Shown piece after piece: positions 1 through 64,000 of a stretch of DNA of 64,000 nucleotides (its first letter is position 1; the number at the start of each line of letters is the position of its first letter). The notes under the pieces are model-generated. The model saw only the letters and a program-made list of their open reading frames with translations, did no database searches and was not told the DNA's origin. The position numbers and the translations under genes are program-made. Source of the stretch: Nitrospirota bacterium (GTDB lineage Bacteria; Nitrospirota; Leptospirillia; Leptospirillales; Leptospirillaceae); assembly GCA_021806225.1 (NCBI GenBank), contig JAJZXW010000038.1, positions 1 to 64,000 on the forward strand, read 5' to 3'.

Positions 1-157
1 GACGAGTCGGAATTTGAACGCTTTAATTCTTTTCATGTCGGGCATGGTAGCAGAAAACCCCGCACTGAAAGCCAAATCCGGGACGGCCATGCCGTCCGAG
101 CACTCCTTCCCCGCCGTAAACGGCGAGCTTTGCCGCGCGATTGGATCAAGGACCGTC

Positions 158-844
158 TCAGGCCACGACCAGGTTCCCTTTTCGCTCGCTTTCAATTACG
201 ATCCCAAGCGCCCGCGCAGATTTCACCCGCCCACGCTGCAGCACCGGAAGAATCTCGTATTCCACGAGATCCGCCAGCAGGATCCAGTCGAGAGCCTCTT
301 GCGCCTTGAGCATGCCTGTGAGAAGGGCGTCGATCCGGTCCGATTCTTCAATGAAGGAGACACGGAAGGTGTCGTGTCCCGACTGCTGTTCGATTCGTCC
401 GATCTCCTCAACGAGAACCTGGGCGGCGACCATTCCTTCAAGGGCCTGCATGTAGACCCCTCCCCCGGATTCCTGGTTCGAGTCGCGCGCCCCGAAAACC
501 GCCTGGAGGTTTCCTCTGCGAAGATTGTTTCCGATCTCCTGAAAAACCACCATGAGGCTGTCTATATGGGCGACCAGGTCGGTCAGGACATCCTTGAGAA
601 GCGATTCCAGCGATTCCGTCCGAACCTCCAGAAGAAAGGGATTGGCGTTGTCCAGGGCTTCGATCTCCGGCCGGGACGAAGGAGCCCCGTTCAGGAATAC
701 ACCGGAGATCGTCCTCCCGGAAGGAACATCCAGGAGAAGACGGTCCAGCGCCTGAGCCCAGGACTCTCCTTCCGCCCTTTTCAACTCCGTCTTCTCTCCG
801 TCAAGGAGAATGTCCTGACCATCAAAATGTTTCTGTGCATCCAT
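158..844 (-). CDS. hypothetical protein next to the glycosyltransferase island
   Basis: In-frame ATG (MDAQKHFDGQD...) preceded by GAGGGAAAG. The longer ORF start at 1321 overlaps the upstream glycosyltransferase, so it was trimmed. No family recognised. Confidence 0.6.
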   Translation of the reverse strand: MDAQKHFDGQDILLDGEKTELKRAEGESWAQALDRLLLDVPSGRTISGVFLNGAPSSRPEIEALDNANPFLLEVRTESLESLLKDVLTDLVAHIDSLMVVFQEIGNNLRRGNLQAVFGARDSNQESGGGVYMQALEGMVAAQVLVEEIGRIEQQSGHDTFRVSFIEESDRIDALLTGMLKAQEALDWILLADLVEYEILPVLQRGRVKSARALGIVIESERKGNLVVA

Positions 845-888
845 CTTTCCCTCCTCGATAGGGGCCATGAGGCCCCGGTCTCCCGAAG

Positions 889-2712
889 TCACAGGAGATG
901 AAGCGAGGCCGCGGCCCGCTTCGACACTCCCTGATCCCCGGATGAAATAAACGTTGATTCCATGGATGAAAACCATCTGTCGGCAAGTCGGATCAACCGC
1001 TCGTTCCGCAAATGCCCTGTCCGATAAACATGCTCCACCCCCTGTATCATTTCCAGAAGACGCATGGGATCCTCGATCGCCACTCCCTCCTTTTCGATCT
1101 CGAAGAGGGTGGCAAGAGGGGCTGCCGTGGCCGCAACCCAACCCAGTTCCTGAATGCGCACATCGAGGGACTCCAGCTCGCGGGTGAGATCTTCGAGAAA
1201 CTGTCGGGCCCCATCGTCGGGAATCCCCTCTTCCACCCTTTCGCGGATCGTTCGGCAAAGGCTCTCTCCCTCCCTGAAAAGTCCCCCGATCTCGAGATGG
1301 ACATTCCGGAGATCTTCCCATGACTGGCGGGTGAGCCCAGCCACCGCATAATCCTCAAGCAGAAGGTCGCATTCCTCCCCCCAGTCGAGCGGCAGCCGGT
1401 CAAACTCCATCGCCCAGATCTGGCGATAGAGACTCCTGAAAAGCTCCGGGAGCCCCATGGGAGGCCGGGACACGGGACGATACCGGAGTCTCCCCCGACC
1501 ATCCCATCCTGAAACGGCGACCAGCAACTGGGATCCCGGAGGATCCCTTTCAAGGAATCCGGACACCCGGGCCCGGAGATCCATCGGTGCCGCCTCCGTC
1601 TTCTCGAGATGGACGACGAACTGGGCAAGCCATTCGGGGGCGATGTCCTCCCGGCAGACCGGGTCCAGACAATGGGCGTCGATCCCGCAGGGGGCACATG
1701 GCTTCCGGCTCTGTAGAACGACATGATTCTTTCCATAGGGAGCCGTCTCAGGGTAGAAAAGATTGGCGAAGGAGAGCGCCACGACGGGAGTCCCCATCGC
1801 CGCCGCGACATGCATGGCCCCCGTATCGTTCGAGACAAGCCGCGACACCGAGCGGAGAACCCCGGCTAGCTCCCGCACCGAGGTCCGGCCGGTCAGGTTC
1901 AGAATTCGCCCCGAACTCCACCGGTCCTCGAGCGTCGCAACGATCCTCCTGTTCCGGGCCACATCCTCCTCCCCCGAGCCCACAAGGACGATTCCCGACC
2001 CGGGGGACCTGGAAAGAAAGTGCGCGATCATCCGGACGAATGACTCCTCAGGCCACCGCTTGATCGCCACAGAGGCGCCGGTCTGAACCGCCACCCACCG
2101 TTTATCCGCAGGCAGTCCCGGAGCGGGGATGTCCATCCTTTCAGGGAGCACGAGTCCCCGGGGGGGTGGAACCTGGGCAATCCGGAGAAAGAGATCCACC
2201 AGGTTCGTGTCGTTATAGAGGCGGTTCCGGACCATCATGCCAAAATAGGCAATGGCCGGATCGTAAAAAGCCCGAAATCCGTCCCGGGTCATGATCACTC
2301 CCCTGACCTCCCGGGCCTTGACGAGATATCCCAGAACCGTTCCGATCCGGTTTGGCGTCAGGTTGATCAGAAGGTCGTATTCCCCCTGGTTCCAGTCGGC
2401 GCTCATCGCCCGGATCCGGGAGATTTTTTCGCTCCAGGAAATCCTGTCGTCGAACACCATCCGACGGATGGCCTGTCCGTCCACCAGATAGAGGTCATCG
2501 AACAGGGCAAGTCCCGCCGCCGTTTCCCCGAACTCCCGATAGGCCACGAGACCGATGCGGCACCCCGGATTTCTTTCCCGAAGAGCGGCCGCCATCGGAG
2601 CCATCTGGAAAAGGTCGCCCATCCGGGTCATCGCGATGACGAGAATGGAGCCGACAGTCTCCTCCTGGGAGGAGACTGCAAACCTGGGACTGGATCGTCG
2701 TCCGTCTCTCAT
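889..2712 (-). CDS. glycosyltransferase family 9 (heptosyltransferase-like) with C-terminal extension
   Basis: ILVIAMTRMGDLFQMAPMAAALRERNPGCRIG N-terminus and SNDTGAMHVAAAMGTPVVALSF motif typical of GT9; Cys-rich CAPCGIDAHCLDPVC segment. Confidence 0.8.
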   Translation of the reverse strand: MRDGRRSSPRFAVSSQEETVGSILVIAMTRMGDLFQMAPMAAALRERNPGCRIGLVAYREFGETAAGLALFDDLYLVDGQAIRRMVFDDRISWSEKISRIRAMSADWNQGEYDLLINLTPNRIGTVLGYLVKAREVRGVIMTRDGFRAFYDPAIAYFGMMVRNRLYNDTNLVDLFLRIAQVPPPRGLVLPERMDIPAPGLPADKRWVAVQTGASVAIKRWPEESFVRMIAHFLSRSPGSGIVLVGSGEEDVARNRRIVATLEDRWSSGRILNLTGRTSVRELAGVLRSVSRLVSNDTGAMHVAAAMGTPVVALSFANLFYPETAPYGKNHVVLQSRKPCAPCGIDAHCLDPVCREDIAPEWLAQFVVHLEKTEAAPMDLRARVSGFLERDPPGSQLLVAVSGWDGRGRLRYRPVSRPPMGLPELFRSLYRQIWAMEFDRLPLDWGEECDLLLEDYAVAGLTRQSWEDLRNVHLEIGGLFREGESLCRTIRERVEEGIPDDGARQFLEDLTRELESLDVRIQELGWVAATAAPLATLFEIEKEGVAIEDPMRLLEMIQGVEHVYRTGHLRNERLIRLADRWFSSMESTFISSGDQGVSKRAAASLHLL

Positions 2713-4511
2713 GCCCCCGCCTCCCTCACGAATTCTCTCATCAGAAGCACGGCGGCTTCGGTATCGCTGACTGGAGCCTCTCCGAGGCGGATTCCCCGCT
2801 CGAGATCGTCGAGATCAACTGTTCCCAGGCTTCGGAAGCGGTCGAGAAAACGCGAGAGCTCGGGATCCCCAGAGGCCTCGTTCATAAGGGTCTCCACCGT
2901 CTGCCGTCCCGGGAAGGAGGTGTTCTTCGGGCGGAATCCCTGCTCGAAGAGAACTGAGAGCCAGTGGTCCATCCGGCAGTCGATGGTATGCTCCCGAAGG
3001 GTCCGGGAAAGTGCCAGGGCCGCCATCTCACGCCTCTCCTTTTCCCGGGTTCGATAATGTTTCACCAGAGTCCGGCAGGAGGATTCATCGTCGAATACGG
3101 CGATCTCCTCCCCCGGTTGATAGAGATCGGGAAGAAGGGAACGCCGGTCCACGATCTGGAATCCCCCGCAGGCCGCGATCTCGAAGGTCCTGGGGTTCAC
3201 AAAATCTCCGTCCGGGTTCACACCCCTGTGATAGACCGATGAGTGAAGATTTAGGTTGACGGGGGAATTCCGGTAGATCTGGGCGGCCTCCTCGGGGGAA
3301 ATCCGTCGTCCCTCCTCGCGAACATGACGGGAAAGAGGATCTCCGGGATCCCAGTCCGCTCCCCAGATGGCCAGCCCCAGGTCGACCAGGCTCCGGAGAA
3401 AGTGCTGCCGATTGTAGTATCCGGCCCCCATGAAGGCCAATGGAGCCGAATAGCGCGCCGGGTCTTCTCCAGCCACGGAGTCAGGCCTGAAGATTTCCGG
3501 ATCGGCTCCGGTTGGAAGATAGAGGACATTCGTGAGGCCCCGGGCCTCGAGAGCCGGAATCCAGGCCTCTTTCTGGATCACCGCGAAGCTCGTGACGAGG
3601 GGAGCGACCCTCTCCCAGTAGGTCGCGATGCGAAAGTCCTCGACAAACCAGTAGGCAACCGGAATTCCCAACTCCCGGATCTTTTCAAGCAGCTCCGGCG
3701 AGAGCGGCGACTGGGCCAGACCAATGATCAGGTCCGGCTTTTCGGAGACGATCCTGGCCATGATCATCTCCGAGAGAAACCCCTGGAAGAGCCCCCGAAG
3801 CTGGGCCCGATGCAGGTCGATCCGGGTCTGTCCCCCGATGGCCCGGATCGACCCCTCGAACACCGAGGCGTCGAAGAGGCTTGCACGGTGGCCCATGCGG
3901 AGAAGGGAGCGGTGAACGGAGCGGGCGATCGGATAGGATCCTCCGGAGACCGGAGAAACCACCAGAACCCGGAGGGAATAAGTCTCCGGGGACTCCCCCC
4001 CTTCGTAGAGCTTTCTGACGGAACGGTAGAGATCGGGCCTGATTTTTTCGGACGGCACATGGGAGAGAACCGCCGCCCCGCCAGGAACCTTCCGGATGTC
4101 CGACGGCTCGGAGAAGAATCGCAGCCGATCCTTGAAGCGATACCAGGGAAACAGGCGGAAGGAGGCCCGAAGGATGTCGGGAACCGGCTCGAAGACGCTG
4201 ACCGGCAAGGAGGACCGCTCCAAAAGGGAGAAGAGGTGATACCCCAGGCCCAACCCCAGAAGAAGAATTCCCGGAGCGGACTCGGGAATGGACGAGATAA
4301 CGCCCTCCACCCATCGTTCACCTTCCTTCACGGGGTCGTACCGGCTGTGGAGACTTGTATTGTCCCACAGAAGACTGGGTGACCCCTCTTTACTGGAGAG
4401 GATCTCCCATCGCTCCCGATTTCTGTCGGGACGGAAAAGAATCTCCCTCAGACTTCCCTCGGCGAAGGACTCCATATTTTGCCGGAAGACGGACTCGTCA
4501 AACTGCCACAT
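2709..4511 (-). CDS. CgeB-like glycosyltransferase
   Basis: VAYWFVEDFR, LPTGADPEIFRP, VNLNLHSSVYHRGVNPDGDFVNPRTFEIAACGGFQIVD signatures; start placed at MWQFDESVF. Confidence 0.75.
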   Translation of the reverse strand: MWQFDESVFRQNMESFAEGSLREILFRPDRNRERWEILSSKEGSPSLLWDNTSLHSRYDPVKEGERWVEGVISSIPESAPGILLLGLGLGYHLFSLLERSSLPVSVFEPVPDILRASFRLFPWYRFKDRLRFFSEPSDIRKVPGGAAVLSHVPSEKIRPDLYRSVRKLYEGGESPETYSLRVLVVSPVSGGSYPIARSVHRSLLRMGHRASLFDASVFEGSIRAIGGQTRIDLHRAQLRGLFQGFLSEMIMARIVSEKPDLIIGLAQSPLSPELLEKIRELGIPVAYWFVEDFRIATYWERVAPLVTSFAVIQKEAWIPALEARGLTNVLYLPTGADPEIFRPDSVAGEDPARYSAPLAFMGAGYYNRQHFLRSLVDLGLAIWGADWDPGDPLSRHVREEGRRISPEEAAQIYRNSPVNLNLHSSVYHRGVNPDGDFVNPRTFEIAACGGFQIVDRRSLLPDLYQPGEEIAVFDDESSCRTLVKHYRTREKERREMAALALSRTLREHTIDCRMDHWLSVLFEQGFRPKNTSFPGRQTVETLMNEASGDPELSRFLDRFRSLGTVDLDDLERGIRLGEAPVSDTEAAVLLMREFVREAGA

Positions 4512-6075
4512 AGACCCACTCCTTGTTCGTCGGGATTTTCCCTGCGGATCGGCCGGCGAGATTCGAGACCTCCGAAGCTTCCCGGACAAGGGCCCGGGAG
4601 GCGCTGACAAGGGGAGGAAGAAGGCCCGCCCCCCCCTCGACCCACTCGAGGTGGTGGAGCAGAGGCCACATCATCGGGAAGTCGGTGGCCAGCCTGTCGA
4701 TCATCTTTTCCCGATGAGGCCCCTCGATCCCCTGCTCCCGAAGACGGACATAGAGATCCGCCCCTTCTCCCAGCCGACGAAACCAGAGGGAGAGCGGGAC
4801 ATTCCCGGGATCCTCAAACAGGGGAGTGGAGGAATCCCCCGACTCCATCTCTAGTTCGGAAACAAGAGATGGAAGCTCCTCCGTCTTCGAGAGGTACCGC
4901 CATTCGAAACGCCTCATGAGGCGGGCGAGAATCCGTTCCCGGGTGAGGGCTCTCGGAGTTCGGATCCTTTGAAGAAGGCCGCCTGAAGAGAGGTCTGCCT
5001 CCCAGAGATCGACTCCCGGGAGGCGCCCGGAGTAGGCTTTGCCCAAAACGCGACCGTCCTCTCCGCGCCTGACCCCTGCGATGATGCGCGCCAGGACCTC
5101 GGGATCCGGGGCATTCCGGCAGGAGCGATGCGGGCAGTCGGCCCCTTCCCCTGCGCAGGGGTAGCATTCCATCGATGTGACCAACGAAAGCGCCCCGTCC
5201 CGATAGGCCCCGGTTTCGAAAAAGAGGGCGCTCGCGAAAAAGAGCCCCACCGTCGGGACCCCCAGAAGGGCTGCAAGGTGGAGAGGCGCGGTGTCGGGAG
5301 AAACCACGACCCCGGCCCCGGAAAGCAACAGGGAGAGCCCCTCGACATCTGTCTTCCCTGCCATATTCCGGACCCCATCCCCGGCCTCGCGCTCGATTAA
5401 TTCCCCGAGAGGAGCATCCTCCGGACTTCCGGACAGGATCACCTCGCCTCCGTCGACCCTCCTCAGGTTTCGGACGAGGGACAGAATGGCCTCGGGCTCC
5501 CATCGCCGATAGGGACTCCGTCCTCCCAGAACCACCACCACAGGACCCGACGATTTTTTTGAAGGAGGCGCGAAAGGGGCCGAATCGGGAACGCCTCCGA
5601 ACCCCGCCCACATGTCCGAGAGGTGGATCCGGTTCAACCCACGGATTCCGCGGGAGGAGGCCACGAGGTAGCCTGGCCACCCTGAAAGATGCGTCGGAGT
5701 TCCTCCCTCGCCCCCACGGTCGAACACTCGCTCAAATCCCGATACCGGAATTCCGAGAAGACGGGCCAGCATGATTCCTGTTCCATGGTGGTTCAGGACC
5801 ACCGCACGGTCGAATCCCTCCCGACGAAGGGCCCCCACGAACTCCCGGGCCTCCGAGAGGCGTCCGGCCAGGGGTCGATCCTCACCGGGATCCCCGAAGG
5901 CGGGCCACGCCCTGACATCGTGGGCGAGGGACAGGGAGCGGGCGGCAGAGGCGATTCCGGGGCGGACAAGAAGTACCGTCCGGCTTCCCCGCTTAGTCAG
6001 GGCATCGATCAGCGGAACCGACTGGATGAGATCCCCCAGACGGGCCTCCTGGATGACAAGACATTTTCCCGACAC
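4498..6075 (-). CDS. glycosyltransferase family 9 (heptosyltransferase-like)
   Basis: CLVIQEARLGDLIQSVPLIDALTKRG and VVSPDTAPLHLAALLGVPTVGLFFASALFFETG motifs; CYPCAGEGADCPHRSC segment. Confidence 0.8.
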   Translation of the reverse strand: MSGKCLVIQEARLGDLIQSVPLIDALTKRGSRTVLLVRPGIASAARSLSLAHDVRAWPAFGDPGEDRPLAGRLSEAREFVGALRREGFDRAVVLNHHGTGIMLARLLGIPVSGFERVFDRGGEGGTPTHLSGWPGYLVASSRGIRGLNRIHLSDMWAGFGGVPDSAPFAPPSKKSSGPVVVVLGGRSPYRRWEPEAILSLVRNLRRVDGGEVILSGSPEDAPLGELIEREAGDGVRNMAGKTDVEGLSLLLSGAGVVVSPDTAPLHLAALLGVPTVGLFFASALFFETGAYRDGALSLVTSMECYPCAGEGADCPHRSCRNAPDPEVLARIIAGVRRGEDGRVLGKAYSGRLPGVDLWEADLSSGGLLQRIRTPRALTRERILARLMRRFEWRYLSKTEELPSLVSELEMESGDSSTPLFEDPGNVPLSLWFRRLGEGADLYVRLREQGIEGPHREKMIDRLATDFPMMWPLLHHLEWVEGGAGLLPPLVSASRALVREASEVSNLAGRSAGKIPTNKEWVYVAV

Positions 6076-6076
6076 A

Positions 6077-8413
6077 TCAGACCCCTTTCGGGTTGAGTGA
6101 AGCCGTCAGCACGTCATGGCGCTCCAGGATCTCCCTCGCAATCGGATTTCTGGGATCCCTCGAGAGGATTTCCCGAACCACGACCAGCGCCTCTTCCCCG
6201 AGACCCGCCTCCTCGAGCATTTGCGCGTAGAGGCTTTTCAGTCCAGGCTTGAACGGATGGAGGGAGAGGTATTCCGCGGTTCGGGCCAGGGCCAGATCGG
6301 CCCTCCCGACCATTCGTGCGGAGTCGATCATGAGACGCAGGATATCCTCCTGCTCGATCTCGATCCCCAGCGACTGGTCATAGTAATAAACGGCATCCTC
6401 GTACTGTCCCGTCTCCTGGCAAACCATCCCGAATCCCGACAGGGCCCCATAAGCCCTGGGGTTCAGCTCGTGGGCTTTTTTGAAGTCGATGAGGGATTCG
6501 GCGAAGGCGCCTTTCAGGAGGCGAATGACCGCCCGCCCCTGAAAAGGCCTTTCATCGTCCACCAGCGGAATCGCCCTTGAAAAGGCAGCGAAAGCCCCGT
6601 CGAGATCCCCCTTTCTGGAGAGGATCTCCCCAAGCTTGATCTCGACCTCCCCCCGCTCCCCGATCGTCAGTGCCGGGTCGGCGAGTCCAGCCTCGAGGAT
6701 CCCCTCGACTCCCTCGACAAGCCCCGAACCCATGAGGTCGTCGACCTTTTCGATGAGACCGAACACTTTCCTCCGGGCTGTCACAAGAAACTGCATGACG
6801 AAGAGATCCCGGATCTCTTCCGGAGACTGCTGCCTGAGCACAAGGGGACCAAGGTCGATATCCGTTTTCCCGGGGGGCTGCTTCGCCAGCTCCTGTGCCA
6901 TCCGGTTGTACTCGGCCGACACGTTGGCGGCGATCGTCTCCACCTGGAGACCGGAGGACTCCAGAAGCTCGACCAGAGTCTTGCGGGTGAAAAAACGAAG
7001 ATGGGATCGGTCGAGGATTCCCTGTTCCTGATAGTCGAACCGGCCCTGGGCCAATGCCGTTAGCACTTCGTGGTACCGGATATTGGGAACTGAAAGGACG
7101 AGGACGCCGTGAGAGGAGAGGAAGGGAACATAGCGCTTCAGAAGCATCGCCGGATTTTCGACATGCTCCAGAACGTCGGCCAGGATGATGGCATCAAAAC
7201 TCTCCGCAGCGAAGTCGGGCTTCCAGGTGGCGGCATCGCCTTCAATGATGCGGTCGTAATAGGCCCGCGCCTCGAAGGCCCGGGACGGATCCTTCTCGAT
7301 ACCCACCAGATGGACCTCCCCCCACCGGGTCCGGATCCCGCGACCCATGGCTCCGGTCCCGCATCCGATGTCCAGAATCCGGTTGGATCCGGCCGGAATC
7401 CGGTCGATAACCTCCCCCCGCTCCCTGCGGTAGGCCTTCTTCGGCTTCCATAGCGCCACTTTCCGGTTGATCAGGCGTTCCCATTCTTCAAGAAACCGCT
7501 CGGCAGGAAAGTCCCTGAGAACGCTCTCCCGGCCCTTCATTCCCATCCCGATGGCCATCTCCCGATCGGAGAGAAGGCGCTCCACCGATCCTCTGAGCAC
7601 CTCCTCCCGGTCGGAGAGATATCCGCTCACTCCGTCGACGACCGGGGAGCCCGAATGGCCCAGGGCGACAACGGGCATGCCGGTGGACATCGCCTCCAGG
7701 AGGGAGAGGTTGTATCCGTCCTCCCAGGGCTCGACCGTAGTGTGAACGAGAAGGCGATGATGGCGCATGATTTCTTTCAGATCATCCACGTTCCGGCTGG
7801 GTCTTGCCCCCGGAATCCCGGGATTGATCCCCAGGGTCGTGTGGGGAAGTCCTGCGAGAATTCGCCCCGAAAGTCTCCCTCCCAGCATCAGGTCACGCTC
7901 TTCGAGAAAGTTCCCGATTCTGAGCGCGGTCGCCTCCGACCCGTCGTATCCGCTCCAGTCCCGGCCGTCGATTCCCGGAAGGATGACGGGACCCGGAAGC
8001 CCCCACGACTCTTTCTTCGCAGGAGAAATGAAGACCGTCGTCAGGTCGGAGACCGACCCGATGAGCGTTTTGAGGCTTTCCCTGTACTCCCGAGCCTCCA
8101 CACGGTTTTTTCCGAGGGCGATCATTGTGTCGAGACGATTGTGGAAAACAAGAAACTGCGGAACGGGAGACCGCTGCGTCAGGACGAGATCGCTGACATC
8201 GTGGCAGATGACGGCATCGTATTCTTCGCGAGCAAGAAGGGTCATCGCCTCCTCGGCATCGATGATGCGGGAGCCCCGCGGACAGGGTCTGAACTCATGC
8301 ATCCACCGCTCGTAGCCCCCTTTCTTGCGTTCGACGATATCGAAGGAAAACGGAAGCTTTCCCAACAGGGATATATACCCTTCGTGCCAGTTAAACGTGA
8401 GAATGCGCAACAT
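6077..8413 (-). CDS. multidomain glycosyltransferase + SAM-dependent methyltransferase + TPR protein
   Basis: Start placed at MLRILTFNW. GT C-terminal motif NLSLLEAMSTGMPVVALGHSG; methyltransferase motif ILDIGCGTGAMGRGI with ADVLEHVENP; C-terminal TPR-like repeats (AYGALSGFGMVCQETGQYEDAVYYYDQSL). Confidence 0.8.
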   Translation of the reverse strand: MLRILTFNWHEGYISLLGKLPFSFDIVERKKGGYERWMHEFRPCPRGSRIIDAEEAMTLLAREEYDAVICHDVSDLVLTQRSPVPQFLVFHNRLDTMIALGKNRVEAREYRESLKTLIGSVSDLTTVFISPAKKESWGLPGPVILPGIDGRDWSGYDGSEATALRIGNFLEERDLMLGGRLSGRILAGLPHTTLGINPGIPGARPSRNVDDLKEIMRHHRLLVHTTVEPWEDGYNLSLLEAMSTGMPVVALGHSGSPVVDGVSGYLSDREEVLRGSVERLLSDREMAIGMGMKGRESVLRDFPAERFLEEWERLINRKVALWKPKKAYRRERGEVIDRIPAGSNRILDIGCGTGAMGRGIRTRWGEVHLVGIEKDPSRAFEARAYYDRIIEGDAATWKPDFAAESFDAIILADVLEHVENPAMLLKRYVPFLSSHGVLVLSVPNIRYHEVLTALAQGRFDYQEQGILDRSHLRFFTRKTLVELLESSGLQVETIAANVSAEYNRMAQELAKQPPGKTDIDLGPLVLRQQSPEEIRDLFVMQFLVTARRKVFGLIEKVDDLMGSGLVEGVEGILEAGLADPALTIGERGEVEIKLGEILSRKGDLDGAFAAFSRAIPLVDDERPFQGRAVIRLLKGAFAESLIDFKKAHELNPRAYGALSGFGMVCQETGQYEDAVYYYDQSLGIEIEQEDILRLMIDSARMVGRADLALARTAEYLSLHPFKPGLKSLYAQMLEEAGLGEEALVVVREILSRDPRNPIAREILERHDVLTASLNPKGV

Positions 8414-9359
8414 GTTCTTCTCCTTTTCTGAGGACGCCGGGGTTGTCGGACAGAATGCGGACGAGAGAGCGGGCCCGATGGCGATAGGTGTGGCTGCCGA
8501 GAATCTTTTTTCTTCCGGAGGCGGCGATCCGTTCCCGGATCCCGGGGTGGCCGAGAAGAAAGCGGAGCTTGTCCACGAGATCGACGTCGTCATAGAGAAC
8601 GAGGTCGACATCGGGAACGAAGAGGTCCAGAAGCCCCGGTACGGGGTCTGTCAAAAGGCACCTGCCGATGGACATGCTTTCGAAGACCCTCATATTCAGG
8701 TCGTCCTTGACAGCAGAGTTGAAAAGGATCCTGGCCGAGGAAAGAAAACGCGACATCTCCTCGAGAAAGGCCCTCTTCTGTCCGAGGGAGCAGTGAATTC
8801 CGAGGCGTGCGAGCCGGCGGGAGCGACGGTCCGGAACCGGAGAAGAGGAGGAGCAGATCGCCACGTCGAAATCCTCCGCCACATCCCAGGGACGATGGAT
8901 CTGAGGATCGGCGGCCAGCGGAAGCCAGTAAACCGGCCGGTCGAGGCGTTCCCTGAAAATTTCCACATAGGCTTTCTGAGCGAGGAAGACGACATCGAAG
9001 CGGCTGGCGAGGGCGAGGTGATCGGCGAGAAAAAGATGGGTGTCGATCAGATAGCAGGCTTTCGGCAAGGCCCATTCGTCGAGAAGCGGCATCTCGAACC
9101 AGACCCCGCTCTCCACGAAGAGGATCCAGTCGGGCCGGAATCCCGGGAATCCCTCACCGACCTCCTTCGCCGACACACGTTCGCAGGGAAGGTCGTGAGG
9201 CCTGACGCGATCGGAAATCGCCCCCAGATCCCACGCCCGAAGAAGCTCCTCCGAGGCGGTCGGACCACAGGATCGGAGCGTGGCGACCTCTCTCAGGGCC
9301 TTTTCGAGATACCTTCCTGTCGTATGGGGAATGGCGGTATAGAGCATCAGGATATTCAT
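8391..9359 (-). CDS. CgeB-like glycosyltransferase
   Basis: MNILMLYTAIPHTTGRYLEKAL...; LFNSAVKDDLNMRVFESMSIGRCLLTDPVPGL motif. Confidence 0.75.
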   Translation of the reverse strand: MNILMLYTAIPHTTGRYLEKALREVATLRSCGPTASEELLRAWDLGAISDRVRPHDLPCERVSAKEVGEGFPGFRPDWILFVESGVWFEMPLLDEWALPKACYLIDTHLFLADHLALASRFDVVFLAQKAYVEIFRERLDRPVYWLPLAADPQIHRPWDVAEDFDVAICSSSSPVPDRRSRRLARLGIHCSLGQKRAFLEEMSRFLSSARILFNSAVKDDLNMRVFESMSIGRCLLTDPVPGLLDLFVPDVDLVLYDDVDLVDKLRFLLGHPGIRERIAASGRKKILGSHTYRHRARSLVRILSDNPGVLRKGEEHVAHSHV

Positions 9360-9474
9360 GACTCCCTCCCTGATCCCTTTTACGCATTTTTTATGCCAGG
9401 GTCAGAACGGGAAGGGCGTACGATATTAAATAGTTAATATATAAAGTTAAAAAAGGAAGGGAAAATTGGCGGAA

Positions 9475-9517
9475 GGGAATTTTATTCCCGAACGGGAGGA
9501 CTCCCGGGAATTTTTTC
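9475..9517. terminator. hairpin in the AT-rich gap downstream of the fliD/fliS unit
   Basis: ATTCCCG (9484-9490) and CGGGAAT (9505-9511) form a 7-bp stem flanked by T/A runs. The orientation of the terminator is ambiguous. Confidence 0.35.
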
Positions 9518-9600
9518 CCTGTCAGAAAACTGTCAACCGGAAGAGTCCGGGAAACAGCCTCGAAGAGGGAGGTCCAATCATCGGTGGCAGAGGAGAAAAG

Positions 9601-9987
9601 TTAAACCTGCCCCAGGGTTTTCTGGCCAAAAAGAGCGGTCGATACCCGCGATGCCTTCGCGTAGGCTCCCTGAGGTCCCTGGCCTGAAAGGGCGCGAAGA
9701 CGGGAGGCGAGAGGTCCGTCCTCCCGTCCGAATGGCCCGAGACAGCGGGTCAGGATGTCGATGCGATGGAGAAGCATCACCAATTCCGGAGGCGACAGGA
9801 GATCGGCCAGGGCCACGTTCGCCCGGTCAAGGGCTTCCTGGGCCGCCAGGAGAGGTTCCAGATCCAGCCGTTCGAGCTCGGCCAGGGAAAGAACCCGGAC
9901 TCCTTGGCCGAGAGACACCTTTTCAAAAAGAGTCTCGAGCTGAGCCATGAATTCTCCCGCCAGCTCCTGCCCCGGATCGCGGATCAT
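9601..9987 (-). CDS. small protein downstream of fliS, possible FliT-like chaperone
   Basis: 128-aa ORF, 4-nt overlap with fliS. FliT assignment is by position only. Confidence 0.5.
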   Translation of the reverse strand: MIRDPGQELAGEFMAQLETLFEKVSLGQGVRVLSLAELERLDLEPLLAAQEALDRANVALADLLSPPELVMLLHRIDILTRCLGPFGREDGPLASRLRALSGQGPQGAYAKASRVSTALFGQKTLGQV

Positions 9988-10430
9988 CCGCGCACCGACA
10001 GGGAGCGGCGAGGTGTCTCGCCAGCGTCCGTCTTCGGGGAAAAGGGCAGAGCTGACTTCCTCGAGGAGAGGACCGCAGACCTCCAGGTTCCGAGGAGATC
10101 GGCTATAATCTCACGCACCGGATCGAGACGGCAGAGCTCGCCGGCTACATTGGCCAACGTCACCTCCTGGATCAGGAAAAGGTAGAGGGAGACGAGGGAA
10201 TCGGAAAGGTCTTTCGGCTCCTGGCCGTCTACGGCAGAGGCCAGCTCTGAAAGAATGCCCGTCAGTCTGTTGACAGCATCCGCCCTTCGGGAAATGTCCC
10301 CCGACCGGGCCGACTCCTTGATGATGTCCACGCACCGGATCGCTCCCTCATAAAGACGGATCAGGAGATCGGCCGGAGAGAGCGTGCTTTCCAACGTCTG
10401 ACGGTAGGTTGCGGCGGCGTACTGGTTCAT
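9984..10430 (-). CDS. fliS: flagellar export chaperone FliS
   Basis: MNQYAAATYRQTLESTLSPADLLIRLYEGAIRCVDIIKES typical FliS N-terminus; directly after fliD. Confidence 0.9.
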   Translation of the reverse strand: MNQYAAATYRQTLESTLSPADLLIRLYEGAIRCVDIIKESARSGDISRRADAVNRLTGILSELASAVDGQEPKDLSDSLVSLYLFLIQEVTLANVAGELCRLDPVREIIADLLGTWRSAVLSSRKSALPFSPKTDAGETPRRSLSVRG

Positions 10431-10500
10431 GCACGGATCCTCTCATCGCTCTGTGGGTGATGAATTGCGGTGATGGAGAACGGAAAGGACCTCCTCACCC

Positions 10501-11955
10501 CTAGATCACTCCTCGGGCGATTTGCTGGCTGACATAAGCCTGCTTGGCATTGAGCCCCCCAAGAAGGCTCTGAAGCCCCGAATACTTTTCCTCGAGCTGA
10601 TCCTTCAGGGTGGCAAGCTCGTCCTGCTTCCGGGTCATCTGACGGACATTCGTCCGCTCCTGGGCATTGACATCCGCGAGTTCGCCTGCGAGCGGGCCGC
10701 TGGCGGGATTGGCGAACTCCGTCAAAATCTCGTGGAGGGAAGAGGTCACTCCCGGCGCTCCTCCGGACCCGGTCATGAGGTGGACCACATCGTCGTAATT
10801 GGAGGCCAGCGCCTTGTCGAGCTTTCCCTGATCGAAGGAAAGATGGCCGTTTCTCTGGAACGTGATTCCCACATCGGCCAGTGTGCGGTATTTTCCCTGA
10901 ATCTTGTCGGGGAGGGCCCGGGTCAGAGCCGTTCCCAGCCGATTCCTGAGATCGATGACAGAGTAGGCCCCGAGGAGCGGACCTCCCTGTCCCGTTGCCG
11001 GATTGACGCGGGATTCCTTGTCGAGAAAATCCAGAAGATCGTTGTAGGACTTGACCATTCCCCCGATGTTGGTCTTGATGGTCTTGGTATTGTGCACAAT
11101 GGAGGCTGTCGTCGGCGTCGGGCCCGTGGTCTGCCGAAGATGTATTACCGATCCGGGAATGGCGTCCGCAACATCATTGGACTCCGACTGGACCGGAACC
11201 CCGTTGACCTTGAGGTGGGCCATGCTGCCCTTCTGGACCGTCCGGAAGGAGAAATCCAGCCCCTCCTGCTCCATGACCCGGAAGTTCACCCCGTTCTTCG
11301 TCGAAGAGAGCGAGAGGGAATAAGGAGCCCCCGGAGTTCCCGTGCGCATGACCATGGCATGGATCCCGATATTGGCGTTGTTGATGGCCTGGGCCAGATC
11401 CTCCATCGTGAAGCCCGTATCCTGGTTGAGCCGGACCGTCCTGAGATGGCCCCCGACCAGGTGGTTACCGATCAGAAAGGTCATGGTCGCATGGGAAAAG
11501 GCGCCGTCGGGGGGAATATTGAGCACGGAGGTCTTGTCCTTGTCGGGGAATCCCGAGGAGACGAGAACGCCCGGCTTGGCGAGGGAGTCCACGGAGACGC
11601 TGTAGGAGCCGAGGGAGGCCCCGGGTCCGGGGGTGACGGTAAATGCGGAATGAGGGGGAACAATGCTTTTGAAGGCGTTGAAGTCCTCCTTCAGATTCAG
11701 GTGCCCGGAGACCTTGAGGAACCCGTCCAGCTTCTGCTGGATCTGGCGCCAGATGCCGGCCTGTCCTTCGAGATCGGACTGATGCTGCTCCATCTGCTCG
11801 AGGGGGACCGCAGCCGCCTGAAGGTTGGCTTCGACAAGCTTCTCGGTGTCGAGCCCCTGCGAAAGGGCCGCCATGTTCGTGATCCGCATGCGGTGCGGAG
11901 ATGTATCCTGCGGGGGGCCCCCGGCTCCCGGGATCCCTCCGGAAATTCCGCTCAC
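10501..11955 (-). CDS. fliD: flagellar filament cap protein FliD
   Basis: N-terminal ITNMAALSQGLDTEKLVEANL; C-terminal YSGLQSLLGGLNAKQAYVSQQI; position between flagellin and fliS. Confidence 0.9.
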   Translation of the reverse strand: MSGISGGIPGAGGPPQDTSPHRMRITNMAALSQGLDTEKLVEANLQAAAVPLEQMEQHQSDLEGQAGIWRQIQQKLDGFLKVSGHLNLKEDFNAFKSIVPPHSAFTVTPGPGASLGSYSVSVDSLAKPGVLVSSGFPDKDKTSVLNIPPDGAFSHATMTFLIGNHLVGGHLRTVRLNQDTGFTMEDLAQAINNANIGIHAMVMRTGTPGAPYSLSLSSTKNGVNFRVMEQEGLDFSFRTVQKGSMAHLKVNGVPVQSESNDVADAIPGSVIHLRQTTGPTPTTASIVHNTKTIKTNIGGMVKSYNDLLDFLDKESRVNPATGQGGPLLGAYSVIDLRNRLGTALTRALPDKIQGKYRTLADVGITFQRNGHLSFDQGKLDKALASNYDDVVHLMTGSGGAPGVTSSLHEILTEFANPASGPLAGELADVNAQERTNVRQMTRKQDELATLKDQLEEKYSGLQSLLGGLNAKQAYVSQQIARGVI

Positions 11956-11999
11956 ATTGACCTCCTGCCTCCGCTCCGGAAATCCCTCCCTGAAACGCG

Positions 12000-12019
12000 A
12001 AAAACCCGCTTCAAGCAGG
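12000..12019 (-). terminator. rho-independent terminator between flagellin and fliD
   Basis: Minus strand CCTGCTTGAAGCGGGTTTTT: 6-bp stem, short loop, T5. Confidence 0.6.
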
Positions 12020-12039
12020 TCGCATCAGAACAAATAGGG

Positions 12040-12062
12040 CTGGCCGGCAGAAAGCCGGCCAG
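12040..12062 (-). terminator. GC-rich hairpin downstream of flagellin
   Basis: CTGGCCGGC / GCCGGCCAG 9-bp perfect inverted repeat with a 5-nt loop; only a weak T tract. Confidence 0.55.
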
Positions 12063-12067
12063 TCCCT

Positions 12068-12086
12068 AGGCCCGGCGGGCGGGCCT
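12068..12086 (-). repeat. GC-rich hairpin immediately after the flagellin stop codon
   Basis: AGGCCCG / CGGGCCT 7-bp perfect inverted repeat with a 5-nt loop. Confidence 0.5.
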
Positions 12087-12088
12087 GG

Positions 12089-12916
12089 CTAAGGGAGCAG
12101 CTTGATGGCTGCCTGTGGAATGAGGTTTGCCTGCGCCAGTACGGCCGCGCCCGACTGGGACAGGATCTGTCTCTTTGTGAATTTGGCGGTTTCTCCGGCG
12201 AAATCCACGTCCCGGATTCCGGCCCGGCTCGCCTGGACATTGGTGGTTGCGGTGTTCAGGTTCCGGATCGTCCATTCCATCCGGTCCTGGATGGCACCGA
12301 TGTTGCCCTGCAGTTCGTTGATCCGGTCGAGGGCCTTGTCAAGCTGGTCCACCGAATGTTTGGCATCGTTTCTGTTCAGAATGTCCGTACCGCTGATCCC
12401 AAGCTCGCCGGCGTCCACCTTTCCGACCTTCACATGCAACCGGTCGCTGAAGGTGGTGTAGATGCCGACATGGAACTTGAAATCCGGATGGCTTCCGTCG
12501 AGAAGCTTCATCCCGTTGAAGTCCGTCACCTTCGCGATACGGGTGATTTCCGACTTGAGGTGCTGGTACTCCTGGTTCAGAACCTTGAGATCCTTCGGCG
12601 AATAGGTGCTGTTGGCCGCCTCGATGGCCAGCTGGCGCATCTTCAGAATGATGGTGTTGTCGGTCTGAAGGGCCCCGTTTGCCGTCTGCAGCAGGCTCGA
12701 TCCGTCATTGGCGTTACGGATGGCCGCCGCATAGGACTTGATCTGACCGCCCATGCGCTGGGAGATCGAGTACCCGGCAGGATCGTCCGCGGGAGTGTTC
12801 ACGCGATAGCCTGAGGAGAGCCGGTTAATGTGCTTGTTCAGGGATCGCTGGGTTTCGTTCAGGTTGTACTGCGCATTCAGCGATGCCATGTTGTCGTTGA
12901 TGATCAAACCGCTCAT
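12089..12916 (-). CDS. fliC: flagellin (sigma-28 type)
   Basis: MSGLIINDNMASLNAQYNLNETQRSLNKHINRLSSGYRVNTPADDPAGYSISQRM N-terminus and ILSQSGAAVLAQANLIPQAAIKLLP C-terminus; SD AAGGAGGG. Confidence 0.95.
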   Translation of the reverse strand: MSGLIINDNMASLNAQYNLNETQRSLNKHINRLSSGYRVNTPADDPAGYSISQRMGGQIKSYAAAIRNANDGSSLLQTANGALQTDNTIILKMRQLAIEAANSTYSPKDLKVLNQEYQHLKSEITRIAKVTDFNGMKLLDGSHPDFKFHVGIYTTFSDRLHVKVGKVDAGELGISGTDILNRNDAKHSVDQLDKALDRINELQGNIGAIQDRMEWTIRNLNTATTNVQASRAGIRDVDFAGETAKFTKRQILSQSGAAVLAQANLIPQAAIKLLP

Positions 12917-12920
12917 GATA

Positions 12921-13003
12921 CCCTCCTTGGGTTATTCCGGCCTCATCCCTGGCCTTGTCCTTGATCACCCGGCGACTTGACCGGGACAACGGTCCTCACC
13001 GTT
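12921..13003 (-). promoter_or_regulatory. flagellin mRNA leader with GGA-containing hairpins (candidate CsrA targets)
   Basis: AACGGT-GAGG-ACCGTT (12988-13003), CCCGG...CCGGG (12968-12985), GGCC-AGGGATGA-GGCC (12939-12954), and SD AAGGAGGG (12921-12928). Confidence 0.55.
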
Positions 13004-13012
13004 CCAAGGATC

Positions 13013-13039
13013 TCATCGGCAGGATGCCGGAAAACTTTA
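13013..13039 (-). promoter_or_regulatory. sigma-28 (FliA) promoter for flagellin
   Basis: TAAAGTTT (13039-13032) - N11 - GCCGATGA (13020-13013), one mismatch to the enterobacterial consensus TAAAGTTT-N11-GCCGATAA. The -35 overlaps the csrA-fliW stop codon. Confidence 0.88.
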
Positions 13040-13729
13040 GGAGGGCCCTCCGCCTTTCTCTTCCGGGAGGAAAACGGGCATGCGCAGCCAGGTGTCCGAC
13101 TCGGCCAGAACGACCTGCCGGCCCAGCCGGTCGCTCTCCCGGATGAGGAGGGGACCCTGCAGATTCGCCGAGGCCCCCGTCTCCGAAAAGGTGACGATCG
13201 CCATGGCGTGGAGAGTGGCCGGTCCTTCCGGGTCGAAAAACTCCCGGTCCCAATCCGAAAGGAGGAGCCGATCCCTGTAGTCCGGGACCAGATGGACCGG
13301 ATCGATGACCACAAAGGCCAGAGCGGGATCATCGAGGGACTGGAGCCAATAAAAAACACCGTTTTCGGCCGTCTCGAGAAGGACGAACCGCCGGGAAGAG
13401 GGAAATCCCAGAAGACCGTCGGGAAAGATGATGATCCGCTCGTCCTCCACCGGAATCCTCCCGAAGCGCTTCGTATCAAAAATCTTCATCGCCCCTCCCG
13501 CGCCTGGAGCCGGCAACAGGGCCGCCCCTTCGAGCTTGTCGCGGGAGGTTCCGGTCGCCTTCCTGTTTTCCTCTGTAATACGGGCCAGGACTTCGTCCCT
13601 GTGGATGAGGACCCCCTCGGGAGCTTCGATCCCGATCCGGACGGCTCCGCCCTTCACCTCAAGGACGACGAGGTGGACCGAAGGACCTATCCGGATGCCT
13701 TCTCCGATTTTTCGCGTCAGGATCAGCAT
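13037..13729 (-). CDS. CsrA-FliW fusion protein (translational regulator fused to its antagonist)
   Basis: Single 230-aa ORF: residues ~1-56 are canonical CsrA (MLILTRKIGEGIRIG...VRIGIEAPEGVLIHRDEV), then ~24-aa linker, then FliW (MKIFDTKRFGRIPV...FPDGLLGFPSSRRFVLLE...ANLQGPLLIRESDRLGRQVVL). Confidence 0.9.
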   Translation of the reverse strand: MLILTRKIGEGIRIGPSVHLVVLEVKGGAVRIGIEAPEGVLIHRDEVLARITEENRKATGTSRDKLEGAALLPAPGAGGAMKIFDTKRFGRIPVEDERIIIFPDGLLGFPSSRRFVLLETAENGVFYWLQSLDDPALAFVVIDPVHLVPDYRDRLLLSDWDREFFDPEGPATLHAMAIVTFSETGASANLQGPLLIRESDRLGRQVVLAESDTWLRMPVFLPEEKGGGPS

Positions 13730-13759
13730 GGGAAGCCCCCTCTCGTCACGAACTCCCGG

Positions 13760-14698
13760 TCAATGGAAGAGAACATTCTGCACATTCTGGAGGATGTTCC
13801 GGCTCGCCTTGGCCGACACCTCGAGCAGGTTCTGGGACAGGGCCATGCGCGAAGCGGCCTTTGGAATGTCCACATCTTCCGTTTCACTCCTCAGGACCTT
13901 GAGATCGGTCCGGTATTTCTCGAGCCGTGCGATGGTGCTTCTGAGGGAGCGCTCATAGGTCCCGAGAACGGCCGAACGTTCGGAGATGGAACGAACCGCC
14001 AGATCGAGCTCCCCGATGGCGGTGTGAATGGCCGCATCGTCATTGTTTTTGAGACCCAGGACAAATCGGCGGAGGGCGGGAAAGGCGAGGGGACCATCGG
14101 GATTCTTTTGGGAGTCCCCCAGGACCTCGTCCCCGGAGACGGTTGTCCGCATAAGGCCGGCCTGGCGGAAACTGGGCGTGAACCCCTGCTGAATCGTGGA
14201 GCTTTTGTGGTTGCCCTGGTAGGAAACGAGGTAGGGATCCTTCCGGGAATCTCCGAGCAAGAAGGGGGGAAGGCTGATGTTGGTCCCTCCGAAGAGATAC
14301 TGTTCCCCGCCGCGGGTGTTGGCCAGGGCAACAGTCTGTTCGAGGAGACGGGCCGCCTCTTCCGCGGCGATCCTCCTGTCCTCGGCGTCCATCGTTCCGT
14401 TGGCCTGGCGGATGGCCAGACCCTTGGCCCGGATCATCACGTTGTCGATCTGGGTCAGGATGCTTTCCATCAGGGAGATCCGGCTCGCCCCTTCCCGGGC
14501 GTTCTGGATGATCTGTCCGGTGACCGCAAGCGACCGGTTGATGCGAAGGACCTCGCTCATGGCTTCGGGGGCATCCCCCGGCGTGTCGGCCTTCTTTCCT
14601 GAAGAGACCTGGCGTTCCGACTCGTAGAGATTTTCCGTCGCCCGATCATGGTTGGCCATGAGGGAGCGGTCGGTCATGAGTCCCGTGACCCGGATCAT
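13760..14698 (-). CDS. flgL: flagellar hook-associated protein FlgL
   Basis: TDRSLMANHDRATENLYESERQVSSGKKADTPGDAPEAMSEVLRI; downstream of flgK. Confidence 0.9.
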   Translation of the reverse strand: MIRVTGLMTDRSLMANHDRATENLYESERQVSSGKKADTPGDAPEAMSEVLRINRSLAVTGQIIQNAREGASRISLMESILTQIDNVMIRAKGLAIRQANGTMDAEDRRIAAEEAARLLEQTVALANTRGGEQYLFGGTNISLPPFLLGDSRKDPYLVSYQGNHKSSTIQQGFTPSFRQAGLMRTTVSGDEVLGDSQKNPDGPLAFPALRRFVLGLKNNDDAAIHTAIGELDLAVRSISERSAVLGTYERSLRSTIARLEKYRTDLKVLRSETEDVDIPKAASRMALSQNLLEVSAKASRNILQNVQNVLFH

Positions 14699-14709
14699 CG
14701 CGCCCCCTT

Positions 14710-16389
14710 TCAGCCGCTATTGGGAAGGCGAACGAGGGTGTCGAGAAGCCTGTTCACCATCTGGATCAGGTTGGCCGAGGCCTGATAGGCCTTTTCGAAA
14801 CGAATGATCTTTGCGGACTCGTTGGCGATCGAGACCCCCGAGACGGAGAGCCTCTGATTTTCAAGACTCTGGGAGATCGCGACCTGAGCCTTGTCGTTCA
14901 GCCGGGCCTGTCGGGCCCAGGCTCCGACCCGGGCCACCCCAGAGGCGTAGTACTCGTAGATCGAAGAGGGCTCGTCCTCGCCCGGAAAACGAAGATGCTT
15001 CTGGGAAAGATAAAAGATCTGGTGGGCGTTCGCGTTGTCCCCCTCGTTCTTTCCGGGGGTTGCGACAGACTGGGCGGCGGCGATATCGTCCGCCGTCAAG
15101 TGCGTCACATCCAAATGGAGCGCTGCCCCATCCACGTGCCCCCCACCCGAAACCAGAAAACTCTCCGCTCCCTTTTTGGGGGCCAGTACGCGGATGGCGT
15201 ACCCTCCCGCAGAGACCTGCCCGACTCCGTCCGTGACCTGGGCGCTTCCCAGAAGAACGTGATCGGCGTGAGAAAAAACCTTCACTCCGGCCGCATCGAC
15301 CTCGACATCCACCGCCGGAAGAACGTCGGCAGCATCCTCCACGTTGGCAACCAGAGCCCCCGTCCCCTCTCCCTTCGTCCGCGCCACGTCGACGGTCGGA
15401 CGGAAGAAATTGACCCCGGTCTGGCCCGACAGGCCAAAACCCCGTGCATGGATCGCGTTGACGCTGTTCACCACCTGGTAGGCCAGAAGATCGAGATGAT
15501 GTTGCAACGCCTTTATCTTGTGGTCCCGGACATCGAGATAGCCGCCGAGGGTTCCGCCCCGGACACGGTCGGTGATGTCGATGGGCGGTCCGGAATGGGA
15601 AGGGGGGGAGAATTCCATCCGGTAGCGGTCGTGGACGGGATCGAACACGGCCGTCATGTGACCGACCTCCTCCGCAGAAAAGGCCGACTGGCCACCCAGA
15701 TGAAGGTTCAGGGAGCCGTCCTTGTCATGAAAAAAATGCGCGTTCGTGAGACGTGAAACCTCCGTCGCCAGGCGGGTGCGCTCGTCGAGAAAGGTGTTCG
15801 GATCCTCCCCCCGGCCTCGGGCCGCCAGAATGTTGTGGTTCAATTCGGCGATCCTGGCAATCCGCGTATTGATTTTCGCGACCTGGTCCTCGATCTGATG
15901 GCCAAGACGGTTCCGGGCTTCGGCATAAAGAGCGGTCATCTGATGAAAATCCTGGCCAAGATTGCGACCGTAGGTCACCAGCGTGGACCGGGCGGCACGG
16001 TCGACCGGATGGTTGGCCACCGTTTCCCAATGGTTGAAAAAACGGGAGAGGTCCCGGGAAAGTCCCTCCGACTGGGCATGAAAATAGTAGGAATCGATCT
16101 CTCCCAAAGAGGTTCGGGAGGACTCCCAGAAGCCGAGGGTCGTCTTTTGGCGGGTCGACTGGTTTTCCAGAAAATGATTGACCACACGCCGAATCCTGCG
16201 CGCATCGACCCCGGACCCCATCATGCCCGGATGGCCCATGTCCGGAACATGCTGCTCGAGAATGACGCGCTCCCGGGAATAACCGGGCGTGTTGACATTG
16301 GAAAGATTGTGTCCGGCCGTCTTGAGGGCCGCCTCGTTGGCCTCGATCCCGGTCTGGCCGATGTTCATGACCCCGATAATACCCGACAT
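14710..16389 (-). CDS. flgK: flagellar hook-associated protein FlgK
   Basis: MSGIIGVMNIGQTGIEANEAALKTAGHNLSNVNTPGYSRERVIL; start ATG at 16389 with GGAGG upstream. Confidence 0.95.
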   Translation of the reverse strand: MSGIIGVMNIGQTGIEANEAALKTAGHNLSNVNTPGYSRERVILEQHVPDMGHPGMMGSGVDARRIRRVVNHFLENQSTRQKTTLGFWESSRTSLGEIDSYYFHAQSEGLSRDLSRFFNHWETVANHPVDRAARSTLVTYGRNLGQDFHQMTALYAEARNRLGHQIEDQVAKINTRIARIAELNHNILAARGRGEDPNTFLDERTRLATEVSRLTNAHFFHDKDGSLNLHLGGQSAFSAEEVGHMTAVFDPVHDRYRMEFSPPSHSGPPIDITDRVRGGTLGGYLDVRDHKIKALQHHLDLLAYQVVNSVNAIHARGFGLSGQTGVNFFRPTVDVARTKGEGTGALVANVEDAADVLPAVDVEVDAAGVKVFSHADHVLLGSAQVTDGVGQVSAGGYAIRVLAPKKGAESFLVSGGGHVDGAALHLDVTHLTADDIAAAQSVATPGKNEGDNANAHQIFYLSQKHLRFPGEDEPSSIYEYYASGVARVGAWARQARLNDKAQVAISQSLENQRLSVSGVSIANESAKIIRFEKAYQASANLIQMVNRLLDTLVRLPNSG

Positions 16390-16419
16390 TGCCACCCTCC
16401 AGGATTGACAGGACCGAGC

Positions 16420-16857
16420 CTAGCCCCGGGTCGAAACCATGGCGGGCTGAGGACGGGCGCTCCCGACTTCCCCGCTGGAGCCGTAGGTTCCCCCCCCTTC
16501 CGCCTCGAGCGATATCTCACGAAGGACCTGCTCGACCATCAGGGACGACTCCCGGGCCAGGACAAGGTTGACGGACACCAGCTCGGAAAGATGGGTCAGG
16601 AGACTTCGAAGGGTCGGCTCCTCTCCGGACGACCCTTCGAGCTCCTCCGGGGACAGACCTGACAAAAGTTCGCCCAGGCGACGGGATCTCCGATCCTTCT
16701 CCTCAAGAACGGCATCGAGTCCCTCCCAGTCGCCGGCGACAAGAAGATCCCGCTCCCGCTCGAGAACGGTCACGAGAAGAGCGATCTCGGAAAAGGTCTC
16801 CGATAATTCTCCCCCATTTTTCTTCTGTTCGGCCGAACCTGTGTCATCTCTGTCCAT
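16420..16857 (-). CDS. flgN: FlgN-like flagellar chaperone
   Basis: Small helical protein with LVTVLERERDLLVAGDWEGLDAVLEEKDRRSRRL, located between flgM and flgK. Confidence 0.75.
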   Translation of the reverse strand: MDRDDTGSAEQKKNGGELSETFSEIALLVTVLERERDLLVAGDWEGLDAVLEEKDRRSRRLGELLSGLSPEELEGSSGEEPTLRSLLTHLSELVSVNLVLARESSLMVEQVLREISLEAEGGGTYGSSGEVGSARPQPAMVSTRG

Positions 16858-16880
16858 GATTCCGATCCTTTCCGGTCTCT

Positions 16881-17225
16881 TCAGGAACCGGAGGGGGCGC
16901 CTCCGTGATCCTTGCCCCAGGCGATCATCTTTTTTGCCACATCCCTGGAGGGAACCGAATAGCTTCCGTTCCTGATCTGTTCGCGCAATTCGGCGATCCG
17001 CTCCTCACGCACCTCAGGCACCTTGGATATCTCCTCGCGCAATCGGGCCACCTGTCGGGCGGGCCCAGAGATCTCCAGCACGTCCGACTCAACGATCCGT
17101 GTCACAGGAACCGGAGTCTTCCTGCTTTCATTGTCGGGCTCGCCGACGGCCGCCTTCTTCGATAGCTTTTCTGGGCGGTCCGGTATCCGGGCCGATCCCG
17201 GCGGTGTCACCTTGGGGTCGCTCAT
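16881..17225 (-). CDS. flgM: anti-sigma-28 factor FlgM
   Basis: C-terminal SDVLEISGPARQVARLREEISKVPEVREERIAELREQIRNGSYSVPSRDVAKKMI is FlgM-like; start placed at MSDPKV because the upstream ORF extension lies over the promoter. Confidence 0.88.
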   Translation of the reverse strand: MSDPKVTPPGSARIPDRPEKLSKKAAVGEPDNESRKTPVPVTRIVESDVLEISGPARQVARLREEISKVPEVREERIAELREQIRNGSYSVPSRDVAKKMIAWGKDHGGAPSGS

Positions 17226-17269
17226 CAATGATCCTCCATGAATTCGGGAAACAGAGTCCCTCAAGTCAC

Positions 17270-17297
17270 CTATCGGCATTTCACACTTCAGACTTTA
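17270..17297 (-). promoter_or_regulatory. sigma-28 promoter upstream of flgM
   Basis: TAAAGTCT (17297-17290) - N12 - GCCGATAG (17277-17270). Confidence 0.8.
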
Positions 17298-17331
17298 GCA
17301 GGGTCAACTCCCCAAATCCATTTTTTCCCTT

Positions 17332-18192
17332 CTACGGAATCAGCTTGATCGCCGCCTGGGGAATCTGGTTCGCCTGGGCCAGAACGGCGGTTCCGGACTG
17401 CTGGAGAATTCGGTCCCGGACAAACCGTGAGGTTTCCTTGGCGAAATTCGCATCCTTGATCTGGGACTTTGTGGCAGCGATATTCACCAGGGCGGTGTTC
17501 AGGTTCCGAATGGTCCAGGTCATGCGCTGCTGGAAGGCTCCGAGGGTTCCCTGGATCCGGTTCAGTTCGTCGAGGGCCCCGTCGATGGCGGAGATGGCCG
17601 AAAGCGCCATGTTGCCGTTGATCACCGATGTCATCCCCAATGGCATGACCAACGTGCTTCCGTTGTACAGCCCGAGAACATCGCTGCTGATGGAGGGAAC
17701 GGCGATGACAAGCCGGTTCTCCCCTTCCGTTCCGACGTCGACCTGAAAGGTCAACCCGCTTTCGAGACTGCCGTCGAGCACCTTCCGCCCGTTGAAGTTG
17801 GCAACCTTCGCGATCCGGTTGATTTCGCTCATGAGGTTCTGGTACTCGTTCTGGAGGGTCGACAGGTCCGTGGGGCTATAGGTCCCGTTCGCCGCCTGAA
17901 TGGCGAGTGAGCGCATCTTGATCAGAATTTCGTTGTCCGTCAGGAGCGCTCCTCCGATCGTCTGGATCAGATTGGCTCCGTCGTTGGCGTTCCTGACGGC
18001 CTGCTGGACGGATTTCATGTAGGCGGTCATGACCTGCCCGATGGCGTACCCCGCCGGATCGTCCGCCGGAGCGTTGACCCGGTATCCGGACGACAGCCGG
18101 TTGATGGTCTGATTGATCCGGTTCTGGGTTTCATTCAGGTTGTATTGAGCGCCCAGGGAGGCCGCGTTGGTGTTGATGACCAATCCACTCAT
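17332..18192 (-). CDS. fliC: flagellin (last gene of the flgFGAHIJ unit)
   Basis: MSGLVINTNAASLGAQYNLNETQNRINQTINRLSSGYRVNAPADDPAGYAIGQ; C-terminus ILQQSGTAVLAQANQIPQAAIKLIP; SD AGGAGGA; starts ~10 nt after flgJ. Confidence 0.95.
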   Translation of the reverse strand: MSGLVINTNAASLGAQYNLNETQNRINQTINRLSSGYRVNAPADDPAGYAIGQVMTAYMKSVQQAVRNANDGANLIQTIGGALLTDNEILIKMRSLAIQAANGTYSPTDLSTLQNEYQNLMSEINRIAKVANFNGRKVLDGSLESGLTFQVDVGTEGENRLVIAVPSISSDVLGLYNGSTLVMPLGMTSVINGNMALSAISAIDGALDELNRIQGTLGAFQQRMTWTIRNLNTALVNIAATKSQIKDANFAKETSRFVRDRILQQSGTAVLAQANQIPQAAIKLIP

Positions 18193-18202
18193 GATTTTCC
18201 TC

Positions 18203-18571
18203 CTATACGGTGACGGACAAGACGGCCGGACGGGGCGGAGCCTCGGATGGCAGCTCCGGCAACCCCTCGCCTTTCCGGGTGTCTTCGACAATCTGCCGGG
18301 CGAGCCCGAAACCTCCCGCGCCCACCAGGTCTTTCGACAACTCCTTCTGATACAGTTGCTGTGCAAGGGAAAGCCCGGGGGAACCGCTTTCCTCTTGCGA
18401 TGCCGGGATGGTCTTCCACATCTCACGGACCATCCCTTCCACAACCATCGCCTCAAACTTTCGGGCCGCCTTCATGAGAGGATCGACCCTGACCTCTTCC
18501 CGGACCGGGCCTCCGTGCGGAGATCCCCATCCGCTCCCAATGCGGATCCCGGATACGTTTCCTCCCTGCAT
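18203..18571 (-). CDS. flgJ: FlgJ rod-binding domain protein (no muramidase domain)
   Basis: KFEAMVVEGMVREMWKTIP...QLYQKELSKDLVGAGGFGLARQIV; 122 aa only. Confidence 0.85.
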   Translation of the reverse strand: MQGGNVSGIRIGSGWGSPHGGPVREEVRVDPLMKAARKFEAMVVEGMVREMWKTIPASQEESGSPGLSLAQQLYQKELSKDLVGAGGFGLARQIVEDTRKGEGLPELPSEAPPRPAVLSVTV

Positions 18572-18580
18572 CGACTCCTC

Positions 18581-19669
18581 CTACCCCACAATCCTGATCT
18601 CGGCCTCGAGGGCTCCCGAGGCCTTGAGCGCCTCCAGAATCGCGATCATGTCCTCCGTCCGGGTTCCCAGAGAGGATAACGCCGCCACCAGCGAGCGAAG
18701 CGTCACCGTTCCCGGAACGTAGGTCAGAGGAATGCTCCGGTCTTTCTTGGGGAGGACCACCCGCTTTCCCGTCACGACCACCGAAAGATCCCGGTGGCTG
18801 ACCGCGCATTCCGAAACCTCCACACCCCTTCCGATCACGATCGTCCCGCTTTGCTGGTTGATGACCACGAGCGGGGCCTGATCCGGAGTGACCGGGAGAT
18901 TCAGGATGCGTGCCATGTATCCCACGACCTCCCCGCGCGACTCCTCGGGAATCGTGACCTGGACGCTCCGTCCGTCCTGCGCCACTGCCGGCCTGCCACC
19001 CATCGCGGCATTGATGGCCCGGGCGATCCTTGCGGCGGTCGTGAAGTTTTCCTTGTCCAGGCTGACCCACAGATGATGTCGACCATTGAAGGGGACAGGA
19101 ACGCCCCGAACCACCAGCCCTCCCTGGAGCACCATCCCGCTTGTCCTTTTCCCTTCGGGAGGATCCGAACTCCGGACCCTCTCCCCGATGCGGCCCGGGG
19201 TATCTGCGTTGACCGGACCCTGGGCTGTGGCATAGATTTGCCCGTTGGGCGCCTTGAGGGTCGACAGGAGCAGGGTCCCCCCCTCAAGGGAGGTCGCATC
19301 TCCCACCGAAGCCACCCGAACGGAAAATCGGGCTCCTTTTCTCAGAAATGGGGAGAGGCGGGCGGTCAGCATGACCGCGGCCACATTGCGACCCTTGATG
19401 GCCGATGCCAGATCCCGGGCATTCACCCCCAGTCTGGCGAGGGCCGACACGAGCGACTGCCGGGTGAAAGGAGTCCGGCTCGTGTCTCCTGTCCCGGGAA
19501 GTCCGACCACCAGCCCGTACCCGACCAGCGGGTTGTCGGTCATCCCCTGGACACGCGCCAGATCACCGATTCTCTCGGCGGAGGCCTCCCGGCTGCTCCC
19601 CATGGCCCCAAGAAGAGACAGGATCAAGAGCAGGGTCGCTCCCGTCCCGCCATGCAGCCACCTGTTCAT
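18581..19669 (-). CDS. flgI: flagellar P-ring protein FlgI
   Basis: ERIGDLARVQGMTDNPLVGYGLVVGLPGTGD; signal peptide; VINQQSGTIVIGRGVEVSECAVSHRDLSVVV. Confidence 0.95.
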   Translation of the reverse strand: MNRWLHGGTGATLLLILSLLGAMGSSREASAERIGDLARVQGMTDNPLVGYGLVVGLPGTGDTSRTPFTRQSLVSALARLGVNARDLASAIKGRNVAAVMLTARLSPFLRKGARFSVRVASVGDATSLEGGTLLLSTLKAPNGQIYATAQGPVNADTPGRIGERVRSSDPPEGKRTSGMVLQGGLVVRGVPVPFNGRHHLWVSLDKENFTTAARIARAINAAMGGRPAVAQDGRSVQVTIPEESRGEVVGYMARILNLPVTPDQAPLVVINQQSGTIVIGRGVEVSECAVSHRDLSVVVTGKRVVLPKKDRSIPLTYVPGTVTLRSLVAALSSLGTRTEDMIAILEALKASGALEAEIRIVG

Positions 19670-20250
19670 GGCGTCCTCCCCGTTCCTTTTTTCCTTTGGC
19701 CTCCCGCTCGAACGGCGGTTTTTCCGGGAAGGGCGGAAGGGGTGAAATTTGGACGCTTCTTTCCGTCCGAAGGGCCTTCCGAGCGGAACCGGAGCATGGA
19801 GATCCGGGAGACCGGAACCTCGTTTCCCGTTTCGATCAATCCATGGTCCACACGGCCCACCAGAACCACCCGGCGGATCCCCGAACTGTCCCTGACCGTC
19901 CGCTGCGCCGAAACAAGAAGGCTCCCGGACGGCTCAACCCGAATCACCTGCCCCGACAGACGGGTCACCCGACCCTGGGGGATCCCGGGATACCCGTTCT
20001 TGAGGCCGAACCGGATAATCACCGGATCGCCGGGCGAGAGGGCAATTTTGTCGGAGGCCAGGTCCCCCAGTTCCCCGGGAGCGAAGAGCGAACCGTCAAA
20101 GGCTCGCTCCCTCTGGACGGGCGGCAAAGGATGGGGGGCCCCGTCCGAATAGGTCACCGGCGGGGGTGAAGCCGTTTTCACGCATCCCGCCAGATCCAGT
20201 ATCCCCAGAATTCCGGCAGCAAGAAGTCTCAAGGAGATTCGCGTATTCAC
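19666..20250 (-). CDS. flgH: flagellar L-ring lipoprotein FlgH
   Basis: Lipobox ILDLAGC; DGSLFAPGELGDLASDKIALSPGDPVIIRF; position between flgA and flgI. Confidence 0.8.
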   Translation of the reverse strand: MNTRISLRLLAAGILGILDLAGCVKTASPPPVTYSDGAPHPLPPVQRERAFDGSLFAPGELGDLASDKIALSPGDPVIIRFGLKNGYPGIPQGRVTRLSGQVIRVEPSGSLLVSAQRTVRDSSGIRRVVLVGRVDHGLIETGNEVPVSRISMLRFRSEGPSDGKKRPNFTPSALPGKTAVRAGGQRKKGTGRTP

Positions 20251-20894
20251 TAGGAGTCCCCCGAAAGACCGATCATCACCCGGTCACGGCCTGTGATCAG
20301 TCCGGTCAGACTGCGTCCGGACACGGGATTGACCACGGGGATCCGATCACCCGCGAATCCTCCGCCCTGTGCGATCCCCGAAAACCGTATCAGGAACCCC
20401 CTGCCCGTCACCGTCACGCGAACCATGTCTCCCGAATGGACAAGGGCCCCCTCCTCATGGCCGCCGGAGCGCTCAGCCTCTTGGCTCCGGGGCAGCACAA
20501 CAGGGCCAGAAGGCGATTCCCCGGAAACCTTCACATGAAGATAGAAGGATTCACGGGCCACCCCGTTTTCAAGGACGTCGAGAAGAAAAAGATATCTTCC
20601 TCCCGCCTGCAGACCCTCGTTGGTGAGCTCCGTGGAGAGCCGGTTTCCGGGGGGGCCCTGAAAATGACGGGGCAGGTTCCCGACCTCGATCCGGGAGTCC
20701 GCGCGAAGATGCAAATCTTGCCGGATCCGGTCCGCGAGAGCCGCGCGATCGATCGACCACCCCTTCGCTCCCCTGCCGAGGACCGGAATATCCGGGGCGA
20801 CATCCGCGGCCCACCCAAACCACGGACTTCCCGCAACAAGCAGGGCTCCCACGATCCCAGCCCCAAGGCGCTTGATCAAACCGTTGACCGCCAT
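20250..20894 (-). CDS. flgA: flagellar P-ring assembly chaperone FlgA
   Basis: Signal peptide and C-terminal SAF-like GALVHSGDMVRVTVTGRGFLIRFSGIAQGGGFAGDRIPVVNPVSGRSLTGLITG. Confidence 0.85.
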   Translation of the reverse strand: MAVNGLIKRLGAGIVGALLVAGSPWFGWAADVAPDIPVLGRGAKGWSIDRAALADRIRQDLHLRADSRIEVGNLPRHFQGPPGNRLSTELTNEGLQAGGRYLFLLDVLENGVARESFYLHVKVSGESPSGPVVLPRSQEAERSGGHEEGALVHSGDMVRVTVTGRGFLIRFSGIAQGGGFAGDRIPVVNPVSGRSLTGLITGRDRVMIGLSGDS

Positions 20895-20902
20895 CGTGTC
20901 TC

Positions 20903-21688
20903 CTATAGCGTCGCGGTATATCCGAGCATCCGGTTGACGGTCCGGATGCTCGACGAATCCATCTGATAGGCGCGCTGTCCGATCACCATGTTGACAAGCT
21001 CCTCCGCCACGTTCACGTTCGAGGCCTCGAGGAAACCCGACTGGAGATGGCCCGCCCCATTGACCCCCGGGCTCGACAGGGACGGCTTGCCGGAGGCGGG
21101 AGTTTCCATGAAGAGATTGTTTCCCCGGGCCTCAAGACCCGCCGGATTGATGAACTGCGCCAGAACGAGCTGTCCGAGCCGGACAGGGGCGGTTTGACCG
21201 GAGATCGTGGCCGTGACTTCACCGTCGGGGGAGATGTGGATCGACTTCGCGTTTTTCGGAACGACGATCTGGGGATCGGTCACCAGACCGCCCGGAGTCA
21301 CCATCCGCCCCTTGCCGTCGATGTTGAAGGTTCCGTCCCGAGTATAGGCCTGCCGACCATCCGGCAACTTCACGACAAGAAGGCCATTTCCCTGGATCGC
21401 CACATCGAGTGGATTGTTCGTCGTCCGGAGGGATCCCTGGAGAAAGACCTTCTGGACCGAAGCCAGACGGCTTCCCATTCCCACCTGTAGACCGGTTGGG
21501 ACTTGATTCCCCTCGAGAGAAGAAGCCTCCCCCGCCGGGATCTGCGTCTGGTACATCAGATCCTGGAAGTTCGCACGCTGGCGCTTGTATCCCGTGGTGT
21601 TCACGTTGGCCAGGTTGTTGGTGATGACGTCGAGATTGGACTGCTGCGACTCCATTCCGGCGGCCGCGTTCCAGAGGGCTCGAAACAT
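20903..21688 (-). CDS. flgG: flagellar distal rod protein FlgG
   Basis: MFRALWNAAAGMESQQSNLDVITNNLANVNTTGYKRQRANFQDLMYQ; C-term EELVNMVIGQRAYQMDSSSIRTVNRMLGYTATL. Confidence 0.95.
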   Translation of the reverse strand: MFRALWNAAAGMESQQSNLDVITNNLANVNTTGYKRQRANFQDLMYQTQIPAGEASSLEGNQVPTGLQVGMGSRLASVQKVFLQGSLRTTNNPLDVAIQGNGLLVVKLPDGRQAYTRDGTFNIDGKGRMVTPGGLVTDPQIVVPKNAKSIHISPDGEVTATISGQTAPVRLGQLVLAQFINPAGLEARGNNLFMETPASGKPSLSSPGVNGAGHLQSGFLEASNVNVAEELVNMVIGQRAYQMDSSSIRTVNRMLGYTATL

Positions 21689-21709
21689 GGATCCTCCCCG
21701 TTTGATCGC

Positions 21710-22510
21710 TCAGGCGATCACTGTCATGTCGTTGACGGTGCGATTGGTCAGGTCGTTCAGGGTGTGAAGCGCCTGGATGTCGGTCTGATAGGTACGCATC
21801 CCCTGGATCATCCGGACCATTTCGGAGGTCCCCTTCACATTCGACCCCTCCACTCCCCCGGCCATTACCCGGGCCTCACCCTGGCGAAAGCCTGACGGAG
21901 AGTGAAAGAGTCCTTCTCCCACCTTGATCAGACCGTCGTTTCCTCCGACGGGCTCGACGATTCCGAGCCTTCCCGCGAGCTTCTCTCCGGCAAAGATCTT
22001 TCCGGCGCTGTCGATGCGTATTTTTTCACGGCCCTCGACCGGCAACCTGATGATTTTGCCCTGGTCGTCAAGTACGGGATGGCCTTCGTGGGTCATGATC
22101 CGACCCTCCTGATCGAGGGTCAGATGCCCGTCCCGGGTCAGGAAGGTGCCCCCGGCGGTCTGGACCGCGAGAAAGCCCTTTCCCGACAATGCGACATCGA
22201 GAGGATTCCCCGTTTTCTGGAACTCTCCCTCCTCGTAGCGGACATAAATGCGGTCGACTCCCGCATGGGGAACATCCGAACCCGCCATTCCCCACGGCGT
22301 GGGAAAGGTGCCGAAGGGCGTCATCCGGAATCCCGGCCGGTCGGGAGGCGCTTTATGGAGATACTCCCTGTGGGGAAGATAGGTCCGGAAGGTGACCCGG
22401 TCCTTCCGGAATCCCGGAGTGTTCACATTGGCCAGATTGTTCGACAGGACATCAATCATCTGTTCCTGTCCCTGGGCTCCCGACACCAGAGCGAATTCGG
22501 CGCGTCTCAT
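21710..22510 (-). CDS. flgF: flagellar rod protein FlgF
   Basis: MRRAEFALVSGAQGQEQMIDVLSNNLANVNTPGFRKDRV; C-term TSEMVRMIQGMRTYQTDIQALHTLNDLTNRTVNDMTVIA; SD AAGGAGG. Confidence 0.88.
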   Translation of the reverse strand: MRRAEFALVSGAQGQEQMIDVLSNNLANVNTPGFRKDRVTFRTYLPHREYLHKAPPDRPGFRMTPFGTFPTPWGMAGSDVPHAGVDRIYVRYEEGEFQKTGNPLDVALSGKGFLAVQTAGGTFLTRDGHLTLDQEGRIMTHEGHPVLDDQGKIIRLPVEGREKIRIDSAGKIFAGEKLAGRLGIVEPVGGNDGLIKVGEGLFHSPSGFRQGEARVMAGGVEGSNVKGTSEMVRMIQGMRTYQTDIQALHTLNDLTNRTVNDMTVIA

Positions 22511-22534
22511 CGCAAATCCTCCTTGCCACAGAAT

Positions 22535-22551
22535 CAAGCAAGGCTCATGCC
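22535..22551 (-). promoter_or_regulatory. sigma-54 promoter of the flgF operon
   Basis: TGGCAT-GAGCC-TTGCTT matches TGGCAC-N5-TTGCA with correct GG/GC spacing, ~25 nt upstream of the flgF ATG. Confidence 0.85.
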
Positions 22552-22756
22552 AAATACAGAATATCTTTATTGGACGACGTTATAATTAGACAGTAATCCA
22601 ATTTCCGGCAATTCTTTCCCTCACCGGCAGGAAAAAAATTCCCGAATTACGACCTCCCGTAGAAATCAGGATTTTCTTGAAATTGAAAGAGGATGCTGGA
22701 GAAATGCGACAATTGGGCGCCATAAAAATGACAGATGGAAAGGGGACGGGGAAACC

Positions 22757-23419
22757 TCAGACGAAGCCGAGGCGACGGGCCGCTTCGGCAGGGTCGATGC
22801 CATCGGCCCAGAGGCGCTCGAACAGACGTTCGTAGGTCCATGCGGAGATTTCGGAGCTGGAGAGAGCGAAGATCCGGTCAAGCGCTTCAGAGCCGAGATC
22901 CGGATCCGCCAGCCGGGACAGGTCGTCCGCAGAAAGCGCGACGGCCCGCCTCGGTTCTTTCACCTCAAGCGGCCCAGATCGCCTCTCGAGAAGGGCGGAG
23001 AGGCTCTCCTTTCCTGACTCGGGGGCATCGGAGAGATCCACCAGAACGCGTGAGGAGTTCCGGGCGAGAAGCAGCCAGAAGGCCTGACAGAGGGGGGAGG
23101 AGGCGCCGGTGCGTCCCCAGACATGGAGAAGGGGTTCGGGAAACAGAAGCGGAAGAATCCCCGCAAGAAGCGGCATCGTTTCCTTCCCGACACTCCACCG
23201 GTGGAGACCGGGAAACAGCTCTCGGGTGTAGCGGTCGAGGCCCACGGACTCAAGAACCCTTCCGGCACGCTCAACGCTCAGACGGGACGGAAGGCCCAGG
23301 ACCCATTCCCTCAGGTTGGAGGGGGAGGAGATTCCCGAGGCAAGGGCAAGATCCCGGTAGGAAAGGCTCCGGAGCCTTCGGAGAGCGTCCACCAGGGACG
23401 GGATCGGATCGGTATCCAT
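22757..23419 (-). CDS. hypothetical protein with N-terminal HTH resembling TIGR02147/DUF4423-type regulators
   Basis: LSYRDLALASGISSPSNLREWVLGLPSRLSVERAGRVLESVGLDRYTRELF resembles the fSyRafA..GlSSps...G.r.Ls pattern recalled for that family. Confidence 0.5.
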   Translation of the reverse strand: MDTDPIPSLVDALRRLRSLSYRDLALASGISSPSNLREWVLGLPSRLSVERAGRVLESVGLDRYTRELFPGLHRWSVGKETMPLLAGILPLLFPEPLLHVWGRTGASSPLCQAFWLLLARNSSRVLVDLSDAPESGKESLSALLERRSGPLEVKEPRRAVALSADDLSRLADPDLGSEALDRIFALSSSEISAWTYERLFERLWADGIDPAEAARRLGFV

Positions 23420-23461
23420 GGAGTTAGTCTATCAGAGCGGAAGGGTGGGACAAACGGCCGG

Positions 23462-23776
23462 TCACACTCTCTCTCCGGGAAGCTTCTCCACAAAGAGGGC
23501 CGCAAGGATGACGGCAACGGCTTCATACAGCTCTTTGGGAATCGGATGGCCCGGAGGAACCCGCAGAAGCTTTTCCGAAAGCCCCGCCTCCCGGACCACC
23601 GGTATCCTGAGAGACCGGGCAAGGACCACGATCGCCCGGGCGATCTCTCCCTGTCCGCTGACCAGAACAAGAGGGGCTTCATCGATTCCGGGAAGATAGC
23701 GAAGGGCAATCGAAAGCTCCACCTTCTCCCCGCCCCCCTCCTTCCCGTCATCCCCTCCTGAATCCGGACCGGCCAT
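23462..23776 (-). CDS. stand-alone FlhB C-terminal-domain homolog (FlhX/YlqH-like)
   Basis: IALRYLPGIDEAPLVLVSGQGEIARAIVVLARSLRIPVVREAGLSEKLLRVPPGHPIPKELYEAVAVILAALF aligns with the FlhB C-terminus in this window ([49 protein letters not shown]...IPVSFYAAVARILSILY). Confidence 0.85.
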   Translation of the reverse strand: MAGPDSGGDDGKEGGGEKVELSIALRYLPGIDEAPLVLVSGQGEIARAIVVLARSLRIPVVREAGLSEKLLRVPPGHPIPKELYEAVAVILAALFVEKLPGERV

Positions 23777-24677
23777 CGTCCCTCTCCTCGCTCCTGCCGC
23801 CAGCTCCGACCAGCCGGGCCGAGAAATCCACCCCCGGGAAAACCCGCAGACTCTCGAGCAGGATCTCCCGTCGGCTCTCGAAGTGCTTCAGAAAATCCTC
23901 CGGGAGATTGCGTCCCTGGAGTGTGATTCCGTCCTTTCCCCACAATCCAGTCAGAAGAATTTTCTCGGGGGAACGGTCTTCGCGTCCCTTCACCCAGGGG
24001 ATTTCGAGAGTGAAAGCCACCTCTCCCCGGGAGCGACCGGTGGATCCCTCTTCTCCCTGCCCCTCCTCCGGGACCCAACGAACGGTGAGTGCGATCGTCC
24101 GGCCCGGAAAAAAGGCGGGCCACACTGCCACCGGCCCCGCCGAAGAAAGGGCGGCGGCACCGGAAACGGCGAGTGCTCCCCCCGTCCGGACCACCGGATC
24201 ATCTGGCCTGGGCGGCGAGAACGCCAGAAAGCTTCGTGCGGGGAGGAGGGCCCCCGTCCTGGCGGAGGGGTCACCCGACTGAGGTGCCGGTCCCGGATCT
24301 TCGAGAAAAAGGACCGAAGGACGGGAGTGAAGAAGAGGCGAAGAGAGGAGCACGGTTCGCTCTTTTCCGCGGAAATTCCAGAGGAGTCGGGACCCATCCC
24401 GCTCCACCTCAAGGGTCACCGATCCGGGAAGGGATTCCCCCAGAAGCCGCTCCATCGCCGTCCTGAGCGGGGTTGTCCCCAGGACAAACCGGACGGGAAG
24501 TGCGGGAGCTGATCCGAGAGCCCTGGAGAGCAGGGCAGCGGGAAGGGCGAGCGTGATTTTCAGACCGGGGATCTCGCTCCGGGAAAGGTCAAGGAGCTTT
24601 AACAGAAACTCGTAGGGGATTCCATTCTCCGAGGGAGTGAATCCCTCGAACCGCGGCTTTTGTCCAACGGGTTCCAT
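23748..24677 (-). CDS. hypothetical protein, possible FliK-like partner of the FlhB-C homolog
   Basis: Overlaps the FlhB-C homolog; C-terminal VAFTLEIPWVKG...KILLTGLWGKDGITLQGRNLPEDFLKHFESRREILLESLRVFPGVDFSARLVG weakly resembles the FliK C-domain. Confidence 0.5.
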   Translation of the reverse strand: MEPVGQKPRFEGFTPSENGIPYEFLLKLLDLSRSEIPGLKITLALPAALLSRALGSAPALPVRFVLGTTPLRTAMERLLGESLPGSVTLEVERDGSRLLWNFRGKERTVLLSSPLLHSRPSVLFLEDPGPAPQSGDPSARTGALLPARSFLAFSPPRPDDPVVRTGGALAVSGAAALSSAGPVAVWPAFFPGRTIALTVRWVPEEGQGEEGSTGRSRGEVAFTLEIPWVKGREDRSPEKILLTGLWGKDGITLQGRNLPEDFLKHFESRREILLESLRVFPGVDFSARLVGAGGRSEERDDGRSGFRRG

Positions 24678-24733
24678 CCCGAAGCCCTCCCCCTCGTCGA
24701 TTTCCGGCCTATGCGGGGATAAAAACCATGCTC

Positions 24734-25309
24734 CTAGGAGCGGCCGACCTTCTCCATGGACAGAAGAAAAGCCACTTCGCCCTCTGCACGGCCGACAGCG
24801 GAGGCGATTTCCGGAATGGAGCGTCCTTCACGGGAAAGTCGGAGAACGGTCTCCTTCATCGACTCCTCGCGTTGAGGGGCTTCTTTGGAGGGGAGAACCT
24901 CCTCATCCTCCGGCAAAGGGTACATTCTTCCGGTCTCTTCTCCACCATCCGGAATATTCTGCCCCCTGCCCTGACCGGAAGGCGTGATGTCATCGAGAAA
25001 CCGCTGGACATCGTAAAAGAGAATGGACAATTCGGAACGAATCCCTTCGGCCTCCCGAATGAGGCCCTCGAGTCGTTGCTCCCGGGCAAGATCTTCCCTG
25101 GCCTCATTTCGAGTGTTCACGGGAGGCTTATCCTCTCTGGAAAAGTCGGCAGGCACGACAGTGGTAAATGCTTCAGGGTCGGGGTTGCGGCTTCTCAAGC
25201 GCTTGAAGGATCGCCTGAGGATCCTGACACGAACCAACAGAACGACAACGCTGAGGATCAGCAGGACATCGACAAGTCCCGAAATGATTTCGAATCGTGC
25301 CCAGGGCAT
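24734..25309 (-). CDS. membrane-anchored hypothetical protein with C-terminal HTH-like segment
   Basis: N-terminal TM segment (LVDVLLILSVVVLLVRV); C-terminal KETVLRLSREGRSIPEIASAVGRAEGEVAFLLSM. Confidence 0.6.
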   Translation of the reverse strand: MPWARFEIISGLVDVLLILSVVVLLVRVRILRRSFKRLRSRNPDPEAFTTVVPADFSREDKPPVNTRNEAREDLAREQRLEGLIREAEGIRSELSILFYDVQRFLDDITPSGQGRGQNIPDGGEETGRMYPLPEDEEVLPSKEAPQREESMKETVLRLSREGRSIPEIASAVGRAEGEVAFLLSMEKVGRS

Positions 25310-25327
25310 TCAGGTGGCTCCAGAGTC

Positions 25328-25669
25328 TCAGGCTTCGATATCCAGGCGGTGTCCCCGGGATCCGTCACCGGAGCTTTTCGACCCTCCGGCGGACTTGGGG
25401 GAGCTCTCTCGCTTTCCCCGCTTCCTTCCCGGAGGATACTCCGATTTTCCCTCTTTCTCCAGCCCCTCCTCCGGAGAGTCTCCCGGCATGACCGGGCGAA
25501 CGGGGTCCACCCCGGTGGCCGGAGGCGGGACCGGCTCATCCGCCGTCACCGTCTGTCGGGCTCCCTCGGGGACCCCCTCCTCTTTTTTCTGCTCCCGGAC
25601 CCGCTCCCCCATCAGTGCGGGGGACTGGGCGATGACCTGCTCGAGACCCACAACAGGCAAGATTCCCAT
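25328..25669 (-). CDS. hypothetical low-complexity protein between motB and the TM/HTH ORF
   Basis: 113-aa ORF in operon context; no family recognised. Confidence 0.4.
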   Translation of the reverse strand: MGILPVVGLEQVIAQSPALMGERVREQKKEEGVPEGARQTVTADEPVPPPATGVDPVRPVMPGDSPEEGLEKEGKSEYPPGRKRGKRESSPKSAGGSKSSGDGSRGHRLDIEA

Positions 25670-25680
25670 AGGGCCTTCCT

Positions 25681-26505
25681 TCAGATCCTCGGAGCGGGAA
25701 GATCGGTCGAGGCCGGGGGGGCCGGGGCCGGAAGTGCGGGGCCTCCGGAAGTCCCTTCCGTGCCGGAGGCCGCTCCCGCCCCTTCGATGAGGGAGGGAGA
25801 GGGCAATGTCCCCTCGCCCCCCTTGAGAATCACGATCTCGACCCTTCTGTTTTTCTGGCGGTCGGCATCGGAGTCGTTCGGGACCAGTGGCCGGTACTGG
25901 CTATACCCGGCGGCGCTGGACTGATGGGGATCGATCGGCCCCAGGGCGATCAGTTCCGTCAGAACATTGACAGCCCTCATGGTGGACAGGGCCCAGTTAT
26001 TCTTGTAACGGCCGTGTATGGGAACATTGTCGGTGTGACCCTCGACCCGGATCGGCCTTTTGGTCCGAGCCAGAATACCAGCGATGTGCCGGAGCGTCGG
26101 AATGGCCGCCTTGCGGACGGCGGCGTGGCCGGAGCGAAACAGGAAAGCCGCCTGGATCCGGATCCGGATTCCCTGGCTGGTCTGGACGACCTTCATCGCC
26201 CCATGGGAGGAGGAACGCTCCTGGATCAGCTGCATGGCCCGGAGAAGGACCGTCTTCACCTGGGGCGAGGCCTTTCCGGGCTGGCTCCGGCTGTGGGGAA
26301 TGAGGATGTGCATATGTTGCTGGACCGTTTGATGGTTGAAGGTGGCCACGATGGCGTTGGAGAGGACCTTGTATTTTCCGGTGTTGACCGCCGAGATGGC
26401 GTACATCATCACGAAGAAGGTGAACAGGAGTGTGATAAAGTCGGCGTAGGAGACCAGCCACCGTTCGAGGTTTTCATGCTCCTCGTGCTTGGCCTTCTTG
26501 GCCAT
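25681..26505 (-). CDS. motB: flagellar motor protein MotB
   Basis: WLVSYADFITLLFTFFVMMYAISAVNTGKY plug/TM and OmpA-like IRVEGHTDNVPIH...NWALSTMRAVNVL. Confidence 0.95.
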   Translation of the reverse strand: MAKKAKHEEHENLERWLVSYADFITLLFTFFVMMYAISAVNTGKYKVLSNAIVATFNHQTVQQHMHILIPHSRSQPGKASPQVKTVLLRAMQLIQERSSSHGAMKVVQTSQGIRIRIQAAFLFRSGHAAVRKAAIPTLRHIAGILARTKRPIRVEGHTDNVPIHGRYKNNWALSTMRAVNVLTELIALGPIDPHQSSAAGYSQYRPLVPNDSDADRQKNRRVEIVILKGGEGTLPSPSLIEGAGAASGTEGTSGGPALPAPAPPASTDLPAPRI

Positions 26506-26532
26506 GACGCTCTCCCCTCACGCCCCCGTCGG

Positions 26533-27327
26533 CTACTTGCCCTTGCGGTAGGTCTGATCGTACTTGACCCGCTCGGCCTCGTTCAGAAAGCCCAGCAGGC
26601 GCTCCTCGATCATGCCGGGGTTTTCCCCCTGGCCGATCCCCACGAGACCGTCCACGATGATCTCCCGGATCTTCCCCTCGGTCCGGGCCTTTAGCTTGAG
26701 CTTGCCGCCGATGGGAAGATAGACCAGGTTGGCCGACCCCACTCCGTATACCGTGGCAACGAAGGCCACCGCGATCCCTTCGGCAAGCTTGGCGGGATCG
26801 CCCATGTTGCTCATGACATGGATGAGACCCAGAACGGCTCCGAGAATTCCGATGGTGGGAGCGTAGCCGCCGGCCGACTCAAAGACCTTGAAGGCGACCC
26901 CTTCCTCCTCCTCGATATAGTGGGCCTCGACCTCGAGGGCCTCCCGGACCTTGGTGATTTCGGTTCCGTCCATCACCATCCGGACCCCCCGGGCGAAGAA
27001 GGGGTCCGCCTTGATCTCCGGATCCTCGAGATGGGCTTCGAGCTTCAGGAGCCCTTCCTTCCGGCTCGTCTTGGAGAGGTCCTGGATCTTGCGGATCACG
27101 GGACCCGGATCTCCTCCCTTCGAGACCAGAATTCTCGGAATGAGCTTCAAGGCATTCAGGACAAACTCCAGGGGAAACTGGAGCAGGGTCGCCCCGAAAG
27201 TTCCGCCGAAGACGATCATCGCCGCCGTAGGCTGAATGATCGTCGACAGGGGAAGTCCTTCCAGTGTGGCACCCATGAGAATGCCCCCCAGCCCCAGGAT
27301 CAGTCCGAGGATCGTCGTAATATCCAT
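26533..27327 (-). CDS. motA: flagellar motor stator protein MotA/PomA
   Basis: MDITTILGLILGLGGILMGATLEG; FESAGGYAPTIGILGAVLGLIHVMSNM...KLAEGIAVAFVATVYGVGSANLVYLPIGGKLK. Confidence 0.95.
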   Translation of the reverse strand: MDITTILGLILGLGGILMGATLEGLPLSTIIQPTAAMIVFGGTFGATLLQFPLEFVLNALKLIPRILVSKGGDPGPVIRKIQDLSKTSRKEGLLKLEAHLEDPEIKADPFFARGVRMVMDGTEITKVREALEVEAHYIEEEEGVAFKVFESAGGYAPTIGILGAVLGLIHVMSNMGDPAKLAEGIAVAFVATVYGVGSANLVYLPIGGKLKLKARTEGKIREIIVDGLVGIGQGENPGMIEERLLGFLNEAERVKYDQTYRKGK

Positions 27328-27359
27328 GCAGCTCCCCCGAAGATCGGACGATTATTGGA

Positions 27360-27923
27360 TCAGCGTCTTCCGGCGTCCTTCTGGATCGCCTCCAGAAGCT
27401 TGGGAAGATCGAGGAGCACCACCAGACTCTCTCCGAGATGCGCCACTCCGGCCATGACTGCATCAAGGACGTTCCCCAGGCCGATCCCCTCGTTGTTCTC
27501 GATCTTCTCGCGGCCGATCCGGATCACCTGGTAGACCTGGTCCACCGCCAGGCCAACCATCATTCCCTCGTGAAAGACAACGATGGTCCGCGCCTCCTCA
27601 ACATCGGTGGTGGGTGGAGGAAAGCCGAACCGTTTCCGGAGATTGATCACCGGAAGGATCTTGCCCCTCAGATTCATCACCCCTTCCACGAAATAGGGCG
27701 CCTTGGGAACACGCGTCACATCCGAGATGCGGTTGATCTCATGGACGTTCATCACGTCGAGGGCATACTCCTCCTCCCCCAGCCGGAAACTCACGAGCTG
27801 GAGGACCCCCTCCCCGAAATCCACGCCCCCCGGAACCTCGGACATCTCACGGGACAACTCCCGGGTCATCTCTTCCTGCTTGCCGAGCGGCGCTATCGCC
27901 ATCCCTGAACTTTCCATCAGCAT
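27360..27923 (-). CDS. cheW: chemotaxis adaptor CheW
   Basis: LVSFRLGEEEYALDVMNVHEINRISDVTRVPKAPYFVEGVMNLRGKILPVINLRKRFG. Confidence 0.95.
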   Translation of the reverse strand: MLMESSGMAIAPLGKQEEMTRELSREMSEVPGGVDFGEGVLQLVSFRLGEEEYALDVMNVHEINRISDVTRVPKAPYFVEGVMNLRGKILPVINLRKRFGFPPPTTDVEEARTIVVFHEGMMVGLAVDQVYQVIRIGREKIENNEGIGLGNVLDAVMAGVAHLGESLVVLLDLPKLLEAIQKDAGRR

Positions 27924-27953
27924 ACTCCTGGTGTGGTGAACAAACGGGTCCTC

Positions 27954-29666
27954 TCAGACCTTGAACCGGGAAAGGTAGTCGTTGAGCTCCTCCATCTGCT
28001 TCTGGAGTCCCTCCCCGGCAAGAACCGCCCCGGAAACATTTTCAACCGTTTCGCGCGCATCACGGGCCGTCTGGTCGACGACCTGTCCGACACGCCCGAT
28101 GGCCTGAGTCTGCTGTCCGGTCGTCTCTGCGATCTGGTTCACCCGGCCGGAGACGTCGGAAGAGGAGGCTACGATCCGGGAAAAGACCTCGGCAGTCTTC
28201 TTGGTCTCGCCGATCAGAAGCTTCATCTCCTTCGATCCCCGGTCCATGACCTTGACCGACTGCTCGGTCAGCCCCTGAAGCTGGGAGATCGTCTCGGAGA
28301 TTTCCCGGGTGGAGCGTGTCGTGCGTTCCGCCAGCTTGCGGACTTCATCGGCGACCACCGCAAACCCGCGACCCTGCTCCCCGGCCCTGGCCGCCTCGAT
28401 CGCGGCGTTGAGGGCCAGGAGATTCGTTTGCTCGGCGATCTCGTTGATGATGTTGACGATCTGGGAAATCTGGTCCGACCGTTTTCCCAGGTCGAGGATC
28501 TTTTCTCCGGCCTCGGAAATGACCTTTTCGATCCGGGAAAGTTCGCGGACCATCTCGGTCACTGTCTCGCCCCCGGCGTTGGCCTCCTGACTCGCCCTGG
28601 CCGATATGTCGGAGACGGCCCGGGTCACCCTGGCGATGTCGGCCAGGGATCGGCCCAGTTCGTCGACGGCCGCCTTAGCTGTTTCGATTTGTTGCATCTG
28701 TGCGGTGGATTTCCCCCGGATGGATTCGAGGGAGACGATCATGTTCCGGGACCCCTGGCCCACGATATCGGACTCGTTCGCCACTTTTTTCACCAGCTCG
28801 CGAAGGTTGTCGACCATCCGTCCGAAATGGTTGACCAGATCTCCCACCTCATCCCCCGCCGAACTCGCCATGTGCTGGGTCAGATCTCCGCCGGCGGTCT
28901 TGCCGATAACCGTGACGAGTTCGCCCAGCGGACGGACGGCGATCATCCGGATCAGGACGACAAGAAGAAGGAGAAGGATCACGACCGTTGCCAGAGCGTA
29001 GACGGCCGCCTGAATCTTGAGCCGGGACAGGTCTCCCTCGAAAGAGCTCCGCTCCATGCTGACCCGAAGGACCCCGAGTGCCGGCTCGTTGGAGGCGTAT
29101 CCATGGCAGAGGGCGCAGTTCTTTTCGTAGCGAATCGGAAAAAGTCTCGTCAGAACAGGTCTTCCATCGACGACCTGTTTGAATGTCTCCGACTTCGCGT
29201 ATTTGACGACGCTCGCGAATCGTGGATCCCCTGCAAGGTCGCTTTCGGGATGTTTCGGGTGGAGGAGGAAGGCGCGCGGAGAATAGGCCTTGTAATGGCG
29301 CCAGGAGTTGACCTTTTCGATGGCCGCATTGTCATAGAAGGCCTGGGAGCCATCGGGTCGGAGGACCTGGACTCTGACGATCCCGGGCAACGTCTTCTGG
29401 TCTGCCACAAGCTTCTGGGAAAGGGCCGGGGCGTTGATGGAGTACATGATGGTTCCCAAACCCCGGACGATCGAATGGCCCATCATCGTCATCTTCCCTG
29501 TCTCGATCCGGGCCAAGTCGGATTTGGCCGACCGGTAAAACAACGTATAGGTGGCTCCAAGCACCAGAACAAGAGCCACTGCCGTAAACAGGGCGATCTT
29601 CGCCGAGAGTCTCATCCGGACCGATTGTCGCCTTTCGGGACCGCTCACCGTTCCTCCTTGGGTCAA
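27954..29666 (-). CDS. methyl-accepting chemotaxis protein with periplasmic CXXCH (heme c-type) sensor domain
   Basis: Two TM segments, periplasmic domain with [18 protein letters not shown], and signalling hairpin [43 protein letters not shown]. Confidence 0.92.
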
Positions 29667-29695
29667 GGGATCTTAAGACCTCTTTTCCTCCGACT

Positions 29696-31660
29696 CTAGA
29701 CCCCGGCTTCCAGACGCTCCGGAGAGACCGTGTCGATGGAGGGCGTTCTCTTTTTTGTCCGCAATGAAACATCCTGAAGAATTTCGCCGACATCAAGGAT
29801 GATGACAACCCGGCCGTCTCCCGTGATCGTCGCGCCGGCCAGCCCACGGATCCCCGACAGGATCTGGCCCATCGACTTGATGACAACCTCTTCCTGGTAA
29901 GGGAGACTGTCGACAACCAACCCCAGGTTTTTCGAACCAACCTGGACGACCACGACATATTGGCCTTCGGGAACGCCGGACCCGTCTCCCACGTGAGGAA
30001 CCTTGAACTCGTCCCGAAGCCGGATCAGGGGAAGAACTTGCTGTCGGAGGTTCAGAACCTCGCTTCCCGAAAGAGTCTTGATATCCTTTTCGGTTATTTT
30101 TACCGTTTCAACAACACTGGCGAGTGGGATCGCGTAAGTTTCGGCGCCGATGGACACCATGAGGGCCTGGATAATGGCGATCGTCAGGGGAAGCCGGATG
30201 ACGAAGGTCGATCCCGCTCCCTTCTGAGTCTGGATATCCACGGATCCGTTGATCTTGTTGATATTGGTCCGGACCACGTCCATCCCGACCCCCCGGCCGG
30301 AAACATCCGTAACCTTTTCCGCCGTGCTGAAGCCGGGCATGAAGATGATGTTGACAGCCTCGGAATCGGTCAGGCGCTGGGCGTCGGCCTCGGTGATGAC
30401 CCCCTTTTCGACGGCCTTTCTCCGGATCTTTTCCGGATCGATCCCGCGGCCATCGTCGGCGATCTCGATCACGATCGAATTACCTTCCTGGTATGCCGAA
30501 ATGCGTACGACCCCCTCCGAATCCTTCCCCTGGACCACCCGGTCTTCGGGCATCTCGATTCCGTGGTCGATGGAATTCCGGATGATATGGACAAGGGGAT
30601 CCCCGATCTCTTCGATGACCGACTTGTCGAGCTCCGTCTCTTCTCCGGCCAGTTCGAGGCGTATGCTCTTCCCCATCTTCCGGGAAAGATCCCGCACCAT
30701 GCGAGGGAACTTGCCGAGGACCTTCTTGATCGGTTGCATACGGGTCTTGATCACCGCGGTCTGGAGATCGGTCGTCACCCGGTTCAGCTGGGAGATCGCT
30801 TCGGCGACCTCCTTGATCCTCCGCTCGAAGTCGGTGATCCCGTCGATATCCCCCGAAAGCTTCACGAGGCGGTTCCGGCCAAGGACCAGCTCTCCCACGA
30901 GATTCATCACGCTATCGAGACGGCCAATTTCGACCCGGATCGTCTGATCGGACTCTCCCTGGCCCCCTTCCACCCCCTTCTGGGCTGCCGTCTCGGCATT
31001 TGCCGCCTCCTCCCGGGATGCGGCCGGACGAACGACCTGGGGAGTGGAGACCGCGGCAGGGGGAGGGGCGGACGGGGGAGGCGGTGTCAACGGGGGAGGG
31101 ACGGGAGCGGAAGGCGCCGTACCTGGGGGAGCTTCTGTTGGCGTTTCTCCTTGCGGAGCTTCCGGATGATCCAGCGCCTGCTCTTCCCGAACCGCGGCCG
31201 CCATGTCCCCGTCGGAAGCCCCTTCCTGTTCGGGGGAAATTTCCGTGTGGGTATCCTCCCCCCATTGCAGGAGGAGGTCGAGCTTCATGTTGATGCCTTC
31301 GATGTCGACATCGGCCTGTTCGCCCGTCCGGACCTCGTTGACAAGAACCTTGAGGGCGTCCATCGCTTCCAGAATGATGTCGATCACGGCGGGCTCGGCG
31401 CGCATGTTTCCCGTACGAAGCTGGTTCAGGACGTTCTCCGCGTGGTGGGCGACCTCGACAATTCTGTTCAGTCCGATGAAGCCAGCCGACCCCTTGATGC
31501 TGTGCGCCGTCCGGAATATCTCGTTCAGAAGGGTCCGGTCCTCGGGATTGTTCTCAAGCTGGACGAAGTAGTTGTCGAGCCCCTCGAGCATTTCCGAGGC
31601 CTCCTGCAAGAAATCCTGGACAATCTCCTTCATTTCATCGTTGTCGAAGCCTTCGCTCAT
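29696..31660 (-). CDS. cheA: chemotaxis histidine kinase CheA
   Basis: P1 domain FRTAHSIKGSAGFIGL; P4 HIIRNSIDHGIE, GRGIDPEKI, SGRGVGMDVV; C-terminal CheW-like domain. Confidence 0.97.
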   Translation of the reverse strand: MSEGFDNDEMKEIVQDFLQEASEMLEGLDNYFVQLENNPEDRTLLNEIFRTAHSIKGSAGFIGLNRIVEVAHHAENVLNQLRTGNMRAEPAVIDIILEAMDALKVLVNEVRTGEQADVDIEGINMKLDLLLQWGEDTHTEISPEQEGASDGDMAAAVREEQALDHPEAPQGETPTEAPPGTAPSAPVPPPLTPPPPSAPPPAAVSTPQVVRPAASREEAANAETAAQKGVEGGQGESDQTIRVEIGRLDSVMNLVGELVLGRNRLVKLSGDIDGITDFERRIKEVAEAISQLNRVTTDLQTAVIKTRMQPIKKVLGKFPRMVRDLSRKMGKSIRLELAGEETELDKSVIEEIGDPLVHIIRNSIDHGIEMPEDRVVQGKDSEGVVRISAYQEGNSIVIEIADDGRGIDPEKIRRKAVEKGVITEADAQRLTDSEAVNIIFMPGFSTAEKVTDVSGRGVGMDVVRTNINKINGSVDIQTQKGAGSTFVIRLPLTIAIIQALMVSIGAETYAIPLASVVETVKITEKDIKTLSGSEVLNLRQQVLPLIRLRDEFKVPHVGDGSGVPEGQYVVVVQVGSKNLGLVVDSLPYQEEVVIKSMGQILSGIRGLAGATITGDGRVVIILDVGEILQDVSLRTKKRTPSIDTVSPERLEAGV

Positions 31661-31698
31661 CGTCCAACCTCCGCCCGTCTCATTCCGGAATCGTGGAA

Positions 31699-32082
31699 CT
31701 ATTTCTCCTTGAAAATCTTCTTGACCTTCTCGTCGAGTGTCGCAACGGTAAACGGCTTGACGATGTAATTGGAGACGCCGGCCTTGATCGCCTCGACGAT
31801 GTTTTCCTGTTTGGCCTCCGCCGTCACCATCAGGAAGGGAATGTCCTTGATCTGGGGGGTCGCGCGGACCTTACGGAGAAGGTCGATCCCCGTCATGTTC
31901 GGCATGTTCCAGTCGCTGACGACGAAATCAAATTTCTCGACGATCAGCCGGTCATAGGCCTTCTGGCCGTCCTCCGCCTCCTCGATGTTCGTGAAGCCGA
32001 TCTGGCGAAGGGTGTTCTTGACAATCCGGCGCATCGTGGAAAAATCATCCACAACCAGAACCTTCATTCCAAAGTCGATCAT
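31699..32082 (-). CDS. cheY: chemotaxis response regulator CheY
   Basis: MKVLVVDDFSTMRRIVKNTLRQIGFTNIEEAEDG...FDFVVSDWNMPNMTGIDLL...YIVKPFTVATLDEKVKKIF; start ATG 32082 with GGAAGGAG upstream. Confidence 0.96.
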   Translation of the reverse strand: MIDFGMKVLVVDDFSTMRRIVKNTLRQIGFTNIEEAEDGQKAYDRLIVEKFDFVVSDWNMPNMTGIDLLRKVRATPQIKDIPFLMVTAEAKQENIVEAIKAGVSNYIVKPFTVATLDEKVKKIFKEK

Positions 32083-32186
32083 AGAAACTCCTTCCTGCAG
32101 CGAATGGCACGGTAAAGCCGGATCTTTCGGCCCGGACGCGGATTCGCATCCGGGAACGCCAGAATCCGGACCTTCCCGACAATCTC

Positions 32187-32214
32187 TTATCGGACACAAT
32201 ACGACAGTACTCAA
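32187..32214 (-). promoter_or_regulatory. candidate sigma-28 promoter upstream of cheY
   Basis: -10 TCCGATAA (7/8 to GCCGATAA) with a weak -35 TTGAGTAC at N12. Confidence 0.45.
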
Positions 32215-32270
32215 CCCCTCGTTCCGGAGCATGATCGTAAGCCATCCGGACCCGGCCGGACGTCCCCGGT

Positions 32271-33002
32271 TCAAGCCCCCCTGGAGCCGGAACCTTCCCC
32301 CATCGTCTTCCTCAGAATTGACTTGACAGCCCGCAGAGCCTGGGCATGAATCTGGGAGACTCGCGATTCGCTGACCTCAAGTACCTGGGCGACCTCCTTC
32401 ATCGTCAGTTCTTCGTAGTAATAGAGGGTCAGGACAAGGCGCTGCTTTTCCGGAATGGCGTCGAGCGCCCCCGTCAAGCGCTCCACGGCATCGACCCGGA
32501 TCAGATGGGTCAGGGGATCTTCCTCACGGGTTTCCGGAAGCCGGTCTCCAAGGGAATCCCCTTCGGTTTCTTCCGGCGACAGGAAATCATCCAGGGAAAG
32601 GGTCGGATGGGTGTCGACCTCCCAGAGAAGCTGGGCCATCGCATCGTCGGAAAGACCCATCCTGCGAGCAATCTCATCCTCTCGAGGCTCCCGGCCGAGC
32701 TCCTTTTCCAGAGCATTGCGAACAGTCTGGAGCCCCGACTGTTTTTCCCGCACCGATCGCGGAACCCAATCCATGGAACGGATTTCATCGAGCATGGCGC
32801 CGCGGATACGGTGCTCGGCCATGGTCTTGAATTTGAGACCCCGGGAGGGATCGAAGCGCCGGGCGCTTTCGACAAGACTTTGAAGTCCGACGCTGATCAG
32901 ATCCTCCACTCCTATTTCCGGAGGGAGACGATGGGCGTATCTCATGGCGTGATACTTGATCGTCCCCGCGAATTCCTTGATCATCGCCTCATCGAGTTCC
33001 AC
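32271..33002 (-). CDS. fliA: flagellar sigma factor FliA (sigma-28)
   Basis: LPPEIGVEDLISVGLQSLVESARRFDPSRGLKFKTMAEHRIRGAMLDEIRSMDWVPRSVR; region 4 LTMKEVAQVLEVSESRVSQIHAQALRAVK. Confidence 0.96.
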   Translation of the reverse strand: MELDEAMIKEFAGTIKYHAMRYAHRLPPEIGVEDLISVGLQSLVESARRFDPSRGLKFKTMAEHRIRGAMLDEIRSMDWVPRSVREKQSGLQTVRNALEKELGREPREDEIARRMGLSDDAMAQLLWEVDTHPTLSLDDFLSPEETEGDSLGDRLPETREEDPLTHLIRVDAVERLTGALDAIPEKQRLVLTLYYYEELTMKEVAQVLEVSESRVSQIHAQALRAVKSILRKTMGEGSGSRGA

Positions 33003-33096
33003 GGCGTTCCCCCAGACCTGATTTCAGAAAGAGTCCCCGGGAAAGGGTTTTCATTCTCCCCCAAATTTCCATCAACACTAATTTGACAATTTGTAC

Positions 33097-33125
33097 ATTC
33101 TACCTATTTCACAATTAGTTCACAA
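33097..33125 (-). promoter_or_regulatory. candidate sigma-70 promoter upstream of fliA
   Basis: TTGTGA (33125-33120) - N17 - TAGAAT (33102-33097). Confidence 0.55.
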
Positions 33126-33130
33126 CAACA

Positions 33131-34018
33131 TCATTTCACGCCGCCGGTCCCGGAAGCGGTCAGACGCTTCATCCACAGACCGATGCCTCCGTCCCCCCCG
33201 CTTCGGGGAGGACGCGAGAGGAGGGTGCGGACAACCAGCTCCATTCCCTTTGAAAATGGCGCCCCGGGAAGAATCTCGGCGATGGCCTTCTGGGAACGGA
33301 CCGCCTGGGTCAGGGAGGGATCGGAGGGAAGGTAGCCCGCAAAGGAGAGGGATAGACCGGGAAGATAGGAGTCGGCCACCCGCGATACCAGATCGAAAAG
33401 GCCGACCCCTTCTTGCCTGTCCCGGACCATGTTGGCCAAAAAAAGAAAGGGCTTGTCGGGCTGGCGCCGGAAGAGCACCTTCATGAGTGCGAAGGCATCG
33501 GTCCGGCTTGTCGGTTCGGGGGTGACGACCACGATCGTTTCCCGGCTGGCGAGATTGAAGGTCAGGACGTTTTCGGAAATTCCGGCTCCCGTGTCGATGA
33601 GAAGGACATCGAGATCGGAGGACATGTTTTCGAATTCCTCGAGGAGGTGAAGGTTCTGCTCGGGGGTCAGGCTGGTCATCTCCTCGACTCCGGAGGCGGC
33701 CGGAAGGATCTGGATTCCGCCGGGTCCGCGGACGAGGATTTCGGCGAGGGAACGATTTCCCATGAGAACGTCCTGAAGGGTGTGGGTTGGCCTGATATTG
33801 AAAAGAACGTCCATGTTTCCCAAGCCGAGATCCGCATCGAGGACAAGCACGCGCAACCCGAAGCGCGTGGCCATGACATAGGCCATGTTCGCCGATACGT
33901 TGGTCTTGCCGACACCTCCCTTGCCGCTGGTGATCGAAATGACCCGGGGAAGATGCGCTCTCGGGTTTTCATCGGGAGACAGCCCTCCCTTGCTCCTAAG
34001 TCCGGATGCCTGATCCAT
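33131..34018 (-). CDS. flhG: MinD-like ATPase FlhG (FleN)
   Basis: ISITSGKGGVGKTNVSANMAYVMATRFGLRVLVLDADLGLGNMDVLF; adjacent to flhF. Confidence 0.93.
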   Translation of the reverse strand: MDQASGLRSKGGLSPDENPRAHLPRVISITSGKGGVGKTNVSANMAYVMATRFGLRVLVLDADLGLGNMDVLFNIRPTHTLQDVLMGNRSLAEILVRGPGGIQILPAASGVEEMTSLTPEQNLHLLEEFENMSSDLDVLLIDTGAGISENVLTFNLASRETIVVVTPEPTSRTDAFALMKVLFRRQPDKPFLFLANMVRDRQEGVGLFDLVSRVADSYLPGLSLSFAGYLPSDPSLTQAVRSQKAIAEILPGAPFSKGMELVVRTLLSRPPRSGGDGGIGLWMKRLTASGTGGVK

Positions 34019-35186
34019 CGCGACTCCATCCTTCAATCATCCATTGTGCAAGACGGCCCCCATGGGCCAGCTCGATGTCTTCGGGGACTTTTTGTCCGGT
34101 CCCGACATAGGCTGTCGGGATCCGGCTGTGGGCCAGCAACGGGTAGAGGGAGCCAAGAGTTCCGGTCTCGTCGACCTTGGTCACCACGAGGGCTTCAGGA
34201 CGAACCTTTGAAAAACGCTGGAGCGTCCGGCTCAGGTCATCCGACTTTTGCGTCGCGGAGACGACGAGAACCGTCCTGAAGTCCCAGGAAGACCCCGACC
34301 TCAGGACCGACAGGAAGGGGTCCATTTCATCCGCGCCTCCCTCCGAGCGGCCGGCCGAATCCACCAGGACGACCTCGCTCCCCCGAAGGTGGTCGATCGC
34401 TCCCGAAAGACGGGAGGGACTGCTCACAACCTCGACCGGAACACCCATCAGGTCCCCGTAGATCCGCAGCTGCTCGACGGCTCCGATGCGGTAGGTATCG
34501 AGATTGACGAGTCCCACGGGCCGCCGTTGGCGGGCGACGAGCATGGCGGCGATCTTGGCGATCGTCGTCGTCTTTCCGACACCGGTGGGGCCGGCGAAAA
34601 GGACGACCAGGGGCCGGCCCGCGGGCCGATCTCCCGAAAAGAGGGATCCGGCGACATCCAGCTTCTGGGAGACAAGAAACTGGAGGAGCGATTGGACCTG
34701 GGAGGAACTCCAGTCCACCGGCTGAAAGGAAAGGAGGCGAAATGCCTCCATCAGGTCTTGCCTGTCTTCCTCTGGAAAACCGGACGAGGCGAGGACCTTT
34801 CCGGCCTCCTCCACGGGATCGAAGGGAGGCTGGGCTGGCGAAAGGAGCCCTCCCGACAGGGACCCGATCCTGGAGAGAACGCCCTGGATCTCGCGTGAAG
34901 AGCCCGGCCCCCATTCCCGCTCCATCCTGGCGATGACTTCGCGGAGAGCGTCCATCTCGGAAAGGCGAACCCCTTCGGGGTTTTCCTCCGGAGGACCGGG
35001 AAGATCCCGGGCCCAGGGAGGATCGAGCTGGGGAAGGCCGGCCGTGACGACGACGCCCGGAGCGCCGGGGGTGCCGGACCGCTCGGACTTCCGGGAAGAA
35101 AGGATGACCGCGTCCGATCCCAGTTCTTTCTTGACCTTCCTGAGGGCGTCGTTCATGTCGACCCCCTCGTACGATTTGATCATCAT
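33996..35186 (-). CDS. flhF: flagellar SRP-like GTPase FlhF
   Basis: MMIKSYEGVDMNDALRKVKKELGSDAVILSSRK; LVVLFAGPTGVGKTTTIAKIAAMLV...GLVNLDTYRIGAVEQLRIYGDLMGVPVEVV. Confidence 0.96.
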   Translation of the reverse strand: MMIKSYEGVDMNDALRKVKKELGSDAVILSSRKSERSGTPGAPGVVVTAGLPQLDPPWARDLPGPPEENPEGVRLSEMDALREVIARMEREWGPGSSREIQGVLSRIGSLSGGLLSPAQPPFDPVEEAGKVLASSGFPEEDRQDLMEAFRLLSFQPVDWSSSQVQSLLQFLVSQKLDVAGSLFSGDRPAGRPLVVLFAGPTGVGKTTTIAKIAAMLVARQRRPVGLVNLDTYRIGAVEQLRIYGDLMGVPVEVVSSPSRLSGAIDHLRGSEVVLVDSAGRSEGGADEMDPFLSVLRSGSSWDFRTVLVVSATQKSDDLSRTLQRFSKVRPEALVVTKVDETGTLGSLYPLLAHSRIPTAYVGTGQKVPEDIELAHGGRLAQWMIEGWSRDGSGIRT

Positions 35187-35189
35187 TCC

Positions 35190-37271
35190 TCACGCCTCCT
35201 GATATCGTACGACATCCGACGACTGGATCGGAATATCCGGCGGAATCTCCTGGGGAGACAAAACGGGAAGAGAGGGAAAATAACGCTCGATGAGCCGCCT
35301 GATCCCGAAGCGCGCCTGGGGCGCGACGAGCAGGACCCCCTGTATCCCTTTTTTCCCCTGAGACTCAAGAACCCTTCCCAGAGTTGAAAGCAATTTCTGG
35401 ACCAGCCCCGGATCGAGCGCCAGGGGACGGCCGGTTCCCCCTCCCCCCCCCGAAAGAGCCTTCTGGAGCTGTTCCTCCCACCGGGTGTCGAGGCTGATGA
35501 CGGACAGCTGTCTGGCCCGTCCGGAAAGGTATGGATTGACGATCGTCCGTCCCAGCGCTTGCCGGACCCCTTCGGCCAGGAGTGTCACATCCTTGGCATC
35601 CCGTCCGGAAGCGATCTGGTCCGAAAGAGATTCGAGGATGGTCCTGAGATCCCGGATCGAGACGCGTTCCGACAGCAGGGTGTGCAGGACCGACACGAGG
35701 GTCCCGAGAGCGATCTGTCCCGGAACGAGGTCTTCGACAAGCTTCGGATAGTCGCGGGCCAGGGCGTCGAGCAGCCGCTGGGTCTCCTGTCGTCCCACAA
35801 GCTCGTCTGCGTGGGCCCGAAGAATTTCCGTCAGGTGGGTGGCAAGGACCGTCACGGGATCGACGACGGTCAGCCCCGCCGCCTCCGCCGTTTCCTGCTG
35901 TTCTGAGGAAATCCAGAGGGCCGGGAGTCCGAATGTCGGCTCCTTGACAGGTGTTCCGGAAATCCCGTCAAGAGTTCCGGCCGCATTCATCGCCAGAAGG
36001 GAGCCGGGCTTGAGTTCCCAGCGTCCGACCGGATTCCCCTTGAGAAGGATCATATACTCCTCGGGCTTCAGCTGGAGATTGTCCCGGATATGGATCGGCG
36101 GGACGATGATTCCGAGCTCCCCCGCCAGCTGGCGACGGATCCCCTTGATCCTCTCCGTCAGGTCGCCCCCCGCCCCTCCTTCCACAAGGGTCACGAGGCC
36201 GTACCCCACATTGATCTCGAGAAGGTCGAGCGAGAGAAACTGTTCGATATTTTCTGCGGAGGGTGGCGCCTTCGCCTCTTCCTCCTTCCGGGCGCTCTCC
36301 GTCCGGAGGCGGGCCTTCCTGACCGACCAGGCGACTCCTCCGATAAGGCCCCCCATCATGAGAAAGGCCAGGTGGGGAAGGCCGGGAACGGCCGACAGGA
36401 ACAAAAGGATCGCAGAGGCTCCTCCCATGGCCCGGCTCCGGGAGAAGAGCTGCTCCCTCATGTCCATCCCCAGTTCGTTGGTCGAAGAGGAGCGCGTCAC
36501 CACGATCCCGGCCGCCACGCTTACGATCAGCGCCGGGATCTGGGCGACCAGCCCTTCACCGATGGTCAGGAGCGTGTAGACCTGGAGTGCGTCTCCCACC
36601 GGCATCCCCATGAGGAGCGTCCCGATGACCAGCCCCCCCACGATGTTGATGAACAGAATCAGAACTGCCGCGATGGCGTCTCCCCGGACGAACTTGGAGG
36701 CGCCGTCCATCGCTCCGTAGAACTCCGATTCACGGGTCAGATCCTTTCTCCGTTTCCGGGCCTCCTCCTCCTTGATCGCCCCCGAATTCAGGTCCGCATC
36801 GATGGCCATCTGCTTTCCCGGCAGCGCGTCAAGGGTGAAGCGGGCCGCAACCTCGGCGATGCGCCCTGCCCCCCTCGTCACCACGACAAAGTTGATGACG
36901 ACGAAAATCAGGAAGATGACCAGGCCGACGGCGTAGGAGCCTCCGATGACAAAGCGGCCGAAGGATTCGATGACATGGCCTGCCGCTACCGTTCCGTTCT
37001 GCCCGTGAAGAAGGATGAGGCGTGTGCTGGCGACATTCAGTGAGAGCCGGAAGAGCGTGGACAGAAGAAGAATCGTCGGAAAGAGGTTGAACTCGAGGAT
37101 CGACCGCGTGGTGAGGGCGACCAGGAGGATGATCAGGGAAAAGGCGATATTGGTAGACAGCAGCAGGTCCAGCATCAGGGGCGGGAGGGGAACGATCATG
37201 ATGGACAAAAGACCCACCACCCCCACGAAAACGAAGAGATCGGCAGAGCGGCCCTGGAAAAGTCCCTTCAT
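35190..37271 (-). CDS. flhA: flagellar export protein FlhA
   Basis: GVVGLLSIMIVPLPPLMLDLLLSTNIAFSLIILLVAL; RFTLDALPGKQMAIDADLNSGAIKEEEARKRR. Confidence 0.97.
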   Translation of the reverse strand: MKGLFQGRSADLFVFVGVVGLLSIMIVPLPPLMLDLLLSTNIAFSLIILLVALTTRSILEFNLFPTILLLSTLFRLSLNVASTRLILLHGQNGTVAAGHVIESFGRFVIGGSYAVGLVIFLIFVVINFVVVTRGAGRIAEVAARFTLDALPGKQMAIDADLNSGAIKEEEARKRRKDLTRESEFYGAMDGASKFVRGDAIAAVLILFINIVGGLVIGTLLMGMPVGDALQVYTLLTIGEGLVAQIPALIVSVAAGIVVTRSSSTNELGMDMREQLFSRSRAMGGASAILLFLSAVPGLPHLAFLMMGGLIGGVAWSVRKARLRTESARKEEEAKAPPSAENIEQFLSLDLLEINVGYGLVTLVEGGAGGDLTERIKGIRRQLAGELGIIVPPIHIRDNLQLKPEEYMILLKGNPVGRWELKPGSLLAMNAAGTLDGISGTPVKEPTFGLPALWISSEQQETAEAAGLTVVDPVTVLATHLTEILRAHADELVGRQETQRLLDALARDYPKLVEDLVPGQIALGTLVSVLHTLLSERVSIRDLRTILESLSDQIASGRDAKDVTLLAEGVRQALGRTIVNPYLSGRARQLSVISLDTRWEEQLQKALSGGGGGTGRPLALDPGLVQKLLSTLGRVLESQGKKGIQGVLLVAPQARFGIRRLIERYFPSLPVLSPQEIPPDIPIQSSDVVRYQEA

Positions 37272-37274
37272 GGT

Positions 37275-38363
37275 CTACCCCTCCCGGACGGGAGCCGGAC
37301 CACCGGCTCTCTGGTATAGGATGGAGAGGATTCGCGCCACCGCAGCATAGAAAGAGACGGGAATCTCCCGATCGAGAGGGCAGTCCCGGTAGAGTCCGCG
37401 GGCAAGGGGCGGATCCTCGACAACCGGAACGCCCACCTCCCGGGCCGCCTCCCTGATCCGGAAGGCCACCTCGTCCGCTCCCTTGGCAACGACCACAGGA
37501 GCCGCCATTGCCTCCGGAAGGTATTTCAGGACAACGGCGAAATGGGTCGGATTGGTGATGACCACCGTGGCTCCCTTGATTTTTGACATCATCCGGCGCC
37601 TGGCCATCGCCCTCTGGATCGACCTGATCCGGGCCCGGACCTGCGGATCTCCTTCGGTCTCCTTGGTCTCCTCCTTCACCTCGGTCCGCGTCATGCGAAG
37701 TCCCCGCATCAGGACGAAGCGCTGAAAGAGATAATCTCCGAGGGCCAGCGCCATGTAGAGGGGCAGAAAGGCCACGAGGACGAGAAAGGACATCCGGTAG
37801 AGCGCCCCGATCATCCGGTGTGGACCGGTCTCGACCAGGGCCGGAAGGGACAGCCAGTTGTTCCTGAGCACGACGAACAGGATGACAAGGGAGAGGACCA
37901 CCTTGACGAGGTATCGCCCCAGCTCTTCGAGGGATCGAACCGAAAAAAGCCGCTTCACCCCCTGGGAAGGGGAGATGCGATTCCAGCGAAGGGCGGCGGC
38001 CTTGGGACTCCAGACGAAACCGCCCTGGACCAGGAAAGCCGCCACCCCGAAAAGCAGAAATCCCAGAAGGATGGGGAGGGTTGCCCCCATTTCATGAAGC
38101 GCCAGTTTCGTCACGAAGGGAGAGACCGAATCCGGAGACACCCGGAGAGTTCCGGCGTGGCTGAAATAGAAGGCCATGTCCGTCTTGAGACGGGTGACCA
38201 GATCGGCCCCGTCGGCGACCATGAGGATCAGGGACGCCATCAGGAAGAAAAAGTATCCAACCTCCCGGCTCCGGGCGACCTGTCCTTCCTCGCGCGCCTT
38301 TTCAAGGCGCCGGGGGGTCGGCTCTTCCTGTCTCAGCTGGCCGGAGCTGTCGTTATCCGCCAT
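37275..38363 (-). CDS. flhB: flagellar export switch protein FlhB
   Basis: EEPTPRRLEKAREEGQVARSREV; autocleavage motif NPTH in VVITNPTHFAVVLKYLP. Confidence 0.97.
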   Translation of the reverse strand: MADNDSSGQLRQEEPTPRRLEKAREEGQVARSREVGYFFFLMASLILMVADGADLVTRLKTDMAFYFSHAGTLRVSPDSVSPFVTKLALHEMGATLPILLGFLLFGVAAFLVQGGFVWSPKAAALRWNRISPSQGVKRLFSVRSLEELGRYLVKVVLSLVILFVVLRNNWLSLPALVETGPHRMIGALYRMSFLVLVAFLPLYMALALGDYLFQRFVLMRGLRMTRTEVKEETKETEGDPQVRARIRSIQRAMARRRMMSKIKGATVVITNPTHFAVVLKYLPEAMAAPVVVAKGADEVAFRIREAAREVGVPVVEDPPLARGLYRDCPLDREIPVSFYAAVARILSILYQRAGGPAPVREG

Positions 38364-39162
38364 GGCCCGCCATCACTTTCAACAGATCGTCCAGGGTCCC
38401 CCCAAGCCCCCCCATCGACCGGGCAAGGACCGCGCTGAAGAAAGGGAGGCCCAGCAGGGTGAGAAGGAGTCCCCCCAGAACCATGACCGGCAGACCCAGC
38501 GAGATGAGGTTCATCTGGGGCATCATTTTCGACAGGAATCCCAGGACGAGGTTCAGGACGAGGCCTCCCACGATGAAGGGGGAGGCGAGAACCAGTCCAA
38601 GCGTCATCATTCCGCCGACCAGGTGGGTGATCCCCGCAAAGTAGCTGTCCGAGAAGCTTCCACCCCCGACCCGGATCACATCGTAGGAGCGGGCCAATGT
38701 CCAGAGGAGGGCATACTGGGCATTGGTGGCGAGAAAGATCAGAAAGGCCACCTGTGTCTGAAAGTTCCCCAGGAGGGGCACTTCCGCCACACCCAGGGGG
38801 TTGATGACATCCACGATCCCGAAGCCCGCCTGGACTCCGGCGAGCTGGCCTCCCAGCGCGACGGCCGCAAAAATCAGGTAGGCGCAGAAACCGATCGAGA
38901 CCCCGACCACGAATTCCGAGAGGATCTCGAGAAGAAGGGTGTCGTATCCGCTTTCCCGGAAGGGGATGTGCGCCCCCACCAGGGGAAAAAGGAGGGCCGA
39001 CAGGGCGACGGCCGCGAGGGCCTTGATGCGCGTCGGAACAGCCCGCGCGTTGAAGGCCGGCATCGCGATCAGGACGCCGCTCGTCCGCGAGAGGATCAGC
39101 ACGAAGAGCTCCGGGTCCCACCGGGAAAGGGAGAACAGGTGCATGAAAGGGCTGGCGTTCAC
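38353..39162 (-). CDS. fliR: flagellar export protein FliR
   Basis: Multi-TM protein; LSRTSGVLIAMPAFNARAVPTRIKALAAVALSALLFPLV; between fliQ and flhB. Confidence 0.93.
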   Translation of the reverse strand: MNASPFMHLFSLSRWDPELFVLILSRTSGVLIAMPAFNARAVPTRIKALAAVALSALLFPLVGAHIPFRESGYDTLLLEILSEFVVGVSIGFCAYLIFAAVALGGQLAGVQAGFGIVDVINPLGVAEVPLLGNFQTQVAFLIFLATNAQYALLWTLARSYDVIRVGGGSFSDSYFAGITHLVGGMMTLGLVLASPFIVGGLVLNLVLGFLSKMMPQMNLISLGLPVMVLGGLLLTLLGLPFFSAVLARSMGGLGGTLDDLLKVMAGHGG

Positions 39163-39428
39163 CGCGTCAGCCCCGGCAGCTGGGCAAAGAGCCCGTGGGT
39201 GTAGTCCACCATGAGCCGAACCATCCAGGGCATGAGGGCGAGCAGAACCCCTCCGACAGCTGCCACCTTGGGAAGGAATGAGAGCGTCATTTCGTTGATC
39301 TGGGTCACGGCCTGGAGAAGGCTCACCACCACCCCCACCAGAAGGCTGACCAGAAGGACGGGCAGGGTCAGGACAAGGGCCACCCGCATGGCCTCATGGG
39401 TCAGGTCAACGGCGGTCTGGAGATTCAT
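39159..39428 (-). CDS. fliQ: flagellar export protein FliQ
   Basis: 89 aa; VVSLLQAVTQINEMTLSFLPKVAAVGGVLLALMPWMVRLMVDYT. Confidence 0.95.
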   Translation of the reverse strand: MNLQTAVDLTHEAMRVALVLTLPVLLVSLLVGVVVSLLQAVTQINEMTLSFLPKVAAVGGVLLALMPWMVRLMVDYTHGLFAQLPGLTR

Positions 39429-39440
39429 GTCATCCCTCCT

Positions 39441-40241
39441 TCAGTGAAAACTCTGGACCAGGGACCCGACGATCAGGGTCCACCCGTCCACCAGGACGAA
39501 CAGGAGAATCTTGAAGGGCAGTGAAACCACGGTCGGGGGAAGCATCATCATACCCATGGACATCAAGACCGAGGAGACGACCACGTCCAGAATGAGAAAG
39601 GGGAGATAGATCATGAACCCCATTTCGAAGGCGGTGGACAGCTCGCTCACGACGAAGGCCGGAATCAGGACATAGGTGGGGATCTGGTCCCGCGTTTCCG
39701 GGGTCTCGGGCAGATGGGCGATCCGTTCGAAGAGCGCCAGATCCTTTTTTCGAACCTGCCGGAACATGAACTCCCGTACGGGGGCCATCCCCCGGGACAG
39801 CGCCTCGTCCGAGCCGATCTTCTTGTCCAGATAGGGTGTGATCGCCGTCTTGTTCATCGTCTGCCAGACAGGGGCCATGATGAAAAAGGTCAGAAAAAGG
39901 GAGAGTCCGATCAGGACCTGGTTGGGTGGAACCTGGGCCGTGCCGAGGGCCTGCCTCAGGAAAGAGAGCACCACCACGATCCGGGTGAAGGAGGTCATCA
40001 TCACAAGAATGGCCGGGGCCAGGGAAAGAACGGTCAGCAGGAGGAAGAGCTCGACCGTCATCGCCACCTGGGACGGCTCCGGGTTCCCGTTCCCGAATGA
40101 GAGGTGGATGTCGGGAAGGGGCGCCACGGGAGCGACCGCGAGATCCTTTGCCAAGGCCGCCTCCTGGCAGAAGCCGGAAAGGAGCAGGGCGGACAGGAGC
40201 GTCAGGGCCGTCCTGCCCAAGAGGGATCTCATACCGTCCAC
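39441..40241 (-). CDS. fliP: flagellar export protein FliP
   Basis: [52 protein letters not shown]. Confidence 0.97.
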
Positions 40242-40717
40242 CGGCTGTTCCGTTCGGCCGAGCCTCGTTCCCGTGAAAGGGCCCCGATCCTGTCCAGGGC
40301 TTCGCGCACGGCGGCATCGAAAGAGGCCGGATCCGGACCGGAAGTGCGTGCGGAAGTAGCGGGAGGCGGAGTCTGGTGACGGGGAGCCGGCGCGGCGGGA
40401 ACCGCTGTTGTTGACGCTCGGGGAGACGGCTCATCGATCTTCCCCAGTAGAGAAATCCCCGATGGGGCGATCCCCACCAGGAAAGAATTCCCGGCAACCG
40501 TCACGAGGGCGATCTGAGAGCGGGGACCAAGCGACCGGGTCGACCGGATTTCGATCTCGTTCTCGGGCCTTCTCGCCGACAGAAACTTCTGGCGCTGGAG
40601 GAGCCTAACCACCCAGACCCCTGCAAGAAAAAGAGCCAGGACGAAAAGGAGCGAGCCTGCCAGCTTGGCGCCGATGAACAAAAGACTCCCGTCGTGGCCC
40701 TGGGATGTCGTGATCAT
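40229..40717 (-). CDS. fliO: flagellar protein FliO
   Basis: Single TM plus [37 protein letters not shown]; between fliN and fliP. Confidence 0.85.
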
Positions 40718-40758
40718 GAATCTGCCTCCCTAATGGATGGATGCCGGCACGTCCGGCA

Positions 40759-41136
40759 TCAGAGCTTCTTCACCCGGTCGATGGGGCTGACGATGTCGGT
40801 CAACCGAATGCCGTACTTGTCGTTGACCAGGACAACGTCCCCCCGGGCCACCAGCTGGTCGTTGATGAGGACCTCCATCGGCTCGCCGGCCAGCTTGTCG
40901 AGCTCCACGACCGATCCCTGCCCAAGCTGCAGGAGATCCTTGATGAGCATCCGGGACTCCCCCACCCGGACCGAAATGGTGAGCGGGACGTCCAGAAGAT
41001 AATCCAGGCTCAGGGGAGGTTCGTGGGTCTTGGGCGGACCCTGGGGTTCCTCGCGGTCCTTGCCCGCTTCATTTTTGGCCAGGTCCTCTTCCCAGGCACG
41101 GGCCAGTGCTTCCTCGTCCAGTGGTTCGTCCGCCAT
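40759..41136 (-). CDS. fliN: flagellar motor switch protein FliN
   Basis: LLDVPLTISVRVGESRMLIKDLLQLGQGSVVELDKLAGEPMEVLINDQLVARGDVVLVNDKYGIRLTDIV. Confidence 0.96.
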   Translation of the reverse strand: MADEPLDEEALARAWEEDLAKNEAGKDREEPQGPPKTHEPPLSLDYLLDVPLTISVRVGESRMLIKDLLQLGQGSVVELDKLAGEPMEVLINDQLVARGDVVLVNDKYGIRLTDIVSPIDRVKKL

Positions 41137-41199
41137 CGATCCTCCCCTTCCGGCATGATCCTCATTCCGGCGCCGTCATCCGGCGCCTGCATCAACACC

Positions 41200-41709
41200 C
41201 TACTGAATCACGAACTCCGTGAAATAGACATCGGTCACCTTTCCCGAGTCAAGCCTGGCATTGACTCTGTGGCGAATCTCGTCCTTCAGTGCCAGCTTCC
41301 CTCCCGTCGACTGGAGATCTCCCACCGTCTGGGCTCCCAGAAGGATCAGGATCGCGCTCTGGATCTCGGGCATCCGGTAGTCGATCTCCTTGGCCGTAAG
41401 CGCGTGGTCGAGCTTGAGGGCAATCCGGACCTTCAGGTACTGGGGCGCGCTCCCGGCCGGCCCGGAGAGGTTGACGACAAAGGGCTTGAGATCGATGATC
41501 GGATGCTCCTTGATCATCTTCTCCATCTCCTTGGGGGTCAAGTGGTGGTGCCGTTCCTCGGAAGGCCCTTTTTTCTTGTGGTGGAGGAAGAAAAAGGCTC
41601 CTCCGCCTCCAAGGAGAAGCAGGATCGCCGCAACGACGACGATCAGCATCTTCCTGGAGCCTTTTTTCTCTTCCCCCTGTCCTTCTCCGCCCTCTTCTTC
41701 CTCAGCCAT
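41200..41709 (-). CDS. fliL: flagellar basal body-associated protein FliL
   Basis: N-terminal TM; PFVVNLSGPAGSAPQYLKVRIALKLDH...LILLGAQTVGDLQSTGGKLALKDEIRHRVNARL. Confidence 0.9.
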   Translation of the reverse strand: MAEEEEGGEGQGEEKKGSRKMLIVVVAAILLLLGGGGAFFFLHHKKKGPSEERHHHLTPKEMEKMIKEHPIIDLKPFVVNLSGPAGSAPQYLKVRIALKLDHALTAKEIDYRMPEIQSAILILLGAQTVGDLQSTGGKLALKDEIRHRVNARLDSGKVTDVYFTEFVIQ

Positions 41710-41795
41710 CGCTCTCTCCCGGATTGCGTCCGCCTGTCCGGACCGTCTTCAGGATCTCCCCGAAACAGGTCCACGCCTTCTTTTCGACCTATGAT

Positions 41796-41812
41796 AAGCA
41801 AAACGTGTACCA
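41796..41812 (-). promoter_or_regulatory. sigma-54 promoter upstream of fliL
   Basis: TGGTAC-ACGTT-TTGCTT with correct GG/GC spacing. Confidence 0.78.
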
Positions 41813-41816
41813 AATC

Positions 41817-41856
41817 AAAAAAGGGTCCTCCGGGAGGTTCCCCGGAAGACCCTTTT
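41817..41856 (-). terminator. rho-independent terminator after flgE
   Basis: Minus strand AAAAGGGTCTTCCGGG-loop-CCCGGAGGACCCTTTTTT; long stem with T tract. Confidence 0.85.
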
Positions 41857-41883
41857 CTCTTGTAAAGCATTACCTTTGCATAA

Positions 41884-43260
41884 TTATCCGATACGCGTCA
41901 GCAGCGTGTTCATAAGCTGGTTGTCGGCCGATATGACGGAGGCGTTGGCCTGATACCCTCTTTCCGCCGAAATCATGTCAATCATTTGACGCCCAAGATC
42001 CACATTCGATTGCTCTAGGGAATTGGCCAGAACCAGCCCGCGGCCCCCCTGGTTGGCCCGCCCGATATTCGCGATTCCGGAGCCGATGCTTTCCTGATAG
42101 AGATTGGCCCCGATGCTGACGAGGCCGTTGGGGTTGTTGAAGGTCGATACCGCGATCGCCCCGAGGCTGTGTTCCGTCCCGTTCGAAAAAGAGCCGACGA
42201 TCCGTCCCGCCCGGTCGATGGCGATGTTCGACAGATCTCCTGCCTTGTATCCATCCTGCGTCTCCTCGATCGTCGTGGAGGGCTCGGCGTATTGTGTCAG
42301 ATCCAGGACCTGACGCGTGATCCCGTCCTTGGTGTTTTCGGGAACCTTCTGTCCGGGCTTTGGAATATAAAGTGACAGGGTGACCGGCGTGGACGCCTTG
42401 TCGTCAAGCGCCATGGTGTAGTCCACGCTCTGGACCCCTGACGTGTCGAGCTTGGTGGGGGAGCCCCCGTAGCTCACCTGGGCCACATTCCCGTTGCCGT
42501 CGAAATTGATCATGGACACCATCCCCTTGATCGTGTGGGATTTCCCTCCCGCAGAGGAGGTATAGGTGACACTTCCTCCGCCCTTTGTCAGCTTGGCCCC
42601 GTCGAGAGTCGCCTCCACCGCCCATTGCCCCACGGCATTGGTGGGGTGGAACTTGTAGGTGAGAAGATGCTCGATGCCGAGGGAGTCGAAGATATTGCTG
42701 GATTTCGAAAAGGTCTTTCCGGCCTTCAGCTTTTCCGTCATATTGGCGTCCAGGTTGATCCGGGAGTAGACATTCTGCGAGGCCTTGGGAGGAATGGTCG
42801 ACTGGGGCACGCCGAGATCCCCGACCTTTGGCTGGATCCTTCCGGCGGCGTCGGCCGAGTAGCCCTGGAGGATATGGCCTCCCTGGTCGACGATCCGGCC
42901 ATTCCTGTCGAGGGAGAGCGCTCCGTTGCGACCGTAAAGGACTGCCCCGTTTGCGTCCCGGAAAGAAAAGAACCCGTTCCCCTGAATGGCCAGGTCGAGG
43001 GCATTGTTGGTGGACTGGACCGACCCCTGGGTGAAGAGAGGCTCGATGGATTCGACGTAGACCCCGGAACCCGGCTGGGAGGGTCCGACGGCATTCGATT
43101 TGCCGGCCAGGGTCTGGCCGTAGATATTGGCGAAGACGGCCCGCCCCGATTTGAACCCGACCGTGTTCATGTTGCTGATGTTGTTTCCGATCACCGACAT
43201 GTCCGTTCCCATGGCGGAGAGACCGCTGTTGGCGACATACATGGACGAAAGAATACCCAT
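41884..43260 (-). CDS. flgE: flagellar hook protein FlgE
   Basis: MGILSSMYVANSGLSAMGTDMSVIGNNISNMNTVGFKSGRAVFANIYGQTL; C-term SNVDLGRQMIDMISAERGYQANASVISADNQLMNTLL. Confidence 0.97.
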   Translation of the reverse strand: MGILSSMYVANSGLSAMGTDMSVIGNNISNMNTVGFKSGRAVFANIYGQTLAGKSNAVGPSQPGSGVYVESIEPLFTQGSVQSTNNALDLAIQGNGFFSFRDANGAVLYGRNGALSLDRNGRIVDQGGHILQGYSADAAGRIQPKVGDLGVPQSTIPPKASQNVYSRINLDANMTEKLKAGKTFSKSSNIFDSLGIEHLLTYKFHPTNAVGQWAVEATLDGAKLTKGGGSVTYTSSAGGKSHTIKGMVSMINFDGNGNVAQVSYGGSPTKLDTSGVQSVDYTMALDDKASTPVTLSLYIPKPGQKVPENTKDGITRQVLDLTQYAEPSTTIEETQDGYKAGDLSNIAIDRAGRIVGSFSNGTEHSLGAIAVSTFNNPNGLVSIGANLYQESIGSGIANIGRANQGGRGLVLANSLEQSNVDLGRQMIDMISAERGYQANASVISADNQLMNTLLTRIG

Positions 43261-43333
43261 GGCAATTCCTCCTGGACAGAAAGAAAGGTTATCGTGCTTT
43301 CAAACCGCCTTCATACCGGCCGAAGGCGGGACG

Positions 43334-44164
43334 TCACAGCGTATGGTGAATCGAAGGCGAGGTCTTCCCGGGTGGTTTCGCGTAAGATCCGGAAAGGGAG
43401 CGCACCCTGGGAGCGGGCTCCGGCACCGGGGAAAGGGGAGCCGGGGCAGGCCGGGCCGCGTGCTCCTTTTCGCGAAGGACGCCCACATGGGTGATGTCCG
43501 ACAGATCCACCTTCTCTCCGTTGACCTCGAGGCGGGGGCGGGTCCCGGAAAAGAGCACCCCCGTAACGATACCGGTCCGGAGGGGCGAGGCCACGACCGG
43601 GCGGTTTTTGACGTCCCGGGCCACCACCTCGAATTCGTAGCCTCCCGGAGGAGCCATCGTTCCGCGGTTGCTCAGACCATCCCACGCCACATGCTGGTTC
43701 CCCGCCTCCATCGGTCCCGACTTGAGAGTGCGGACCAGCTGGTGCTTGGCCCCGTAGATGTAAACGGTCGAATGGGCGGTCGGCCGGTCGAGCCGGAATA
43801 CCAGGTTGGCGGATTCATGAGGGTTCCGGACGAACCGGTTTCCCTTCATGAAAACCTCCCGTCCCAGAAATCCTACCATCTGGAGGGAATCGGCCTCCTT
43901 TCCCTGATTGGCCATACCGTCCATCTTCTTGTTCAGGTGGACCAACTGGTCCAGCTGGGAAAACTGGGCCAGCTGGGAGGCGAATTTCCGGTTGTCCATC
44001 GGATGAAAAGGGTCCTGGTACTGGAGTTGCCGGATCATGATGTTCATGTAATCTTCCATCCCCAGCTTCTTTTTCAGGGGCGGAGGGAGCTTGGAGGGGG
44101 TGAGGCGCTTCTCCGACTCCTTCCGGATGGTCCGGATATCGTTTTGTTCGGTCTTGACGATCAT
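43334..44164 (-). CDS. flgD: flagellar hook capping protein FlgD
   Basis: YMNIMIRQLQYQDPFHPMDNRKFASQLAQFSQLDQLVHLNKKMD. Confidence 0.95.
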   Translation of the reverse strand: MIVKTEQNDIRTIRKESEKRLTPSKLPPPLKKKLGMEDYMNIMIRQLQYQDPFHPMDNRKFASQLAQFSQLDQLVHLNKKMDGMANQGKEADSLQMVGFLGREVFMKGNRFVRNPHESANLVFRLDRPTAHSTVYIYGAKHQLVRTLKSGPMEAGNQHVAWDGLSNRGTMAPPGGYEFEVVARDVKNRPVVASPLRTGIVTGVLFSGTRPRLEVNGEKVDLSDITHVGVLREKEHAARPAPAPLSPVPEPAPRVRSLSGSYAKPPGKTSPSIHHTL

Positions 44165-44185
44165 GATCTTCTCCTTGAAGTTGGT

Positions 44186-45736
44186 TCAGGCGATTCGATG
44201 ATAGCCCGTGTTCTTCACAGCGTCCCCCAGAGTGGCGGCGGACGCTTCGGCCAGCCCACCTTCCCCCCCGGCCATCGTTTCTTCCGCCCCGGGGGGTGCC
44301 GAGCCCGGGAAGCCCCCCCGCCCTCCGTCCCGTCCGGGAGCTCCCGCCTCCTGACGCCCCGGATTGGCAAGATCCTGTCCCTGAGAGGAGCCTCCGGCCA
44401 TCCCGGACTCCTGTCCTCCCCCCGGGGAGGGCCCATCGCCTCCGCCCGGCGATCCGCCGCCTCCCGCTGCCGCAAATCCCTGAATCGACGCCCCGTCCTG
44501 CCCGGGGGAGCCCTGGGAGAGGACCTGGAACCGGTCGAGGACAAATCCTGTCTGGGAGAGGGATTCCTTGATGTGCCCCTCTTTTTCCGAAAGCAGGTGG
44601 CGAATACGGGGATCGTGAGAGGAGAGCTCCACCGTGACGAGACGGGTGTGGGGATCGACATGGACGCGAACGCCCACGGGCCCCAGGTGGGGCGGCTTCA
44701 CCTCAAGGGCCACCTCTCCTCCCCCTTCCCGGGCCAGCGTGCCGACGCGGGAGGACAAGCCGTCGGGAAGAGCGGGTGCCGGGAGGGCCTCCTCCCTGGC
44801 GGAAGATCCGACGACGGCCCCCCCCTCCAGGCCAGCGGCGGAAGGAGTTTGAAGGGAAGGACTCCCCTCCCCTGTTCCATGGACCGGAGTTCTTTCAAGG
44901 CGCTTTTCGGGGAGGGGCAAAGGGGAGGTTTTCGGAGCGGCGGAACCCTCTTCCCCGGTGGATGGACCCTCCCGCTGGAGGAAAAATCTCTCCGGCTGCG
45001 AAATCTTTTCCGCCGGCCGGCTTCCCGCGGGAACTGTTTCGGCCTCCGTTGGGAAAGTCGCCCTTTCCGGCCTGGGAGCCTTCAGATCCTTCGGGAGATC
45101 GCCCGGCCTTTTTGTGGGCCCGGAGGGCGGGAGCGGTTTTACAAACTCCCCCGTAACGGTTGGACCGGAAGAGCCAGGGCTTCCAGGGGCGGGAAGGGAG
45201 AGAGTCTCGGGAACCGGCTCCTTTTTCCCAAGCACCGCCGAGAGGGAGGGCGGAGGCGTTGGAGAATGGCCCTGGGGACCCCACAGGACACGAGAGGACC
45301 GCGGGGCCCCCGCAGAGGCGGGAAGGGGGAGAGAAGTCTCCTTTTTCGGAGAGATTTCCGGAAGGGAGGGCGGCAGCGACAGAACCTCTCCCCCTCCCGT
45401 CGCCGCCTTTTTCTTGCGGGAATGGACGACGGTCCTGGCGCGCTCTCCGTGAGGCGTTTTGACGCGATCCTTTCCGGACCGGGTCTCCTCCGGAAGCTCC
45501 TCCTCCGGGTGTTGTCCGGACCGTCCCGCCAGTGTCCTCTTGAAGATCGCGGCGAAAGCGCTCTTTTTGTGACCGGAGGTTTTAGTGGAGCGCGTTTCCG
45601 ATCCTCTCCCGGCCGCTTTCGCAGAACTCCGCAAGTCCGCTTTTTCAGACCTTTCGGGATCCGCAGGATCCTTTTGCGTCCTGACCGGAGCGGATTCCGG
45701 GATCTTGTGAAGAATGGATGATGGTGCTGTCCCCAT
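44186..45736 (-). CDS. fliK: flagellar hook-length control protein FliK
   Basis: Disordered N-terminus; C-domain GEVALEVKPPHLGPVGVRVHVDPHTRLVTVELSSHDPRIRHLLSEKEGHIKESLSQTGF. Confidence 0.9.
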   Translation of the reverse strand: MGTAPSSILHKIPESAPVRTQKDPADPERSEKADLRSSAKAAGRGSETRSTKTSGHKKSAFAAIFKRTLAGRSGQHPEEELPEETRSGKDRVKTPHGERARTVVHSRKKKAATGGGEVLSLPPSLPEISPKKETSLPLPASAGAPRSSRVLWGPQGHSPTPPPSLSAVLGKKEPVPETLSLPAPGSPGSSGPTVTGEFVKPLPPSGPTKRPGDLPKDLKAPRPERATFPTEAETVPAGSRPAEKISQPERFFLQREGPSTGEEGSAAPKTSPLPLPEKRLERTPVHGTGEGSPSLQTPSAAGLEGGAVVGSSAREEALPAPALPDGLSSRVGTLAREGGGEVALEVKPPHLGPVGVRVHVDPHTRLVTVELSSHDPRIRHLLSEKEGHIKESLSQTGFVLDRFQVLSQGSPGQDGASIQGFAAAGGGGSPGGGDGPSPGGGQESGMAGGSSQGQDLANPGRQEAGAPGRDGGRGGFPGSAPPGAEETMAGGEGGLAEASAATLGDAVKNTGYHRIA

Positions 45737-45760
45737 GACGACGCCCCTTCCGATAGAGGT

Positions 45761-46228
45761 TCACCGACCGCCTCCCCGCGCGGAAGACTCTCCGGCCATC
45801 TGGACCGAGATTTTTGCCGCAACGCGAGGATCCACGTACCGCATGATGCGCGACGCCTTCCGTGGATTCATTCCCGAGAACAGCGTCAAGCGGAGGCTTT
45901 CCGGCATGACATTGATCTGGGAGGCCGCCGTCCGTGGGGCCATGGATTCATAAAGTCTGATGAGACGTCTGACATTCTTCTTTTTGAGCGACTGGTAAAG
46001 CGCGAGCTTCTTCTCGATCTCCCCGAGAATCTTCTTGTTCCGCTGAATCTCCCTGTCGAGATCCTGCTTCATCAGAAGGATGCGGCGCTCCTCCCCGGAA
46101 CTCGACGGGGAGGTCGCCGGAGGGGCACCCGGAGCCGCAGAGGCCTCCAGACGGAGCGACAGCGCTGAAAGGATCAGGAGCACCATCATCCCACCGAAGA
46201 GAGGGATGCGTTCCCAGAGTTTTTTCAT
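45761..46228 (-). CDS. MotE/FlxA-like flagellar protein with C-terminal MgtE-N-like domain
   Basis: Start at MKKLWERIPLFGG; signal/TM, coiled coil, then LIRLYESMAPRTAASQINVMPESLRLTLFSGMNPRKASRIMRYVDPRVAAKIS. Confidence 0.82.
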   Translation of the reverse strand: MKKLWERIPLFGGMMVLLILSALSLRLEASAAPGAPPATSPSSSGEERRILLMKQDLDREIQRNKKILGEIEKKLALYQSLKKKNVRRLIRLYESMAPRTAASQINVMPESLRLTLFSGMNPRKASRIMRYVDPRVAAKISVQMAGESSARGGGR

Positions 46229-46686
46229 GGAGATCCCCCTCCACGAGGAGTTCCCCCGCTCCCCCTCGACCGGATCCAGAGCTCCAGGGAACGCTCCTCC
46301 AGACGAAGGGAGTGCCGTCTTTGCCCTTCCCTGTGGCGCTCCTTCAGGATCAGGATCTTTTCCTTTTCCGTCATGGCCTTCTTCCAGAGCTCCCGAACCC
46401 TCTCGAATTCGTTGTCGGCGAGACGCTCGCGACGCTCCTGCTCCCCGATCTGAAGATCCATGTGGGACAGCCACGCATACCAGGCCACGAGAAATCCTGT
46501 ATCCGCAGGCGCTCCGCCCTCCCTGGAGAAGGCCAGTCCTTCGTCCTTTTGGCGCCGCATTTCCCGGGTCCGCTCCCTCTCCCGGGTCCGTTCGCCTCCG
46601 GCCCTCGCCAGATCCCGTTCTACCGCCTCGAGTTCGGCTTCCCTGACGGACAGGACGGATTCCAGGGTGAATGGACGCTCTGCCAT
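46225..46686 (-). CDS. fliJ: flagellar export chaperone FliJ
   Basis: Coiled-coil protein FTLESVLSVREAELEAVERDLARA; directly downstream of fliI. Confidence 0.85.
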   Translation of the reverse strand: MAERPFTLESVLSVREAELEAVERDLARAGGERTRERERTREMRRQKDEGLAFSREGGAPADTGFLVAWYAWLSHMDLQIGEQERRERLADNEFERVRELWKKAMTEKEKILILKERHREGQRRHSLRLEERSLELWIRSRGSGGTPRGGGSP

Positions 46687-46713
46687 GTCAGGGCTCTCCC
46701 CCGCTCAGGATTC

Positions 46714-48081
46714 TCACGACTCAACCTCGCCCGTTTCCTCCAGTGATAGGAAGAGCTCCTGGAAGGCCTGTTCCAGGGAAACGGGCTCTTCCCTCGATTG
46801 GCGCAGAAAATCCGTCATGGCGTCGTGAAGGCGGATCGCCCGGTCGAGAAGGGGATCGGTCCCCGAAACATAGGCCCCGATCCGGATCAGGTCTTCCGAC
46901 CTCCGGAACAGCCCGTACAATCGGCGCCATTCCCGGGCCCTTTCCTGAACATCCTCCGGCACGATGTCGACCATCACCCGGGAAAGACTGTCCACGGGAT
47001 CGACGGCGGGAAAGACGCCTTCCTGGGACAGGGTTCTCGACAGATGGACATGGCCGTCGAGGATGGCGGTCAGTGCCTCCGAAAGCGGGTCTGACGGGAC
47101 ATCCTCCCCTTCGACAAGAACGGTGAAGATCCCGGTGATGGATCCGGACCCCTCACCGCAGCCGGCCCGCTCGATCAGACGCGGAAGCTGGGCGAAGACC
47201 GATGGGGTGTACCCTCTGGCCGAGGGGGGCTCTCCCGTGGCCAAACCGATCTCCCTCTGCGCCCCGGCATAGCGGGTGAGGGAATCCATGACGAAAAGAA
47301 CCCGTTTTCCGAGATCCCGGAACATTTCGGCAATCGACATCGCCAAAAGGGTTGCCCGGGTCTTGAGGAGAGGGGGCTGCTCGCCCGTCGCCACCACGAT
47401 GACCGACCGCGACAGTCCTTCCGGACCCAGATCCCGCTCGAGAAACTCCCGGACCTCGCGCCCCCGTTCCCCCACCAGGGCGATGACATTGACATCGACG
47501 GCGGCATTCCTGGCCATCATGCCGATCAGTGTGCTTTTCCCCACCCCCGGACCGGCGAAGATGCCGATCTTCTGGCCGACACCGACGGTGGCGAGGGCAT
47601 TGATCGAACGGACCGAAAGGTCAAGCGGACGGTCGATCCGCTGTCGCTTCAGGGGATTGATGGGACGTCCCCGGAGCGGCATCTCGATCGTCCCTTCGGG
47701 GAGAGGAGTTCCGTCCAGTGGATGGCCGAGAGGATCGATGACCCGCCCCAGCCAATCGGGAGAAAGAAAGACCGAGGTAATCCGGCTTTTTCTCATGAGG
47801 CGGGTTCCGGGCCTGACCCCTTCGAGGTCCCCGAGCGGCATCAGAAGGGTCCGCCCTTCCCGGAATCCGACCACCTCGGCATCGATCGGGGGATCGGAGA
47901 GAAGGGAGCATATCTCCCCCACACCCAGATTCATTCCCTTGGCCTCGATCATGAGTCCCACTCCCTGGACGACCATTCCCCCTTCCTGGTCGGGACTCCA
48001 TCCAGACAGAAGGCGATCCATCGAGCGTCCGGCGGAGGCAAGCCAGCGGTCGGCCTTTTCCTCTTCCATCCCGATCCTCAT
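46714..48081 (-). CDS. fliI: flagellum-specific ATPase FliI
   Basis: Walker A IGIFAGPGVGKSTLIGMMARN; VLFVMDSLTRYAGAQREIGLATGEPPSARGYTPSVFAQLPRLIERAG. Confidence 0.98.
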   Translation of the reverse strand: MRIGMEEEKADRWLASAGRSMDRLLSGWSPDQEGGMVVQGVGLMIEAKGMNLGVGEICSLLSDPPIDAEVVGFREGRTLLMPLGDLEGVRPGTRLMRKSRITSVFLSPDWLGRVIDPLGHPLDGTPLPEGTIEMPLRGRPINPLKRQRIDRPLDLSVRSINALATVGVGQKIGIFAGPGVGKSTLIGMMARNAAVDVNVIALVGERGREVREFLERDLGPEGLSRSVIVVATGEQPPLLKTRATLLAMSIAEMFRDLGKRVLFVMDSLTRYAGAQREIGLATGEPPSARGYTPSVFAQLPRLIERAGCGEGSGSITGIFTVLVEGEDVPSDPLSEALTAILDGHVHLSRTLSQEGVFPAVDPVDSLSRVMVDIVPEDVQERAREWRRLYGLFRRSEDLIRIGAYVSGTDPLLDRAIRLHDAMTDFLRQSREEPVSLEQAFQELFLSLEETGEVES

Positions 48082-48782
48082 GAACCCTCCCCGTCACCGG
48101 TCTGTCCTGCCTCTTCCGGATGGAGTCCGGGATTGACCCGAGAGAGGGTTTTCCGAAGAGAGTCTCCGGAGGAATCGGGATCGAAAGCGACGATACGGTC
48201 GGAAAATCGGAGCTCGACATGCCGGGGCGGAAGATCCGGGGCGATTCCGAGACGGATCCCGCGGGCCGCGAGATCTTCCGGAAATGCGGGATCGAACTCC
48301 TTCACCAGGTGAAAGTCGGATTCCGGGACCAGAAGCTCTCCTTCGCGCCCGGAGGCATACTCCCCCACCATTCTTTCGAGCAGTTTCCGCAGAATCTGCG
48401 GACGGTTCTCATCATCACCGAGGATCTTCGACAGGGCCTTTTCCTGGAGATCGACCAGGACCGGCAGCATCCCCTTGAGCCGCTCGCTCTCTATGGCGGA
48501 CATCCGTGAGGCCCACTCGAGCCAGGCCTGACGGAGAGGAGCCATGTCGGAGCGGGCCTTTTCGAGTCCTTCGGCATATCCCGCCTCGAAACCGGCCTTT
48601 CGGGCCTCCTCTTCGACTCTCTCCAGCTCTTCCGACCTTTGAAAGAGGTCTTCCTCCTTTTCGGTCTCCCGGGCTCCGGGCGGAGGAACCTTGCCGGCGT
48701 TCCGGGTCCGCCCCTTCTCCCCCGACTGCCCGGCCAGACTCTCGGGGCTCCATCCTTTGAATCCTCGACCGACGCTAGACAA
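48078..48782 (-). CDS. fliH: flagellar assembly protein FliH
   Basis: EEEARKAGFEAGYAEGLEKARSDM motif; between fliG and fliI. Confidence 0.88.
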   Translation of the reverse strand: MSSVGRGFKGWSPESLAGQSGEKGRTRNAGKVPPPGARETEKEEDLFQRSEELERVEEEARKAGFEAGYAEGLEKARSDMAPLRQAWLEWASRMSAIESERLKGMLPVLVDLQEKALSKILGDDENRPQILRKLLERMVGEYASGREGELLVPESDFHLVKEFDPAFPEDLAARGIRLGIAPDLPPRHVELRFSDRIVAFDPDSSGDSLRKTLSRVNPGLHPEEAGQTGDGEGS

Positions 48783-49779
48783 TCTGTTCTCCCCCCCGTC
48801 CGAGGATCACCAGTTTTCCTTCGGCCTCGAGACGACGTAGGGCCTTCATGATCTCCGCCTGGGCCGACTCCACGTCCTTGAGGGGAATCCCGCCCATTGA
48901 ATCGATGTCTTCCTTGAGCGCCGCCTGGGCCCGCGTCGACATATTGGAGAGGATCTTTTCCTTGACGGCATCCCCGGCCCCGCGCATGGCCTTGGTCAGG
49001 ACGTCCCGCGAGACGCTCTGCAGAAGCGCCTGGATCCCCCGGTTGTCCACCATCACCAGGTCGTCGAAGACGAACATGAGGGCCCGTATCTGCTCGGCCA
49101 CCGCCTGGTCGTTCTGGCCGATGAAATCGAGGATCCCTTCGGACGTCGACCGGTCCATCTCGTTTAAAAGATTGGCCGTCTTTTCGATTCGGCTGACCCC
49201 GAGGCTGGTAAGAGACCCTCCCATCATCTGGATCTCGGTGGAGATCACCTCCTCGAGGTCCCGGATCACCTGAGGATTGATGTCCTCGAGGGTGGCCATC
49301 CGGAAAACGACGTCCGCCTTCAGGGCTTCGGGCAGATAGGCCAGGACATTGGCCGTCTGGTTCGGGTTCAGATAGTTCAGAATCAGGGCGATCGTCTGTG
49401 GATGCTCGTTTCTGATCAGGTTGGCGATCGACTTGGGGTCCATCCATTTGAGGGACTGGAGATTGGTCCCCTCCTGATCGTTCATGCTCTCGAAAATCTG
49501 GTCGGCCTGCTCCTTGCCCAGGGACTTCTCCAGAATTTCGCGCATGTACTTCTCCCCCATGCGCGGAAGCCCCCGGGTCGCCTTGTAGACGACGGAGAAC
49601 TCCCCCATCACCTCATCGATCTCCTCCGAGCTGACCTCCCCCATTTGGGCGATGAGGCTCGAGATCACACCGACCTCCTTGATGTCGAGCTGTTTCAGGA
49701 TCTCTGCGGCGACCTCCGGTCCGACGGCCGCAATGAAAATCGCCGCCTTCTCAAGACCGGAAAGCTTCCTCTTGGCCAA
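48775..49779 (-). CDS. fliG: flagellar motor switch protein FliG
   Basis: LSGLEKAAIFIAAVGPEVAAEILKQL; EHPQTIALILNYLNPNQTANVLAYLPEALKADVVFRMATLE. Confidence 0.98.
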   Translation of the reverse strand: MAKRKLSGLEKAAIFIAAVGPEVAAEILKQLDIKEVGVISSLIAQMGEVSSEEIDEVMGEFSVVYKATRGLPRMGEKYMREILEKSLGKEQADQIFESMNDQEGTNLQSLKWMDPKSIANLIRNEHPQTIALILNYLNPNQTANVLAYLPEALKADVVFRMATLEDINPQVIRDLEEVISTEIQMMGGSLTSLGVSRIEKTANLLNEMDRSTSEGILDFIGQNDQAVAEQIRALMFVFDDLVMVDNRGIQALLQSVSRDVLTKAMRGAGDAVKEKILSNMSTRAQAALKEDIDSMGGIPLKDVESAQAEIMKALRRLEAEGKLVILGRGGEQIV

Positions 49780-49791
49780 CGCCTTCCCCTC

Positions 49792-51387
49792 CTACTTTTC
49801 CTTGAGCCACAACCGTAAGACCTGCGCGGCCTGGGAGGGATCCTCCTGCGTCATCCGGGCAATGTCTTCCTTGCTTGAACGAATAATCACGCCCTCCTCT
49901 TCCCGCACGGGTACCGCCAACCCCGCCGGCCCCTGAGCCGGAAGGGGAACGGCCTTGGTAACCATGCTCTGGAGAATCGGCTTCAGGATGAAGAGGCTGA
50001 AGACCAGGACGAGGAGTCCGCCAAGGAATATTTCCAGAAGAGGCATGAAGGGTTTGAGCCGTTCGGCCATCCGGGCTTCCTGATTCTGGGCCCCTTCAGA
50101 CTCGGGCCTCACGAAGGGCACGGAGTCCACCACGACGGTATCGCCACGGGCCGCGTCGTACCCGATTGCGTTCTGCACGATGCGCGTGAAGGAGGCGATC
50201 TCCTCGGGAGTCCGCGGCTCGTAGACCGACGTCTCCCCTTTTTTGCCCGTCACCGTCCGTGTCTTGCCGTTCACCAGGACGGAGACGGAGACCCGGGCGA
50301 CCGTCCCTGTGGGCTCAACGATATGGCTCATGGTGTGGCTCACGTCGTAATGCTCGATGTCCTTTTTCTTGGAATATCGCGTTTCCGTTCCGTTTTTTGG
50401 ACCCAGGGGCGGACTGGCGACCTTCCCGTTGGGTCCGGGAATATTGCTCAGGACACCGGGAACGCCAACAGGCACGATCCTGGAGCCGGAAGATTTTTCC
50501 CGAAGCTTTTCGCGCTCCGCGAGAGCCCGACCCTTGGGATCGAACTGCTCCTTTGTCTCCTCGACACGTCTGAAATTGAGGGTCGCATTGACCCGGACCA
50601 CAGACTGGCCCTCCCCCAGGACCTGATCGAGCATGGTCTGAATCCGCTTCCGGAGGCGATGCTCCACCATCGACTGGTAGGAGAGCTGGGCCTTGGTGAG
50701 CTCTCCCGGAAGGAGGCCGGGGCGCTTCCGGTTCAGGATCGTTCCGGTATTATCCACGATCGTCACATGATCGGGGGTCAGGCCCTCCACCGCATTGGCC
50801 ACGAGATGCACGATGCCGTTCACCTGATCCCGTGCGAGGGCCCGGCCCGGCTTGAAACGGATCAGCACGGAAGCGTGGGCCCCCTTCTGGTGGCGAAGAA
50901 AAACCGAATGTCGGGGAAGGACGATGGAAACCCGCGCCAGGGCGACCGGACTCATCTCCTCGATCGTTCGGTCGAGCTCCGACTGAAGGGCCTGAAGGTA
51001 CTGCACATGCTGCACGAAATCCGTCGTCGTGAGAGAAGGATGATCAAAGATGTCGAAGCCGGCACCGTGATGGCGCGGAAGGCCTTCGTCGGCCAATTCC
51101 ATCCGAAGAGTATAGACCTGGTTCTTGGGGACGCGGATCACCCCGCCTTTGGAGGAGACCGCATAGGGAACTCCCATCCGGTCCAGCTTCTGCTGGATTT
51201 CGAAGGAATCGACAGGCGAAAGACTCGAATAGAGGACCGCCCGGTCGACGGATTTTCCGGCGAATCCCAGAAATATCATGACGCCGACCAACAGGACCCC
51301 CAGAACTCCTGCCACAATTTTCTGAACGAGAGTGAGGCGGCCGAACCACAGGGAAACCGTTTCGGATATCTTGCGCAAAATGTCCAT
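49792..51387 (-). CDS. fliF: flagellar MS-ring protein FliF
   Basis: DRAVLYSSLSPVDSFEIQQKLDRMGVPYAVS; ARVSIVLPRHSVFLRHQKGAHASVLIRFKPGRAL. Confidence 0.98.
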   Translation of the reverse strand: MDILRKISETVSLWFGRLTLVQKIVAGVLGVLLVGVMIFLGFAGKSVDRAVLYSSLSPVDSFEIQQKLDRMGVPYAVSSKGGVIRVPKNQVYTLRMELADEGLPRHHGAGFDIFDHPSLTTTDFVQHVQYLQALQSELDRTIEEMSPVALARVSIVLPRHSVFLRHQKGAHASVLIRFKPGRALARDQVNGIVHLVANAVEGLTPDHVTIVDNTGTILNRKRPGLLPGELTKAQLSYQSMVEHRLRKRIQTMLDQVLGEGQSVVRVNATLNFRRVEETKEQFDPKGRALAEREKLREKSSGSRIVPVGVPGVLSNIPGPNGKVASPPLGPKNGTETRYSKKKDIEHYDVSHTMSHIVEPTGTVARVSVSVLVNGKTRTVTGKKGETSVYEPRTPEEIASFTRIVQNAIGYDAARGDTVVVDSVPFVRPESEGAQNQEARMAERLKPFMPLLEIFLGGLLVLVFSLFILKPILQSMVTKAVPLPAQGPAGLAVPVREEEGVIIRSSKEDIARMTQEDPSQAAQVLRLWLKEK

Positions 51388-51403
51388 CGAAGCCCTCTAC
51401 TCC

Positions 51404-51721
51404 TTACAGCGGCATGTTGTTCATTTCCTGATAGGCCTTCACGATCCGGTCCCGGACCTGCATCATCAGGTGAAAGGAGACATCGGCCTGGGCCATCTCG
51501 ATCATCGTCTGGTGAAGGGTCACCCCGTCCTGCCCCGTCGAAAACTCCTGAATCGTCTTGTCCGCCTCTGTCTGAAGCGAGTTGACCCGGGCAATCGAAT
51601 CCTTCAGGACGTGGACGAAGGATTCCTCACCCGAAGGCGAAGGCTGAATCCTTTCAGGCTCCTCCTCTTGGGGGAACGGCTGGAGCGGAGATCCGCTTCC
51701 GATCCGCGGCTCGTCAATCAT
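51404..51721 (-). CDS. fliE: flagellar hook-basal body protein FliE
   Basis: DGVTLHQTMIEMAQADVSFHLMMQVRDRIVKAYQEMNNMPL. Confidence 0.95.
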   Translation of the reverse strand: MIDEPRIGSGSPLQPFPQEEEPERIQPSPSGEESFVHVLKDSIARVNSLQTEADKTIQEFSTGQDGVTLHQTMIEMAQADVSFHLMMQVRDRIVKAYQEMNNMPL

Positions 51722-51751
51722 TCGGAACCTCCCTTTTTAACCCCGGGCCTT

Positions 51752-52189
51752 CTATACATGGATCGTCAGATCCTTCGAGGCCATCCTTTTCGTCGTGTCG
51801 AGGGCCGTCAGGTTGGCTTCGTAGGCCCGTGAGGCGTCGATCAGATTCGTCATCTCCTCAAGCTTCGACACATTAGGGCGGTAGACGAATCCCTCCGGAT
51901 CGGCATCGGGATTCTGGGGATCGTAAATCCTGTTGAGGGGGCGAGGATCCCGGACCATGCCGAGAACCTTGACCTCTTTGACAGGGCTTTCCGAAGGACC
52001 TTTGAGAATGTCCGAAAAAGACTGGCCGGGAGCGACGGCAGCGAAGATGACGTCCCGCCGTTCGTAGACCCCCCGGGCATTTCCCCGTGTGGAATCGGCG
52101 TTGGCCAGGTTTCCGGCCAGGACATTGAGCCTCACCCGTTCGGCTTCGAGTCCGGACCCCGAGATCCGGAGAGCGTCTGAGAATCCCAC
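51752..52189 (-). CDS. flgC: flagellar rod protein FlgC
   Basis: LRISGSGLEAERVRLNVLAGNLANADSTRG...YRPNVSKLEEMTNLIDASRAYEANLTALDTTKRM. Confidence 0.96.
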   Translation of the reverse strand: MGFSDALRISGSGLEAERVRLNVLAGNLANADSTRGNARGVYERRDVIFAAVAPGQSFSDILKGPSESPVKEVKVLGMVRDPRPLNRIYDPQNPDADPEGFVYRPNVSKLEEMTNLIDASRAYEANLTALDTTKRMASKDLTIHV

Positions 52190-52191
52190 GA

Positions 52192-52566
52192 TTACCTCCC
52201 TTCACCCGAGATGGCGTCACCCATCATCCGGTACTTCCATCCGGCCATGGAGGCCAGGGCATTGTAGTTTCCGGTATTCGAGGCCAGCTTCTGCATTTCA
52301 AGTTCGATGTTGACGGTATTGAGGTCATTGCCGACCGTCTCTTCCGTGTTTATGGTGAGACGACCCTCCGAGCGATCCAGATTCTGTCGATCCGGAGACT
52401 CCAACGCCTTTGAAAGCTCATTCTTGAAGGACAGATCCCGGGCCATGTACCCCGGGGTATTCTGGTTGGCGATGTTGCTCACCAGAAGTAGATGCCTCCG
52501 GGAGCGAAGATCCATCGTCACCTTGAGAAGATCGCTTGTCCTGTCGAAAAGATGGACCTGGCTCAT
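52192..52566 (-). CDS. flgB: flagellar rod protein FlgB
   Basis: Start MSQVHLFDRTSDLLK; HLLLVSNIANQNTPGYMARDLSFKNEL. Confidence 0.95.
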   Translation of the reverse strand: MSQVHLFDRTSDLLKVTMDLRSRRHLLLVSNIANQNTPGYMARDLSFKNELSKALESPDRQNLDRSEGRLTINTEETVGNDLNTVNIELEMQKLASNTGNYNALASMAGWKYRMMGDAISGEGR

Positions 52567-52589
52567 GATCATCCTCCTCCCCATTCAAC

Positions 52590-52606
52590 ACGCAACAATC
52601 ATACCA
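52590..52606 (-). promoter_or_regulatory. sigma-54 promoter upstream of flgB
   Basis: TGGTAT-GATTG-TTGCGT with correct GG/GC spacing, ~25 nt upstream of the flgB ATG. Confidence 0.78.
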
Positions 52607-52699
52607 ATAACCCAAGAATGCCTGGTCATTCAATTTCAGGAAAAAGCCTGTTCAGGAGACCTGAGGTTTGTTCACTGTCGAAAGGAATTTTTTTCCCTG

Positions 52700-54109
52700 T
52701 CATGCGGATTCCTCCCCGTTCCCCTCTCCTCCCCCGATTCCGTATTCGGAGAGCTTGTTCCGGAGGGTGCGAACATTGATGCCCAGAAGCCTCGCAGACT
52801 GGGCCTTGTTTCCGCCGCAGGAAGCCAGGGTCCGAAGGATCAGCTCCCTCTCGACCTCCCAGACCGAACGCCCGGGCCGAATTCCCGCATCGCACTCCTC
52901 CCCCCTCCCGATATTTTCCGCCTCCGGATCGAGAAGATCCGAGACATGGGAAGGCAGGATCGTCCGTCCTTCGGCCAGGAAGGCTGCCCGTGTCACGACG
53001 TTTTCAAGTTCACGGACATTGCCGGGCCAGGGATGACGCGCGAGAAGCTCGATGGTCTCGGGAGCGAAGGGACCCACCGCCATGTGTTCCTTCTCGAATG
53101 CCAGCCGAAATCGCTCCGCGAGGAGGGGGATGTCCTCCATCCTCTCCCGAAGGGGGGGAAGTGCGACCGGAAAAACCCTCAGGCGGTAGTAGAGATCCTC
53201 CCTGAATCGGCCGGCCCTTACCTCCTCCTTCAGATTCCGGTTGGTGGTGGCGATGATCCGGATATCGACCGGAACCGGGCGAGTCCCTCCGACCCGGTCT
53301 ATTTCCCGCTCCTGGATCACCCGAAGAAGTTTGGCCTGAAGGGCAAGCTCCATCTCCCCCACCTCGTCGAGAAGAAGTGTTCCCGAATGCGCAAGCTCGA
53401 ACTTGCCGATTTTACGGGCAATGGCCCCCGAAAAGGCTCCTTTTTCGTACCCGAAGAGTTCCGATTCGAGAAGGTTGTCTGGAAGCGCGGCGCAGTTGAC
53501 GGCAACGAAAGGGCGATGCGCCCGGGTCGAACGTTCGTGCAGGTAGCGCGCGAGAAGCTCCTTGCCCGTTCCGCTTTCCCCTTCGATCAGGATCGTCGCC
53601 GGCGTCGAGGCGACCGCATCGATCATTCCAAGGATCCTGACCATCGCAGGGTTCCGGGTCCTGATCGGCCGGGAGACGTTTTCCCAGGGACTGCGGCCTC
53701 CTGATCCCTGGGCGCATCCGGCCTTTTCCTCACACTGATCAGGCGCAGGAGGTTCCAGGATCTTTCTCAGATCCTCGGCCTTGAAGGGCTTTGTCAAGAA
53801 ATTGACTGCACCCTGCTTCATTGCCGCCACCGCCTGGGGAACCGTCCCATAGGCCGTCATCAGAATGACACGCGTCAGAGGGGATTTTTCCTTCAGCCGG
53901 GAGAGGAGCTCCCATCCGTCGACCGAGGGCATGCGAACATCGCTGATCACCCATCCGTACTCTTCCCGGGCAATCTTCTCGATCGCCTCGCGTCCGTTCT
54001 GGGCGAGACTGACCCTATAACCGTCCCTGCGAAGAGTCTCCCTGAGGGCGATCGCCATTTCAGGCTCGTCGTCGACGACAAGAACACTTCCGGTTTCATG
54101 AGGACTCAC
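52700..54109 (-). CDS. sigma-54-dependent response regulator (FlrC/NtrC type)
   Basis: Receiver SVLVVDDEPEMAIALRETL...WVISDVRMPSVDGWELL; AAA+ ILIEGESGTGKELLARYLH and GAFSGA loop; Fis-type HTH. Proposed GTG start overlaps the kinase stop codon. Confidence 0.93.
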   Translation of the reverse strand: MSPHETGSVLVVDDEPEMAIALRETLRRDGYRVSLAQNGREAIEKIAREEYGWVISDVRMPSVDGWELLSRLKEKSPLTRVILMTAYGTVPQAVAAMKQGAVNFLTKPFKAEDLRKILEPPAPDQCEEKAGCAQGSGGRSPWENVSRPIRTRNPAMVRILGMIDAVASTPATILIEGESGTGKELLARYLHERSTRAHRPFVAVNCAALPDNLLESELFGYEKGAFSGAIARKIGKFELAHSGTLLLDEVGEMELALQAKLLRVIQEREIDRVGGTRPVPVDIRIIATTNRNLKEEVRAGRFREDLYYRLRVFPVALPPLRERMEDIPLLAERFRLAFEKEHMAVGPFAPETIELLARHPWPGNVRELENVVTRAAFLAEGRTILPSHVSDLLDPEAENIGRGEECDAGIRPGRSVWEVERELILRTLASCGGNKAQSARLLGINVRTLRNKLSEYGIGGGEGNGEESA

Positions 54110-55353
54110 CTGACGCCTCCTTCGTTTCCATTTTCCGGCACCAACCGGATGCGATCCGGAGGGATGATCAAGGTAAACACCGTCCAATCACCCTCCCGGT
54201 CATAGCGGATTTCCCCTTCATGGGCCACGGCGATGTTGTGGACGATGGAAAGGCCCAGCCCGGTTCCTTTGGCTCGCGTGGTGAAGAAGGGGTCAAAAAT
54301 CCGCTCCACCACTTCAGAAGCAATTCCAATGCCATTGTCTTTTACAACAAAAAAATAGCTTCCATCGTTGGATAAGAGGGATTCGAGCCGGAGTTCCCGC
54401 AACCTCTCTTCCGATGCCGGGAGGCCCATGAGGGCCTCAAGCCCGTTGCTGAGAAGGTTGAAGAGGGCATGGGTCAGAAGTTCTTCGTCGACATGAAGGT
54501 GGACGGGGGACGGAGGGGGGACGGAATGAAATGTCAGGGTTCTGGCAGAGCGGGACCGGGAAACGGAATGTACCATTCGGGAGAAATCGGTGGAAATGCG
54601 TCCGAGAAAGGTCCCGGCGTCAAGCCACCCCTCCTGGAGCTCCGGAGTTCGGGTATGGTAGAGAAGGTTTCCGATCAGACGATCCATGGAGGCAATCGAG
54701 GTCGCCATGTGCCCGAGGTATTCCCGAGCATCCGAAGTTGTCGCATCCCTTGTCAGCAGGGCACTGAACAGTTCGAGACTTCCGAGGGGATTCCGAAGCT
54801 CGTGGGCGATTTGCGCGATCATCTCTCCCATCGCCCGGAGTCTCCGGTCCCGGGCCACCTCCTCCTCCATTTCACGGATACGCGTCACATCGGTAAAGAT
54901 GAAGACATAGCCGATCGGCCCTCCTTCCGGACCTGGAACGGGCCGGCGGACCACCCCCCATGACCGGCTTCGCTCATCGAAGGCGGCATCCTCTCTTCCA
55001 TCCGGAGGCCAAAGTCCCTTCGTCCCAAGGAGGGACAGGAGAGAGCCTTCGGGGGTCTCGGAAAAGACCTCCATGGCCGGATTCCGGTAAAGGACCGACC
55101 CGCCCGGCGAGAGGACAAGAACCCCTGCGGAGAGGCTTTTCAGGATGGCCTCCAGAAAACTCCCCTGGCGGTCGAAGTCCATGTTTTTTCGGGAGAGAGC
55201 CAGGGACAGGTCGGCGATTCGCTTTTCGAGGGCGGCGTAGGAGGTGACAAGGGATTCCGATGCAGACTGGAAGGAAAGAAAGGCCTGTCTCAGAATGTCT
55301 TCACGATCCTCCGCTCCCTGGCATGATCCGGAAACGTTTTCAGGGTTCTCCAT
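54106..55353 (-). CDS. PAS-containing sensor histidine kinase (FlrB-like)
   Basis: GEMIAQIAHELRNPLGSLELFSALL H-box; DNGIGIASEVVERIFDPFFTTRAKGTGLGLSIVHNI ATPase motifs. Confidence 0.93.
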   Translation of the reverse strand: MENPENVSGSCQGAEDREDILRQAFLSFQSASESLVTSYAALEKRIADLSLALSRKNMDFDRQGSFLEAILKSLSAGVLVLSPGGSVLYRNPAMEVFSETPEGSLLSLLGTKGLWPPDGREDAAFDERSRSWGVVRRPVPGPEGGPIGYVFIFTDVTRIREMEEEVARDRRLRAMGEMIAQIAHELRNPLGSLELFSALLTRDATTSDAREYLGHMATSIASMDRLIGNLLYHTRTPELQEGWLDAGTFLGRISTDFSRMVHSVSRSRSARTLTFHSVPPPSPVHLHVDEELLTHALFNLLSNGLEALMGLPASEERLRELRLESLLSNDGSYFFVVKDNGIGIASEVVERIFDPFFTTRAKGTGLGLSIVHNIAVAHEGEIRYDREGDWTVFTLIIPPDRIRLVPENGNEGGVR

Positions 55354-55355
55354 CC

Positions 55356-57428
55356 TTATTTCTCCAGTTTCATGGCCCTTATCTTCTGTTCGGCAATCCG
55401 GGCCACCTCATCCCCGGAATAGAGCCTGACGGTCTTTTCAAACCAGGCGAGAGCCTCCCGGGGGTGGCCATCGGTCAAGGCCATCTGTCCCATCTGGTAG
55501 CTGGCCCACCCTCCGTGTGGTCCGGTGGGACAACAGACCAGCAATTTCTGCCAATAACGCCGGGCATCGACCCGGTCGCCCCGCAGCAAGGACTCTTGGC
55601 CCAGGTGAAAGAGGACCCGGGCGAGAAGGGAACGTTCGTTCGGGATGTCTTCGATTTCAGGAAGGACCCGTTTGAGCAGGGCAAGCCCCTTTTTACGGTG
55701 GCCCGAGGCAATATCGAGAAGGCCGAGACGGGCCAATGCCGCACCCTGGTTGTTCATGGGAACGCCTGAGTCGGACCATCGGGCCAGAACACGCCGCTCA
55801 AGCTCCGGCTTCTTCAGCTCCCGGGCGAGCTCCTCTGCTTTCACGAACCATCTCCCCCGCTCCGGAGTCGAGAGTGTCGGATCTTCGGTGAGGGTCATTG
55901 CCCAGTGAAAGGCCTGATCTTTCCGATCGTCCTGGAGCAACCACCGGAATCGGGCTTTCAGTGCCTCCTTCCGGAGAACCGGATCCCGGACGTAGCGGAG
56001 AACGGCCGCCAGAGTTCTGGAGGCTTTTTTCCGGTCCCCGGCCTTCCGTTCCGCCCTGGCCAGGGACAGATAGAGAGAAGCTCCCCCGGGATCCGAAGGA
56101 GCCGGAAGCCAGTAGCGGTAGGAATGGAACAGAGTCAGGATTTTTCGCGGGTGCAAGGGATTCGAGAAGAGGGCGATCCGGCCAAGAACCAGTTCTGTCT
56201 CCAAGTGCTGGATCTTTTGCCCCATCCGGGAGGAGGGGGCGATCCGACCTTCAAGTCGGGCGATCTCGCGAATGGCCTTTTCCCAGCCCCCCGACCGGAC
56301 CTGAAATCGAATGCGGAGTAGGGCCGCCTCATTTGCGATTCTCTGATTTCGTTCTTCCGAGGCGATCCGACCCAGCTCTTGGATCGATCGGGCCAGGATT
56401 TCAGGCAGATCCTGGCCATTCTGTGCCCCGACCCCATGAAAAAGGGTCAGCCGCAACAGCTCGATCCGGGCCATGTGGCTGGCCGCGCTCCCGGGATTGT
56501 CCGCCACGACCGCCCTTAAACGGGCCCGTTCGTGGGAGGAAAATCCGATTCGACCTGAGATCCTGGCCAGATAGTACTCGGCCTCTCCGGACCTCGGATC
56601 GTTGGGGAACAGACGCTCGAAACTCCGGAAAAGCACCGCCGACCGGTGATTGTGGCGAAGGGCGTAAGCGGTCCGGGCCAGAAGAAAGAGCGCTCCCGGA
56701 TGGTGGTACGGATAACGCTTCTCAAGTGCAAGGGCGGATAGAAAGGCCGATTCGGCCCCCTTCAGATCCCCCCGGTCCAGCAGAACATGACCCCGGAGAT
56801 AGTCATACCGAACACGGTCTTTCTTCGAAGCGGAGGTCGCCAGAGGCGGGCGCGCCTCGGACAGCATCGCCTCGGCCCTCCGGAGATTCCCCCTCTCCCT
56901 CCAGGAGTCGGCGATGGCAAGACGGGCCCGAAAGGCCCACGGGCTTTCAGGATAGAGGGACAGGAGGCGAGAGAGAATTCCGCGCCCTTCCGCTCCGAAC
57001 CTCTGACGAATGAGATATCGTCCCTCGCGATACAGGACCTCTCCGTTATCCCAGCCCGGAGGAAGGACCGCTTCCGCCTTCCGGAAATAGACAAGGGGCT
57101 CCCTGAAGTTTCGGGCTCCCTTCTCCAGAGCCTCACGGCCATGGATTCTGGCCAAAAGGAGAAGTGCCGGCCCCCGGTAGACCGAATGCGGGTGGGACGC
57201 GAGCAATTCCGCAAGGGCTTCTTCAGCCATCCTGAGGTGCTGGGATCGCAGATCCTTCCGGGCCACGGACAGAAGGGTCCTGTCGTCTTTCGGACCAAGG
57301 CCTCCCCTGGGAGGCGTCCCCGCCAGCGCCCACGAGGGAGCTCCCGATAGCGTCAGAAGAAGGAGGAGGCTCGTCAGTGCCATGGTCCACTTCATGGAGG
57401 CGACCATTTTTGCCACAGCCATCGTCAC
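55356..57428 (-). CDS. secreted TPR-repeat protein
   Basis: N-terminal signal peptide and multiple TPR-like repeats through 690 aa; directly upstream of the kinase gene. Confidence 0.8.
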   Translation of the reverse strand: MTMAVAKMVASMKWTMALTSLLLLLTLSGAPSWALAGTPPRGGLGPKDDRTLLSVARKDLRSQHLRMAEEALAELLASHPHSVYRGPALLLLARIHGREALEKGARNFREPLVYFRKAEAVLPPGWDNGEVLYREGRYLIRQRFGAEGRGILSRLLSLYPESPWAFRARLAIADSWRERGNLRRAEAMLSEARPPLATSASKKDRVRYDYLRGHVLLDRGDLKGAESAFLSALALEKRYPYHHPGALFLLARTAYALRHNHRSAVLFRSFERLFPNDPRSGEAEYYLARISGRIGFSSHERARLRAVVADNPGSAASHMARIELLRLTLFHGVGAQNGQDLPEILARSIQELGRIASEERNQRIANEAALLRIRFQVRSGGWEKAIREIARLEGRIAPSSRMGQKIQHLETELVLGRIALFSNPLHPRKILTLFHSYRYWLPAPSDPGGASLYLSLARAERKAGDRKKASRTLAAVLRYVRDPVLRKEALKARFRWLLQDDRKDQAFHWAMTLTEDPTLSTPERGRWFVKAEELARELKKPELERRVLARWSDSGVPMNNQGAALARLGLLDIASGHRKKGLALLKRVLPEIEDIPNERSLLARVLFHLGQESLLRGDRVDARRYWQKLLVCCPTGPHGGWASYQMGQMALTDGHPREALAWFEKTVRLYSGDEVARIAEQKIRAMKLEK

Positions 57429-57508
57429 TCTCCCAGGATATCGCAGACTAAGGAAGCTTCGGGCCCGATCCTGACGGGAAGATCGGGTGATCCCCGCCCA
57501 TATTTCCC

Positions 57509-58585
57509 TTACGAAATTCGGAATCTCCGGATTTTCTCGATCAGGGTCGTCCGGTTGATCCCCAGGATTTCTGCCGCCCTGGAGCGGTTTCCGCTGGCCC
57601 GCTCCAGGGCCTGGAGAACCAGGCTCCGCTCGAGGTCGCCCAGGAAGACCGACAGGTTGAAGTCTTTGCCGAGCAGCCCTTCGGCCAGAGGGAGTGCTCC
57701 TCCCTCCGGCGGAGGGGCAAACGGCTCCGGCGAGGACGGAGGGGAGACCGTTTCCGGGATTTTTACGTCCGGTTCAGGGACGAACAAGAGGTTGCAGGAT
57801 CGTCCGATTTTTTCCGGGAGGTCGGGAATATCGACTTTTTCTCCGCCCGAAAGGACCAGAAGCCGCTCCATCACATTTTCAAGCTCCCTCACATTTCCCG
57901 GCCACTCGTACTTCACCAGGGCGTTCATGGCGCCGGCCGAAAGCGAAACCGGGTCTCCCCGACCCTCCTCCTCCCATCTTTTGATAAAAAAATCGATGAG
58001 AAGCGGAATATCCTCAGGGCGTTTTCGCAGGGGAGGGATCTCCACGGGAATCACGGCCAGCCGGTAGTAGAGATCCTCCCGGAATCCCCCCGAGCGGGTC
58101 ATTTCCTCGAGGTTGCGATGAGTGGCCGCCAATACGCGGACATTGGCGGTCCGGGGTCTTGCTCCCCCCACCTTCTCATAGACCTTTTCCTGCAGAACCC
58201 GCAAGAGCTTGACCTGGAGAGTGACAGGCAACTCCCCGATCTCGTCGAAGAAGATGGTTCCCCCCTCCGCCACCTCGAATCGGCCGGCCCGGCCGTTCGA
58301 TGCCCCGGTGAAGGCCCCTTTTTCATGGCCGAAGAGCTCGCTTTCCATAAGTCCCTCGGGAATTGCTCCGCAATTCACGGGAACAAAGGGTGCGCTCGCC
58401 CTCGGACTTTCGTCATGGAGGATCCGGGCGATTCTTTCCTTTCCCGTACCGCTTTCCCCGGTGACCAGAACCGTCGAATCGCTCCTGGCCACACGGGCCA
58501 CCAGGTCGAGAAGTTCTGCCACCGGCCTGGAGCGGCCGATGAAACGGCCTGAAAAGTCCGGGAGAGGGGAACCTTTCTTTGCCAT
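57509..58585 (-). CDS. sigma-54-dependent activator lacking a receiver domain
   Basis: FIGRSRPVAELLDLVARVARSDSTVLVTGESGTGKERIARILH, GHEKGAFTGA, C-terminal Fis HTH. Start MAKKGSP with AAGGAG upstream. Confidence 0.93.
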   Translation of the reverse strand: MAKKGSPLPDFSGRFIGRSRPVAELLDLVARVARSDSTVLVTGESGTGKERIARILHDESPRASAPFVPVNCGAIPEGLMESELFGHEKGAFTGASNGRAGRFEVAEGGTIFFDEIGELPVTLQVKLLRVLQEKVYEKVGGARPRTANVRVLAATHRNLEEMTRSGGFREDLYYRLAVIPVEIPPLRKRPEDIPLLIDFFIKRWEEEGRGDPVSLSAGAMNALVKYEWPGNVRELENVMERLLVLSGGEKVDIPDLPEKIGRSCNLLFVPEPDVKIPETVSPPSSPEPFAPPPEGGALPLAEGLLGKDFNLSVFLGDLERSLVLQALERASGNRSRAAEILGINRTTLIEKIRRFRIS

Positions 58586-58653
58586 GGGTTCTCCTTCGGG
58601 TCCAACATTGCCCCCTCCAGCCTTTTCATGCGGATGGGGGGATTTTCGCAAGA

Positions 58654-59613
58654 TTATATCGGACTCGGCCCTTTTTCTCCATGCTCCGGAGCGTTTGCCT
58701 CTTTTCTGAACCGGCATGCCTCAGCGACTCTTTCGAGGAGACGACGAACCGAAACCCTGGAAAGAGCCCCATGGGCTGCTCTGAAGGCGCGAATATCGGA
58801 CTCCGAGGGATCGTCGCCCGAAAGGAAGCGAGAGATGTCATCCCCCGAATTTCTTGAAGGATGCTCCGCGTTATGAGGACAGACCTCCTGGCAGAGGTCG
58901 CAACCGAACAGCCACCGATCGCCCAAGGACTTCCTCAGAGTGGCATCACCCTCTCCCGGCCGTTCGACCGTAAGATAGCTCAGGCATCTTCGGGCATCAA
59001 GGAGATGGGGGGCATCAAAGGCATTTGTCGGACAGGCCTCAAGACATCGGGAACATGTGCCACAGGGATCCCGGCCAGAAAGAGGACTGATTTTTTCGAG
59101 GAGGGGAGTCTTCAGCAGAAGCGATCCGATGGTGAACCAGGACCCAAGACCGGGATGAATCAAAAGGGTGTTTTTTCCTATTCGGCCAAGGCCGGCCATC
59201 TGGGCGTATGATTTTTCAAGGATGCTTCCGTGATCCGGCTTGATCAGGGCTTTTTCCCCCGCAGGGAACAGGTGTGAGATTTCCGAGAGAACGCGCCCGA
59301 AAGCTTTTTCAAAACGGACATGATAGTCCTCTCCCACTGCATAGCGCGCGATCTCGAGTTGACCTTGGGCAGGGGCAGGAGAAAATGCGCGCGGGTCGTA
59401 GGGAAGAAGGCCGAATATGAGGGACCGGTAACCCGGATAGCCATCGGAAAGCGAACGCCGCCTCGATGCTGTCCGTTCAAGATATTCGAGGGTTCCATGG
59501 CGCCCACTGGAAAGCCACTCCATGAAAAATGTCCATTCGGGAACTGGGGGGGGATCGACAAGAATGGCCCAGTCCTCAAACTCACGGTCCATGGCCGGGG
59601 CAAGGATTTCCAT
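58654..59613 (-). CDS. queG: epoxyqueuosine reductase QueG
   Basis: Two 4Fe-4S motifs CGTCSRCLEACPTNAF and CDLCQEVCPHN; WFTIGSLLLKTPL. Confidence 0.93.
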   Translation of the reverse strand: MEILAPAMDREFEDWAILVDPPPVPEWTFFMEWLSSGRHGTLEYLERTASRRRSLSDGYPGYRSLIFGLLPYDPRAFSPAPAQGQLEIARYAVGEDYHVRFEKAFGRVLSEISHLFPAGEKALIKPDHGSILEKSYAQMAGLGRIGKNTLLIHPGLGSWFTIGSLLLKTPLLEKISPLSGRDPCGTCSRCLEACPTNAFDAPHLLDARRCLSYLTVERPGEGDATLRKSLGDRWLFGCDLCQEVCPHNAEHPSRNSGDDISRFLSGDDPSESDIRAFRAAHGALSRVSVRRLLERVAEACRFRKEANAPEHGEKGPSPI

Positions 59614-59665
59614 GATGCAGGACGCCCGGTCGACGGGAGCGGTAGAGCTCCGTGGCGAGGAATGA

Positions 59666-60586
59666 TCAGAAATCCGGAGCCTCCAGCTTGGGGAGGTTCT
59701 CCATCAGAAGCTGAAGAACAACCTCCAGCTGTTTATCCGTCAGATCAAGAGAGCGCAGGGCATCGAACATCGTCGACTCCGGACAGGGAGCCTCTTCGAG
59801 ACCGAATCCGGCCAGGGAGGCGAGACCGTCCGCGAGAGCGACGATCGCTGTTTCAAGCTGATAGGAAGGAGCCTTCGAAGGGTTGTTATGCCATCCGATC
59901 GGAACCCGGATCGAGGAGGGAAAGTGCCAGAAATAGGCCAGCCGGAATCCGACAAAGGCGTGGCTCGCCCCGAACAGATCCTCTTCGAACCTCCAGTCCG
60001 GAATTCCCGGATCCTTCCGTATCAGTTCGGGAATCCAGGGCTCGAAGTCCAGATAGTAGATCACCTTCCCGAAGTCGTGGAGAAGCCCAGCCGTAGCCAG
60101 GTCCTCCGGCTGGCCGACGGCGAGATTTTCACCCAGGATCCGAGACAGGATCGAAACGGCAAAGGAATGTTTCCAAAGCTTGACCACCCCCTCCCGGCCG
60201 TCCACAAGCTGAAGAACGGACATCGAAAGAATCAGACCCCGAATTCCGTTCAACCCCAGGAGTAGGATCGCTTCACGGATCATTCCGATCTTTCCAGATC
60301 GCGCATAATAGGGAGAGTTGGCCACTTTCAGGATCCGGGCGGCCATCGACTGGTCTTCTTCGATGATCCGTGCCAGGCGGGCCATGGAGACATCCGGGTC
60401 GTCCAGATAGGCGAGGGCCGTCCGAACGATGGCCGGAAGGGTCGGCAGATGGTCGATGCTGGAAATTCTTTCGAAAAGCCTGTCTGTCGAAGGTCGGCCC
60501 TGCGAAGAAGGGTTCGGGGGAGAGGAGATGTTCTGGGTCATGCAATTTTCTCCGAATTGTTCCCGAATACCGGAATCCAGCGGCAT
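59666..60586 (-). CDS. HDOD-domain signalling protein
   Basis: LPTLPAIVRTALAYLDDPDVSMARLARIIEEDQSMAARILKVANSPYYARSGKIGMIREAILLLGLNGIRGLILSMSVL. Confidence 0.9.
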   Translation of the reverse strand: MPLDSGIREQFGENCMTQNISSPPNPSSQGRPSTDRLFERISSIDHLPTLPAIVRTALAYLDDPDVSMARLARIIEEDQSMAARILKVANSPYYARSGKIGMIREAILLLGLNGIRGLILSMSVLQLVDGREGVVKLWKHSFAVSILSRILGENLAVGQPEDLATAGLLHDFGKVIYYLDFEPWIPELIRKDPGIPDWRFEEDLFGASHAFVGFRLAYFWHFPSSIRVPIGWHNNPSKAPSYQLETAIVALADGLASLAGFGLEEAPCPESTMFDALRSLDLTDKQLEVVLQLLMENLPKLEAPDF

Positions 60587-60614
60587 CCCCGGGGATTATC
60601 GACCCCCTTCTTCA

Positions 60615-60989
60615 TCAAGGCTCCATGGACCGAATCCTTTGTCGGACCGTCTCCTTTATGGCTTTTTCAAGCGCTCCGTCAAAACGGTCGAGCATCTCTT
60701 TCGGAACTCCCGACTCGGGAGTCACAAGGAGAAGTCGGCTCCTTGCCATCCGAAGCCAATCTTCCCCCCAGCGAAGCCAGAAATCGGCGGAAGAAGCCTC
60801 CGAAGTCGTGACGAAGATTTCCAAAACCCCCATTTTTCTGAGGCGGTCCATCAGGGAAGTTGTGACTCTTTCCCCGGCCCGAACGACTAGTCTCCCCTGG
60901 GAATCGTGAACGTCGACCGCCAACGGCTCCGAGGGTGGGGTAGGCTCCTTGGTCAGCTCAATCCGGACAAAGGGATCCATCTGTCCCAA
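60615..60989 (-). CDS. hypothetical protein upstream of the HDOD gene
   Basis: 124-aa ORF; VDVHDSQGRLVVRAGERVTTSLMDRLRKMGVLEIFV resembles a short module seen before signalling domains. Confidence 0.6.
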   Translation of the reverse strand: MGQMDPFVRIELTKEPTPPSEPLAVDVHDSQGRLVVRAGERVTTSLMDRLRKMGVLEIFVTTSEASSADFWLRWGEDWLRMARSRLLLVTPESGVPKEMLDRFDGALEKAIKETVRQRIRSMEP

Positions 60990-61665
60990 TGGCTTTCTCC
61001 TTTATCAACAAAGCCCTATCGATCCTCTGCCTACCTATCGAACAATACCACTCTTCGAAGAGGCCTGACAAGACTTCCGGACTTTGCCCGGGGATCTGGA
61101 CAGACCCCTGATAGACAGTCACCGCCCGTCCGATGGACAATGCGCCACCAAGGACCTTGGCGCTTTTCAGCATCAGGTCTCCACGGACGGTCTCCCGAAA
61201 ACAAAAAGATCCGTTGGTTGTTTTTGAGGGGGTGTTGTCGGCGGGTGTTATCGAGGAACACCGGAGCTCCATTGTCGTCGGGTGCCCGCACCAAAGGAGG
61301 AAGTCAGCGAAAGCGGCGTGGAGTCTTTCGTAGAAAAGGGTCCAGTTTCCTGGACCAGGCGGAAGGGCGTAACGCGGAAAAAACAGGGAGAGGCAGAGAT
61401 CCATTCCGTGAAGAACGGCACCTCCACCTGTCTGACGGACGGCCACTGATTCCGGGGGCACTCCCCATTCCGGCGGGATGGTTCCTGACCATGTCCGCCC
61501 GACCGTAGCCCCAGTGGAGATCCGAAAAACCCGGAGAATTCCCCTCCGCCCGGGCCTTACCAGGGTGGTGATCTCTCTGTCGCGTGCCATCTGCCCGGAA
61601 GATGACCCGGCTCCGTCGACGAGCAGGACCCAGCGGTCCGAAGGAGTCCCCGGATCCTTCGACAT
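60958..61665 (-). CDS. lplA: lipoate-protein ligase A family protein
   Basis: VAVRQTGGGAVLHGMDLCLSLFFPRY motif; GDLMLKSAKVLGGALSIGRAVTVYQGSVQIP; next to gcvP genes. Confidence 0.83.
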   Translation of the reverse strand: MSKDPGTPSDRWVLLVDGAGSSSGQMARDREITTLVRPGRRGILRVFRISTGATVGRTWSGTIPPEWGVPPESVAVRQTGGGAVLHGMDLCLSLFFPRYALPPGPGNWTLFYERLHAAFADFLLWCGHPTTMELRCSSITPADNTPSKTTNGSFCFRETVRGDLMLKSAKVLGGALSIGRAVTVYQGSVQIPGQSPEVLSGLFEEWYCSIGRQRIDRALLIKEKAIGTDGSLCPD

Positions 61666-61687
61666 CGGCGGATTCCCCTCCGGCTTG

Positions 61688-63190
61688 TCAGGAAAGGTGA
61701 AGGGATGCCGGATCGGTGAGGACCGGATCCCGGGCCGCAGCCACTTCATCGGGCCTCGCCACGGGCGTTCGGCGGGGGGCCTCCTTGATCCTTGACGGAT
61801 TGCTCCGGGCCAAGTCGACAATCCTTCGGAAGTCTTCGGCAAAACGGTCGAGTGTCTCCTTTGACTCCGTCTCCGTCGGCTCGATCATCAGTGCCTCCGG
61901 AACAATGAGGGGAAAGGAGATGGTTGGGGCGTAATAGCCGGCATCGAGTATCTCTTTGGCCAGATCCGAAGCATGAAGCCCTTCGGCTCCCAGCTCTTTG
62001 GCCGAAAGGACAAACTCATGGGCGCAAAGCCCCGACCCGGTTCTCGGGAGGGTCCCGGAAAGGCGTGCCCGGAGATAATTTGCGTTGAGAAGGGCGTAAA
62101 GGGCCACCCGCCGGACACCCTCCCCTCCAAGCATCCTCAAATATCCGAGCGCCCGCAAAAGTACGAGCGTAGAGCCGATGAATGAACGTATCGGCCCTAT
62201 GGAGGTTTCGGGAGAGACCAGGGAATAGCGTTCTCCCTCTTTTCTGATGCGGGGAGAAGGTAGAAAAGGCGCAAGGTGGGCCTTGACACCGACCGGGCCG
62301 GAGCCTGGCCCACCTCCCCCGTGCGGGGTGGCCAGGGTCTTGTGGGTGTTGATATGGACGATGTCGAATCCGAGGTCGCCGGGCCGGAGAAGTCCGATGA
62401 AGGCATTGAAATTGGCACCGTCCATATAAAGGAGTGCCCCGGAATCCTTGACCATGGCCACCATCTTGAGAAGATCCTTTTCGAAAATGCCCAGCGTGCT
62501 CGGAACGGTCATCATCACGAGCGCCGTTTTCTCTGACAGGGTTTCCGCGAGATGGCCCAGATCCACCCCCCCGTCGCTCCCGGAGGGAAGAACGCGAACG
62601 GTAAATCCGCCCATGGCCGCGCTGGCAGGATTGGTGCCGTGCGCCGAATCAGGAATCAGGATTTCCGTCCGGCCCCGGTCCCCCTTCGACTCGAAATAGC
62701 GTCTTGCGATCAAAATCCCGGTCAGCTCCCCATGGGCCCCGGCAGCCGGGGCAAGGGTCACGGCCTCCATCCCGAGGAGATGTCCCAATGACTCCTCGAG
62801 CGTGTGAAGGACCTCCAGCAAGCCCTGCATCCCTTCCGGCCCGGTCCTCGGATGGAGATCGCGGAATCCCGTGATTTCAGAAATCCTGTCCATGATTTTG
62901 GGATTGTATTTCATCGTACAGGAGCCGAGGGGATAAAAATGGGTGTCGACCCCCCGATTCAAATGGGACAGACGGGTGAAGTGACGGACCACGTCAAGCT
63001 CCGACAACTCAGGGAGCGCAAGAGGGGATTTCCGTCTGATCTGTTCGGGACAGCGGCCGTCAAGAGCTTCCGGAGAGATTCCCGGAGGGAAAACCCCACG
63101 GGCTCCCGGACGGCTTTTCTGCCAGAGGGTGGGTTCCATGGGGGGTCTCATCGATCCAGACTCCTCGCCACCGGACAATTCAAGGGACAT
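61688..63190 (-). CDS. gcvPB: glycine dehydrogenase (decarboxylating) subunit 2
   Basis: FYPLGSCTMKYNPKI; AGAHGELTGILIARRYFESKGD; DGANFNAFIGLLRPGDLGFDIVHINTHKTLATPHGGGGPGSGPVGV. Confidence 0.97.
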   Translation of the reverse strand: MSLELSGGEESGSMRPPMEPTLWQKSRPGARGVFPPGISPEALDGRCPEQIRRKSPLALPELSELDVVRHFTRLSHLNRGVDTHFYPLGSCTMKYNPKIMDRISEITGFRDLHPRTGPEGMQGLLEVLHTLEESLGHLLGMEAVTLAPAAGAHGELTGILIARRYFESKGDRGRTEILIPDSAHGTNPASAAMGGFTVRVLPSGSDGGVDLGHLAETLSEKTALVMMTVPSTLGIFEKDLLKMVAMVKDSGALLYMDGANFNAFIGLLRPGDLGFDIVHINTHKTLATPHGGGGPGSGPVGVKAHLAPFLPSPRIRKEGERYSLVSPETSIGPIRSFIGSTLVLLRALGYLRMLGGEGVRRVALYALLNANYLRARLSGTLPRTGSGLCAHEFVLSAKELGAEGLHASDLAKEILDAGYYAPTISFPLIVPEALMIEPTETESKETLDRFAEDFRRIVDLARSNPSRIKEAPRRTPVARPDEVAAARDPVLTDPASLHLS

Positions 63191-63222
63191 CGCTCTTTTA
63201 TCCTCGCATTATGTAAAAAACG

Positions 63223-64000
63223 TCATTTTTCAAGATAGAGCCGAACGATCTCGACGGTCCGCGCAATCTCGGCCTCTGTTCGAAGTTCGGTGGCGCACCA
63301 AAGCATTCTCCGGCTCCAGGAAGGTCCCAGGAGACCTCCGAGAGGAAGCCCCCCGAGAATGCCCTCAGCCAGAAGATGTCGGCTCAAATCGTCGGCGTCC
63401 ACGGGAAGCTCCGAAACGAATTCGTGAAAAAAGTCGGCCTCCGGGTTGATGAGGGAGATCCCCGGTATTGTCTGGAGCCTGGCGCAGAGGTCATGGGCGT
63501 TGGACCACGAGCCTGATGCGGCCCTCCGGAGTCCGCCCGGGCCGAGAAGGGACAGGTAGACCAGAGCCTGCAACGCCAGAAGGGTTTCGTTGCTGCAGAT
63601 GTTCGAGTTGGCCTTTTCGCGACGTATGTGCTGCTCCCGGGCCTGAAGGGTCAGAACGAAACACGGACGGCCCTCCCGATCCTTCGTCAGCCCTGCCAAA
63701 CGGCCCGGAATGCGACGGACAAATTTTTTCCTGGAGGAGAGAAGTCCGAGATAGGGCCCGCCGGAAGACAGTGGAAGCCCCAGAGGCTGCCCCTCTCCCG
63801 AGGCAAGATCAGCCCCCCATTCTCCCGGGGATTTCAGAAGGGCCAGAGAATGAGGATTGGCGTGAATGATGAAAAGAGCCCCCACCCCATGAAGGAGATC
63901 GGAGACCCCGTCGAATTGATCGACCGCCCCCAGAAAGGTCGGCGTGGATCCGACAAAGCATGCGACATCCGGCCCGACGCGGCCCGCGAGACGGGAATAG
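63223..64000 (-). CDS. gcvPA: glycine dehydrogenase (decarboxylating) subunit 1, partial (5' end outside the window)
   Basis: GGPYLGLLSSRKKFVRRIPGRLAG, TLQAREQHIRREKANSNICSNETLLAL; the frame stays open beyond the listed start to the window edge. Confidence 0.95.
   Translation of the reverse strand, partial: YSRLAGRVGPDVACFVGSTPTFLGAVDQFDGVSDLLHGVGALFIIHANPHSLALLKSPGEWGADLASGEGQPLGLPLSSGGPYLGLLSSRKKFVRRIPGRLAGLTKDREGRPCFVLTLQAREQHIRREKANSNICSNETLLALQALVYLSLLGPGGLRRAASGSWSNAHDLCARLQTIPGISLINPEADFFHEFVSELPVDADDLSRHLLAEGILGGLPLGGLLGPSWSRRMLWCATELRTEAEIARTVEIVRLYLEK

Follow-up and report, generated by a model that had tools for sequence, protein, structure and literature searches.

The csrA and fliW genes of a Nitrospirota bacterium are joined in one open reading frame (ORF), and the joined frame is kept across its genus. 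The window, i.e., the whole stretch of 64,000 nucleotides that was analysed (contig JAJZXW010000038.1), carries this gene within a flagellar cluster. Judging from sequence comparisons, it is fairly likely that this genus-wide in-frame fusion runs the flagellin switch as a single gene, probably also yielding free FliW. The best reading is that of a real and conserved fusion, in which the FliC-FliW-CsrA homeostasis switch has been rewired into one gene. No earlier report of a CsrA-FliW fusion was found in the open-access literature searched.

The ORF occupies positions 13037-13729 of the minus strand, starts with ATG, ends with TGA, and encodes 230 aa comprising CsrA and FliW (Table 1). The preliminary description had placed both proteins on this single frame, and the domain search of the product bore this out: Pfam CsrA (PF02599) matched aa 1-53 (E 2e-19, 69.6 bits vs a cut-off of 27), TIGR00202 (csrA) scored 82.4 bits vs a cut-off of 70.1, and Pfam FliW (PF02623) matched aa 100-218 (E 2e-27, 95.9 bits vs a cut-off of 25). 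Across Pfam and NCBIfam the domain limits are aa 1-53/66 for CsrA and aa 81/100-218/221 for FliW. In the PDB, the FliW half aligned with FliW structures (2aj7, 5dmb family) and the CsrA half with structures of CsrA. An AlphaFold monomer model built on a 47-row alignment (mean pLDDT 78) has two folded parts separated by a low-confidence stretch at aa 61-80, and its FliW part was matched by Foldseek to 5jak, 5dmd and 5dmb with TM scores (target) of 0.80-0.87; a model from an 11-row alignment (pLDDT 43) was discarded. The conserved HRDE pointed out earlier corresponds to aa 43-46 and contains the RNA-contacting R44. The RNA-binding residues L4 and R6 of CsrA are, together with R44, invariant in 11 orthologs, and the predicted FliW contacts I51 and N55 are present and likewise invariant. 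The linker of about 21 residues is rich in Gly/Ala/Pro, as had been noted, in the window protein; this composition is not kept in relatives and is no shared trait.

Table 1. Features of the csrA-fliW locus and its surroundings (window positions).
Feature	Position	Strand	Basis or remark
csrA Shine-Dalgarno GAGAGGGGG	13736..13744	-	start codon ATG in this genome; most family members have ATT
csrA-fliW fusion ORF, 230 aa	13037..13729	-	ORF call, Pfam/TIGR00202 matches, orthologs
CsrA domain, aa 1-59 (L4, R6, R44, I51, N55)	13553..13729	-	PF02599, invariant columns
Linker, aa 60-80, species-variable	13490..13552	-	41% mean identity, dN/dS 0.45, low confidence in model
FliW domain, aa 81-230	13040..13489	-	PF02623; Foldseek to 5jak/5dmd/5dmb
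Putative internal FliW start codon ATG, aa 81	13487..13489	-	ATG/GTG in 12/12 genus orthologs; simulation
Shine-Dalgarno-like GGGAGGGG in linker, before FliW start	13492..13499	-	duplex -10.8 kcal/mol
Flagellin mRNA leader, 120 nt	12917..13036	-	86% mean column identity, 10 species
Leader hairpin AACGGTGAGGACCGTT, GGA at loop	12988..13003	-	three compensated pairs between sub-clades
Putative CsrA consensus site CAGGGATG	12944..12951	-	CANGGAU homolog in 17/17 family leaders
Putative CsrA consensus site CAAGGAG over flagellin Shine-Dalgarno	12923..12929	-	17/17 family leaders
Flagellin, 275 aa, presumed CsrA target	12089..12916	-	Pfam Flagellin_N/C
flgL	13760..14698	-	between flgK and csrA; Flagellin_N/C match
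flgK	14710..16395	-	Pfam FlgK_D1
fliD	10501..11955	-	Pfam FliD_N/FliD_C
fliS	9984..10430	-	Pfam FliS
flgM	16881..17279	-	Pfam FlgM

The host genus consists of acid-water bacteria, and the fusion is present in 12 species including that of the window. Among the 40 relatives searched, 11 other congeneric species have an uninterrupted frame with 62-94% identity; within the fused set of 12 species, 11 frames are complete and one (L012) is cut by a contig end. The genes are fused in all congeners in which the locus is intact. In G011, csrA and fliW are located on two contig ends and the gap falls within the linker. Another genome of the genus, G008, had no match to csrA, fliW or flgL, and its flagellar locus may be absent or unassembled, reflecting either motility loss or an assembly gap. 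Five of the loci from the fused genus also occur in named records, all of them 'Nitrospirae bacterium' assemblies, and most of the genomes compared are incomplete metagenome assemblies (G000 is 67% complete). In the 13 genus genomes with CsrA/FliW, both proteins are encoded at the fusion locus only, the one exception being a short piece of FliW in G013; the fusion is the sole CsrA found in the genus genomes, since CsrA is confined to this locus. The window genome, an incomplete assembly of 1.43 Mb (67% complete), contained no further CsrA or FliW. Among the genus orthologs, NG86 dN/dS equals 0.08 for CsrA, 0.16 for FliW and 0.45 for the linker, with mean amino-acid identities of 85%, 75% and 41%, respectively. 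These values indicate that the CsrA and FliW domains are both under purifying selection.

Two separate genes in close relatives, regarded in the preliminary description as speaking against the fusion, were not found in congeners with an intact locus but do exist in the sister genera, where they overlap. In the nearest of these (L015, L017-L021, L030) csrA is followed by fliW in a different frame, with a 4-nt overlap (ATGA/GTGA) and a CsrA of 93-94 aa. The sister loci resemble the fusion in gene order, in the flagellin leader sites and in the AUU start of csrA, whereas they differ in the separate overlapping frames and in a start-to-start distance longer by about 30-40 nt: 278/281 nt from csrA start to fliW start (remainder 2 mod 3), as compared to 240/249 nt in the fused genus. 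A putative frame-changing net shortening of the CsrA tail, starting from overlapping csrA/fliW genes, explains the fusion. In a survey of 396 Nitrospirota genomes, a stop-free frame over both domains was found in the window's genus only, among the matches listed. The fusion surveys covered Nitrospirota and the phylum of G396, in the domain order CsrA-then-FliW only.

The components of the proposed switch are known from other bacteria. In C. jejuni, V51 and N55 of CsrA bind FliW and R44 binds RNA, two FliW bind per CsrA dimer, and the affinity is high (PMC7829508). Bacillus has fliW as a gene of its own that lies before csrA and overlaps it, and in B. subtilis a ratio of FliW to CsrA dimer near 1:1 is provided by the overlapping genes and translational coupling (PMC6529632). 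The B. subtilis Hag-FliW-CsrA and C. jejuni CsrA-FliW systems share with the window the protein families, N55 and I/V51, and a GGA over the flagellin Shine-Dalgarno; in Bacillus, however, fliW comes first and the genes are separate, whereas in the window csrA comes first and one polypeptide is made. The fusion has a rationale, since B. subtilis balances FliW and CsrA by gene overlap and translational coupling; by analogy, the fused frames are a stricter form of this coupling. CsrA would block flagellin translation through GGA sites that overlap the Shine-Dalgarno or lie shortly before it, FliW would antagonise CsrA, and cytoplasmic flagellin would titrate FliW. With the fusion, each CsrA monomer would come with no fewer than one FliW; as CsrA forms homodimers, a CsrA2-FliW2 unit would result, in which FliW may dock in cis or in trans. 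We infer that the leader sites are bound, and that FliW within the fusion is released by flagellin.

The neighbourhood and the flagellin leader are consistent with such control. Upstream of the fusion lie flgM, a FlgN-like gene, flgK and flgL, and downstream lie flagellin, fliD and fliS; a position beside flgK-flgL and flagellin is shared with the Hag-FliW-CsrA system. Two GGA sites, one of them over the Shine-Dalgarno, precede the flagellin gene in 17/17 family leaders: a CANGGAU element around position -36 and a CAAGGAG element at -13. The site CAGGGATG, which matches the known CsrA consensus, falls in the loop predicted for a GGCC/GGCC stem if only the final 47 nt are folded, and in all seven sister leaders CANGGAU lies between complementary GGTCC/GGACC arms and is accompanied by CAAGGAG. 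The longer predicted leader fold disagrees with the local GGA hairpin, the leader fold energies are not outstanding, and the fold z-scores are weak. The CARGGAWG motif by itself occurs 19 times in the window against an expectation of 13.9, which is no enrichment, and its weight comes only from position and conservation. Rfam gave no match near the locus. Further upstream in the leader, the hairpin AACGGTGAGGACCGTT is swapped for GAGGCGAAGAGGATCGCCTC in another sub-clade by paired changes, the GGA staying in or at the loop. A second flagellin gene (17332-18192, minus strand, ATG at 18192) is located upstream of flgM and has a plain Shine-Dalgarno without CsrA consensus sites. The leaders suggest that CsrA control may be limited to one of the two flagellins.

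It appears that the fusion arose on two or more occasions. The survey of 395 genomes from the phylum of L036, taken as Desulfobacterota, revealed three stop-free CsrA-FliW fusions confirmed by Pfam, and within the order of L038-L040 the genes are fused in 5 of 29 genomes, while two relatives have an in-frame pair interrupted by a stop. G588, G403, G793 and G792 are 84-86% identical to each other's query, L040 (G715) is 47-50% identical to them, and the Desulfobacterota fusions share about 37% identity with the window protein. All of them (L038-L040, G792, G793) resemble the window's fusion in domain order and are of comparable length (234-253 aa for the three whose sequences were read), but they differ in their probably separate origin, in the loss of the FliW start (L038/L039) and in non-flagellar neighbours (L038). 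We infer one or two events apart from that in the window's genus, because relatives of each fused group keep separate genes. No start codon with a Shine-Dalgarno was found at the FliW start of L038 and L039; L040 has TTG there, behind a strong Shine-Dalgarno. Three of the five fused genomes (G588, G715, G792) contain an additional short stand-alone csrA, and the neighbours of L038 are not flagellar genes. In a tblastn search of plasmids, the one top match opened contained separate genes with fliW before csrA.

Where FliW begins, 12/12 genus orthologs have an ATG or GTG codon, although the flanking residues vary. When an ATG was simulated on the linker tree, the probability that all 11 complete orthologs stay ATG/GTG was 0.0013, rising to 0.007, 0.03 and 0.17 at linker rates reduced to 0.75x, half and a quarter. 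In 11 of the 12 species the duplex energy of the internal Shine-Dalgarno lies between -7.5 and -11.5 kcal/mol (-4.3 in L005), and only 1.7% of the 701 in-frame internal ATG/GTG codons in the window match the strength of -10.8 kcal/mol. When these Gly-rich residues are encoded by randomly drawn synonymous codons, the duplex is almost as strong and the difference is not significant; therefore the internal Shine-Dalgarno is no separate proof of selection. Since every genus ortholog keeps the junction start codon, usually with a Shine-Dalgarno, free FliW would probably be made as a second product, and its production by internal initiation is reasonably likely. The locus thus probably makes two proteins, free FliW and its fusion to CsrA. 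The covalent fusion described in the preliminary description is correct and conserved, whereas the intramolecular inhibition proposed there is partly supported: it is plausible given the linker of about 21 residues and the invariant I51/N55, but probably incomplete, as the FliW start is retained.

An obligate fusion, with only the full-length protein made, the junction ATG and Gly-rich codons as leftovers, and control exerted within the fused dimer, is the alternative that fares best, yet it seems unlikely. With the frame open throughout, a full-length product is assured, the synonymous-codon test needs no selection on the Shine-Dalgarno, and L038/L039 are without a usable FliW start and Shine-Dalgarno, therefore fusion-only systems can exist. 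Nevertheless, the start codon is retained in every genus ortholog despite the low identity of the linker, and most internal Shine-Dalgarnos rank among the window's strongest. It is less probable still that the halves act separately, by a post-translational cut or with the fusion mostly bypassed by internal initiation, so that the joining is functionally near neutral. The linker evolves fast and is predicted with low confidence, as in disordered linkers, and the internal start is retained; however, no stop codon ends the CsrA part, hence each CsrA carries FliW unless cut, no conserved linker segment fits a cleavage site, and a similar fusion is fixed in a second phylum. The tether raises the local FliW concentration and the FliW-CsrA affinity is already high (PMC7829508), so the fusion might lock CsrA off permanently, the genus having lost CsrA control of flagellin; this is very improbable given the invariant RNA-binding residues, the low CsrA dN/dS, and both GGA sites kept in the flagellin leader. 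An assembly or sequencing artefact, or a chance open frame, can be dismissed even though the window comes from an incomplete assembly, because the frame stays uninterrupted in assemblies of 11 other species.

AUU is an uncommon start codon, and IF3 (infC) limits its use. At the codon corresponding to 13727-13729, the 12 fused species have ATT (nine), ATA (one) or ATG (the window genome and G002), and ATT is found in 7/7 sister loci; a global regulator thus has a conserved AUU start (one ATA) across L003-L012, L015, L017-L021 and L030. Within the family, the spacing between the csrA start and the strong Shine-Dalgarno just upstream is nearly constant; in loci from outside the family csrA has an ATG or GTG start, and no report of an AUU start of csrA was found in the literature searched. 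Chances are about even that one frame gives self-inhibited CsrA-FliW plus free FliW in a ratio set by unequal start sites (AUU/ATG for csrA vs ATG/GTG for fliW).

The fusion bears on how FliW inhibits CsrA (allosteric, steric or charge effects) and on the reason for a fixed ratio of the two proteins. As a natural pair of fixed stoichiometry, it is a ready construct for structural work and for tests of partner switching by flagellin. If the ratio is indeed set in this way, two unequal start sites would give these bacteria a hard-wired flagellin set point.
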